Source: Mesaphorura yosii (taxonomy: Eukaryota; Arthropoda; Collembola; Poduromorpha; Tullbergiidae). Taken from it: a stretch of 64,000 nucleotides of DNA. Each line of letters begins with the position of its first letter. Within the stretch, counting starts at the first letter, position 1. The DNA lies in assembly GCA_009869945.1 (NCBI GenBank), contig WIXG01000135.1, positions 1 through 64,000 of the forward strand, read 5' to 3'. Made by a program: the position numbers and the translations under genes. Under the pieces are notes generated by a model. The model worked only from the letters and a program-made list of their open reading frames with translations. It had not been told where the DNA came from and did no database searches. Below are positions 1-64,000 of the stretch, piece by piece.

Positions 1-1872
1 CCAGAGACATAGCTGTGATGCCTTCTTTTTCGGAATGTAGTCTACACCCAAAATCGAAGCCGCGCCGAACTTCACAATGTGAACTACACCCAAAACTTAC
101 ACCAGTGTCAGGAAAATCCCGAGAATTCTCCTGGCATTGTGAGATTAACCAAAAGCTTCCACCCCTCACAATGAATTCTCAAAGCACAAGCAAAACGCCG
201 AGAATTTAGTGGAAGCTCAGAACCAATTGCCTCGTCCAGTATTTACACTTTCAGAGACCAGCAGAATTGCCGCACAACCAAGCCTAAGTCAAAAACAGAG
301 TGTAGGTCGTCGGGGCTGTCTTGGCAATCCGAGAACTGTCAAAACCAAAGAGCCGGAGACTCAAGCCCAAACCGTTACAGAACCACCTACACACTGAACG
401 ACAATAGTCACGTACGTACGAACTCCACTGTTGTGACTTCAACACCATACCAATTACGAAGCCACACGGCTAGACTAATTCCCAAAAATGTACTCGCAAA
501 CTCAGGCTCAGTTTGAAGTACCACATTGGAATTGTCCGTGCTCTGACAGGAGGAAAGAACTGAAAGAGTCTACCAGAGCAATCTCAACAACGCCGTGCTA
601 GTTCGCTCAATTCGGCTCTTTCATAGCAGCAACCCAGCAATTTCTCTGCCTTCACTGCTTCTCTCCCCTCATGTAGATAAAATTTTGGTAGTATTAAGCT
701 TTATCACAGAAAAAGTAAATGGATGGTTTCGTAATACAGAGAGATGCGGAGAGCGTATGCTTCCACTGTACACTACTACGCAAATCGAGGCATGTTCATT
801 TTGGTACGGCAAGCTTTTTTCCACTCACACAAGTGCAGCAGTGAGGAGCCAATGAGGAAGCTGCTGCATAGTGGCAGTTCGCACACAGCACACGCTACCG
901 AGTTTGGATATGGCACGCCTACCCCTCAAATCCACAACTCATTCGGCATGTTCTCAGCTTCTCATCCTGCCAATGTTTCTCTGTGTATTACTCCCTCGGC
1001 TTGAGCCTACAACCTGTCTCCACTGCTCGCATTGCCAGCACGCTGCACACCGCTACTGAACGTGTGCTCTCACCACTGTAAAGAGTTGAACCGCAGCCAC
1101 ATTCTCCAAATAGCAGCCGAACAAATTTCTCAGCTGATTGAATTAATTCAGCACTGTGACATTTGTTCTTGCACTTCTGATAATTTTCTGCGAGTTAACT
1201 AATACTGAGCCCGTCCGAATTACTAAACTCTAAGTTAGTGCAAGTTCGGCACATTTTACAGCTGCGATCAATTAGAGAGCTTCATTCTGCTTATCAGTGC
1301 GGTGCAACGCAATGAATCAAGGCTCCTTGTTCCTATTCGTCGGTGTTCCAGCAAATTAGGTGGCAAATTCGTGGCGTAATGTATGGAAGGCCAGTCCGCT
1401 GAGAAGAAGTCCAGTCCAGCTTGGTGTGAATAAATTTAATTCAAAGCAGCAAATTAATTTCATCGTGTGCTTGATTAACTGGTAAGCAAGAATCTTATTT
1501 TAAAATTCATAACTTTAATCCGTCTTGTAACTCAGCATTAAAAGCTTAGCCTAATCATGGTACTGAACATACTAGGCGAGGGCCAGCTTCCGACACAACT
1601 CAACTGGGCTAAACCGACGCTGATTTGGGCAGCGTAGTCTAATCTATAGCCCGAACAGCTGGAAGTAGCCAGAGTGAATCCATAAGGTAAGATTGTTGCC
1701 GTTACCCACATGGTTATTCCGCTCGATGTTCTTAATTCATGAATTAGGGAAGGCTTATTTTATTTGATCGAATTTTCTACTTGCAGCTTGCATTGAACTG
1801 AAGAATTAGTCAAGTACAAAAGTTATACTTAAGAGTTATCACCTTTACTGTGTCTGGAGTTTGGAATTTAAA
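1..1872. other. No gene recognised upstream of the alanyl-tRNA synthetase
   Basis: No reading frame here has recognisable protein similarity or a convincing exon structure. The first 100 bases hold two diverged copies of a roughly 20-base motif (34-53 and 76-96, both containing CTACACCCAAAA). The stretch before 1873 probably holds the promoter and 5' UTR of the downstream gene. Confidence 0.4.
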
Positions 1873-5410
<3,538 letters not shown>

Positions 5411-5765
5411 ACGAAGTTTTAATGAGGTGCTCAACACCGTGTCATTTGTGTGCACAAAGTTAACCTGCAAGCGAAATCTCAGCACAGCAAAGAGAAAATT
5501 ATGTCAAAAGATAATCCATGCATGAGTAACAACGCTAAAGAAAAAGGGTATTGCAGTCCAACTAACGTTAAGCCCGTCTCACTTGTTACGCCTTATGAGC
5601 ATTTCGTCTTAGTGTCATAACCTTTGTCATTAACATGTTTATTAGCACGATACGACACTGCGCATTGTATGAAATAATAATCATTTTCTGTGAAGACGTC
5701 AAACTGGCCAAAACGAGACAAATAATACGGAAGTAATTTAGCTCTTGAAAGTGTTATGACTTTTG

Positions 5766-5771
5766 AATAAA
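5766..5771 (+). terminator. Poly(A) signal of the alanyl-tRNA synthetase gene
   Basis: AATAAA lies about 355 bases after the stop and only 30 bases before the ATG of the next gene. The two transcription units are therefore tightly packed or overlap. Confidence 0.5.
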
Positions 5772-5800
5772 AGTATTTTGTTGACATTTAACCAGAAAGA

Positions 5801-6589
5801 ATGGGGATCAGAACCCGCGCCAGTGTGTTCATTTTTAGTGTAAGTTTGTGTTCTAGTTTTGCCATCAGTGGGAAAACGGGTATTGCAGAAGGGACACTGG
5901 CGGATCCTGATTTAAGTGCCCCAGTGATGAACAATCAAAGTGCTTCGAAATACGGCATTCAGAGCCAGAGCCAGGCATCCAGTAGCAATTTTCCGCTTCC
6001 AGAATTGAACCTCACCTCGAATGTCAGGCGGAAGAAATCTGCAGGGGTTCCATTTGGCACACTTTTTGATTTGATGCCGATTGCAGCTCGATACGCCAAC
6101 TTACTGCCGCTCGTAATGAATATCATACGTAAGTTGGCATTGCACATAAAGCAAGCAAACGAATCCGACATTGCCTACCATTCCAGGTCCTATGATCCGC
6201 GTAAGTCAATCATCGCGGCAACAGAGCATACAGCAGCCGGGTGGAATCGCTTTCCCTTCGCTGGAAGGAGCTCTCCTTTCTTTGGCGTTCCTCACCTTCG
6301 CAGTTTTCTTGGTGGACTTGGTTCAGGTGCTGGCCCATGAAGGTTAAACTTTAGGTTATTTGCGAATGTAACCCTAAATATGCAATTTTAGCAAGTGCTT
6401 GGAAGGCTAAGAACGGGAACTGCTGTTCCATTGGGTGGCCGGAGTCGAGGACGACGAAAACGCAGAAGCATTGAGTCCTTCGGACTTCTGGAAGACAAAT
6501 TCGGGGAAGTTTTCTCCACGCTCTCCTCAAATATTATCACAGCAATCGAGAACCCGTTGTATCCTGACATGAACAAACAGTACAAGTAA
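5801..6589 (+). CDS. Small secreted protein with dibasic sites, function unknown
   Basis: I do not recognise this family. The best model has three exons, 5801-6128, a 14-base micro-exon 6187-6200, and 6392-6589, which join in phase to give 179 residues. An N-terminal hydrophobic stretch (VFIFSVSLCSSFAIS) looks like a signal peptide. A Ser/Gln-rich region follows, then a basic RRKK site, a hydrophobic helix (LLPLVMNII), a second basic cluster GRRKRR and a short C-terminal helix. Basic clusters in a secreted protein could be proprotein-convertase sites. If the first splice is not used, the frame stays open to 6340 and yields a different 179-residue protein. The first exon has the same length (328 nt) and phase as exon 1 of the gene at 10914, so the two may be distant relatives. 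Confidence 0.5.
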
Positions 6590-7094
6590 CTATGAAGGGT
6601 TTGTGCCTACTCTACCAGAGAACATCGAGGAAGGATTGCATCGAGAAAGCCACACGACACGACACGCGAGACTCGCTCGAGAGAGGTTCACACAACAGTC
6701 TCAATCTGCCTCGGCACACGACTCCACGACCGGACACGATTTGCGTTTTATCTCTGTCCTGCAATGGTAGTGATTCCAAATACAGCGGTAGCCTTATCTT
6801 GTTTGCGAAGATTCTTGGCCGGACTTTTGGATATTGTGTCTGTGTTTACTGTGAGGATGTGTTATTGAAGTTTTAACTCACAAAAATCATTGGACACGGA
6901 ACCGGAAGCAATTTTTAGGAAAATATTCAAATTTTATTTATTTCACTGTAGTGAAGTTAAACTGTTAAGGTCCTAAGGTTTCAAATATGAAATATCACGT
7001 AAGTCTCTCGCGCTTGGCCCAAGATTAAAGGCTGAAGCAGCGCTCTCAAAATAGCTGCGGTCAAGACAAATTAAATTTTAGCTGGTAGTGACGG
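6590..7094. other. Intergenic, convergent 3' ends
   Basis: This lies between the stop codons of two convergent genes. TTTATT motifs around 6936-6946 read as AATAAA on the minus strand and probably serve the galactosyltransferase gene. Nothing else is seen. Confidence 0.4.
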
Positions 7095-8363
7095 TTATAA
7101 TGTTGCGCTTATAATTATCATCAAAAAGCTGAGAACAAAATTTAATTTTAATCCTGAAGGAGCGCCAGCGTACACTACAGTATTTGGGCGTTCTCCAGCA
7201 CTATGTTCTTGAGCAAGTGTGACGTTCCAGTAAAAGCCCATCATGTTAAACTGCATTCCATTTCCTGCTTGTCTCTTGAGCAAATAAAAGATTTTCTTCG
7301 ATTCCCAGGTGTCTTCTTTTAATTGATACAGATCCTGAATATCTTTAATGCCAACGTCGGATGTTGATGCGGCAGCTGTTGACGAAGACTGTTGACTGCT
7401 AGCCACGACCCTGTTGAAGTAGGAACGCAGGAGTCCAGTCACGAAAATATCGTCGATCCATAAATACCGCACTTGATTATGAATCGCGTATAGGTCTCTA
7501 GTGAGGGCTGGAGTTGTAATGTACGCGGCCCCTACACAGAACGGAGGATACGAGTCTTCGCTGTATTCGTCATGGGAAACCCTCCATTTGTGACTCCCGT
7601 ACCGCTTTGGCGTATCTTCCCACTGATGGCATGATATCTGGCGGGGGCGTGGTGCGTAAAGTTTTGTGCTCAAGTGGCTGACAAGTTCAAATATGTTGAT
7701 AAACATGTCATCGTCAGTCTTGACAACAAACACTGCACTCGAACAGTACTTGAGCACCCACTTGTACCCGACGAGGTGCTTAATTGTTAAATTACGGTAT
7801 GAGTCATGGAAGTCTGAGATTATGATGTCCCCGTGCGTGATGTGTTCCTTCTCTATTTCCTGGTCCAATGTCCGGTTGTAGTTGTCGGGTCCGTCCACTT
7901 CCACATTTTGAGATCCAAGAATGAATACCTTGCGAATTGCCCACGTCTTGTGCGCGGTCACTGAGCCCCACGTATCGCGAATAGCCTTGCGGTAAGCAAA
8001 ATGATGTCTGGCGGAGTGAATTACGGTGATGATGAGCGGTGAAGTAATTTGACTGCAAACTGTTTCATTATTCTGAATGAAGCCAAAATCTTCCATGCCC
8101 AAGTACTTTGGCAAATTTGGAGTGGCTGCGGTTGGAGCAGTTTTATGACGAATATTGTTCGTGTATAAGGCTACGGTTATGAAGATGAGTGGAAAGACCA
8201 GGACGAAACTCTGAAGCAGTAAAAATTCAGTAGTTAACAAAGTTGGCTCGGAAATGATAATTAAAGTGACATTACGTACAACGTATTTTCGCCTGTAGAG
8301 CCAAATCCACCATGACGGAATTCCGGTTTGAAGTTGAAGGGGTGTCCTTTTGCAGAAAACCAT
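7095..8363 (-). CDS. Beta-1,3-galactosyltransferase-like GT31 enzyme
   Basis: It is a probable Golgi type II membrane glycosyltransferase adding Gal or GlcNAc in beta-1,3 linkage; the exact acceptor cannot be told. It is a single uninterrupted exon of 422 residues. Order: a cytosolic tail of about 45 residues, a membrane anchor around 47-67 (LLLQSFVLVFPLIFITVALY), then the GT31 domain. GT31 hallmarks are present: RKAIRDTWG at 125-133, the metal-binding DDD at 217-219 (VVKTDDDMF), PPFCVGAAYI, and WIDDIFVTG at 302-310 in place of the usual EDVYVG. The last 18 residues are strongly hydrophobic (LNFVLSFLMIIISATL), which is unusual for GT31 and could be a second anchor or a GPI-type signal. The family is secure; substrate and C-terminal role are open. 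Confidence 0.88.
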   Translation of the reverse strand: MVFCKRTPLQLQTGIPSWWIWLYRRKYVVRNVTLIIISEPTLLTTEFLLLQSFVLVFPLIFITVALYTNNIRHKTAPTAATPNLPKYLGMEDFGFIQNNETVCSQITSPLIITVIHSARHHFAYRKAIRDTWGSVTAHKTWAIRKVFILGSQNVEVDGPDNYNRTLDQEIEKEHITHGDIIISDFHDSYRNLTIKHLVGYKWVLKYCSSAVFVVKTDDDMFINIFELVSHLSTKLYAPRPRQISCHQWEDTPKRYGSHKWRVSHDEYSEDSYPPFCVGAAYITTPALTRDLYAIHNQVRYLWIDDIFVTGLLRSYFNRVVASSQQSSSTAAASTSDVGIKDIQDLYQLKEDTWESKKIFYLLKRQAGNGMQFNMMGFYWNVTLAQEHSAGERPNTVVYAGAPSGLKLNFVLSFLMIIISATL

Positions 8364-10913
8364 GACCTCTAATCCCCAAGCCCAGTGTTTGTGTCCGAAG
8401 GTTAACAGTTAAGCACTTCTCAGCACTGGGACTGAGAAATAGGTCGGCGTGGCGTAAATCCTTCACGCTCCTATTTCATGTGCTGACTCCACCGATTTCC
8501 AGCATATAATTCAAATAACCCTGGTCCAAGGTTGTAAACTCCGTAATGTGGAAAACGTGGTAACTGGTAATAGAATTCTGTGGTCTGATATTTTCAGGAA
8601 TAAATTATCTCATTTCTTAATTAACACTAAAATTACCTACAGCGCTTAACGAAAGAACACCGCACAAGATTAAGTTGGCATTGAATACAAGAAGAATGTA
8701 TGATCTTTTGCTGGCAGCCGTGGAATGAGAATGAATCCCATCTGCAACGGTCCAAAAACGAGGCATCTGGAAGATCGCACTGCGTAAATCCACAAGAATA
8801 TTTTCCGCCGCACTCGTTTATCAGCAGTTGAGTCATTTAAATAATAACGACAATATTACTTTTGTAATCGGCTCGTCGCGTCAATCCAGTAAAAGCAGCC
8901 AGCAGGCTGCAACAGTTGTACTGGAGGCAGTATGCGACGCGACAGTTTTACGTAAACGAAGGCGTTCTATTAATATTATCAACTGTCGAACGCTGAGCTG
9001 ATTATATGCGACCGTACTTGGTGTTTATACAGATTTATTGTCATGAATCGGCTGCTGCTGACTGCCTTCTCATTGTGAGTTTTGGGGATAAATGCTCAGT
9101 CGCAGGATTTGAGAGCACGATACTGTAAGTTATAACCCTTGCTAAGCCGATGACTCATTTGGTTTTCCATGTTCCAGTTGTCACAGTGCCATATCCCAAT
9201 TGTCAGTTGCGCAGCACATTAATCAGACCAAGCTGATGGTGCACTGATCAACATGAGTCTTCTCTTTGAAGATCACGATGACCTCAGCACGTGCGTACAT
9301 GGTACTACTCCGAATACACGACGAATTCCAATTATGTGACATGTGGAACAAGTGTACAGCTGAACTGTGAAATTGGATGGTAGGATTAGTCAAATCGATG
9401 TGACCTCCCGTCTACGTCCGACCTTGTCTCATCTGGTGCGGTGCTGATAATATTTACGTTTGTCTTTTCTAGTGCAGTTGCATAACGAAATCCATGCTGA
9501 CGCTGAGTCACCGTTATCAAGTTCAAGTTCAGATGCTGGACACTGATAAGTGGCAATTATCTTCAGTTTGTTTGCGAAGCACGACCAGTGCGTGTGAATC
9601 ATTAACGTTAGAATTTCTACATCACTCACACTGACAATTCACAAAACACAAAATGAGACTGAAAGCAGTTTCTGTTCTCAATTTTCACGACAGTGCAATA
9701 GTCACTTCTGAAATCTGCAATCAAGAGCCCTCAGGTTCAGTTGCGACTGGCTGAGCTTCTGCAATCTGATTTTCTCCATTACGGAGGTCAAATTCTGTCT
9801 TCCCATCATTATGAAATATGCAAATTTGCAATACTGCGATTTCCTAAAATAGAATTTATTTGCAAATAATAGTGATTATGCCTCCGTTTCGTCCCGCATG
9901 TCTCGCATATGTGACAGGTCCTGTCTGGCATATGAACGAATGATTCGTGACGTCTTCCTGTTCCAGAATATAATTGATAACGGATGCGCAAAACGCGAGC
10001 GTAAGCGTAATCGTGAGCGCGGAAAAATTGATGCCACGCGATGCTCTGTTTTGTTTTTGTGTAAGATCAATTTACATGAATAGAAAATGAGTTGTGCTTC
10101 ATTCTTGCCTTGCCGTCTGTTCTATATTTAGATCAGTTCATTCAGTCGTTCGAAGTATCCTGCATCATATTATTTATTGTAAGGCCTTGGTCTCATTGTG
10201 CCCGGCCAAGCCCCAGTTTACGACCCACCTGCTCATTTCATTAGTAAACACGAAAGAGAAGTTGACAAATGAGATATTCGAAAGATGAGCTAAAAATCCA
10301 CTTTTCGTGGAGATGAATATCAAACACATAAACAGTAAACACTAAACACGTATTCATTATTGAAAATGTGCAACGTTACAAATTCAGAGACCTTAGCAAG
10401 GCATCGACGTTGGTTGTTGCTCTTTATCATCAATCATGAAACTGGGGCGAAGATGTAAGGTTGACAATTTTACGAATTTACTCAAAAAGAAGCAAAATTC
10501 CTCTTGTGCTCTTATTACGAATGAGTATTAAATGCTTGCCGCGTGCGAATGAATCGAGAATCTCGCCTTCATGGTGCCTGATAATGATGATGACTCTACT
10601 TCTGATGGGAGTCTTTCGTCTGTCTATATCTGCCGCTGTACTACACTCAGAAGATGCCGGTCGCGTGAGATGCGTGTTTAAATGCATTATTCGGTTCAAC
10701 AATTTCTTCAAAATTCAAGCCCTTGACCATTGCAATTGACTTACATTTGAATGGACCAAAATAATGGCGTGCAATGCAAATACAATCCAAGGAGTCATGA
10801 ACTCAGTCACCAGAAACTACTTTAATAATTATTATCATTTCGAAGATTCAGTTGGAATTTGGCATTGTGAAGGATTCAGTTCAACTCAACGGTAATGTGA
10901 AACAGTGGGCAGA
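8364..10913. other. No gene recognised
   Basis: About 2.5 kb with only short, unrelated reading frames. A frame at 10461-10739 has a hydrophobic stretch after Met codons but no splice or homology support. The region probably carries promoters for the divergent genes on either side. Confidence 0.4.
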
Positions 10914-12112
10914 ATGAAGATATCAAGAAATATAGCCCCGAATCGGTGGAAACTTGCTACACTTGTGGTTGTGCTCCTGGCTGACTTGATGACAGAAGTG
11001 CGGCTGATTGACTGTGCAAAAGTGGCCCGGAAAGAAGAATCGAGTGAAAATGTAAAGTCCACGACTTCAATAACAAGCGAAACATCGCTGACCGTAAATC
11101 GTACTCACGTCACGGACCTGACAAGGACGTCGACGAGTCCACAGAGAAATGAACTCACGATTTCCAAAATGGCCTTCCGGCTGCTGCAGAAAATCTCCAA
11201 AGATTTCATTTTGCCAACGATGAGCAATTTATTAAGCCCAGGTACGTCTATTGATTCTATTGCTGTGAATACGAATTGCCTCAATTACTTTGTTATGAAT
11301 TAGATTTCTGGGGTCATTCGAAATGATCATGCAAATTGCTTTATATTCAAGCGAATCTTTTGTTTTCACAGGAAGTGGGAACTCATTGTCAAAACGGTCG
11401 CACGATTCAACGTTTGGTCTCATTTCGTTCGTAACATTCGCAACCTTTGTTCTGTTTGCTTTGCTCGTAAGTTCATCCAGTAATCGCTACTGAAAGAATA
11501 TGAATGAAATGCCAGCTAACCAACCGTCAAAGTGCTCGTTTGCAGTTTTACAAATGAATATTTTTTATCAATTTTTCACAGCCTTTGCTGACACTGCCTA
11601 GAAGACAACGAATAGCAAGAGGATACGTAAACAGATATCGTGCGAAAAACAAGTTGAAGCCATTATCACAGCACTTTTTTAAGCCGGCGTCTCTCACAAG
11701 GTACAAAAAGCCTGCAGACTCGCAAATATCCTACGCGGCAGTGGCAGTGCCCATTGATTCGGTTGGCGGTGGTGGAGGAAGCAATGCTGGCGGTCGGGGA
11801 AAGGGCAAAGGCCATGGCTACCATGCCGGTGACTCAAAAATTAAAAGCCCGCAGCAGGAAGATTTCGAGAGCGATGTGGATGATTTATGGAATAGTCGTG
11901 AACCGAACATTTATGGCGTAGGCGATCCCGCAGCTGGGATTAAGACGTATAGCATGGGCGGGGGTGCCGGTGGTGGAGCAGGAGCCAATTTTGGAATGGG
12001 CGGAGGCTGGCCTTCGCAGGAAAGTCAACCAATTCATTTAAGTACGATTACCGATTCGGACAATGAGTACTTGACGAAAGACGAAATCATGTACCTGCTG
12101 AAGACGCTGTAG
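10914..12112 (+). CDS. Glycine-rich single-pass membrane protein, unknown function
   Basis: I do not recognise the family. Three exons (10914-11241, 11372-11466, 11582-12112) join in phase to give 317 residues. The N-terminus has a hydrophobic segment (LATLVVVLLADLMTEV) that may be a signal peptide. A Ser/Thr-rich, probably extracellular stretch follows, then a clear membrane segment spanning exons 2 and 3 (FGLISFVTFATFVLFALLPL). The basic stop-transfer PRRQRIARGY comes next. The rest is low-complexity: GGGGGSNAGG and GGGAGGGAGANFGMGGG blocks, with an acidic end (DSDNEYLTKDEIMYLLKTL). An AATAAA at 12224 supports a real 3' end. The first ATG in the frame was used. Intron phases 1 and 0 match the small secreted gene at 5801. 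Confidence 0.65.
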
Positions 12113-12223
12113 CTTGTAGCCCGTAGCCGCTTTTCTCAAACAGCACAGGTCCTTGCTCCACTTTGCTCAATTTACTGAATGCTTCCGTATCTACCTAGTA
12201 CTTAATTCCGTCTTCAAATGCTA

Positions 12224-12229
12224 AATAAA
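12224..12229 (+). terminator. Poly(A) signal
   Basis: AATAAA lies about 110 bases after the stop of the glycine-rich membrane protein. Confidence 0.6.
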
Positions 12230-12937
12230 GTAGACGACATGAGTAACACGAGAAAGAACAACCGTTTGCAAGTTATGTAAAGGTTACTGTACATTTTGCA
12301 CATCTTGAGACAATTCTATCATGCTGTGCCGTGCTTCAATCCAATTATGCCTGAACCATTCTCTTTCCCATTCCATTATTGCTGAATAAGATTTACCCAA
12401 CCATGAAAGCTTTATGAGAAAACGATTAAACGAGTTAACCTTTACGTTTTGTCTTTCTTTAACGATGGTGATTTTGAGGACCGTTTCTCAGTGCTGCACT
12501 GTTCTTTAACCGCGCGTGGCTGTCCCGCAGCCACAACCTGCTGGTACAGATTACATGCTTTATTCCTATTTGTGTAATGTAAGATAATATAAATGCCGTA
12601 ATTTAAGACAGAAACACAGAAATAAACTTCGCAACGAACGGAATTTGAGAGCACAATTCTTCTGCATCTTTTGTTGTTGCTAAACTCTTGTCAAGAACTT
12701 TCGCATGCCTAATCGACTCAAAGACGCAAAGACTCGTATTGTTTGACTTCCAAACAATGGCCGCATGTTTTCATATTATGTGAATTCTGTTCTACCATGT
12801 TCGGTAACATTTGGAATCGCTGGCACAGCAGTTTGGCAGATCGGATCTTGGTGACAACAACTCGAGTCTTTGCTCAGTAGAAATGAATTTTCGATCCGAA
12901 CTCCGTGAAAGTGTCGCACAACCGTAAATTGAGCGTC
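12230..12937. other. Intergenic
   Basis: No supported gene. It probably includes the promoter and 5' UTR of the DM4/12-like gene. Confidence 0.4.
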
Positions 12938-13555
12938 ATGGATTGGTCTGCCAGTGGATTTAACACAAGCATAACTTTGCATCTTGCCGATTTGTCCAAC
13001 GCGCGCTCGAGTGCGCATTCTTCCATCTCCAAGCGCAGTTTTATGATGATCGACCCGACGCTGATTTTTGCCTTCACAGCCCTCGTGGGTTTGTCATACA
13101 TTGTGTTTTTGGTCGGTACTCAAACTCGACGTCGGAACGGAAGGTCTACTCCGCTGCCTGGCTTCGGGATTCTTGGTGACCGAGTGAATGAGATTATTGA
13201 AATCTTCCTCGACTCATTAGCCGTTTATGTACACAAGTAACAATCTAAATACCACAGTACGCCGTAAGGCGAAAGCCCGTATTACGTCAGAGTAGTAAAT
13301 GAGTCGTAATGACCGCTGTTGTTGATTACGTCTTTCAGTGAGCGAGAATGGGATTGCCCAAGACGCTTGCTATGTGAAGCTAATCAACGCGCAGTGGAGT
13401 CTGGACGTCTTCGCGGATTTCTAATGTACATCTCGTCCTTATTCGTATCATTCTGGTTGAAGGATCGCAATGTGTCTTCAAGCATGGATGCAATGAAGAA
13501 GGGAAGAATGGGGCATAATTGCACGATGCAGTATCCGTGCCCATTCTCCTTGTAG
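12938..13555 (+). CDS. DM4/12-like small protein with cysteine-rich tail
   Basis: Two exons, 12938-13236 and 13339-13555, join in phase across a 102-base intron (GTAACA...TTTCAG) to give 171 residues. After a possible N-terminal extension there is a membrane or signal segment (PTLIFAFTALVGLSYIVFLVG), then a basic cluster (TRRRNGR). The C-terminal half has spaced cysteines in the order WDCPRRLLCEA, then HNCTMQYPCPFSL. This layout resembles the DM4/12 family (PF07841) of small arthropod proteins of unknown function, in which a C..R..CEA block is followed by a final C...YP.CP.SL. The call rests on remembered pattern, not on alignment. AATAAA at 13639-13644 follows the stop. A start at a later Met (13042) would place the membrane segment near the N-terminus. 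Confidence 0.6.
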
Positions 13556-14309
13556 CCAATCGCAAATTATAATTAGGCTGACTCTAAATTATTACGTTGA
13601 GGACACAACTGTCAATATTTATTGTTCCAAAATGATGAAATAAAGACACAAGTCTAAATATACGCTCTAATTTGACGTACTATATTTAGATTAGTTGTTT
13701 TGGTTCTGCTTCCAGTTTCAAAGTTACATTTGACTTACGAATAGTATCATTTCATTACTGATTGCAATTTGCAATTGGCAGTACAAAGCTACGTATATAT
13801 ATGTTAAATATACAAGTGAACAGCCAAGCCTTTTTACAAGTTCCATATTCAAATACAGTCTATTCGGGCTAGTTTACGAGTAATGAGTCGGCAGCTATGA
13901 AAAGAACCGTTGTTGGGAACAATAAAGTAAAACGTTTTCGAATCCGTCCGATTCTGGCCTCCACAATCAACACGCGTAACAAACTGAACTGTACTAGTAT
14001 GAAACAATTCTCGGTGGACACGGTTCTAGTCTCAACACCACATTCTGTAACTTAAAATTTGTCCTTCGACGATGACTAATGGACTTCTAAAACTAAACAG
14101 ACTTAGACAACAAGTTTAATTAGACCAGCTACACACTTTCCTAAGCTGAATTTTAAATAAACACAATTTAGCAAAAAATTTGAGTTAACAATACCTTAAG
14201 ATGTGATAGACTCGTTTCATTAAAGTTACAGAAAAGGAATTAAGGCGATTTGCTTGAACCTTGGTTACATTATATTACTCCAGAATCGCATAACTAGAAC
14301 GAATCGCGA
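13556..14309. other. Convergent intergenic region
   Basis: This separates the stop of the DM4/12-like gene from the stop of Akt on the other strand. It holds AATAAA at 13639 (+). No further gene is seen. Confidence 0.4.
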
Positions 14310-16536
<2,227 letters not shown>

Positions 16537-16554
16537 CTTCGTATTTCCAACCTG

Positions 16555-19500
16555 ACATACGGCAAGGTAAGATTATTTCTTGAATTCTAAATCCATCAAA
16601 AACTGATGATGCAAAAGAGCTCATTCAACCGCTGACGCACAGCATTCTGTCAAGAGGATCGAAATTAGCACTTCAGTCGGATTTCCTGAGAATTTACCAT
16701 AATGTCATTTCCACTGAGTAAATCTCATAATTCTACTATACACTCACTTAAACGTGAGGTAGTCCAACACTTAACTAAGAATTAAAATGTCAGCAGCACG
16801 AACACATAAACACTTAGAGCCCCTGCAATCATTCTTTGCGTTTGCCTGCACCAGGAAAATAAGACGAATGAAAAACTGTTGATTACGATGTTACAACTAA
16901 ATGGCAACTAGTTACGTATTCGGTATTCGCGAAACTTTGTACATGAAATATGCAAATTCTGAGTTTTATGACTTATACCGGTTGTTGGTTTAGCAAAAGT
17001 TATAGGCAAATAGACACTGACATAAAGTTAAGTTACTGCTGGTGGTGGCAGGCATTACGTAAACTTATAAAACGTCGTAAGTTTTAGTTTGGCACAAGGC
17101 TTCTCGTACATAAATTACGGGGTCAAGGGAGTGCAGAAGACTGAGAAGACGTTTTATATGCACATACGTATATCTTAGTTACTAACCCCTTCTTAGATTA
17201 TGCTGATGACGATGACATAAACAAGCAGCAGATATAATAATGACAGGCGACGTCCACGGACCACCGGCAATGCTAATCAGCTACGAAGAGGATGATTGAT
17301 AAGTAACTTAGTTGGAAAAAGTTGTTATAAGATGAACAGATGAACTTCACCTACATGCAAAGTATAACATGAATATTAGACAGTGCAGGAGCAGTAATTA
17401 AGTTCAGAATCAAAAAATAAGAAATAGTGAAGAGTCCAGACAGGTGATTCCAAGAATTGCAACCCACCGAGAGTATATCTTGTCCATTTTTTGTAAATTG
17501 AGGACAGTCAGGTGACAAAATTCTGCCAGACAGGCTTGCATAACTGGTATTAGAATAAACTCTAACCACTTGCCACTTCGTGCTACCAGTTCTTAGAAAA
17601 TCGACCCAGACTTGCTCCAGACGCCAGGCAGCCTGCTTGTTCTTAACCAGTTCTTAGAATTGTTAAACTCTTGGCCTTAGTTGCAGTCACAGTACAAGTC
17701 CAGACGACCCAGGATCAGATTTCGGTATGAGTTAAAAGATCTTCTCACTACCGACTGGCTGGACAGTTGCACAAACTTGTTTTACAAGCACATCCAACCT
17801 CCTCCAACTCTGGTCACGCGTTCAATTAACATAGATTAACCACACAAACAACTTGGTATATGGAGCGGCGGCACTTTGCGAGCACTAATTTGAATGAATT
17901 TCACACAGTAAACAACAACAGTTCAACAATCAATCAGAAATGAGTTAAGGCAGCAATAATAACTTACAATTCAGCTCTTCATTCACAACTTGTCGTAGTC
18001 GTCCACAATGAGTATGCAATTTGCGAAGGATGAATTGAATTTTATCACTACCACGGTGTTCTTGATTGTGATATTCGCAATTCGCAAATGTATTGTGTAC
18101 TTTAAAGGGCGGCCGAAACGCAGACATCACAGCAGCAACTAAATACGACTCAGACACTCATACGAGACAACAGCACGATAATGCGATCCTCCAGTTCATT
18201 TCATTCATTCATGCGTCTGGTGAGTGGTGAATGCTCACTCTGCTGAATATGCTGCTGTCTGGCTGGGTTTTTCATCTCAATACACTCGACCAGACGTGTG
18301 ATGGTTTTACTATTTACGTCGTAGTATTTTCCGGCTCTTATAGCCTGAGCACCACAACAAAAACATGCAATACAAGAGGGTTAAGCTGTCCGCTGTATAA
18401 ATTGGCTGGCTCTAGTCCGAAACGGAATTTGTCAACCATGCGCTGGCCCGGGTCAAGTCAAGTCGAATTTCGGCTGTTATGTGATTGCTGGCCACGCTAA
18501 CCAATTGCAGTGTCCGTGAAAGATGCAAGCTGCTCTTATTTGGTTCTTCTGCAGGTATACACAACTTGTGATTTGCGCCATGGGTTTTTTGCAGACGAAA
18601 ACTCATGTTGTGTAAGAAGCTCGCATGCCAGCAACGACGTAACAACGCTAGCACGGATATTTTTTTTGCAAAAATAGAGCTACGTACCCGTCATCATTAC
18701 AGCATACTATGTTTTCGGTACTGTATTAGGTGTGAAGCGTGGTGAGGTAAAAGACCTCTGCAGGCTACTAGGCCCGACGACGCTGTACGTTATTCATTAT
18801 GCATGAGATCGTGGTCTTGAGACCGATATACCTCAGTTTGTGTCTGGGTTCCTCCGTCTCGGTTTTCGCATGTCCGATTACTCAGACTACCGGAAAACGA
18901 GTATTTTGCATGTATGGAGTACATTGTAACCGAGCTAAGTCCTGCAAGCAGTTCAATCAATTCTGCACTCCCAATTTAATGATTAGGTATTCGGTGTCTG
19001 GTTTCGTGTACCTCATTGTCTAAATGCCTTAAGAATAAACTCCCGAAAAGTTCGCTGAGATTTCGCAACAAAAATAGGAACTTGACGGAGGGTCGGAGAT
19101 TCAAGTGGCTACTCATCATTACGTGGCTTCTGGGATGGTGCTCGTCATATATGGATGGGCATGTGATCAACGCGATGGCAGACAAAAATATAAACATGCT
19201 GTACAAACAAAAACAGATCCATTGATGTTTTTCACCCTCTCCCTCTGTTTTCTGATAACAAAATTTCAATGAAATTTGACACAAATATTTTCGTACACAG
19301 CGCTGACTCATTGACTCGGAGTAAAGATGAGACAAAAACAAAGGTTGTGTGGGCTTGGTACTGAAAGTGCTGATACATGATCTTACATGATTAAATGATA
19401 ATGGAAGGAGGATGCGATGAGAATAATCGAATTTCGCATCGATCTTTGTGCTTGTGTTTTCATTGATGAATGACTAGCGTCTGTGGTACTCCAAAACCAG

Positions 19501-22500
19501 ATAACGTTCATGACTCATATCCTCCACTGTGCTGCGTGGCTTTTTTAGTCATCGCAATTAACAATCGTTAGAATCATTGGATCAAGATTATCTTGGAAGC
19601 TCAATATGAAATTATGCACCAATACCAAACAGTCAGACTCGCTCGTCTTTTTTGAAGTCTGGCCAGCAGCCATTCCCGAAATATCCTGGATGTATCTTAA
19701 ACTGTGTGAACAATATCATGCGAAACTTCGGCTTCGGAGTGAGAGTTGCTCTGAAGCAATCCATCCTCAAGAAAAATTCTGCTCTGACTTACAACTGAAC
19801 ATCACCTCACATGGATAACGTAGAGCACTGGAGCCTGAGGAAAGATTTTCACGAAGAACAAATTGGTGCTTGTGTTCGTCCTCAACCTGAGCCTGGAGTG
19901 CCAACATTTCACAAGTCTCGACCATCAAGTAGTCCCCACGAGGAGGGCCAAATGCGTGGTAGCTGCTGCGCAGACTTCCATTGGCGTAGAGAAAATAATA
20001 TCTGGGTGTCCATTCTCGTGTTATCCCGACTGGAAACACGGACATCTTATCAATATCAAAAAGTCAACTGCCTGCACTGCACACCTCTCCCGGATTGATG
20101 GGCGAAATCGCGCTTTTTGAAATGCTTTACTCACTTCGTCTATCAAGGCTACCACTATACACCATCCTATCAGATGAATTGCCGCTGTCCGAAATCAACA
20201 AGCCCGACATGTCCGGTACTGATTTTACCTTCTGCTGTTTTGTTTTGTCTGGGTTCGGTGGAAGTCGTGGGCCCCGATTGCCAGCTGCGGGTTTGCTACC
20301 CAATCCCGATCTGTCTTAATCCATCTTCAATTGCGTTTTTAAATATTGCCGTCCAGATTTGCTATCTTCCGATGGTTCCACTGCGTTAATTGTTTCAAGT
20401 TGCTTAACCAAGCTTAAGCACACAAAATCACAGATGACGGAGCCGGAGCAATAACAGAAACTGGAAGCTGCAATAAAGTAAATGCGCACAACGCCAAGCG
20501 CTGAACACAAACATTTGAGTTTCTTCAGTAAAAATTATACCATAAGCGGAATATCTCTAACGCGAAGTCTAGTGGAGCCAAAATAGTCATAAATTTTTAA
20601 AGTAGCAATAATATTGACATTCGTCAGCAGGAACCGTTCCAAATAATTTGTCATCCACTGTGAACTATCCGAGTCCAAGAAAAACACTTACACATTTATA
20701 TGCACCAAGTCATGAAGCTAGGCATAGAAAATACTAGAAGGTTCTGTTACAAGTGTACAAAAATCGAACCATTCGTGTTTGAACTCATTAGCAAGAACAC
20801 AAGTATGAATGTGTTAATATCCATACATTGTAACCCGCATTTCGGTGTGGTGAACTTGTTACAAAAGTTCGGTTCATTACTTCATGCGAGAGCGATGATC
20901 GCCAAGTAACAAAATTATTCCTAGCAAGCTTACATAAATGAAAGCAATTTTTCATTTGCATCGTCACGAGTCTCGGAATGTGGAAAGTTTTCTGGTAGCA
21001 AAATACAAAATAACAATGAGGCTTGAAAATCTTGAATCATGAGGCTTTCTTTCGCCTTTTACACATTTCTCCGCGTCCGCGTGCAGCGTTGTCTACGATA
21101 CCAGCTGTATCAGTACTTGGTACGTGTTCGTACTGCTATCTATAATTCGAAGATGCGGTGGAAAGTTTGAAAGTTTGATCAATAGAGGATTTCAATTCAT
21201 GTGACAAGAAATTAAAGGTTTGTTCTATCCTGTCGCTCTCGTGTCATGTGCTGACAAAGAGACGCGAACAGGTCTGGAATTTCGCATGTTAAGTCAAGAC
21301 AGGCAGCCACATCATGAAAACCAGGAGCATTGGTCAGATTGGCTCTGTTCCTTGCATGGAAATGTATGCCATTGCCATTATTCGAACTTGGGTATTGAAT
21401 GAACAGAAAGGAAGCAAATTTTTTCCTTGATACAAAAACCAATAATCAAATTGACTTGACACAGGACCACTACCACAACATATTTCGCCTTCTTTGCCTC
21501 AAATTCGTGTTCTGAGCAATTAATTCCCAGTATGGCACAGATTTAATCCTGCTAATTGTCAGACATAAAGGCTTGTCGTAATGTTCAAGGGTATTACAAG
21601 CCAGACAAGGAGGTTATCCATTAAAATGACAATGATAATGAAGATTCAAGCTATTCTCTCCTGGGAAAGGTGGCCACGCTGTGTAATGCGCAAATTTCTT
21701 GGTCATGTCATCGCATCGATTACCAAAATATTACAAGGAGACACGACTTTGACTTAGTCCATGGTGTCCATGGTTATGCTTCTGTTTCTATTTCATTCTA
21801 TAGTGTCTCTTCGTCTTCCTTGTGCCATATTGCCTGGCTTCGCATTGATTTTAATCTGTCTTCGTGTTAATGTCAAATATTACCACATGACACGGATACT
21901 CAGGTATACAGGTGTAATCCCTGCCGTGATGACTTCATTACAATCGCACTCATCTATTCAGTGAGTTCTATTTTTAGAGCTTTTGAGTACTATTGCGCAG
22001 TTTTTGTATCTGGCAAATTGCAATTCTTCATTTAGATTGCTTTTTGTGGAAAATTTTTAGCAAGCGAGTAAACAAGGTTAAATACCCTATAGTAGTGTGA
22101 ATTTTCCAAATGAATCTCAACATGATACCGAGGCTTGAGTGCATGCGTCACGATCGTGACTGATTCAACGACTTGTCTCGATTTTCTTAGTCTATTTTCT
22201 CCTGAAACGTTATCCAAGAAAGAAAGATTTGATAATACCAGCCAGTGCATCAATGTCGTTTGCTTTCGCTCGGTTTCGTGCTAACAAACAATAATGACAC
22301 GGCAGTCCAGATTGTAGTGTGGTGGCATGCATCGTTCCGAACTCAGTCGTGTATGCATACTGAAAGGAGAATACATGTAGGCAACGCGGTAACCAGGTAA
22401 CATGATACCCGGTCCCGTGCCCTTTACGCGTTGGTTCTTAATTTGGTTAATAAAAGCAAAAGCGATACAATCGGATTTCAGTAGTGTGCCTCAATCCTAC

Positions 22501-23352
22501 GCGTGAGATAACCGAGTTTGTTACTGCCGCTCCCGTGTCCCGTACATGTTAATCAGATATCACCCGAATTTGGGTTATCACTTCATAAAATAGGACACAA
22601 TAAGACATTATTCGCAATTCTAGTCTCGCCAGACTTGGAATTCTTGTTCTTATTCGCGTGTAAATAAGGTAAGGAAATGATTGATACTTTTTCCGTTTTG
22701 GTGACAACAATGAGAACACGCGTAGCCAGCCTCGTCTGGGCCTAATCTGCTCGCAGTCAGGTTGAATTTTGTCGAAGTGCTCCGAAAGTGGTTGGCACGC
22801 TGAGAGTGTTTGTTGAATCTATAATCTTTTGTTGGAGGTCTGAATTCTGAAAGAGAAATTCCATCACACTTTCTCCATGCACATTCCCATTCGCCATTCG
22901 CACTCTTTCATGTGCTTCTGAAACATTATTAGCCTTATTTGTTGACAAACTTCTTTCTGCACTGGTATTACAGGCACGAATAAAATATTGAAAGCCATTA
23001 TTCACCTGGATTGTCACTGCAAGACTTCCGTTCTGGCATTCCACGAATTGCAATGCGGATTGTGGTTCAGTTCTAATCTGGAGTTCACAGCATGTCTTTG
23101 ATGGAATTACAAAGTAAATTTTTCCCAGTTAAATTCAGAGGTTTGAATTCTTTTTGCATGTACTCGGATGCTAGTCGCGCTTTCAGTTGCTTCTTAGTTT
23201 TGCACTGGTCGCCATGTTCAGTTCTGCATTTATCTTCTCGTAGTTTTAAATTTCTCCAGAACCGACAATTGAATATATAGTTTCAAAGCGTTGCCTGCTT
23301 AAACTGCTCTGCTGGTGTTTGATCTTACTTCTATTCGTTTCCAGCAAACATA
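16555..23352. other. 6.8 kb with no gene recognised
   Basis: Only short reading frames without homology or splice support. It separates divergent Akt and carboxypeptidase, so it should hold their promoters, 5' UTR exons and regulatory DNA. Two copies of ACCAGTTCTTAGAA lie about 60 bases apart near 17585 and 17648. A 98-codon minus frame at 22757-23053 is the longest; I could not support it. Confidence 0.4.
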
Positions 23353-26300
23353 ATGACAAGCAGTTCGTACTTTCTCTCAACCATATTTTCCTCGAACGAA
23401 CGATTGGCCAGCGACAAGTCTCCAGTCTCAGCCAGACGCAGCAGCCGTGATGCCATTAAAGAACTTCACAGTGCCACGTTCTTCTTGGATCCACCAAAGT
23501 GGCCGGTAGAGTGCCAGGTAATTCCGCAATCACTGCGATCTTATGTCAGCCTTCCAACAGCCCCTATTCACATCTTGCGACGTGACACTGTCTCTAGGTG
23601 CTGCCCCAAAAAATCTTCCACATGTCCACGACGCCTTCCAAACCCGAGCCATTCTACGTGCCTTCAGGGACTGAACCGCAACCGAGACCGGTGGGTGAAG
23701 AAATGGGCAAGGTTATCTATGATTATCAGCCCAAATTAAGCGTGGATTATGTAAGTGGGTGCATTTATCCCTTACGATACCATTGACAAGGGAATACAGA
23801 CTTGCATTATGGCTTCTTATCTTACAGTACTGCCACTCAACTACTTCGGTGGGAACAGAGGTGCTCCAGACTTTTGAAACTGATGAAAATACTCTACGAT
23901 TTGAATCCCGATTCGAATGTGGGAATCTTAGCAAGGTGATAAAGATTACAAACGTGTACTACGAACTGTATTTACGTCCGGATATGTACACGGAGCGACA
24001 TTCGCAATGGTACTACTTTAGAATTCAAAACATGAAAGAAGGGGTTCTGTACAGGTAAGTGCATCATTATCATAATTAATCACAGGCAGAAGCCTCTAAA
24101 TAGAGATTCTAATTAGTGATATTTAATTTACAGATTCTCAATTGTAAATCTCAACAAGCCAGAGAGTTTATATCGATTTGGGTTGAAGCCGTTGATGTAC
24201 TCGGAAAAGAATGCTCAAACCAACGGCATTGGATGGGTTCGTTGTGGCAAGAATATTTCTTACTTCAAAAACGACCTTACGTAAGATTAGCATCAATTAT
24301 GCTTGCTACTTGTCGGACTTTGATAATTTTTTATCCAAATTCAGGTCCGACGAGAATAGTTCATATTACACGCTGACATTCAATCTTAAATTCAAGCATA
24401 ATGACGACACTGTGTACATTGCTCACTGCTACCCGTACTCGTACACAAATCTGCAGAATCATCTCAGGAGAATTGAGGTAATGGTAATTTGAGACTGGTG
24501 TTTCTTATTTTCTTGTGTTGACGTTGACCCGTCCAATTTCCTGTCTACAGATGGACCGATTCAAAATGACTGTATGCCAAACACGTCTTCTGTGCCGCAC
24601 GTTGGGTGGGAACAACATTTATATTCTGACAATAAGTTCACCAGAAACAATTACGGCTGATGAGGATGACGAGTCCAACAAGGTTCGTTGGCTATTTGCT
24701 TGGTGTTCACTTTGTCTCGTAGGAAATTGGAAATATTGATCATAAATTCACGCGAATGCGAATGTCTTATCGATCAAATAACCAAAACTTGTCTTTGGTT
24801 TCCCGTGTCCAGAAGCCTGTCGTGTTTCTCACCGCACGTGTTCACCCGGGAGAAACTCCTTCCTCGTTCATGATGAAGGAGATCATTGACTTCTTAACGA
24901 ATGACTGTCCCCAAGCACAGGTTTGCTCACAGCTGTCATCAGTCGTTTTGATTTATGTTTGTTTTCAACTTTTATGATAGTTACATTTCAACATGACATT
25001 TCTACTAATCCGTAGACACTCCGCGATCGATTCATTTTCAAACTGATCCCAATGTTAAATGTCGATGGAGTGATTGTTGGGAATTCGAGATGCTGCTTAC
25101 TTGGCCAGGATCTCAACAGGCAATACGGCACCGTTTTACGAGAGGCGTTTCCACAAATTTATCACACGAAAGTCATCTTGAGACGCTTAGCAGAAGAAAA
25201 TCGGCTTTTCCTATACTGCGATATTCACGGTCATTCAAGAAAGAACAACGCCTTCATTTATGGTTGTGAGAACAGGAAAATGTCCGAACGCAAACTGACG
25301 GAGCAGATATTTCCATTAATGATGCATAAGAACGCTTCGGATAAGGTGAATCGTGCTAGAAACTTTCCCTTTGCGTCTGGAAATATTGAGGAACTTTTCA
25401 TTACAATTCTTATCTCATGTTTAGTTCTCATTTCAAAGCTGCAAGTTCAAGGTGCAAAAAAGTAAAGAAGGTACTGGTAGGTTGTTTGTATGGACACTTG
25501 GCGTGACAAATAGGTGAGCCTGTCCCTGGTCCAGTGAAGCAAGTGATGTTATTTCAACATGCGTTTTCCATATACAGCTACACATTAGAAGTATCGTTAG
25601 GTGGGTCAACCCTTGTATCAAGGCAGCAAACTCACTTTCACATCGGCGATTATGAAGGTCTGGGTCGGCATTTTTGTGAGACACTGTTAGATTACTCTGA
25701 CCCCACCAAGGTGAGTCAATTACCACTAGACCAAAAGATCAATATATTCCCGAACGATTTAAGTTTGCTTTTAATGACCATAGGAACAAATGCGAGAAAA
25801 GATCTTGGAGAAACTGATAGAAAAGGGATCCACAGCAGACGAACCGATAAATGTCCCGATAAGCGATTACTCAAGGTAAGGCAAACCTCTTCACCTTTTT
25901 AATACTATCAATGAAACATTACGTTTTACAGTCTGTCGCGCAGTGAAAGTGAGAACGAACAGCAATCGGATGCCGTAGTTGAAGACGAAGGTGACGACAA
26001 GAAAGTGGCCACAACTACCATAAAGCGTCCGACGTCAGTCAGGATAAAATCAAAACATAATCGATCGGGTCGTAAGCTCAAAATGGTGCTGAGTGTCAGC
26101 AAGGCGAGCGTGGAGTTTATCGGGCTTGGGCGAAAGCATAAGAGCATGTCGGATGACGATGATGATGACGACGGACCGAATTCTGGTGTCAAACACGTTG
26201 AAACAGCAAATTATGGTGCTGCAAGTAGACCTCATAGGCTTCGTCGCCAAGAAAGCATAATTGCAGCGATGGAGCGGAAGCGAATTCTGCAAAGTGGAGC

Positions 26301-27113
26301 GTCACTTCGCAAATGTACGGTGTATTGATGTACATTTACATGCATGACTCGATGCTGACGTTTTATTTTCCTGCAGACAGCAAAGTTGTCTTCGATGATC
26401 CATTTAATCCTCCTGATCCAGACGCTTCGATTATAATTCGACGAAGTATGAAAAAGAAGACTAGCACGCACCAAAAGTCATACGATGTCGAGATGCCTCA
26501 AAGTGAAGACGAGTGTGACCAAACGGAAAATACAGAAAAAATAGTTGAGCAATTATCTCAACAGATTTCCACACTCAGATTGTCCAGATCACCTCGGCAT
26601 CTTGAACCTGAACCACCGCAAATAAAAATCAAGTCGCCGATACTGGCTCGGGTAGACTCCAATAGGAAACACATCAAGAGATCGAAGAGCCAACGAGTTG
26701 ACGACTCTGGAGTGGAAAAACTGAGTCCAAGTCCAAGCATGAGCAGGTTGAGTGTTCCCAAGCCATATCAACAGCAACGCCGTGTGTCATGGTCAGGAGC
26801 AACTTCTCTTGCCATTCCATCTTCAGCTTCCGTCATGAGCTCAGATTCGGCTCTCAACTATCGAAGAGCTTCAGTGCAGAGAATTGCTGAGAAGAAAGTA
26901 TCGAAAGTAGTTAGAAAGTCTATATCAATGGGAAGCGGCCGTACAGCTAGCGTTGATGAGACAAGGCTCAAGACGCAGTCCACAACGGAAATTAAGACCT
27001 TGCTCTCACCATCCACATCGACATTCACAGTCACGACCGCAGCTACAGCCACGACAAGACGAAGAAAATTACAAAACACAAAAAAACATCGACTTCAAAA
27101 GAAACAATTTTAA
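23353..27113 (+). CDS. AGBL2: Cytosolic carboxypeptidase, CCP2/3 type (tubulin deglutamylase family)
   Basis: M14D zinc carboxypeptidases trim glutamates from tubulin and other proteins. Thirteen exons join in phase: 23353-23517, 23598-23750, 23828-24054, 24134-24280, 24345-24477, 24551-24682, 24723-24920, 25016-25345, 25425-25513, 25578-25710, 25784-25875, 25932-26314 and 26377-27113, giving 972 residues. The N-terminal CCP domain shows [10 protein letters not shown] and [10 protein letters not shown]. The carboxypeptidase domain has zinc ligands HPGE (His360, Glu363) and His456 in DIHGHSRK, and a catalytic Glu in YTLEVSLGG (about 529). The last 350 residues are a basic, Ser-rich, poorly conserved tail with an acidic DDDDDDD run. 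AGBL2 and AGBL3 cannot be separated by eye. Upstream exons could extend the N-terminus, since an acceptor-like CAG lies just before the ATG. Confidence 0.9.
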
Positions 27114-27267
27114 CCATAGTAGAACCCTGCTAAGATTGTATGCTAGGAGATTCCCGGAATTTGATTTTAGAATTATGCAATTTTAGACTTAAGTAACCGG
27201 TGCTTGAAAAATTTGGTTTTCTTAGAAATGAAGATTAATGACGTTTTTTTTACTCTGCACTGCTCTA

Positions 27268-27273
27268 AATAAA
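27268..27273 (+). terminator. Poly(A) signal of the carboxypeptidase gene
   Basis: AATAAA lies about 155 bases after the stop, and a second one near 27304. Confidence 0.6.
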
Positions 27274-30200
27274 TTGCATTTAACTGAGCCAGACTCTAAA
27301 GCATAATAAATTGAAATGTGTAAGAAGAACATGCTGGTATTTTCACACGTTAAGTTCTATCTCGGTTTGTGGACTTTGGTCGCCAACGTCAACGGTAATC
27401 CCAGCGTAGCCGGGGTCTCAATCTTGCCGTTGGTCAGGATCATAGAAAGCTGCGAAGTGACTGCCAGTCAGCCCATCGCAATGAGCTAATTGCAGCAGTA
27501 TTGGCCATTTTTCGACCTAAATATTAAGTATTCATACTGTTACGCTTGAGTCCATTGAGCTGAAACTTGACTGCAAATCACAAAATGTACAAATGCCGTT
27601 AATATTTCCGTCTGACTGACAATATAGCTGTGGTACGAGGCTGTGAGACATCGATTTAACAAAGTTCCAGTTTGAGCACACGAAGAGCCATTTACTAAAT
27701 GATAATGCGGTAAAATTACATGTGTGTCCAACTGTTTTCAGGTTTACTCAAAGATAATACTGGACAATAAAGTTATGTACAGGGAATTTCAAGGATAGAC
27801 ATTGACAAGATATTCTAATAACTTTTATTATCAGCTTGTCGCAACTGTGAGATATTTTAAATTACGAACAATTATGAAACTCGAAGTACAAATGCCGCAT
27901 AGCAGGAATTCGATTTTCTTTCCCCAGTGATGCATTTGCAGCTCGGAAAAGTAATAACCATGTATGGTATGAGTTTCCTGATTTCGGCTGCACTTTTCCG
28001 ATCGGGTTGGGAAATCTTCATCAAAAACCTCGTAAATTACGACCCTATAATTGCCAAAGAACCTCGATTTAATGAGTCTGAGAATGCATTTTTGGTAAGG
28101 ATCATTTTAGCAAATTACTACATTAACTGGCTAATTGACTGCACGTGTGGGAAACCCCAGATGGAATTCTTATATTTGTAATGTAATACAAGTAGCGTTG
28201 CACAATACAATTCATCTTTCGTCAGTTTTTATATTTTGTTCTATTAATCATTTCCAATTACTGCCAGATCCTGCTGCATTTAGTTGGGCTGAAAGCCGGA
28301 ACCATCAACCTTTGGCTTATAAATGGGCAAGAGACGCTTCACGGGCTGCGATGTTTGTTTAGCGCTGCCGTCCGAATTGCTGAAAGTCAATTTACTCATT
28401 CGGCATTCAGGGTGCCAGACATGTTATTGCATCAATTAAATTTCCTCCGCAGCAGAATCTTGTGAGAAAATAAATTGTATGACATCCTGGTCATATATTC
28501 AATTCTTAATTACATGGTGGTGCCTAAAATACCGGAAATTAAATTTCTACAAGACTCGTTTGCTGATACTTTTCATTCATTCGTGAGGAGAAGTGCGACC
28601 ATCCGACCTCCTCCAAGAGAACGGCGTATGTATTGTGGCAATTAAAACGTACCACATACAGGATTCTGTGCTCCCAATTGATGGATCGTAAAACAACTGT
28701 TATCAAGCACGGACTGCGAACTAATGCGTCTTAAATTTGATGATGAAACGTTGCTATATTTCTATGTTGTGAAAGCCATGGGAAAATGGATCCGTGGTTC
28801 TAAGAAATTTCGTACATTACATTGTTGCATTGAAGTATTGAAGTGCATGAGGAGGAAACAGATAATGCGATATCCGAAATTAACTGTTCAGTCGTTTATG
28901 GTAAGGTATTGAAGCTTTTACAGTCAGACAGAAATGTCTTAACATGTCTGCCTGATTCATCTTGCATGCCATCGTACAATTCGAGCATTTTCTCATGTCC
29001 CAGGGAAAATACTTTACCATCAGACCGGATAGAATCGTCCCAACAGGAAATGACAACATTTCGCCTGCCGATCTTTCTCGACGTGCAAGCAAGCAGTGCT
29101 GCACTTAGACACCACAAAGAAATTGAGTTATGGATGCCAATGTGCTAGATTGGATTCGACTGCAGTTTTATCTCAATAAAGTTCAAACTGCCGTTGTTGA
29201 ATTTCATTCATTACGCATACGCTGGCTTGGCTTCGTTTCATATTTCTAAAAATTCGTTTCTGTTTTTCTCACAGCTATGCCATTGGGGCTGAATTATGAC
29301 CAGACGGCAACTGCTTTTCAAGAGCTTCTTTGCCATCAAAGTCTCGCCTCGTACAGCAATTATTTTATAACGACCCGACGACGGAACTCTGATGCTGAAA
29401 AATTACACTCTATTAGGTTTTTTATTGCAGTGGACTCTGGACTATCCGCCTTTTCATGGACATTTGTCCCCAGTTTACGTGATGTGATGACGTTCGGCCA
29501 GCCCAATGTCGCTTCTCTGGCGTCATTAGAAACGACTATTGAATGAAACGACTGAATCAGGATTGCTGTGCCTTAACTCTGCAATTATGCACGTCGTGTC
29601 AGTAATGCCAATAATTCTGATATTCAAAATCCCACCGCTTCAACATCTAGGCATTAATAAAACTATTACGGTTCTAAATAGCCACCTTGGTTCATTCGCT
29701 CTATTTTATGCATCTTTCGTTACGAATGTAGCGCAATTCGGACTCAGCGATCTTTTCGGCCCTGAAATAAAGTCACTTAAAGGTAATTGTTGTGCGGCGC
29801 CTTTTTGCTGCAGATATTAGCAATTGGAATTTTCCTTTCCTGACCTGATTCAATGAGAGAAGATTTTTTCCCAGAGTAATCCTTGCTGCCTGCTTACGTT
29901 GGTAATTATGAGATCATGTTCCAGCAATTCGTAAACAAAATAAACTTCTCACGGTATCTGTTTATCAGGGCTGGCCCCCACAGCGGAGTAATTATGCAAG
30001 AGGCTGACAATGAAGTTTTTTCACGTGCGCTCTCTGCGGGCGCTGTACCTTAATCACATACTTTGTCTTGTCCAAAGTTGAAAAACACCAGTCATTAACT
30101 CGCCACTTTGAGGATTTCCCACTCTTCCTGTACCCATCACAAATTATTAGCATCGAAGCTTTCTGGTACGCCACATGTGCAGCAGCTCCGTCTGCGCCTG

Positions 30201-32030
30201 TCTGTCCTCATTCCCTAATTCTTGAAAAATTACCTGAAACATGCATGATTTGAACTTGAAAATTCTCGTACTTCATATTGAGGTTGTTCATATTTAAAAC
30301 TTTTTCTTGAAACATCATCAAAATTGAGAACGTCGACGATACCATTGTAAATTGGCATTCATAATTCCAACATTATAATTATGAAGAAGGAAGCGTTCGA
30401 GACGATAAAAAAAATTTGCTTCCTTTATTCAACGCCGGGCACGAAGCGCGGGGACGAAGCATTGCTTAAAGGGCTGTGAATTAGTCGCGTAAAGTTGCTG
30501 ACCGAACCGGACGCGTGCACACAGAGATGTTGTTAGTACTAAATGTGCAATGTAATGTGACACTGAACTTGCTTGGCGCTTCTTCAGCCCTTAGGCCAGG
30601 TGTAAATACTTAGTAAATATATTTGCGGTTCTTTCTCCGCGTTAATTTACGCCTTCAGAAACTCAGACTGAAGACTCATTTAAGAAAACAGTATGCAAAA
30701 CGAATCTGGCATATGCCTGCGTTTGCTTGGTGAGATTGTCTCTTGCCTCGACGTTCGGCCTCGTTTCTCGTAAGTCCTCGTGAAATGCTTAATGAGAGTT
30801 GAGCAGCCTCGTCTGTCTCTCTCGCAAAGGCTCTCATTGCTTTTCACATTTTTTGCGCATTTAACCAAAAAATTCTCGTGAAGATGTGAGACAAGATGAA
30901 ATATTTGTGTATTTATTATTTATGAGCATTTTAATGGTAATCTATTAATGAGTCTAGTTGGTAGTCTACGTGTCTTCTTCCCACTTTGTCGAAGTTTTTA
31001 CGAAGATGCTGAAACTTCATTCATGGGAACGGAAAAGCCCTACTTAATTTTTTGCAGATGTGTTTTAGGATGAATTCCGTCTTTTAGTCCGTACCCCAAT
31101 TAGATAATTTGCCTCGATTGGTTTCACAACTCTTTAGCAAATGCGAGTGATTGAAAAGCAGAAACTGTCCTTGAGCTTTGTCGACCTAAATTGCCCTGGA
31201 GGACTCAAGCTCCAACTAATAAGATAAAATTTTCCAGCGACTGTGGTTTGCTTAATATCGTATTTTCGCATTATTGAATAAATCATTCGTTCAAACTTCG
31301 ATTTCTTTCCCGAATCCTGAAACTAATGGCCTATGGTCAGACAACCAGTCCCTTTGGACCCCGAATGAACTTCAAGACCATCATGATGTTAGCATATCTC
31401 TTCCTTAGGAAGTCAAGTTTCCGAATCAGAGTAACTCTCGGTGCTGCAGCCATTCATTCATGAGAATATAAATTTGTTCGCTGGTGGTTGGTACATTGCG
31501 GGCTTTACATTACAGCAGTTGGGCACTGTAAATATAAAAAATCCTACTCCTTCACTTGCTTAAGTTGGGTCGCAAAAAGCATCAGAATTTCCTTTGTTTT
31601 TCTCTCACACATAACAACAATGGTAATAATTATTCTATAAGCTTTGCATTTGAGATTATAATAATGTTCTTATCACTTACGACTACTACTGAGACTATAC
31701 ATTCCGGTCGACGAGGTATTGAAGGTACGCGCCAGCATCAGCTGAAGTCAGTTAAAATTCAGGATTTGCGAAGACTGATCGGTTAGTTTGAGAAATTCTC
31801 GATAAGAATACACAACTAAATACTTTGGTGCAGCGAAGCAAGAATTTAGTTGTGAAGAAGGTATAGCTGGAACTTTAGATTTAGAGGTGGAAGGTTCGCT
31901 CGCTTATTTTGGCTTTCAAGAAGCACACAAGAGAGAGAGAGTACGGCTTTCTGCAGTAGAACGTTGAAAAGCCAGAAGGAAGAATTCAAGCCCTTGAACA
32001 ACAAAACAGGGCAGAGAGGACATCGCCGAA
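27274..32030. other. 4.8 kb with no gene recognised
   Basis: Several frames of 60-100 codons exist (for example 27927-28181, 28843-29148 and 29277-29546), but none has recognisable similarity or a chain of in-phase exons. This region precedes the glycogenin-like/PKS gene and probably contains its promoter. Confidence 0.4.
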
Positions 32031-35000
32031 ATGATCGGTATGTTGAATTTCGGTCGATTTCATTGTTATGAATTAAGCATTGAACATGATTGTATCTTTT
32101 CATAACTTGGAATTTGCCTGGCAGGTGAAAACCAATCATGGATAACGATTGCGCTGAATGACGCTTCAGCATGGCAAGCCCTGGTCCTAGCCAAGTCTCT
32201 GAAGAGAAATTTCACCAGTAGGAGATTCACGGTTTTGGTTTCAGACGATGTGTCCCTTCAGATGAGGTGAGTAAGCATTTGCTCTATCATTTCTTTGGAA
32301 GTGTGAAACCACGTAGCCTGTTAACACGTGCGACGCGTGAGCTCGTGGACCAAGTGCGTCTAACAAGGCCAATGCTATCAGGAAACTGCAGCGGTGACAG
32401 CTGACAGTTGACCGTGTCACTTTCCTCTCAACGTTCTCCTTCCTCCGATTGTGCCATTTTAGTGCGTGCTTCACAATCACAAGCACTTGACACTTTCGAC
32501 TTTTCTGGTCGAGACATCTTCCTCGTACTCGCAAGGTCATTTCATTTTCCTCATACTAAATGTCAATTAATTTGGCTCATCATTTGATTTGCATCATTAA
32601 TTAGGCCAGTCTGGTCACTAGCATTTGCTAAGAGGTTGTCAAAACTTCGATTGAACAATGCAGGCCGGTAAGACGACTTTGTCATTTTTCATGCGCATGA
32701 ATATTTGAAGTCACAGTGGAATTCCCACAACATTCAACAATTCACCTTGCTCCAGAAGATTGGCGCAGTTTTGTAATAACGTAATAAACGAGATTCCTCC
32801 GTTTACTTAACATAAAGGCTGGCGGCTCAAATGCGTCAACATTATTACTATTGTGGGAAAGTGAGGCTCCATCAGCTCATCTCGTATGCATTATTTACGT
32901 GCCGGACTTGCTTGCAAAGGTCATCATTGGAATTTCTCACTAAGTTGAATTTCATTATAATCACATCCTTTCTTTGACAGGCGATTGTAGTTAAGTCGCA
33001 ATTCAGTCTGTTGTAAACATCAAGAGCGCAAGAACTGGAATATTATTGAACTTCTGAGAAGGGCCAAGGTCTCCTGCGTGGCTGTGATTCCTACTCTGTT
33101 GACAAATTTTATTGCTTGATGGTTTCGTATTTCCCGTAGTGTTTAAGCATCCGCGAATTTCTAAAATAAGTAAGGTCAGCCAGATTGCACAATCATGATT
33201 TGTGCTAGAATTGTTCCGAACTCTGAAACGACATAAAGCTGCAAATGATTTCATGAACTCAACTAGTCATTAACTAATTTGTCACACGAAGAGGCACAAG
33301 ACAAGATCTGTTTCTTACGGCTGAATTGGTAAAAATGAAAAGACGTACGAGTATCATATTGGAATTGGAAGTCTGCACCATGATCAGCAAGCACTTTCTC
33401 ATTATTGAACACTTCAAGCGCTCCACTACCATCATTTATTTATCGGTCGCATCTTTGTGTCTTAACAGTACGTTATAGCACACGTTGTTCCCCGTTCCGG
33501 CTCGGGTATTGCAGTTTTCGCAAGTAGATAATTTTCATTTATTCCTCCTGAAAAATTCGCAGTAATAAAACACTAATTGTATGACTGCCCAGGCAGCATA
33601 CGCTGTAAATTAGGAAGGCAGCATTCTTCATCCACATACCACTCTATGCAAAAAGGCTGGAGATTACTCATTCACTGTCATAATCTTTAACAAGCCTGAG
33701 AAACTCGTGCACAATGAATGCAGGTGCAGAGAATTGAGAAATCAACGTCTGTCTTGCATGTCGTACCATTGATGAAGCATTTATGTAGTGATTTAGGCGT
33801 CAACTTAAATCGAGGCTATGCCTATTGCACGCACTTTAAGCATTTTAAGTCGTGATCAATATCTGGTGTGACGTGGCATTGCTAATAAGTGCTGTCCCAA
33901 TATTGTTGAAATTGGCACAAGAGGAACAAGTGCAAGAAGAGACATTGTTAACGGGTCGGTGCACGCGCAACTTCCATTACGGTATAAAGCTCATCCAATT
34001 TTGTACAGCAGTCTAATGACTGTGCCAATTATCATTAAGTATCTATCGACTACATCTAAATCTCGTCCAACGTTTCTTTGCCTCATTTCTCACAGTTGTG
34101 TGATGCTTTCCGCAAAAAATCTTAATGTTATCATCACACGAGACGAATGCGAATTTCAAGTGTAAAGCGGATGTGCCCGTAATTGAATGAGTCTGACTTC
34201 CTTTCTTTCTTCCCTTCCTGTGTTGTACCGTTATTCAATGTGTGCCCTCACTTAACTGTCCAATCTAGCACATACCACCATGATTTAGTACAGGTTCACT
34301 AATTAAGTCGTAAATCTCACACAATATGAAGAATACTTCGTCAGAGAAGACACTTTTCGTGTTTGGTTAAGTCGCAATTATAATTTTATTACTGCTCGCT
34401 TAATATCCTGAAAGAACGGAAAATGCCAGGCAAAGATTTCTCACTCGAACCGGATTTCTTTACATCGTGCCGGTACGGTCGCCTTTGCTGCTATCTCAAA
34501 TTAGAAGGCCGGCATTTCCGTCGTAGTTCATATTCTTGATTATACAACGGTTCTCATGTCGCTCACGATGGATTAATTATAACCCACACCGCATCAGCGT
34601 CTCATTAATTCAATTAACCTTCAAGCTGCCGCGGAGCAATTAAACATGACATACATCATTAAGGAGAGGCGAAATAATGACGGAAGACGTACGTTTTGTG
34701 TTTCAGGTATGTCTTGCGTCAGCAATTTGATCTGGTTTCAACAATCGAGTCCTACCATTCCGACCTGAACAAAAATGGCCCAATCTCCGGAGCAATTTCC
34801 AAGAGTTGGTGCTGGAATGTCGGCGTTTGGGATAAATGCGTTTATGTGGACTCAAATTCCATCGTAAGTATTCTGAGTCTTTTGAGTACTCGCGAATGCA
34901 TGTTTCCATCTTTACTCGTATCAATACCTCATGCGATGTTTAGGCTTTGCACAATGTTGACGACTTATTCCACCGTGAGGAATTGTCCGCAGTTCCGTCA

Positions 35001-35583
35001 CCGAAAAATAAAAACCAATTTACAACATCGCTCTTTGTCTACAAGCCGAACACAGACACCTTTGAAGATTTGCTTCAACTGACGGCCAAATTTAAGAATG
35101 GTAATCTTCATTGGCTTGAAATGCCGAAATTCCGTACATTTAGACTAATAATCCGACTAAATTATGGTGACACTTAGCAGAGGATGAATTGTTCAATGTT
35201 CATTATAATGATTGGGCAATTTCTCCTGACAAGCAATTGGATGCAAGCTATGCGTGCTTTACGGACAGGACGCATTTGGCGAACGAGTAAGTCTCTTCAT
35301 TTATTGCTTGTGAATATTAGAATGTGGTCACGATATTAGCTTTGAGAATATTTTCTATCACAGTGCAATTCAGCCAAAATTGGTTCAGTTCATCGATGCT
35401 CCTTGGAAACTTTTATCGAAAGACTTGAAGAATGAGAAGCTTCAGGTAAAACTAAATATTCACTAAATATGGAAGGCCTGTCAAAGATTCTCATCATGTT
35501 CATGTTGATCCTTGTAGCAATATTGTGAAATATGGCATGACGTTTACTCGCAAGATGTGTTGCCCATTGTGTCTGCGCAAAAG
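32031..35583 (+). other. Module: glycogenin-like GT8 domain (exons 1-7), probably non-catalytic
   Basis: Residues 1-240 follow glycogenin from start to end. MIGENQSWITIALNDA matches the MTDQAFVTLTTNDA start, RRFTVLVSDDVSLQMR matches RRLVVLATPQVSDSMR, and LFHREELSAVP matches LFDREELSAAP. QFTTSLFVYKP matches CFNSGVFVYQP, and DVLPIVSAQ matches NVLPLLQQ. Key residues are changed: the metal-binding DAD is DSN (VYVDSNSI), the GGDQG region reads AEDEL, and the metal-ligand His of KVVHFLG is Gln (KLVQFID). No Tyr aligns with the self-glucosylated Tyr195. Keeping intron 7 would add three codons and a stop, giving a 243-residue stand-alone protein. Confidence 0.85.
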
Positions 35584-38500
35584 GTTAATTGTTAATTAAG
35601 ACTTCTAACTTTGAGATGCCGACTCAATTATAAACTTTGTTCGCAAATTTATTAGAAACAGGTTTTAAGAGAATTTCTACTGGAATCTTTGAAGTCCAAC
35701 TCACTCCCTCTCCCAGTAACAGCCCCTGCAAAGAGTCTCGCCGATGCGACGGTCCCCGACCTTCCCATCCGTGACTCGATTGCGATCATCGGAATGAGCT
35801 GCCGATTTCCCGGAGCTGACTGCCCCGAAGAATTTTGGAACGTCCTTGCCGAGTCCACCGAACTCATCCAACCGTTCCCAGCTGATCGCCACCGCAAAGC
35901 GTACATTGCAAAAGATCACGAGAAGCCGGATATCCATGCTGGATTTCTCAAGTGCGCCGTCGATGAATTCGACAACAAATTCTTTGGAATAAGCCCACGA
36001 GAAGCACCATTTATTGACCCTCAACAGCGCATTTTACTCGAAGTCACTTGGGAGAGTCTTGAGAATGCTGGAATCAATCCACAGACGCTCAAGGAGAGTG
36101 ACACTGGTGTCTTCATGGGCATCTGGCAACAAGAATATGACCGTATTCTTCCTGACTATGGAATTACTGCAAATGATTTTCACCATCGCTATCTCGGCAA
36201 TGCTTTCAGTGCCACTGCTTCAAGAATCTCGTACTTCCTGGGTTTGAATGGTCCAAACCTGGCCCTTGAATCTGGATGCTCATCATCGCTCGGAGGACTC
36301 CACCTCGCTTGCGAGTCTCTGCGGAAGGGAGAAATCAGCTTGGCCATTTCATCTGGTGTCAACTTGGTCCTCACTGTCGAAAACCCACTTTCGTCCGACA
36401 GCGAATCGTTTATCATCTCGCCAACGAACCGCTGCCACACTTTCGACGAGGGTGCGGATGGTTTTGTGCGTGCTGAAGGCTGCGCTGTGCTCATTCTCAA
36501 GCGATTTGCGGATGCTTATCGCGACGGAGACAATATTTTGGCTGTGATTCGTGGCTCCGCTCTGAACAACGATGGAGCTGGAACGAGTTTTGGCACGCCA
36601 AATGCCAAATCTCAAGAACGCGTAATTCGTGAAGCGTTGGCGGCCGGCAAAGTGAAGCCCAACGAAGTCAGCTACATCGAAGCTCATGGAACTGGAACCG
36701 CAGGTAAATATTCTTTTTGCCGAAGCCATAACATTCGTATGAAACAATTAACTGAGCACAATTTTGTCTTCTCTGCGTTGCAGTTGGGGATCCGACTGAG
36801 GTTTATGCAATTTCCCAAGTCTACTCGGAAGACAGGAAAGAGCCACTTCTGCTGAGCTCCGTAAAGACCAACATTGGACACGCCGAATCCGCTGCTGGGA
36901 TTGCCGGGGTCGTAAAAGTACTGCTTTGTCTTCAAAAGCAAGCTATTCCACCGCATCTTGGCCTCAAGACGCTCAACCCAAGAATTGACTTGGAATCAAT
37001 TCCAGCTGTGATTCCGATGGAAGTCACTCCGTGGAAAAGCCCTGTGAAAATCGCTGGTGTCAGCTCATTTAGTATGAGTGGGACGAACGTGCATATGTTG
37101 ATTCAGGAGTCGCCGGTGCTGTCTGAAGTTAACAACAACAAAGTTGGTGTAATGCCAGGTGGTGGCATACCGAAACAACAAATTGTGACATTCTCAACCA
37201 AATCGGAGGAAGCACTCACTGACTTGTGCAGAATCATGTCCGAATATCTGCAGGAAAATCCATCGCTTCAATTGGAGGACATCGCTTACATTGCAAACAC
37301 GGGACGCGCGCATTTGCCGTTCCGTATCGCTGCGGTCGCGAAAGACACCACTCAGTTGGCCTCTGTCCTGCAGAAACGTGCCTTCACGACGGGCCGAATT
37401 CCAGCCCAGAAACATAAGATTGGATTCTTGTTCACTGGCCAAGGATCACAATACCAGGGCATGGCGAAGGCACTTTACGCAGTTTCGCCGGTATTCCGAG
37501 CAGCACTCGACCAATGCGAATCCTTGTTTCAAGACCAGATTGGCTACTCGCTCCAGGAAGTCATTTGGAATGAAAAGAAATTACTTGAACAAACAATTTA
37601 CTGTCAACCGGCGCTCTTTTGCATTCAGTATGCACTTGTTCAACTCTGGAAGCATTTTGGCATTCAGCCCGACTTTGTACTTGGGCATTCAGTGGGCGAA
37701 TTCGGCGCTGCGGTGGCTGCTGGCGTCGTTGACCTCGAGGATGCAATGAAACTCGTCGTGGAAAGAAGTCGACTCGTAAACAGCCTGAAAGCTGGAAGCA
37801 TGATGGCTCTCAAGACATCGCTAAACACTGTAACAACGCTTATTTCGAAATTCCAGCAAACTCAGGCTAACAAGGCTCAGCGGTGGGTTGATTTGGCTGC
37901 AATCAATTCACCCGAAGGTAAGGAAATGTTTATGTCAATCCTGAGTATCCCAAGCCAACAAAGTTGAACGAAGTTTAATTTGGGAACAAAGTGACACAAA
38001 AAGTGTAACAAACAAATTATCGCGAGTTATCCTATCCACCATGTGCGTTGAGACCACCTCGTCCTAACTTCTTGTAATTGTAGGCACCAGTTTCACGCTT
38101 AAATTTGTCCTCAGCAGCTCTTGGATTTTCATTGTCCAGGAGCTTATGCAGAATGGTGATTTTTGCGATTTCTCGCTTCAGAAATATCTTCCAATTTTCA
38201 GCACAGAAGTGAACGATTACAGCGGACACCGAAGTGTTTGAACAGCAACAGGGACAAGGACAAACAATGTTGAATTTGTTTTGAATTGAAAAAACAATCC
38301 ATGAATTTAATTACAACAAAGAACCAAATTAATCAGCCAATCAGCGCATCACAAGTTTCATTAATCCCATGACTCCCAGCATGATAATTCATTTTTATTT
38401 CAATTCCAGAGGTTGTCGTGTCCAGCACACCTGAGACAATGGCCCTCTTTGCCGAGTTTTGTGCAAACAGCAATGTCAAAACCCAGTCGATTCCTGCATC

Positions 38501-41500
38501 GCATGCATTCCACTCGCGTGACATGACACCCGTCATGGAGAAGTTTGGGCAGATCGCTGCTTCAATCACTTACCAGGAACCTAATTGCACGTACATTTCG
38601 GGCACATTGGCAAAAATTATGGATACTGACGACTTCAGTTCAGAATACTGGCAACAGCACTTGAGAGACACCGTGCGCTTTGCTGATGCGATCCAAGTCA
38701 TGTGGACAGATTGCAAAATTATGGTGGAAATTGGAGCTCAACCGATCTTGCTTGGCCTGGCAATGGCCAACACAGGAGATGTGAGTGGTGGGTTTTATTG
38801 TCCCTCCCTCCGCAAGACTGAGGATGACTGGCAGGCCATTCTCAATACGCTTGGCAAGCTCTACATCGCTGGAGTGGACATTGACTGGAAGAACGCATTT
38901 GGAATCAGGAAAAAGAAGGTGATGCTGCCCAATTATCCGTTCCAGAGACAAAAGTACTGGTACAAGGACGAGGAAGGCACTGGGAACAGTTCCACTGTCA
39001 GCTTGAGCACAAGACTTCTGCACCCGCTTCTTGGGCGTGAACTTCCCTCAGCTGTCCCGGATTCCATCTTCAGCCACTGCCTGAAACTCAAGGAGTTGTC
39101 TTACATCGAAGACCACAAAGTTGCAGACCGTATCATTATTCCTGCCACTGCATTCTTGGAAACAGTCCTGGCTGCTGGACGTGAAGTCCTTCAATGTGGC
39201 GCTGTGCCCGTGCCACTTTGCGTTGAGCAACTGACTATCGAAGCTGCACTGGAGTTGGTTGGGCCAACTCAAGTGCAGACTATCGTTCAAACTGTAAAGG
39301 AAGAGGAAGAGGTCAAGTACAACGTCAGCATTCACCGACAGGTCGCTGCGGATACAGCGGACAAGTGGAAGCGACATGCTCAAGGTGTATTTGTTCCTTG
39401 CATAAGACTACCAGTCACCGAGACTATCGAAATTGATCAAGTCAAGACAAGACTTCAGGTGCGGGACGCGATTGACACCGCGTACCAGAAGATTGCAGAG
39501 GCTGGAATTGCATTTGGTCCGCGATTTCAAAGTATCGCTGCAGCATGGACGGGACCAATGGAGGTTAGTTTTCACGTTTCGTTTATTTGCCCGAACTTGG
39601 AATTTTATGAAGTTAAAACTACTTTAACATATGTTTTAAGTTTTAGTTTAAAGTACTACCAATATTAAGTTTTAACGAGAATTCAAACGTTTTTCATGAA
39701 TAACTAACGGATGGAGGCACATGGATGAAAAAGCGGTAAAACATCATGTAACAGGGTAGCAGTAAGATAAATTAGTTTTTACAAGTTAAAGCGCTTTGCA
39801 TTCAACTTTTGACAAATCAAATCCAAGTTTGGACAATCTGGAACTGGAATTCCTTTCCATTTGTAAACAATTCTAAGTCGCTTTCCTGAATATTTGTGCA
39901 ACAAATATTTCGTATCATTAAGTGATTCAGTTGGCCAAATCTTCTTCCAGTTGGTCATTGATGAGAACAAATTCCATTTTCTTGACTCCTCCTTGATAGT
40001 TGACCTTGATTTTATCGAGTTGTAGATAAAATAAAGCTTATATTGTCACCTTATATAGCTTCTGGTTTCTGAAATTCAGGTTCTGACACAAGTCAATCTT
40101 CCAGAAGGCTCGGACAAGTACATCTGTCATCCGATTGTTCTGGACGCTATGATCCAGACATTTGCCTTCAAGACTTTGCTGAACTCGAATGATCCAGAAA
40201 TCACAAAGGAGCTCCAGCTCCCGCTGAGTGTGCGCAAATTCCTTTGGCTTTCACGACTCCCAACAAACACACTCTACGTTCATACAAAATGGGACCCGCA
40301 TGTCTCCGGTGGCGGAGAAACCAGCGTGATTCTGTACAGCGAGGAAGGCGAGCAGCTGGCTATCATGGAGGGCATCGAATTGATTCGCACTTCAGTGGAT
40401 TTGTTCCTCCGAATTCTGAACTCGGAGACGATCAACCTACCAGATTTCTACAAAGATTACTGGCGACTTCAAATGGGCATCACGACTTCCCGAATTGATG
40501 TGGAATCGCTCGCCAAAGTCTCGAAGGAATCTCACTACACTGCAGAATGCTACGCAAATGACACGTATCGTGATAAGCACGGTGGCACTGAAGAGGTCAT
40601 GTCCAAAATGGTCACAATGTACATTCTGAAGTGTGTCCGAGAGTGCGGCTGGTTTTGGGAAGTTGGCAAACCAATTTCACAACAAGAATGGGCTGAATAC
40701 AGCACAGCCAAATTACCGATGACCAAAATTGTCAATGCTTGGGTCGAGTTGTTGATTCAAGACAGCTTTCTCACAAAGGATGAGATTGCTCTTAAACCGC
40801 TTCCGACTGTGGACGAATGTGATAAAATTCTGCAAGACTTGTCCGAGGCTGTGAAGAAGATTCATGATGGCGACGACCCCGCCGTGCTGTTCGTCAAGCG
40901 ATGTGGACAGCATTTGACACAGATCTGCCAAGGGAAAATCAATTCACTAGCTGTGCTCTTCCCCGAAGACAGCAACGAAGTCGGTGCAGCTCGATTCTAT
41001 AACGACTCGGAATGGTATAAAGTTTTCAACGTGATGTCTGCTGCTGTGATTGCTGATATCGTGACCCCGCTCTCGGGCAAGGGACATGGTGTAATGCGGG
41101 TACTTGAAGTTGGTGCGGGAACCGGCGCCACCACAAACGAAGTGCTTGCCAAGTTTTCGGAGTTGGAAATTTATCACCAGTACGACTACACTGACATTTC
41201 GCCGGTCTTCTTGGCCGAAGCCGGCAAGAGATTCTCTTCTCCATCGCTCACCTGCAAAGTGCTGAATATCGAAGAAGATCCACTCAGCCAGGGCTACGTT
41301 CCGAGCTCGTATGACATGGTTTTGGGAACTATGGTCATACACGCCGTGAAGGACATGACACAAACGATGATGCATCTTCGCTCCATCCTGAAGGACGGAG
41401 GCTTGGTAGTGATCACCGACATGTTCGAGACCATGCCGCATCTGACCCTGACGTTTGGTCTGCTTGAAGTAAGTAAAGTTATGGGATGCAAACATTTACC

Positions 41501-44500
41501 TTGACTTTAAGCCTGAATTGAAGTAAGTTTGTAAGCAAGTTGAAGTGAGAGATTTAATACGTGAGAGTTTTATATTTGTCCGGGTTCTCGGCGTAACGCC
41601 TTCGTTGGACTGTTCTTGCAGTTTCCCTGTACCTGAGTGTATGTTTTTGTGCGTGCTTCTGTGCCGCCCTCAGATCAGGCATCGTCTTCCCACAACCTTG
41701 ATAATTACAATTGAAACACTTCATACTTTTTATGAGGTATTTGTCGTGCTGCCCAGTCCCGAAAGGTTTTTGAGCACTCATTTTGAAACTGAAGTACTGA
41801 AGAGACCGAAAAAATCTGGAGTGATATCTAAAGATTAGATAATTTCTCTGGTACTAGTTATTACAATGAAAACCCTGATATAGTCGACAAATTTAATTTA
41901 TTTACTTTGGTTTTGTTAGGGTTGGTGGAGGTATGAAGACAAGCGCACTCGAGGTCCAATTGCAAGCGAAGCCAGATGGCTCGAGATCCTCCACGCAACT
42001 GGATTTGAGCACGCTCAAACTATTCCCCTGCACAACGGTATTTCTGGCACATTGGTTGCCCGTGCCAGACCATTCAGAATCCCCGCTACGATTGCGACGA
42101 GGACCACTTGGCTTGTATTTGACGACCGATCCCCTCTGGCAACCACATTGGCCTCGCGGTTGGTGGAAGCAAACAGAAACGTGCTCCGAATTTACTCTGA
42201 TGGCCAAAATGCGGAGCTGCAAGAAACCAATCCAAATGAATTCTTGATCAATACAAAGCAGTCTTCGCATGTCAAGTCCATATTTGAAAGCGTTGTTGGA
42301 AAAGGCATCGAAGGAATTTTGTACTTCATTCCCGATTTGTACTCTGATGTCCTGCCAATCGACAAGATTCAAGAGGACATTGTTCGTAGTGTGCTCGCCA
42401 CGAGCCAGACCATCATGGAATTTGGTCAGTACATGAAACCGAAGCCACGCATTCTTGAGATTCTGAAGGGAATCCACTACATTGGCGATGCACGAGCTGG
42501 AAATCCAAACGCTGGCACTGCGTGGGGTCTGCTCAAGACATTCAGCAATGAAAATCCTGACTTGCCCATCACGTTGCTGGATTTGGACCAGAATGATTCT
42601 GAGGTGACTGGGCATGCCCTGGAAGAAGTGGCATCGCTCTTGTGGCTCAGGGATGGAGAATCATTCGTCGCCCTCCGAGAAGGTGGCAAGAAATACGTGG
42701 CTCGATTCAACTACCTCGACAAATTTGGAGCCCCATTGACACTTCCAAACACCGATCGTTACCAGTTCATTAACCCACCAAGTGGCTCATTTGCTGACAT
42801 CCAATTTGGTCCAGCTAATCGCATGGAAGTGGGACCTAATCAAATGGAAGTCTCAGTGCAGGCTTGCGCTCTGAACTTCAAGGATTTGTTTGTCATCATG
42901 AAGCCAGAAGGATTCGTGCTGCCTGCGCATCAAAAGGCGAACGTTGGTATCGACATCAGTGGAATCGTGACAGCAATCGGACCCGGAGTTGAGAAATTCA
43001 AAGTTGGTGATGAAATTTACGGATGCTCGATGGAAACTGGTCTGGCGTCGCACGTGGTAATAGACGACTGTGTGGCTATGAAGAAACCGGTGAACTGGAC
43101 GTTCGCCGGTGCAGCCACAATGCCGACTGTATTCCTTACGGCCTACTACTCTTTGGTTTACATTGGAAAAATTAAGAAGGATGACCGAGTTCTCATCCAT
43201 GTTGCTTCCGGTGGTGTCGGACTTGCGGCCATTCAAATCTGCAGATACTTTGGCACAGAAATTTACGCCACAGCGGGAAGCAACCGCAAACGAGACTACT
43301 TGAGGGGCATGGGCCTTCCTTACGTCTACCATTCAAGAAATACAAGCTATGGCGAAGACATAAAGCGGGATACCAATGGCAAAGGTGTCACACTGGTCCT
43401 CAACTCACTAACTGGCCCAAACTTCAAAGAGACAACGCTCGAAAACTGCACTCGAGGAGCGAGATTCATCGAGATTGCCAAGATTAACATTTGGCAGCCG
43501 GAAGAAGTGAAGGCTTTGCGCCCAGATGTTGAGTACACAATCGTTGACTTGGGTGAACTGCTTTGTGAGCCCGGCGGACATCAGGCGAATAAACTTCTGA
43601 AAACCATGAACGAATCGTTTGACACGGGAGTGTTCCAAATGCTACCGCACACCGTGTTCGCACTGGAACAAGCCAGGGAAGCCTTCCATCATTTCCAAGA
43701 GGCAAAGCACATTGGAAAGATTGTCATCACAATGCCAAAGCCGGTTGTCTCAAACCAGGGCAAGCTTCAGCTGGTGCACCAGGTGTTCAACAAATTCTCC
43801 ACGTACTTGGTCACTGGAGGTCTTGGTGGTCTTGGCATGGAAGTCGCAAGATGGATGCTTGGATCGGGCGCAGAACACATTGTCCTCTGCGGCCGCAATC
43901 CGCCTGATGCTAAGTCTCAGGAGTTGATTGACAACTGGAACGGGAAGAATTCTCCAGATGGAGGGAAGATGAGAGTGTGGGTCTTCCAGACGGATGTCGG
44001 GGAATACGATCAGTGCGTATCACTGTTGCAGAAAGTTAAAGAAATTGGCGTGCCGCCCCTTCGCGGTATCTTCCATGCTGCCGGTGTGCTTTCGGATGCA
44101 ACCATCCCGAATCAGACTTGGGAAAAATTCAACATGGTGCTTCGACCTAAAGTATACGGTGGGTGGTACTTGCATTCGCTCACACAAGGTTACGAGTTGG
44201 ACATGTTCGTCATGTTTTCGTCCATGGCGTGTATTCATGGAATGATGGGACAAGGCAATCACTCTGCGGCCAATCGGTACCTGGACTCTTTGGCTCATTA
44301 CCGTCTGGCGAAGGGATTGCATGCCTGCACCGTCAACTGGGGACCATGGTATGCCTGCTAGACGTAGACATTGCTTTACTTTAAACTGATGCAATTAAAT
44401 GGTAATAATCTTAATAACGAAAATGCCTATGTCAGGTCGGACGTTGGAGCAGCTGCAAGCATAAAAGTTGGTCTGGAAGGATCGTTGGGTCTGAAAGCTT

Positions 44501-46221
44501 TCAGCCCAGCCGAAGGAATTGCTGCACTCGAACAAGCCCTTCGATACAACGTCTCACAATGCGCGGCTATTCAGGTCAGCGATTGGAACATCATGAAGCA
44601 ATTCTACGCTGGAAGCAAATACACAAGCGAAATCAAGACCGACAAGAGTAGTACCGACGATCACTCGAAAGAGTACCAGAAATTGATGGACGAGGTCAAA
44701 GCAGCTGCGCCAGAAGATCGTGCGGACAAAATCTCGCACTTCTTGGAGACTCTGCTGAGGCAGACTTTGCGCCTTCCTGATTCGGAAGCGATTGACCCGG
44801 ACCAGAACTTTAGCGAACTTGGAGTGGATTCCCTGATGGCAATGGAAATGAGGAACCGCCTGCAAGGAATGCTGGGAGACAAGACTCTGACGATAAGCGC
44901 GCTTCAGGAGAACCGAACCCTTCGAAGTTTGTCGAACCATCTCGCTAATCTGATGAATGCTGAGCCCTCTGTCTACGTCCCAATGGATGTCCAATTGAAG
45001 GAAGATTCTGTCCTTCCGGAAGACATTACGGCCGCTGCAGTTGGGCCGACTCCGCCGTCGCAATTCAAGGCAGTTCTTCTTACTGGCGCCACTGGTCATC
45101 TTGGACTTCACATCCTCGTTGAACTTTGCAACTACAAGGCGAATCCAAATCTGAAGGTTTATTGCATGATTCGCGGAAAGACGGCCGAGGAGGCGGAAGA
45201 CAGACTCGTGAAGCAACTCACCAAGTATGATCTGATGGGAACGTTTGACATGAACAAAGTTCAAGTCTTGCCTGGTGACCTGACATCAGAGACGCTTGGG
45301 TTTGGAGACAAGTACGAAGCCTTGGCTGCTGAAATTGATGGTATCATTCACTGTGCGATCAAATCGAACCATTTGGAAGGGTACAGCGAGGGAAGTAAGA
45401 ATGACATGAGATCGCATAACGTGGTCGGCACTATGAATGTAATCCGATTCGCCGCATCTCAGAAAACGAAACCGATTCTGTATGCATCATCGCTTCTGGC
45501 CGTCACAAAAGTAAATGACAACGGCATCCTCCATGAAGACTATCCAGATGAAGAGGACATTGGACTTCACATCAAGAATGGGTACACATTGACCAAATTC
45601 GTATGCGAGAAACTGTTTTCTCAAGCAGAAGCCCGAGGAATTCCATCTAAAGTCTTGCGATATGCAAGCATATTTGGCCACAGTGTAACTGGATATTTGC
45701 CAACAGAGAACAATCACTCCTGGTTCTTCCTCGTCTCGTGTCTGCGAGCGCGTGTATTCCCGAAATTCGACCACAACGGGTTGCCAATCATGGCTGCCGA
45801 CATTGCGGCTCAGATCACTGTCAACCTTTTTTTGTCAGACTCGGCTGAACATGGCGTATACAATTTGACCAGCGCATCCGACGCCACGGAAGAGGACATT
45901 CAGCAAACCGTGTCTGAATTTGGATTTACTGAGCAGAGATACCTGCCATTCTCCGAATGGCGAGACGAAGTCTTCAAGGACTCTGAGAACAACCTGCTAC
46001 AGCATCTTACGTTCTTGTACGAAGATGATTCCAACTCTGCAGCACCTCGTTATCTGAGTTTCCACCCACTAGCCAGGACGAAGCTCGATCACTTGAAACT
46101 CGACAATATCAGCGAGAAGCTGAGGCGGAACCATCCGAACATCGAAGCGCTACAGATTCCACCTCGGATTATACTGCACCGACACTTAAGTCGTCACTTC
46201 AATATGAAACCAACCAAATAG
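32031..46221 (+). CDS. Glycogenin-like GT8 / type I polyketide synthase / thioester reductase fusion
   Basis: One giant multidomain enzyme predicted to build a methylated, reduced polyketide and release it reductively. Thirteen exons join with every phase matching: 32031-32037, 32125-32266, 34707-34863, 34944-35100, 35178-35286, 35364-35445, 35518-35583, 35662-36703, 36784-37917, 38410-39563, 40080-41468, 41920-44348 and 44436-46221. They total 9654 nt, or 3217 residues. Domain order: GT8 (1-225), KS (277-696), AT (800-1115), DH (1168-1455), MT (core at 1692), ER (about 2100-2420), KR (2441-2620), ACP (Ser2755), reductase (2835-3150). The GT8-to-PKS junction is a phase-0 intron (35584-35661). 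The PKS exons have no ATG before the KS, the first being inside its GMSCRF motif, so a separate PKS start is hard to find. AATAAA at 46549 ends the unit. Whether the PKS came by gene transfer or belongs to the animal FAS-like PKS group is undecided. Confidence 0.88.
32267..34706 (+). other. 2.4 kb intron 2 of the GT8/PKS gene
   Basis: By far the largest intron of this gene, with GTGAGT donor and TTTCAG acceptor. It lies in the glycogenin-like part and holds no recognised gene. It may carry regulatory elements or an alternative promoter, though no alternative first exon is evident. Confidence 0.6.
35770..38850 (+). other. Module: ketosynthase and acyltransferase
   Basis: The KS carries the full catalytic triad: Cys446 in ESGCSSSL (36277-36279), His582 in EAHGTGT and His620 in KTNIGHAES. 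It starts with IAIIGMSCRFPG, the usual type I PKS opening. The AT has GQGSQ and nucleophile Ser890 in GHSVG. Its specificity loop reads HAFH (997-1000), which in bacterial modular PKSs marks malonyl-CoA selection, against YASH for methylmalonyl-CoA. The AT is split by an intron of 492 bases (37918-38409), which is consistent with a resident, spliced eukaryotic gene and not bacterial contamination. Confidence 0.88.
37918..38409 (+). other. Intron 9 of the GT8/PKS gene with an antisense open frame
   Basis: The 492-base intron has GTAAGG and CCAG splice sites. The minus strand is open at 38032-38229, reading protein-like segments such as DKFKRETGAYNYKKLGRGG. There is no ATG at its start and I do not recognise it. 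Confidence 0.5.
39009..41980 (+). other. Module: dehydratase and C-methyltransferase
   Basis: The DH has His1201 in DHKVADRIIIP, which differs from the common HxxxGxxxxP by D for G. Its partner is Asp1372 in HPIVLDAMIQ. Both catalytic residues are kept, so activity is plausible. The methyltransferase shows the SAM-binding LEVGAGTGA (1692-1700), a YTDISP strand, a VLGTMVIHA block and GWWRYEDKRT. These motifs look intact, unlike the decayed pseudo-MT of animal fatty acid synthase. Alpha-methylation from S-adenosylmethionine would fit a malonyl-selective AT. Confidence 0.8.
39564..40079 (+). other. Intron 10 of the GT8/PKS gene with an antisense open frame
   Basis: The 516-base intron has GTTAGT and TTCAG splice sites. 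The minus strand is open at 39779-39970 (for example LLHKYSGKRLRIVYKWKG). A second antisense frame just upstream also looks protein-like. Neither is recognised; a decayed insertion is possible. Confidence 0.4.
42770..44490 (+). other. Module: enoylreductase and ketoreductase
   Basis: The ER is a medium-chain dehydrogenase fold with NADPH site ASGGVGLAAIQ (GGVG 2244-2247). The KR has its nucleotide site TGGLGGLG (2445-2452) and the catalytic Ser in MFSSMA (about 2580). The position of the usual catalytic Tyr (GQ.NYAAAN) is His2594 here: GQGNHSAANRYLD, codon CAC at 44260-44262. The downstream Asn is kept. Whether this KR still reduces is uncertain. Confidence 0.8.
44700..46221 (+). other. Module: acyl carrier protein and terminal thioester reductase
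   Basis: The ACP has the phosphopantetheine Ser2755 in LGVDSLMAMEM (codon TCC at 44830-44832). It is followed by an extended SDR reductase domain in place of a thioesterase. The domain has TGATGHLG (2839-2846), the Ser of YASSLLAV, and Tyr3006/Lys3010 of YTLTK. Such R domains in PKS, NRPS and carboxylic acid reductases release the chain as an aldehyde or, after a second reduction, an alcohol. No thioesterase is seen. Confidence 0.85.
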
Positions 46222-46548
46222 GTCGTTGAGGGGTCATCGTTGGAGTCATGTAACGAAGGCTAATCGGTTGACGCAGAGGAAAAGTTGTCGAGGGGTACCA
46301 ATTACGATTTAAGATCGCTTTAATGAGTTTTGAACTCTTTTGACTCAAACATTTGAAATTTGAAATTGGCAATTCGAAAGAATGGACTCAATTTAAAACA
46401 GGTTATTTGTCTAGGTTTAATCATTAATTTAGTTATGTTAAGAAAATGGTGGTGGGTCAGTTCGTCTATTTTTATTATTCCAATTCCTAAATATCAAGAT
46501 TAAGATAATGGTATCCAAATGCTAATATTGATATTATTCATGTACGGT

Positions 46549-46554
46549 AATAAA
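46549..46554 (+). terminator. Poly(A) signal of the GT8/PKS gene
   Basis: AATAAA lies about 330 bases after the stop, within an A-rich run. Confidence 0.5.
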
Positions 46555-47284
46555 AAAAAATGTCAAAAATACATTCCTGCTGGTCTTGGTAATTCTCATT
46601 CTTTTCAATTCCATGCCAAATGTGTTCCCGGTTCGTCCAAAGGCTCGTAAACTCCAGCCGCCGGAATCTGGCGTCCGGTTCTGCCGCTTCTTATTGCCTC
46701 ATCGTCTCCGCCATCTATGATGGTTTTAACATTGTACCTGACAAAATCGATTAATGCTCGTCCAACCGGTAGCAGCAGCCAGAGTACATTGAGCTCTTCG
46801 ATATACGTGTACTAAAGCATAGTGTATACCCGTAAGGGATTTTATGTACATGCAATGTAAAGTAAAAGCTCCTACGTGTTGCACTTGACTCAGCTCTGGC
46901 TTGATAGCGTCTTTTTTCATCGAATGCAATGACATTGAACCAGTACAGTACAGTCAGTAGTGCATTCGAAGCGGCGGCGGCTTCACTTCTTGACCGACGG
47001 TAATTCATTTCATAATTAATAAATTCAGACGACTCATTATTAGATTAATTAACATTAAGCTTGACTAAAAGCTAGGTACTCGCCTGAGCGAGCTGCATAG
47101 TAAACAGCAATTCAGTTCAGTTGTTCAGTATTCTACAGCCACCAAATCGGTCTCTGATTCCAGTTAAACTTCGGTAAGAATTATTAAACCCAAATAAATC
47201 CAACCCTAATGTTGGATTGTCTCCGTTTTGTATCGAATTAATCACTAAACTCACTAATTTGACCGTTTTATAGACTACGTCAAG
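46555..47284. other. Intergenic and 5' UTR of the hnRNP U-like gene
   Basis: No other gene is seen. A likely 5' UTR acceptor (TTTTATAG at about 47273) lies just before the ATG at 47285, suggesting an upstream non-coding exon. Confidence 0.4.
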
Positions 47285-50200
47285 ATGGTCCACTCAGCGG
47301 ACGAGATTCAAAAGATGAAGGTGCCTGACCTTCGGCAAGCCCTTACATCGCTTGGCTTAGACGGACGCGGCGTGAAGGCAGTGTTGGTGGAGCGACTCCT
47401 TGCAGCACAGGCGTCTGGCGTGGGTGTTCCAGTGGTGACGACCTCAGCACCCGTGAATCCGCTTCCTGTCTCGCCACAAAAAGTAGCGTCACCAATCAAA
47501 ATTACTGATCCTCCCACCCAAGTCTTGACTCCCACAAAACCTGCGCCTAACAACATTCAGCCCCAACCCGTCACAACATCACCAGTGCAAGGTCCAACTC
47601 CTGGTGCAATTTCACCTACTAAGGTTGCTCCTCAAAATGCAGCAACTCCTGCAAAGGCAGCATCTCCAGTAAGATCAGCGTCTCCCGCAAAGGCTGTTCC
47701 CACCCCAGTTCAGCCAAAACCAGCGGATGAGGCGGTGGCAAATTCAACAGAAATGGAAGCAGCCCATGTTCAGGATGGAGAACAGGAACCAATGGAGACG
47801 GAGGAAAGCAAGGCAGCCAAACGAAAGGTCGAAGAGGTAAATGGCTCCGATACTAAACCTGAAAATGAAAACCAAGCTCCAGTAAAGAAGGCGAAGACAG
47901 AACCACCGAAGCCCAAACCCGTGGAGGAAGATGAACCAGAATTTGATGACAAGGGCGTAGTTCTCGATTGGTGTAAGTTAAATTGCCAAATCTCAATTGA
48001 AATCATGTACATCGGTTCGGTTTTAATGAAATGAATCTTTTGGACAGATCAATCGGATTTAAATCTTAAAATCGACAAAACTGATTTCCTAAAGGCAAAA
48101 CCAGTTATATTTGACGAATTTCCTTGGGCGTATGCCGGCGTGAAAGGAACTTTTGGATTTACGGCTGGGAAGGTGTGCTTTGAAGTAAAATGGGAGGACG
48201 AATTTTCGGGGAGAAATACGGTCGGAAAAGAGGATGTTCAACACAGATTGAGAGTCGGTTGGTCCGATCTAAGAGCGGAACTCCAATTAGGTACTACTAG
48301 TCTTAAGTCTACCAATTTTTTCTTACCCTCTCACAGTCCGATATATAAAAAAATTATATTTATATAAGATATCATAGCAGTCCGCTTTTCTTACAGGCGA
48401 GGAGGAATTCTCATATGGGTATGACAGCCATGAAGGAAAAATCTATAAAGCCGGAGAGATTGAAGATGGCGGAGACGCATTCAAGAAAGGCGATATCATC
48501 GCTTGCTACTTAGTAAGTCCAATTACTTCTAATACTATTTGTCTAAGCCTCTGACTTTTACCCTGGAACACATACCTTATACCACCAATCTTCGTTAGGA
48601 TTTGGAAAATGATCCAATTGAGATGAAGTTTTCTAAGAACGGAGTACTGTTGGAGAAGGTAATCACGATTTCGAAGGCAGATGCGGAAGGCAAAGTCTGG
48701 TTCCCACACATTTTGGTTAGAAACACCGGGTTTTCGGTAAATTTTGGCGCAAACGAGTCCGCACATCCTTCACTTGACGGATATGAAATGGTTGGGAACG
48801 TGGACCCTAGCGAGACTCGCATAAGGGGACCACAAAGAGCAAATTCACGGGCTGAATGTGAGGTAATTGAATTTGAAGGCTGTATTTTGGCGATTTTGCC
48901 ATTGCCATGATGCATGTCTGTGACATCTGGCATTTTACTTACTGATCTGTTTTTTTTTGCAGTTCGTCATGCTCTGTGGGCTGGCGTGTGCTGGAAAAAC
49001 AAGATGGGCCAAGGAACACAAAAGTGCAAATCTGGATAAACATTACGTACGTCATAAAGTCTTCAGTTGAATGATCTTGACACAAATGATTAACAACAAA
49101 TAATTTGAATGTTTTTGTTCAGATTATCCTTGGAACCTCGACAGTTGTCGAAAGAATAATGAAACACTCAACGGCTCCGCCCAAGACGCGCGACATTCTG
49201 CTATCGAAAGCTGGAAGATTCACCGAAAGATTGATGGAACTAGCTGCAGCTAGACGACGAAACTATATTTTGGATCAGGTAATAATTGCAAGTTTTAGTT
49301 TCGCGTAAGTTTTAGAATTAGATGGATTTAGTATGAATTTGCTGAAAATTTTTTCTCAAAGTACAAAATATTTAAACCGTTAATTAAGTATTCAGCACAT
49401 GTGCTGGCTTGATTAATTGCAAGCAGCTGCGCTAAACCAAATTTTGAGTTTTGAAAACAGTGTGCCAGTTATTGAAAGTGGAGAAATCAACTCGCATCTG
49501 GATTTATATGAGAGATTTATACGTCAGTTCAACTGAGAAATAGAAAATACTCAAACCTGGAAAATGTCAAAATGTGAGAGGCTTGGTGTAAGCCTTCGGC
49601 TACCTCCACACAGCACATCAACAGTGGGATTGGGAAAAGACACAGACGTTGTGTTCCACGACCCAAGTGATTCGGCAAGTCGGGCAAGTACACACCGACT
49701 CGAGTCGAGAGTCGAGAGTGAGCCTCCAAGAGAAATCGGGCTCGGTGTCGCGTGTGTCTATTCGCTACTGCTAATCAACAGAATTCGTACAAATGAATGG
49801 AATGACAAAATCATTGCAAAAATTGATTGCAACTTTGTTGGAGAAACTTATGCATCCGAATTCGAATTCGCTCCTAAATGCGATCAGCGTGACTGGTCGG
49901 TAAAACGCGTAGCGAGTTACAATACCACGAAACATTTTTTGTGAACATCTCTCGCCGTCCCGCGTGCCTTATAGTAACCAAGTGAAAGAAAAGAAGTGTG
50001 ATTTCTCCTTCGTCGTTCGTAGCCTCAGGGAGCCTAAAGTCTTTGAATCTTACAAGTTCTACGAATCACAGTATTCGCGAATTGCGAAAATACGCATCGA
50101 TAACAAAACCAGAGTGCGAAGGAAAATCTTACTGACTGATGATCTCAAGTGCAAGCCGAATTTATGCCATTCGAAGAGAAGCAACTGATTGTCCAACAGT

Positions 50201-52419
50201 GTGAATGAGAGTTGAATGAATTGCTCATTTGAGGAATGAAGACGAACATGAACAATGCTGCTGAAATCCGCTTCCAAAACTTGTCTCCAGGCAATTCTGT
50301 CTGTTCTGTGCCACTCTAACCCTCATCAAAAATCAAAACCCTTAAATCAATTTAATTGTATTTCTGAGAATATTTTTAGAATATCAAAAATTATGCTTGA
50401 AAGCACACACTTATTAACAAAACGCACTTGTTCATGTTTTCATTCCATAGAGCAATTTGCTGCCGGGTGTGCAGCGAAGGAAAACTGCAACCTTTGAAGG
50501 TTTCAGGCGTCGGGCTGTCGTAATCATTCCGCCTGAGGAAGAATACCAGAATCGCATAAAATCTAGGGAAGCTGAACAGGGGAAGAGTGTCCCCAAGTCC
50601 ACACTGTTGGACATGAAAGGTATAATTAAGAATTTACAATTTTAGTTAGGAAAAGTTGTGGCCCAGAAGTCACAGCCTCATAAGCTTAGACTGTTTCGTC
50701 AAGCTTTATTTTACAACATTCACTTACTCTACTCTTTTTAACAGTCTTGGGCAGTTGGGCAGGTTTAATTTTGAATACAGCTAGACAATTTTGTTTGATT
50801 TATTATTTTGAATTTTTCTACTAAAGTCTTTGGAAATTCGAATTTAATGAGCAGCGTCTCTCCTCGTTAAGCTAACTAATTTCTCGCTAAATGTATAGCT
50901 GGCTACCGCCTGCCTGAGGTAGGCGAAATATTTGCTGAAGTGGAGTTTGCTGGAGTTTCCAAAGAAGAAGCCGAGGCGCTCGTGAAGGGGTACAACAAAG
51001 AAGGAGTGGACGCTGGGTATGGACAAAAGACTGGCCGCGGTGGCAGAGGCTTCTTTAGAGGAGGCCGAGGTAACTTGCTGGATCACAGCCTGTGTCGTTA
51101 CATACCCAAAATGTACGCATTTTACGAACTGACAATTTATTCTCTTGTGCACAGGTGGTAGAGGCTTTGATCGCGGTGGAAGGGGTGGAAACTGGCGAGG
51201 CGCTCCTATGCGGGGCCGACCAGGACCGTTCTTGAGGGGCCCATTGCGCGGACGTGGTGCGCCAATTGCGGCCAGGGTGTCGAGGTTGGACTTCTTAATT
51301 TTACATATTTCCTAAGTTAAAAATAGCAAACAACTGGAACTGGTCCCTAATTAATCCTCAATTCATGCCAGGAACCCACCAACTCGAGGATTCATGCCAA
51401 GGGGAGGAGGAATTGGCGGACCACCAGGCCGAGGTTAACACCATCATTGACATTTTTATTTGGTTGCAACCAAAATTACAATTTAACGCTTACATTTACA
51501 AAAGGTGGCGGTAGAGGTATGCCCCCATTCGGAAGAGGAGGATATCCAGGTGGTGCTGACAGAGGAGGAAGGAGAGACTTTGCACCCCAGGGACCTCCAA
51601 GAGGCGGCGGTGAGTTCACACACGTTATGACAAAAATTGAAGTTAATACTAGAAGATTAAAGTTAACTTGATTCATTCATCAGGCGGAGGAGGTTCATGG
51701 ATTAGAGGTGGCTCTAATTCTTCACCTGGCAGACCGGTATTCACCGGACGTGGAGGATCTCAAAATGGCATGCGAGGCGGCGGACCAGCAATCCGACCCT
51801 TCGTACAAAACCCTAATATTTGGAGTACTCAAACTCCTTCCCCGTTTGCCCAGCAGCAACAGCAGCAAGGATTTGGTGGCGGTATGGGCGGTCGCCAATC
51901 CGCACAGGTACGTCAGTGAGACGTTAGTTACTTTAACTCCAGCTTATAATTTTACGTTCTTTATTTCTTTTTAGGGTGGAAACTTCCAAAATCAAGTTTG
52001 GAGTCAGCAACCACAAAATTGGGGACGTGCTTCTGCTGGTGGTAAGCTCTCGGAACTGAACCTGGAGACAAAAAATTACGAATCTAAGAATTTATTTGAC
52101 TTCCTCAGGTGGATTTGGCGGAGGATCCAGCCAATACGCTGACCCATGGGTACAGCAAGTTCCGGATCAAGGGTAATTTAGAGTTTACTCTACAAACTTG
52201 AACCTGGAATGAACAGGCACATGATACCGTTGTTCTATTGTTCGCAGATTTGGACAAAGCTGGGACAACTCGAGTTATTCAAGAGTTAGTATGGGCGGTG
52301 GCAGAGGCGGAGGTCGTGGTGGTGGTGGTGGTGGTGGTGGGGGGGGGGGAAGCTGGCAGGGTTATGGAGGACAAACTTACAACAACTTTGGAGGTGGCGG
52401 TGGCATGTACAGGCGTTAA
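47285..52419 (+). CDS. hnRNP U-like nuclear RNA-binding protein (SAP-SPRY-P-loop-RGG)
   Basis: A nuclear RNA- and chromatin-binding protein of the HNRNPU/HNRNPUL family. Fifteen exons join in phase: 47285-47972, 48048-48290, 48397-48512, 48599-48862, 48963-49046, 49123-49278, 50451-50619, 50899-51069, 51155-51284, 51372-51433, 51505-51609, 51684-51907, 51975-52041, 52109-52172 and 52248-52419, giving 904 residues. An N-terminal SAP motif (MKVPDLRQALTSLGLDGRG) is followed by a Pro/Ala/Thr-rich linker and an acidic stretch. The SPRY domain follows (FGFTAGKVCFEVKW, GEEEFSYGYDSHEGKI), then the kinase-like P-loop domain (MLCGLACAGKTRWAKEH, NYILDQ, RRAVVIIPPEEEY). The C-terminus is RGG- and glycine-rich, encoded by many small exons with introns that repeatedly split Gly codons. 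A run of Gly codons near 52316-52350 is nearly pure GGT/GGG. Confidence 0.92.
49279..50450 (+). other. Large intron 6 of the hnRNP U-like gene
   Basis: At 1172 bases it is several-fold longer than its neighbours. It contains an unexplained sense frame of 126 codons starting with ATG (49564-49944), followed by another at 49964-50188. Neither is recognised, and the exons on both sides join correctly without them. Confidence 0.5.
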
Positions 52420-52681
52420 GGGAAGCGCCGTGTTTAATATTGTCAGATTCTTTTCATAGCTTACAGATATTTCCTAACTTATGTAGTATTAGATCTTTTT
52501 GACTCGAAAATTGAGTGTACAACTTCCGTAATAGTTGACAGTAACAGTAACAAACACAGATAGTTTGTGTAGTTTTATGTTTATTAAATATGTTCTGCAC
52601 TGGTTTAACTGACAAATGAATAGAATAAAGCACATTATCAATAAATCGTGTAAAAGACAAGTGCCATGTGCTGGGAAAAGG

Positions 52682-52687
52682 TTTATT
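52682..52687 (-). terminator. Poly(A) signal of the mitoregulin-like gene
   Basis: TTTATT on the plus strand reads AATAAA on the minus strand, 77 bases after the microprotein stop. The convergent hnRNP U-like gene has AATAAA motifs near 52624 and 52640, so the two 3' ends nearly touch. Confidence 0.55.
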
Positions 52688-52763
52688 GCGTCAAGAAAGA
52701 ACACAGTTCAGGGGATAATAACTTACTAAATCACAATCATAATTCCATGCCATGTATATGCAT

Positions 52764-52940
52764 TCATGTGTTGGACAAATCTTCGATCCGTCGCTGCGTC
52801 GCATACAATTGATCGGCCAGCCTGTCCCGCTTGCTTCTAAGAAAGCGTATCCTCCATTCTTTGGTCTTGTACCCAGTGATGAATCCAAGAGCAAAAGTTG
52901 CAAGAAGTGCTAGTCCGACACCCCATCCTCGTAGTCTCAT
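52764..52940 (-). CDS. MTLN: Mitoregulin-like mitochondrial membrane microprotein
   Basis: A 58-residue protein from a single exon. It has a hydrophobic segment (GVGLALLATFALGFITGY, about 7-24) followed by a basic amphipathic helix ending in RDRLADQLYATQRRIEDL. Vertebrate mitoregulin (56 residues) has the same plan: a membrane segment ending GVLLGW, then RRRYLDWRKRRLQDKLAATQKKL. Shared positions include G...G, R.R.L, R.RL.D.L.ATQ. In vertebrates it sits in the inner mitochondrial membrane and supports fatty-acid oxidation and respiratory complexes; that role here is inferred. ATG at 52938-52940 is the only in-frame ATG, and it gives the family's usual length. It is tail-to-tail with the hnRNP U-like gene and head-to-head with eEF1-gamma. 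Confidence 0.72.
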   Translation of the reverse strand: MRLRGWGVGLALLATFALGFITGYKTKEWRIRFLRSKRDRLADQLYATQRRIEDLSNT

Positions 52941-53463
52941 TGTTATTGCTGTGGTCACTTCACTTGTCACCAAAACGAATGGACCTTTGCGCGTTGGCTC
53001 AGTTCAAGGCTTTGATGCAGCGGATGCTATCGAACAATCATTCCACATCCTTAAATAATCTGAACATGAAGGACGAAAAACAATGTCTTAGCCAGAATCC
53101 AATCCTGTTAAAGTTAAAGAAGCTTAACGCTTTGAAACACGAATTTACAATCGTTAACGACGCAACTAACAATCCTACATCAAAACAAGATTTTGCTTTT
53201 TAGCAAATACGATTTTGGTTCCGCGCCTGAAACCACGCACAATCGGCCCTCTATCATGCAATGATTCAAAAGATCCCCACATGACACATCGCATATGCGA
53301 GGTATGGTTTTCACCGGCTTTAATGCCATAAGCTCGTGTTCATCTTTCATCATTTCATCCCTTATGAAAGCTGAAAGTTATCTTGCCTATCCTTTTGAAA
53401 TTCTGCCACAGAACGATTAACATCACGTCCAGTTTGGTGTCCATCAATTTCTCAATAATCAAA
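52941..53463. promoter_or_regulatory. Possible bidirectional promoter, microprotein and eEF1-gamma
   Basis: Only 523 bases separate the start codons of two divergent genes, so a shared promoter is likely. A pyrimidine-rich stretch around 53380-53396 upstream of eEF1-gamma could be the 5'-TOP start typical of translation-factor mRNAs. No TATA box was assigned. Confidence 0.35.
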
Positions 53464-55167
53464 ATGGCGAATAAAGCAGGGGTAAGTTTTTGTCATCAAA
53501 TTAATTTGCTAGCGACTCAGAATCTTTGTAACTCTTGTACGAATATTTTACAGACTCTGTACACGTACAACAATAACTTTCGTGCCCTCAAAGCGCTGAT
53601 TGCCGCAAGTTATTCTGGCACATCTGTTCAATTGGATCCTAACTTTGTTTTCGGCGAGACCAACAAAACTGAAGCATTTCTTAAGAAGTTTCCGAATGGA
53701 AAGGTAGCTGCTTAGAATTCATCATTTCAGCCGTTTAGAATTGACAACTCGCCTTACAATTTCTTCTCGTGCTTGCGTAGGTTCCAGTTTACGAAAGCAA
53801 AGATGGCAAGGTTCATCTAAGCGAGAGTGATGCAATTTCTTACTACCTTGCAAACGAGACACTTCAGGGTGGTAAAGATGAAGTTCAACGCGTCCAAATT
53901 CTGCAGTGGACCAGCTTTGCACAATCTGAACTACTTCCGGCTATATGTGGGTGGTTGTTCCCGTCGCTGTCAATTATGCCTTTTAACAAGGAGGTAAGTT
54001 TCGATCAATATTCATTAGATTTCCTTATTCGACCGATGTGTCATTCATTCGACATTCGATTTGATATTTATTTTAGAACGTAGCCAAGGCTCAGACAGAG
54101 GTTCAAAGACTACTGAAAGTTTTGGACACCTATCTATTCACAAGAACTTATTTGGTTGGAGAAACTGTAACTTTGGCTGACATCGCGGTCTTCTCAACCA
54201 GCATCGACCTAGTAAAGAACTTGTTGGACGCTGAAGCTCGTAAACCATACGTCAACTTTTCAAGATGGTTCGACACAATCTTGAACCAGCAGAAAGTGAA
54301 GGAGGCAATGAAGAAGTACAGCTACGAGTTCGCGTATTGCACTACGCCAGTTAAATTTGATCCAGCCATGCTAAAGGACATTACCGCTGCTAGCGCGGGT
54401 AAGCTAATAAGGCTCTTCTGTCTTCTATTCTGCATGCGACTATATGTGCAATTTTTTGCAATATTCAGGTGCCGGCGATGCTGCGAAGAACAAGAAACAA
54501 GAGGAGAAGAAGAAAAAGGAAGAAAAGCCAAAAGAGCCCAAGGAAAAGCCCAAGAAGGAAGCCGAGCCAGAAGAGGAAATGGACGAGGCTGAGGCGGCTC
54601 TTGCAGCTGAACCTAAATCAAAGGATCCACTCGATGCACTTCCGAAGGGTACCTTTGTCATGGATGATTTCAAGAGAAGTTACTCTAACAATGAAGTTAA
54701 CGTGTCGATTCCGTACTTTTGGGAGAAATTTGACCCGGAGAACTACTCGATTTGGCTGGGAGAATACAAATACAACCATGAGCTGACCAAAGTTTTTATG
54801 AGCTGCAATCTTATTGCTGGTAATAATTTCAGTCATCATACTCACTTCTGCTTTTATTTGCTCTAAATTAAGTTTTTTTCACATAGGAATGTATCAGCGC
54901 TTGGACAAGATGAGAAAGAATTCATTTGCCTCCATGTGTCTTTTTGGTGAGGATAATAACAGCACAATCTCTGGGATTTGGATTTGGAGGGGTCAAGAGT
55001 TGGCGTTCCCGTTGAGTCCTGATTGGACTATCGATTACGAAACGTACGACTGGAAAAAATTGGACCCAAAGTCTCCGGAGACGAAGAAACTGGTCCAAGA
55101 CTACTTGTCCTGGGAGGGAACCGACAAAGAAGGGCGGAAGTTTAATCAAGGCAAGATTTTCAAGTAA
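53464..55167 (+). CDS. EEF1G: Translation elongation factor 1-gamma
   Basis: A structural subunit of the eEF1B complex that recharges eEF1A with GTP. Six exons (53464-53481, 53554-53703, 53781-53993, 54077-54398, 54469-54819, 54887-55167) join in phase to give 444 residues, normal for the family. The N-terminal half is a GST-like domain ([52 protein letters not shown]). A highly charged lysine/glutamate linker follows, starting in exon 5. The conserved eEF1G C-terminal domain then shows [30 protein letters not shown] and a final KFNQGKIFK. The first exon encodes only six residues. AATAAA at 55301 follows. Confidence 0.96.
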
Positions 55168-55300
55168 ACCGGATCACTGAATCATTTAAACTTAATTAAG
55201 TGAACGTGTTTCAAGGAAACTTATTACTCAAAGTTAATCTTTGCCTTTTGGTGAATGAGAAATACACATCACATTTAAATAATTTGTTGGTTTGGAAGAA

Positions 55301-55306
55301 AATAAA
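55301..55306 (+). terminator. Poly(A) signal of eEF1-gamma
   Basis: AATAAAGC lies 134 bases after the stop codon. Confidence 0.65.
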
Positions 55307-56171
55307 GCTTGTTTGAATTCGGAATTGAATATTGCAAAGAGGTTCGTTTTATTTCATGAGCTCCTTTTCACGTTTTACATCAGAAAACTGAAAATATAGT
55401 AAATACAGAGTACAGTTTACTCAATCCATATGCTGAGTGGTCTAAGAAAGTAAAATCGGAAAGTACATTTGGGTATGCAAGAATTTCTAGTGAAAGCATT
55501 GCTGTAATAACTGAAATTATTAAAATCTTAAGTACATTTTAGCCTTGCGTAAAATCAGACGCCAAAATCAGTTTAAATGACGTCAAAAATTAAATCCCAG
55601 TTAAGCTCTTCGGCTCTGTGCCATCGAAATATTACGTAAATAACTATTCATCCCATCATAGTTAGAGCTCGTCACTCCCGAATGTGGCTTCAATAAACTC
55701 ATTTGTACAATAATACGGATCTCGTTCAAGCCTTCACTGATAAGAGTTCTGTCACATGTTTGCGGCGCAACTCGCTCTAAAGCTGACTTGACAAGCAAGT
55801 GTGATTAACATTTATCATTACCCGCCTACCTTACTTAGTCTGAATACCGTGCTATGGTAGCACGTTCATAGCAAGTCCATCGTAATTTGATCACAGAACC
55901 AGTTCAACTACAATTAGTAGTAACTACTTCCACACGAAAAATTAGTGCACACACACTAACAAATTGATAATTCACATTAATGACAATAATGCATTGAAGT
56001 TTACATACTAAACTAGCAAAGAATTCAGAGCCAGCATTCATATGACTTCTCATTGGCAACTTAAATATTGAAATTCAAAATGCATTACTAAAAGTATAAA
56101 ATGTAAAGCAGAATGGTTTAATTAATGACACTCGGTAATAGTAATTAGCCAACAGAGCGCCTAAGATTAGA
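55307..56171. other. Convergent intergenic / 3' UTR of the nucleotidase gene
   Basis: No coding frame is supported. A minus-strand AATAAA (55348-55353) would give the nucleotidase gene a 3' UTR of about 0.8 kb. Confidence 0.4.
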
Positions 56172-58085
56172 TTATGCCTCGTTTTGAATCATGTGGTACG
56201 CTGATCCCAGTGCCCAACTAATTTCGTGACCATAAACTTTCTTCAGTGCCATGATCGGTGTATGTTTTGCCAAACCGTAACCATTATGGAGGAGAGCACC
56301 CATATACGTCAGGTCAAGGCAAATTAATGGAAGGTCGGCGTTGACAATGTTGCATGCGTTCTTGCCAGCGTCAAAGTAATGCTGCAGAGTCAGCTTTCCA
56401 CCGTCAAAAGGGTCTACAATTGAGCAATTGTGCCGTTAAGATAGGAATGTATACAATGAAGTTCTAGAAACGACAACCATTTACAAATATTCTTACCCAC
56501 AAGACCAGCTTCTGCAGCTCGCTCAGTAAAATAGGAAAATACTGTAATCTGGCGGTTCAAATCTCTTGATTTGATGACTCCTTTTGATTCGATCACTTTC
56601 ACGATGATTTTGTAGCAAGCATCCCAATCCGCTACCGGTTCTTTGCGAACAAATCCATCGTACTGAACCTTCTGAAACTTGTCATTCGGGGTTCCACTGA
56701 AAATAAAAGTCAATAGAAAATTTACGGCCTCTAGACGCAAAGGCCGTGTTGAGCCAGTGCTCTGTGAAACCTACGTAATCGCATAAGTAACACCACCGTG
56801 ACTCCATTCTCTCGAGACTTTAGGATTTACACAAGGGCTGGTTAAGTTTTTGCTGTTCGCGTCTTGTCCATATGATAAAACCTCCTTACGAACCGATTGA
56901 AGTCCCAAGCCCAAATAACTTTAAAAGTACGTGTAATAATTATAATTTCAGTTATATTGCAACATTAAATGTTCAGTCGTCTGTAGTTAGACTTGCCTGT
57001 GCGTGTACAATGGTACTGATTCGCGAAAGATCGTCACATTAAGAACGTCTTCTTTCGGATAGAGACTCATTGTGTCAGCTGACGATGCCACGGTTATTTG
57101 TGTAGATCCACCACCCAAATCGAGGGCCGCGACAGTCTTTGAGATTGGACCACCAATGCGATCTAGTAAAGTGGGCGAAGTTAGTTGTCAATCTTCAGAA
57201 GTGTAACTTAACGACATAGCACATCTCTTTGATATTTTGTTATTACCTAGAAGGAAATTCACTGTGAACCATGAAAATATTCCTTCGTCTACTCCGTCCA
57301 TAATTCCGACAGAATGGTCATTTGTGAAGAATCCACTCTTGGAAACTACATCATCTGCCTATGAATTATGCTATCAAATTAAGCCGACATGCGCAATGTT
57401 CTATCAAAATTTCTTTGTTAAAAACTTACAACTTTCAAAATTGCGTCAGCCTTAGCTTTTGGCAGCAGCCTCAGTCCAGCAGTGGCTTTAAGTGTAATTG
57501 GTGTCGAGCTCCATTCTTCTTTAGGTATGAATATTTTCGCTTTGTCAATCAAAGAATGAAGGTTATGAGCTGCATCCGCCGGTTTATCAGCATACGAAGA
57601 TAATCCTGGTTTCAGCTCCTCAAACAATGTTGCTTTGAGCTTGAGGTTATTATCTGCTCGGGAAATATACAGCATTAAAGACACATCCATTAGTAATACT
57701 GAAGTATAAACGAGTGTACCAAAATCTTACCACTCAGTAGCTGATGGAACGCAAAAGCAGTGACGCGAGTTCCCGTGGATCCGGCATCAATGACGACAGC
57801 GTAACTCATTTTCTGGAATCCTAATGGTAGGTGGACATTTTCATCCCACCACGTAACACTATGCTTCGGCAAATTGGGATCGTCTTTGACTAGGGACCAC
57901 GCTGCAAAAAGTGCTACCAATAGCACACCAAACAGGATCAGCAACTTCTTCGGTGAAGTTGCACTTTTTCGGGCCATTTTGGCTTTAGTTAACTTGCTTC
58001 CATTGCTAGATTTTGAGTCACTGCTTAGTTTCGATTTTGACGAGTCCCGGTTTGAGGAGGCACGCCGATGAGCTGAATCACTCAT
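56172..58085 (-). CDS. ENTPD5: Ectonucleoside triphosphate diphosphohydrolase, ENTPD5/6-like
   Basis: A GDA1/CD39 nucleotidase that hydrolyses nucleoside diphosphates, usually in the ER/Golgi lumen or secreted, where it supports glycosylation. Seven exons in transcript order join in phase: 57731-58085, 57430-57656, 57247-57358, 56997-57162, 56775-56918, 56497-56696 and 56172-56413, giving 481 residues. A Ser/Lys-rich cytosolic tail leads to one membrane anchor (LLILFGVLLVALFAAWSLV, about 48-66). Apyrase conserved regions follow in order: VVIDAGSTGTR, LKATAGLRLL, GIMDGVDEGIFSW and AALDLGGGSTQITV, then LYTHSYLGLGL and the C-terminal LPLICLDLTY. The intron after exon 4 uses a GC donor. ENTPD5 versus ENTPD6 cannot be settled by eye. 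Confidence 0.92.
56991..56996 (-). other. GC-AG intron donor in the ENTPD-like gene
   Basis: Exon 4 ends ACG CAC AG followed by GCAAGT. Joining to 56918 completes LYTHSYLGLGL, as in vertebrate ENTPD5, so the GC donor is needed. It is the second such donor in this window. Confidence 0.75.
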
Positions 58086-59739
58086 AATTTACTCTGCTTC
58101 TGCAGTCCTTCTTCGTCGGGTGCCTGGTTGCTGTGAATTGAGAAGATTCTTGTGAACAAAATAGAAAATAGAACGTCATCTCAGCTGCGAAACAGATGTG
58201 TACAAATAAAACTCACATAAAATTTGCGAAGATTCACACTTGCGCATTCACGTTTCAGCCTTCGCATTCGCTTCGTATTCTTTCGGGAATTGAAACGGAT
58301 GCGGCTCTTTGAGTTTGTACACTTTGTCCACCGCACAGATTTTGTAATCAAATTATCAGCTAGCCCGTTGACCACAACTTACTAAACGAATTTATCGGTG
58401 TACGTTATCCATTAATGTACAGAGTCGCGTCTGATGTGCCACTGCTTTGTAAAAATACTATTGTTAAAATCAAGTGTTCAAACTAAACCTTGAGTCACGT
58501 TTGTTACGTAATAAAATGAAGAATCGCTTTTGTCACAACAGCTCGCTTGTTAATGAACGGTGGAATAATAAACTAAACTAGCAACTGATAAAAACTCAAG
58601 GCGCATGAGCGTGTACTCGTGCCCAGTGGACGTGCACGATGTACGCCCGATGTGCATCGCATTTTCCCTTCTAAGGAACGATAATGAAATGAGGAGATTA
58701 GAAACTGTACAAATCATTGGTGCATGATTATTGTGTCAGCATTTATCTGCTGTTTACTTGTTATGCAGAGAAGAGAAGAGCAGAACATTAATATTACACA
58801 ACAATCCAACTCCAATGGTCACATTACTGGAAATACACATCCCGTGACTCTCACACACAGATGAACCTTGAAGCTGGGCTGGTCGATGCCTCGTCTGACA
58901 GCAAGAGTTGAGACAGTGTCGCTAAATCCTAAAATGCAGCCACTATTCTCATAATCAATAAGAAAGATTTGTTGTGATTGCGGCAGTCGTCAGGCGTGAG
59001 CCATCAGCGTTCAGAAGTAGGAAGAGCGTCTTACAATATTCATGATGCTCAGACGAAATTGTACTCAATCCAGCACAACGACTTTAATGATGGCTCTCGC
59101 CAATTACGAGTTTACTGATGACTCACATGGAGTCTCAATTTTCACAATGAAAGTTTTCATCATCATGTGCTCACTTATTTTAAAGTATAGATTTAAATCT
59201 GGGAAGCACCTTTCAAAATTTTTGTGGTGGTCATGTATGAGTTGGTCGTGAAACTCATATGGAAGTCACCTGAAGGCCAACTGTGGCTCGGCCAACTGCG
59301 GCTCGGCCAACTGCGGCTCGGCCAACGCCAGCCTTGCCTATGCCATGCCTGGCATGCGACTGCACAAGTTTAACTCGTTACTTTGTTGTGTTTCGATACG
59401 ATTAATTTTTTGCGTGAGAATTGTAATAAACCTGAACCTGATCTTTCTTTCTTAACCAACTACCCAAGTTGTTGTCGCCTGTAGTTGTAGCTGACTGCGA
59501 CCCCATTGAGATTTGCTTTTTATCGTTCACATTAATGAAATTATGTCCGGTTGTTGGTGAATCATTGATCCCAACAATGTGTGAGATTGTTGTGTCGAGT
59601 GCTCACCATTGCCAAAATTCCGCAGCTGCTTCTTGTCTAAAAATAATCAAGAAACTACGATGATGAAATTGATAGGAGGGTCGGTTCTGTTTCTGCCCAC
59701 AATTGCAACATTTCTCCAGCATGCCTGGGTTGAAGTTGA
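58086..59739. other. Intergenic, nucleotidase promoter side
   Basis: No gene is recognised. The stretch next to 58085 holds the promoter and 5' UTR of the nucleotidase gene. A short tandem repeat lies at 59281-59325. Confidence 0.4.
59281..59325 (+). repeat. Three tandem copies of a 15-base unit
   Basis: The unit CTGYGGCTCGGCCAA is repeated three times with one base difference, with a partial copy (GGCCAA) just before it. It is GC-richer than its surroundings. Confidence 0.85.
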
Positions 59740-59929
59740 GCGCGTCCAGTAGAACATGGAGATTCTTCATCGCCAGAGCATATTGAGAAACTTATTCCTG
59801 AAGACCGAAATGGAGAGCCCAGCAAAGCAACAGCTGGCAACGACACCATGACTACCATGACAGAAGATCCGAGTCCAAGTACGAGCATCTGGGAGCAGAT
59901 TAGGGAAGACGCTGCCAATTTGATATAAG

Positions 59930-60279
59930 CGGAAATAATTGGACTCGTGATCATTTTCACGCTTTGTGTGGTGATTGCGCTGGTATGCTGCTGTTACTGC
60001 AACGGGTGTTGCAGGTGGTGCTTCGTCATGATCGTAGGATCTCTCGCCGTTGGAATCTCGTTCATCTTCACTCCACTGGTGCTACTCATTGCCGGGTATC
60101 TTGGATTCACTGTTGCGGCAGTAGCTGCTGGCAGTTGTGCGTCCGGAGCTCAGTCATACGGAGAGATGTTTCTGTTGGAAGTGTGTTTTCGAGGCTGCAG
60201 TCGTTCGGAGCAAGACTATGAAGAGATGAACGGACGAGAGACGACAACCAAGACGGACATCTTTTTGCCACAGTCATAG
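59930..60279 (+). CDS. Small hydrophobic ISG12/IFI27-like protein, probable last exon
   Basis: An open frame of about 116 codons ends at a TAG, with AATAAA 59 bases later. It encodes a first membrane segment (LVIIFTLCVVIALVCCC), a Cys-rich turn (CNGCCRWC), then glycine-rich hydrophobic segments including GYLGFTVAAVAAGSCASGAQ. The GF..A..AAGS.A pattern resembles the ISG12/IFI6 family of small mitochondrial or ER membrane proteins. The same frame is open upstream (59740-59925, with an ATG at 59848) and separated by a single TAA at 59926-59928. An AG at 59928-59929 could be a splice acceptor, so the upstream stretch may not belong to the mRNA. Family and exon limits are tentative. Confidence 0.4.
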
Positions 60280-60337
60280 TTAACATTTAGTCGAAAACTT
60301 TAATTGCACGTTGCATCGAGCCATTTCTGAGCTTGTC

Positions 60338-60343
60338 AATAAA
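60338..60343 (+). terminator. Poly(A) signal after the ISG12-like frame
   Basis: AATAAAGC lies 59 bases after the stop, which supports the upstream frame being the end of a real transcript. Confidence 0.5.
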
Positions 60344-61301
60344 GCTTTGAAATTCGTGCAAGAGATGCGTATATGCAAGAAGTTGATTATTATCTAAACC
60401 TTTTTTGAAAGGTCATAATCAAATCTGTCATTAAATCTTTACTGTTCTCATGTTTATTGTCTTGATATTGATCATCTGCACTGCACCATCTTTGTTTACT
60501 CTACGAGCTTCCAGCCGCCGCGATTCGAGGTACAGCGATTGAGCTTCCAATCGTAACGTCAGGTTTTTGCAACAAGTCGTGTCGATACCGTACTGTCTTG
60601 TTATACTGTGTCTACAGAGATTTTACCATTTGCGGCAACCAGAACTAGATTACACTGCGGAGCAGCCACGGTTCGGTCTAGTCTCTAGCTCTAGCTCTTA
60701 GCTCCGTCCAAGATCACTTTGCAGAATCACCGTGCAAAAAGGGCAAGCACAGCAAGCATGCAACCAAAGTCTAGTTGCGTAAGCGATACAATGGTACCGT
60801 GCGAAATTCTACTACTGCAATGTCTCGTCAATCCAGTCCCGCACACAAGGCACATAATACACACGGGAAAACATAAACTCAAAGGAAAAGGAAGAAGCTA
60901 GTTCTCCTAATTGCAAAAATTGGCAATTGGCAAGAGCAAAAGAATAAGAAGGCTCGAATACTCATTCATGCTTCGCTGTTAGAAGAAGTTAACTAACTTC
61001 GTAGCGGCAATTAACACTAATTAGTCCAATTACGAGTTGTATTTGTACTTGTTGCGTTTGAGTGTGACCAATCCCAAAGATCTTCAACGTGCAGGGCTGT
61101 ACACCTGAACTGATTTGAGGTCTTTAAGTGCAATTTTGTGTTCAAGTTCTGTAGTTATTGCGCAACAAGTTAAAAAGAGGGATAATTCAGTATAACTTAG
61201 AAGTTCTGCAGCATCTAGTCAATAGGTTGGATATCTAGTCAGAAATCGTTCAGCTTTACAAATAGCAACGTTTGTGTAGAAGAAAATCAGAAGCAATCAA
61301 A
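60344..61301. other. Intergenic and calcineurin B 5' UTR
   Basis: No coding frame is supported. The last bases before 61302 are the 5' leader of calcineurin B, whose first coding exon holds only the start codon. Confidence 0.4.
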
Positions 61302-62167
61302 ATGGTAAGCGTACTTAATTGCTGATTTAATTTCTCGTATCAATGTAACACCTTTTTGCTCGAACTGATATTCATTTGAGCTTGACTTTCCGTTCATTCA
61401 GGGTAATGAAGTATCGCTGCAAACTGAAATGTGTTCTCATTGTAAGTGTCCATTAATTTCATCCATGCTAGGAATTGTTTCAAGACTGAGAGTTGGTCAC
61501 TAACGAAATGTGTTTCCTCCCGTGTAATTTCAGTTGACCCAGAAGAAATCAAGCGACTGGGCAAACGGTTCAAGAAATTGGATTTGGACAACTCAGGCTC
61601 ATTGTCCATCGATGAGTTCATGAGTCTTCCCGAACTGCAACAGAATCCATTAGTGCAACGTGTGATTGACATATTCGACGCTGACGGGAACGGGGAAGTA
61701 GATTTTAAAGGTAAAACTTTGAACCCACGCTGTCACTGTACGTCACAGGCTAAATTAAAATTGCATGTGTACTTTTGCAGAGTTTATCCAAGGCGTGTCC
61801 CAGTTCAGTGTGAAGGGAGATAAGGAATCCAAGCTCAGATTCGCTTTTCGCATCTATGATATGGATAATGACGGCTACATTTCCAATGGGGAACTATTTC
61901 AGGTAAAGAGACACACGGCTTCATTTCCTTTCCGTAGGAATACCGCTAATTGACAAACACATCCAAGATGCTGACTTGGCTTGCTCTTTGTCACAGGTAT
62001 TGAAAATGATGGTCGGGAACAATCTGAAAGACACCCAGCTTCAGCAGATCGTTGACAAAACAATACTGTTCGCTGACAAAGATGAAGATGGAAAGATCTC
62101 ATTTCAAGAGTTCTGTCAGGTCGTGGGCAACACTGACATTCATAAGAAGATGGTTGTGGATGTTTAA
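61302..62167 (+). CDS. CanB: Calcineurin regulatory subunit B
   Basis: The Ca2+-binding regulatory subunit of the phosphatase calcineurin. Five exons (61302-61304, 61402-61441, 61534-61710, 61781-61902, 61997-62167) join in phase to give 170 residues, the same length as the human protein. The first coding exon is just the ATG. MGNE carries the N-myristoylation glycine. Four EF-hands are visible: [36 protein letters not shown] and [12 protein letters not shown]. The protein ends HKKMVVDV as in vertebrates. It is convergent with ribosomal protein S4, with AATAAA at 62699-62704. Confidence 0.97.
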
Positions 62168-62808
62168 AGTGCAGACCTGTTTTAACCGAGCATTATTATG
62201 TTATGAGATGAACTTCATTTAACATAACGATTATAAGCTGATAAGCTATTGCCCTTAATGAAACATTTAGGCTTTAAGTGAACTTAAATATGGTACAATC
62301 TTTTACCCGTCACTACTTGCTGGCTCTTTATCATCAAATATTCAAGCACCTTAATTATTCCTTGCGACACTAAATATTAACGCGATATCGCTCGTTCTAA
62401 TGATAATTGCTTGCATTGTTTACATTTCACTTTAAACACTTTTTCAGCTATTAATATTGCTATTGTTATTGAGTACCCAACACTTCACTGTGTGAATGTG
62501 TTCCTTGGAATAATGCTTAACCATTTTCGCGAATGTACGTCTCGTCTTAAGTCCAATAATAGATTTATATGATTGAAACCCTAGATTCATTTTAAAAGAG
62601 GTTGTCCAACCCGATATGAATATTCGCTATGTATTTCGATCCGTACCACAAGCGTGTGGTTGTAATATCAATTATCGATTGTCAAAGAAGATCCATGGAA
62701 TAAAAAAACTACCACCGAATAATTTATACATAAACGATTTTTTTATTCTATCTTTTCAAACCTCAACATCTTTCCATGTAAAAACATAACGTTATATGTT
62801 AAACAGAT
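62168..62808. other. Convergent 3' UTRs of calcineurin B and RpS4
   Basis: AATAAA at 62699 (+) serves calcineurin B, while TTTATT at 62742-62747 reads AATAAA on the minus strand for RpS4. With cleavage a little downstream of each, the two mRNAs likely overlap at their ends. Confidence 0.5.
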
Positions 62809-64000
62809 TTATGCTGCAGCTTTTGCGGCAATTCTCTTGTTTCGTTCATCCGCAATGGAAAGCTTAACACCCTTGCCCTTTGGAAGCGAAACTTGTGGTT
62901 TGTTGCCTTTCCCAATGATGAAGACGTAGTTCAACCTGAAAGAAATTAAGGAATCCAAAATGTAATCAAGGTAAAAATTGTAGCAGTCAGAAGTTTTGAA
63001 GCCGGAAAAACAGCATGAAATGCAGAATTGCATGAACTTTGCTCATGCAATTCTAACATTTGTTAACCCTCTTGGTAATGCATCAAACATACTCGTATAA
63101 TGTAAAATGCGACCGTTGAGAGGTGATTTACTTTTTGCCAACTTTGACCCAATTGCGAAAACGAAGATTTTACATGGGCTTCGATATGGCAAAATCGCAC
63201 AATAATGTTAAGGCTACTCACCTAGTCGCAAAAACGTGTCCAACTGAATCCTTAATGTGGACAATGTCGAAGGAACCAGGGTGTCGTTCGCGGCTCACCA
63301 CAGTTCCAACACGACCCAAGTTCCTCCCACCCGTAATCATGCAGAGGTTGCCTACGCATAAATAAAGTTGTTGAGGTTAATAGGTTAAACTACGGAATAG
63401 TTCGTTTACGGATTACGTTTAGGCCTTAGTCTCTTACCGGAATCAAATTTGATGTAGTCTAAAATTTTGCCCGTTGCAATGTCTACATGAACCGTATCGT
63501 GGACCTTGATGAGTGGATCCGGATAACGAATAGTACGGCCATCGTTTGTTACTAAGAATGGAACACCCTTCGGACCAACCTGAACTTGCTTAACCTTGCA
63601 GAGCTTGTACTATGAAAAAAATAAGGAAACGCATTGCAAATGAGATGAACGAAAAGGGAGGAGGACATATTGTGTGAAAGGGCCCATTTTTCATGAACTA
63701 AACTTAATCAGGAAAAATTGCAATCACGGATAATCATTGGATTATGCCTGAATATCTTCATCATCTTAATCAGTTAGCCAGATCTTATAGCATAACATAA
63801 AAGATCACTTGTTAGTTTACCTTCGCCTCGTCAGCTGTAATTCTATGGATGGTAAATCTTCCCTTCACATCGTAGATAAGACGAAAGTTTTCGTTTGTCT
63901 TTTCAATTTGGATAACATCTACAAAAATGAACGACAGCTTATATGGACCGAACTTAATTCTTAACAATTTCCAATTCATGCACATACCCATAAATCCTGC
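62809..64000 (-). CDS. RpS4: 40S ribosomal protein S4 (3' part; continues beyond window)
   Basis: The C-terminal two-thirds of eS4. Exons in transcript order: 63988-64000 (cut by the window edge), 63821-63918, 63438-63609, 63222-63351 and 62809-62935; all join in phase. The protein reads [82 protein letters not shown] and [17 protein letters not shown]. It ends [15 protein letters not shown]. This matches vertebrate RPS4X closely, including the KOW-like segment near [12 protein letters not shown]. The N-terminal S4 RNA-binding domain lies outside the window. Confidence 0.97.

Follow-up and report, generated by a model that had tools for sequence, protein, structure and literature searches.

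A putative in-frame fusion of a glycogenin-like domain to a bacterial-type reducing polyketide synthase in an animal genome

Does this stretch of animal DNA encode, in a single reading frame, a glycogenin-like glycosyltransferase (GT8) domain and a complete polyketide synthase (PKS), and what may have become of the two parts? An earlier note on the locus had proposed such a protein, and we followed it up in the window, that is, the whole analysed stretch of 64,000 nucleotides. The answer which we regard as probable is a fusion gene, the first 240 residues of which would be derived from an animal glycogenin and form a module that does not prime, and the other 2977 residues of which would make up a highly reducing PKS of bacterial type that methylates its chain and releases it by reduction.

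Gene model and glycogenin-like half

The exon model of the earlier note could be reproduced exactly, with 13 exons, 12 GT-AG introns and 3218 codons including the stop. The exons span positions 32031–46221 and sum up to 9654 nt, which corresponds to 3217 codons plus one terminal stop (Table 1). GT-AG ends are found at 12 of 12 introns and the phases agree at the exon junctions, the one between exons 7 and 8 being in phase 0. Introns 1 and 3–7 measure 72–87 nt. Exons 5 and 8 possess in-frame tandem acceptors, at 35178 or 35181 and at 35656 or 35662, respectively, which could yield isoforms 1 or 2 residues apart.

Table 1. Features of the predicted fusion gene and its surroundings (positions in the window)
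Feature	Position	Strand	Remarks	Basis
Exons 1–7	32031-32037, 32125-32266, 34707-34863, 34944-35100, 35178-35286, 35364-35445, 35518-35583	+		
Exons 8–13	35662-36703, 36784-37917, 38410-39563, 40080-41468, 41920-44348, 44436-46221	+		
GT8 part, exons 1–7	32031..35583	+	residues 1–240; exons of 7, 142, 157, 157, 109, 82, 66 nt	
Exon 1	32031..32037	+	start codon, 7 coding nt, ends in codon 3	
Intron 2	32267..34706	+	2440 nt; interrupts codon 50 after its second position	
Intron 7	35584..35661	+	78 nt, phase 0, predicted fusion junction	
Linker GT8 to KS	35662..35772	+	37 residues	
KS	35773..36965	+	C446, H582, H620 present; split by intron 8	Pfam
AT	37425..38876	+	GHSVGE and HAFH; split by intron 9	Pfam
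DH	39021..40394	+	H1201 and D1372; split by intron 10	Pfam
C-methyltransferase (MT)	41046..42009	+	SAM motif and H1771; split by intron 11	Pfam
ER	42832..43728	+		Pfam
KR	43798..44442	+	His2594; split by intron 12	Pfam
ACP	44743..44943	+	phosphopantetheine Ser2755	Pfam
Terminal thioester reductase (R)	45079..45816	+	NAD_binding_4; YxxxK 3006–3010	Pfam
AATAAA	46549..46554	+	lone AATAAA/ATTAAA from the stop codon to 46700	

Residues 5–235 match glycogenin-1 with a best E of 8.3e-33 (phmmer against PDB sequences), and 83 of these 231 residues (36%) are identical. The match ends at residue 235, equivalent to about residue 260 of glycogenin. Altogether, the matches at E up to 1 comprise 20 distinct PDB sequences, namely 17 of glycogenin-1, two of glycogenin-2 and one Skp1 galactosyltransferase; the latter, as the sole non-glycogenin match, reaches 33 bits, versus 117 bits for glycogenin-1. 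Identity to glycogenin-1 in the alignment is lower in exons 5–7 (9/36, 7/28 and 5/17), and Pfam gave no match for the N-terminal 279 residues even at E 10. The search for a second glycogenin-like gene in the 64-kb window yielded nothing above chance-level matches. When 86 bacterial PKS loci were compared with the GT8 domain, none matched at E up to 1e-4; no relative turned up in viral contigs, for which GT8, R and a portion of KS served as queries, and a tblastn search of plasmids with GT8 found matches in three Sinorhizobium records alone, at 21–22% identity.

The reading frame of the GT8 exons looks constrained, judged by a codon score trained on three neighbouring ORFs and by a stop-codon estimate. 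In frame, these exons score +0.055 per codon, whereas the two remaining forward frames give -0.21 and -0.32; the PKS scores +0.134 in frame. For 500 non-coding pieces of 720 nt the mean was -0.277 and the maximum -0.127, but this control leans low since the pieces were drawn from the sequence behind the background table. The comparison between frames is therefore the better control, the 500 pieces not being an independent set. Furthermore, all 240 GT8 codons are free of stops, for which the chance would be (61/64)^240, about 1e-5, if codons were unconstrained and base frequencies equal.

Nine glycogenin positions are presumed here to bind UDP-glucose, Mn or the acceptor: K86, D102, D104, N133, D160, D163, Y195, H212 and K218. 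Two of them are kept (K86, D102), whereas D104 is replaced by N, N133 by T, D160 by K, D163 by E, Y195 by R, H212 by Q and K218 by A. The presumed metal ligands, DxD and His, are thus incomplete, with D102 kept and D104 and H212 exchanged. The equivalent of Tyr195 is R185, situated in a weakly aligned stretch. Over a wider set of 23 compared glycogenin positions six are kept (N12, K86, D102, N168, P219 and W220) and, therefore, some ligand contacts may persist. The C-terminal glycogen-synthase-binding region is absent, as linker and KS come next after the end of the homology at residue 235. Because the active-site positions are mostly changed and this tail is absent, the GT8 part is probably a pseudo-glycosyltransferase. 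A full-length glycogenin-like GT8 domain had been claimed before; the glycogenin homology and the seven exons stand, but what is present is the catalytic-domain part alone, with two of nine catalytic positions kept. In glycogenin, Tyr195 is the site of autoglucosylation (PMC5203857).

The intron positions bear on the origin of this half. In human GYG1 the variant c.143+3G>C, located in intron 2, makes exon 2 skip and gives p.(Asp3Glufs4) (PMC13258228, PMC7463053), from which it follows, as far as the available parts of these two reports go, that exon 1 ends in codon 3 and that c.143 is the last nucleotide of exon 2. In the gene studied here exon 2 ends at coding nt 149, the second position of codon 50; in an ungapped alignment residue 50 stands opposite residue 48, the residue of human c.143. 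Judged from that variant, the exon 2/3 boundary is the same as in human GYG1 in position and phase. The exon 1/2 boundary lies in codon 3 as in GYG1, a comparison at the level of the codon, as the source does not give the human phase. The location of human D102 in exon 3 and of D163 in exon 5, as far as given in the available parts of the sources, agrees with the exons found here. Intron positions in common with GYG1 speak for an origin from an animal glycogenin gene and not from a piece of a transferred PKS. Such a gene, with old intron positions, is thus the probable ancestor of the N-terminus.

The polyketide synthase half

The domains assigned before to the six large exons were all matched by Pfam: residues 278–3083 show KS-AT-DH-MT-ER-KR-ACP-R in that order, with KS, AT, DH, ER, KR and ACP all on one chain. 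Catalytic residues are present in KS, AT, DH, MT, ACP and the reductase (Tyr-Lys). The exception is the catalytic Tyr of KR, the position of which is occupied by His2594 (window position 44260). Since His also occurs there in 18 of the 173 aligned bacterial pieces (Tyr in 151), it may be a working variant.

Among the best 60 of 74 KS matches in PDB sequences, CurL scores 413 bits versus 246 for LovB; the top match is 7zma with 596 bits, a figure that sums two stretches. The best match of MT is CurJ, and the nearest solved structure of R by sequence is MxaA. The genome-contig search with a KS-AT alignment gave at least 80 loci; when the KS-AT protein was used by itself, 11 stretches matched, and no relative was among them. 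In the 86 bacterial loci the best KS matches are 48–51% identical, and the R domain was matched in one of the 86; for none of these loci did the matches establish the full domain order of the present protein. Over KS-AT the bacterial relatives, among them cyanobacterial, Chloroflexi and proteobacterial ones, are 35–45% identical. As the relatives among the matches listed reach just these values, no recent bacterial donor was found. The PKS half is most likely a highly reducing, methylating type I PKS of bacterial type, and its acquisition from bacteria is likely.

One gene or two, and the alternatives

That a single gene encodes an in-frame glycogenin-PKS fusion is supported by the sequence tests, which also bear out the claim that the phase-0 intron at 35584–35661 joins the glycogenin-like exons in frame to the PKS exons. 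In the frame of exon 8 a stop lies at 35653 and the first ATG at 35794 (residue 285), with no other in-frame ATG between the two; by the time this ATG is reached, the Pfam KS match has already run for 7 residues. Most likely, exon 8, where KS begins, depends on an exon further upstream, a part which the glycogenin exons can play in the correct phase. Intron 7, like introns 1 and 3–6, appears ordinary when compared to the EF1-gamma introns of 77, 83, 70 and 106 nt, each of which was chosen by eye among several options. Nevertheless, the locus might consist of two neighbouring genes, namely a truncated glycogenin paralogue and then a separate PKS, which would start with its own exon within the glycogenin introns or at ATG 35794. 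Intron 2 is roomy enough for a promoter and a start exon, the gene model rests on sequence, and on read-through past exon 7 a stop follows 3 codons on. However, exon 8 begins without an ATG, the linker is in frame and the junction phase fits, a start at 35794 would lose the first 7 residues of the KS match, and from 35007 to 40030 the + strand is free of further AATAAA/ATTAAA, one of which follows the PKS stop at 46549. This motif alone proves little, as copies are also found within introns and exons of the gene (at 32783, 33564, 34639, 35007, 40030, 43588 and 44394). Taken together, we hold two separate genes for rather unlikely. An operon in which the exon 8 acceptors serve for trans-splicing is disfavoured, too, as it would leave the KS domain without a preceding in-frame ATG.

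If the fusion is real, the GT8 domain might still retain some transferase activity, acting on the polyketide, an ACP-bound chain or its own protein. Asn can sometimes replace Asp as metal ligand, K86 and D102 are kept and the frame looks constrained. However, all seven other positions named above differ, and Asp102His by itself is enough to abolish autoglucosylation in human GYG1 (PMC5203857, in its available part), which makes an active enzyme unlikely. That the domain couples carbohydrate stores to polyketide synthesis, by a non-catalytic binding of UDP-sugar or glycogen which tethers the PKS to glycogen particles or switches it on by sugar supply, is an idea to which we give slightly less weight still. 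As to the other half, a few arthropod members of the animal FAS-like PKSs (AFPKs) end in an R domain (PMC10764717, in its available part), and the PKS might be placed in this animal FAS/AFPK clade. But the best 60 of 74 KS matches include neither a fatty acid synthase nor EcPKS, over ER-KR mycocerosic acid synthase (MAS) scores 312 bits against 201 for animal FAS, the match of which is a shorter stretch, and 152 for EcPKS1, and the protein contains an MT domain complete with its His. Such a placement thus appears very improbable. A misassembly, or bacterial contamination attached to animal sequence, finally, would fit the fact that there is a single assembly and that G+C amounts to 44–50% in 2-kb windows over the PKS versus 37–46% elsewhere. 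Five GT-AG introns lie within the PKS, though, eukaryotic-type genes flank both sides and no repeat of at least 25 nt was found in 31000–47000, so that this explanation can hardly be upheld.

The neighbouring ORFs belong to eukaryotic-type families, namely alanyl-tRNA synthetase, Galactosyl_T, SAP, EF1G, GDA1/CD39 and EF-hands (Pfam); others contain a PH domain and a kinase domain, the protein kinase being Akt-like by eye. These families, together with the glycogenin intron positions, suggest that the DNA is animal. Rfam gave nothing at gathering thresholds across the window. Ten ORFs between 27.5 and 32.2 kb had no Pfam match at E up to 0.01, and in these ten no coding exon was recognised over 27200–32000, the stretch of about 5 kb that precedes the fusion gene. 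On the - strand the ORF 19770–20063, with the stretch WTPRYYFLYANGS, resembles by eye the PH-domain ORF 15774–16346; it has no Pfam match and is possibly a degenerate copy of the latter, or the likeness is due to chance.

For the single fusion gene that we prefer, the following course can be imagined. A duplicated glycogenin gene would have lost its 3' end, and the shortened gene would have captured a downstream PKS gene via the phase-0 intron. The GT8 domain would no longer prime glycogen and may, as a module at the N-terminus of the dimeric PKS, aid folding, dimerisation or localisation; this structural role is proposed by analogy, because glycogenin and type I PKSs are both dimers. The PKS would work iteratively, extending a malonyl-derived chain, adding alpha-methyl branches and reducing each unit, and the chain would be released reductively as aldehyde or alcohol.

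Comparison with known systems

We know of no earlier glycogenin-PKS fusion, and the statement that no such enzyme has been described agrees with the open-access literature searched, in which neither this fusion nor one of an N-terminal glycosyltransferase to a polyketide synthase was found. In the same literature glycogenin was not found together with Folsomia, and no title names a glycogenin-fatty acid synthase fusion. In the available part of PMC3188802 glycogenin appears in the reference list only, and PMC10531068 and PMC8460440, as far as available, provide background on other soil animals. The remark that animal PKSs are rare was too strong. According to the accessible parts of two reports, PKSs occur in all animal phyla investigated save sponges and ctenophores, though with very few in arthropods (PMC10764717), and the springtail Folsomia candida has 30 type I PKS clusters (PMC5490193).

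If true, this would be the first known glycogenin-PKS fusion. A foreign-type megasynthase would have been captured by an old animal gene that gives it a start codon, introns and presumably a promoter, which hints at how an acquired PKS that lacks a promoter may become an animal gene. It would also be an instance, open to testing, of a dead glycosyltransferase put to new use as a module of a PKS.

With glycogenin-1 (GYG1) the N-terminal half shares 36% identity, the codon of the exon 1/2 boundary and the place and phase of the exon 2/3 boundary, the human side being taken from partly available reports. In contrast to it, the residues for UDP-glucose, Mn and acceptor named above are mostly changed, Tyr195 and the tail are missing, and the chain runs on into a PKS. 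The horizontally acquired PKSs of Folsomia candida are likewise bacterial-type enzymes in an arthropod genome, but the available text of PMC5490193 and PMC10764717 describes no glycogenin fusion for them. AFPKs such as EcPKS1 and EcPKS2 are single-chain animal megasynthases, too, a few arthropod ones with the R domains mentioned above; unlike these, KS and ER-KR of the present protein score higher with bacterial PKSs among PDB sequences, and the MT His is present. Bacterial type I PKS modules (CurL, CurJ, MxaA and mycocerosic acid synthase) are alike in domain types and catalytic residues, whereas the gene described here carries five spliceosomal introns in this part and a GT8 N-terminus.
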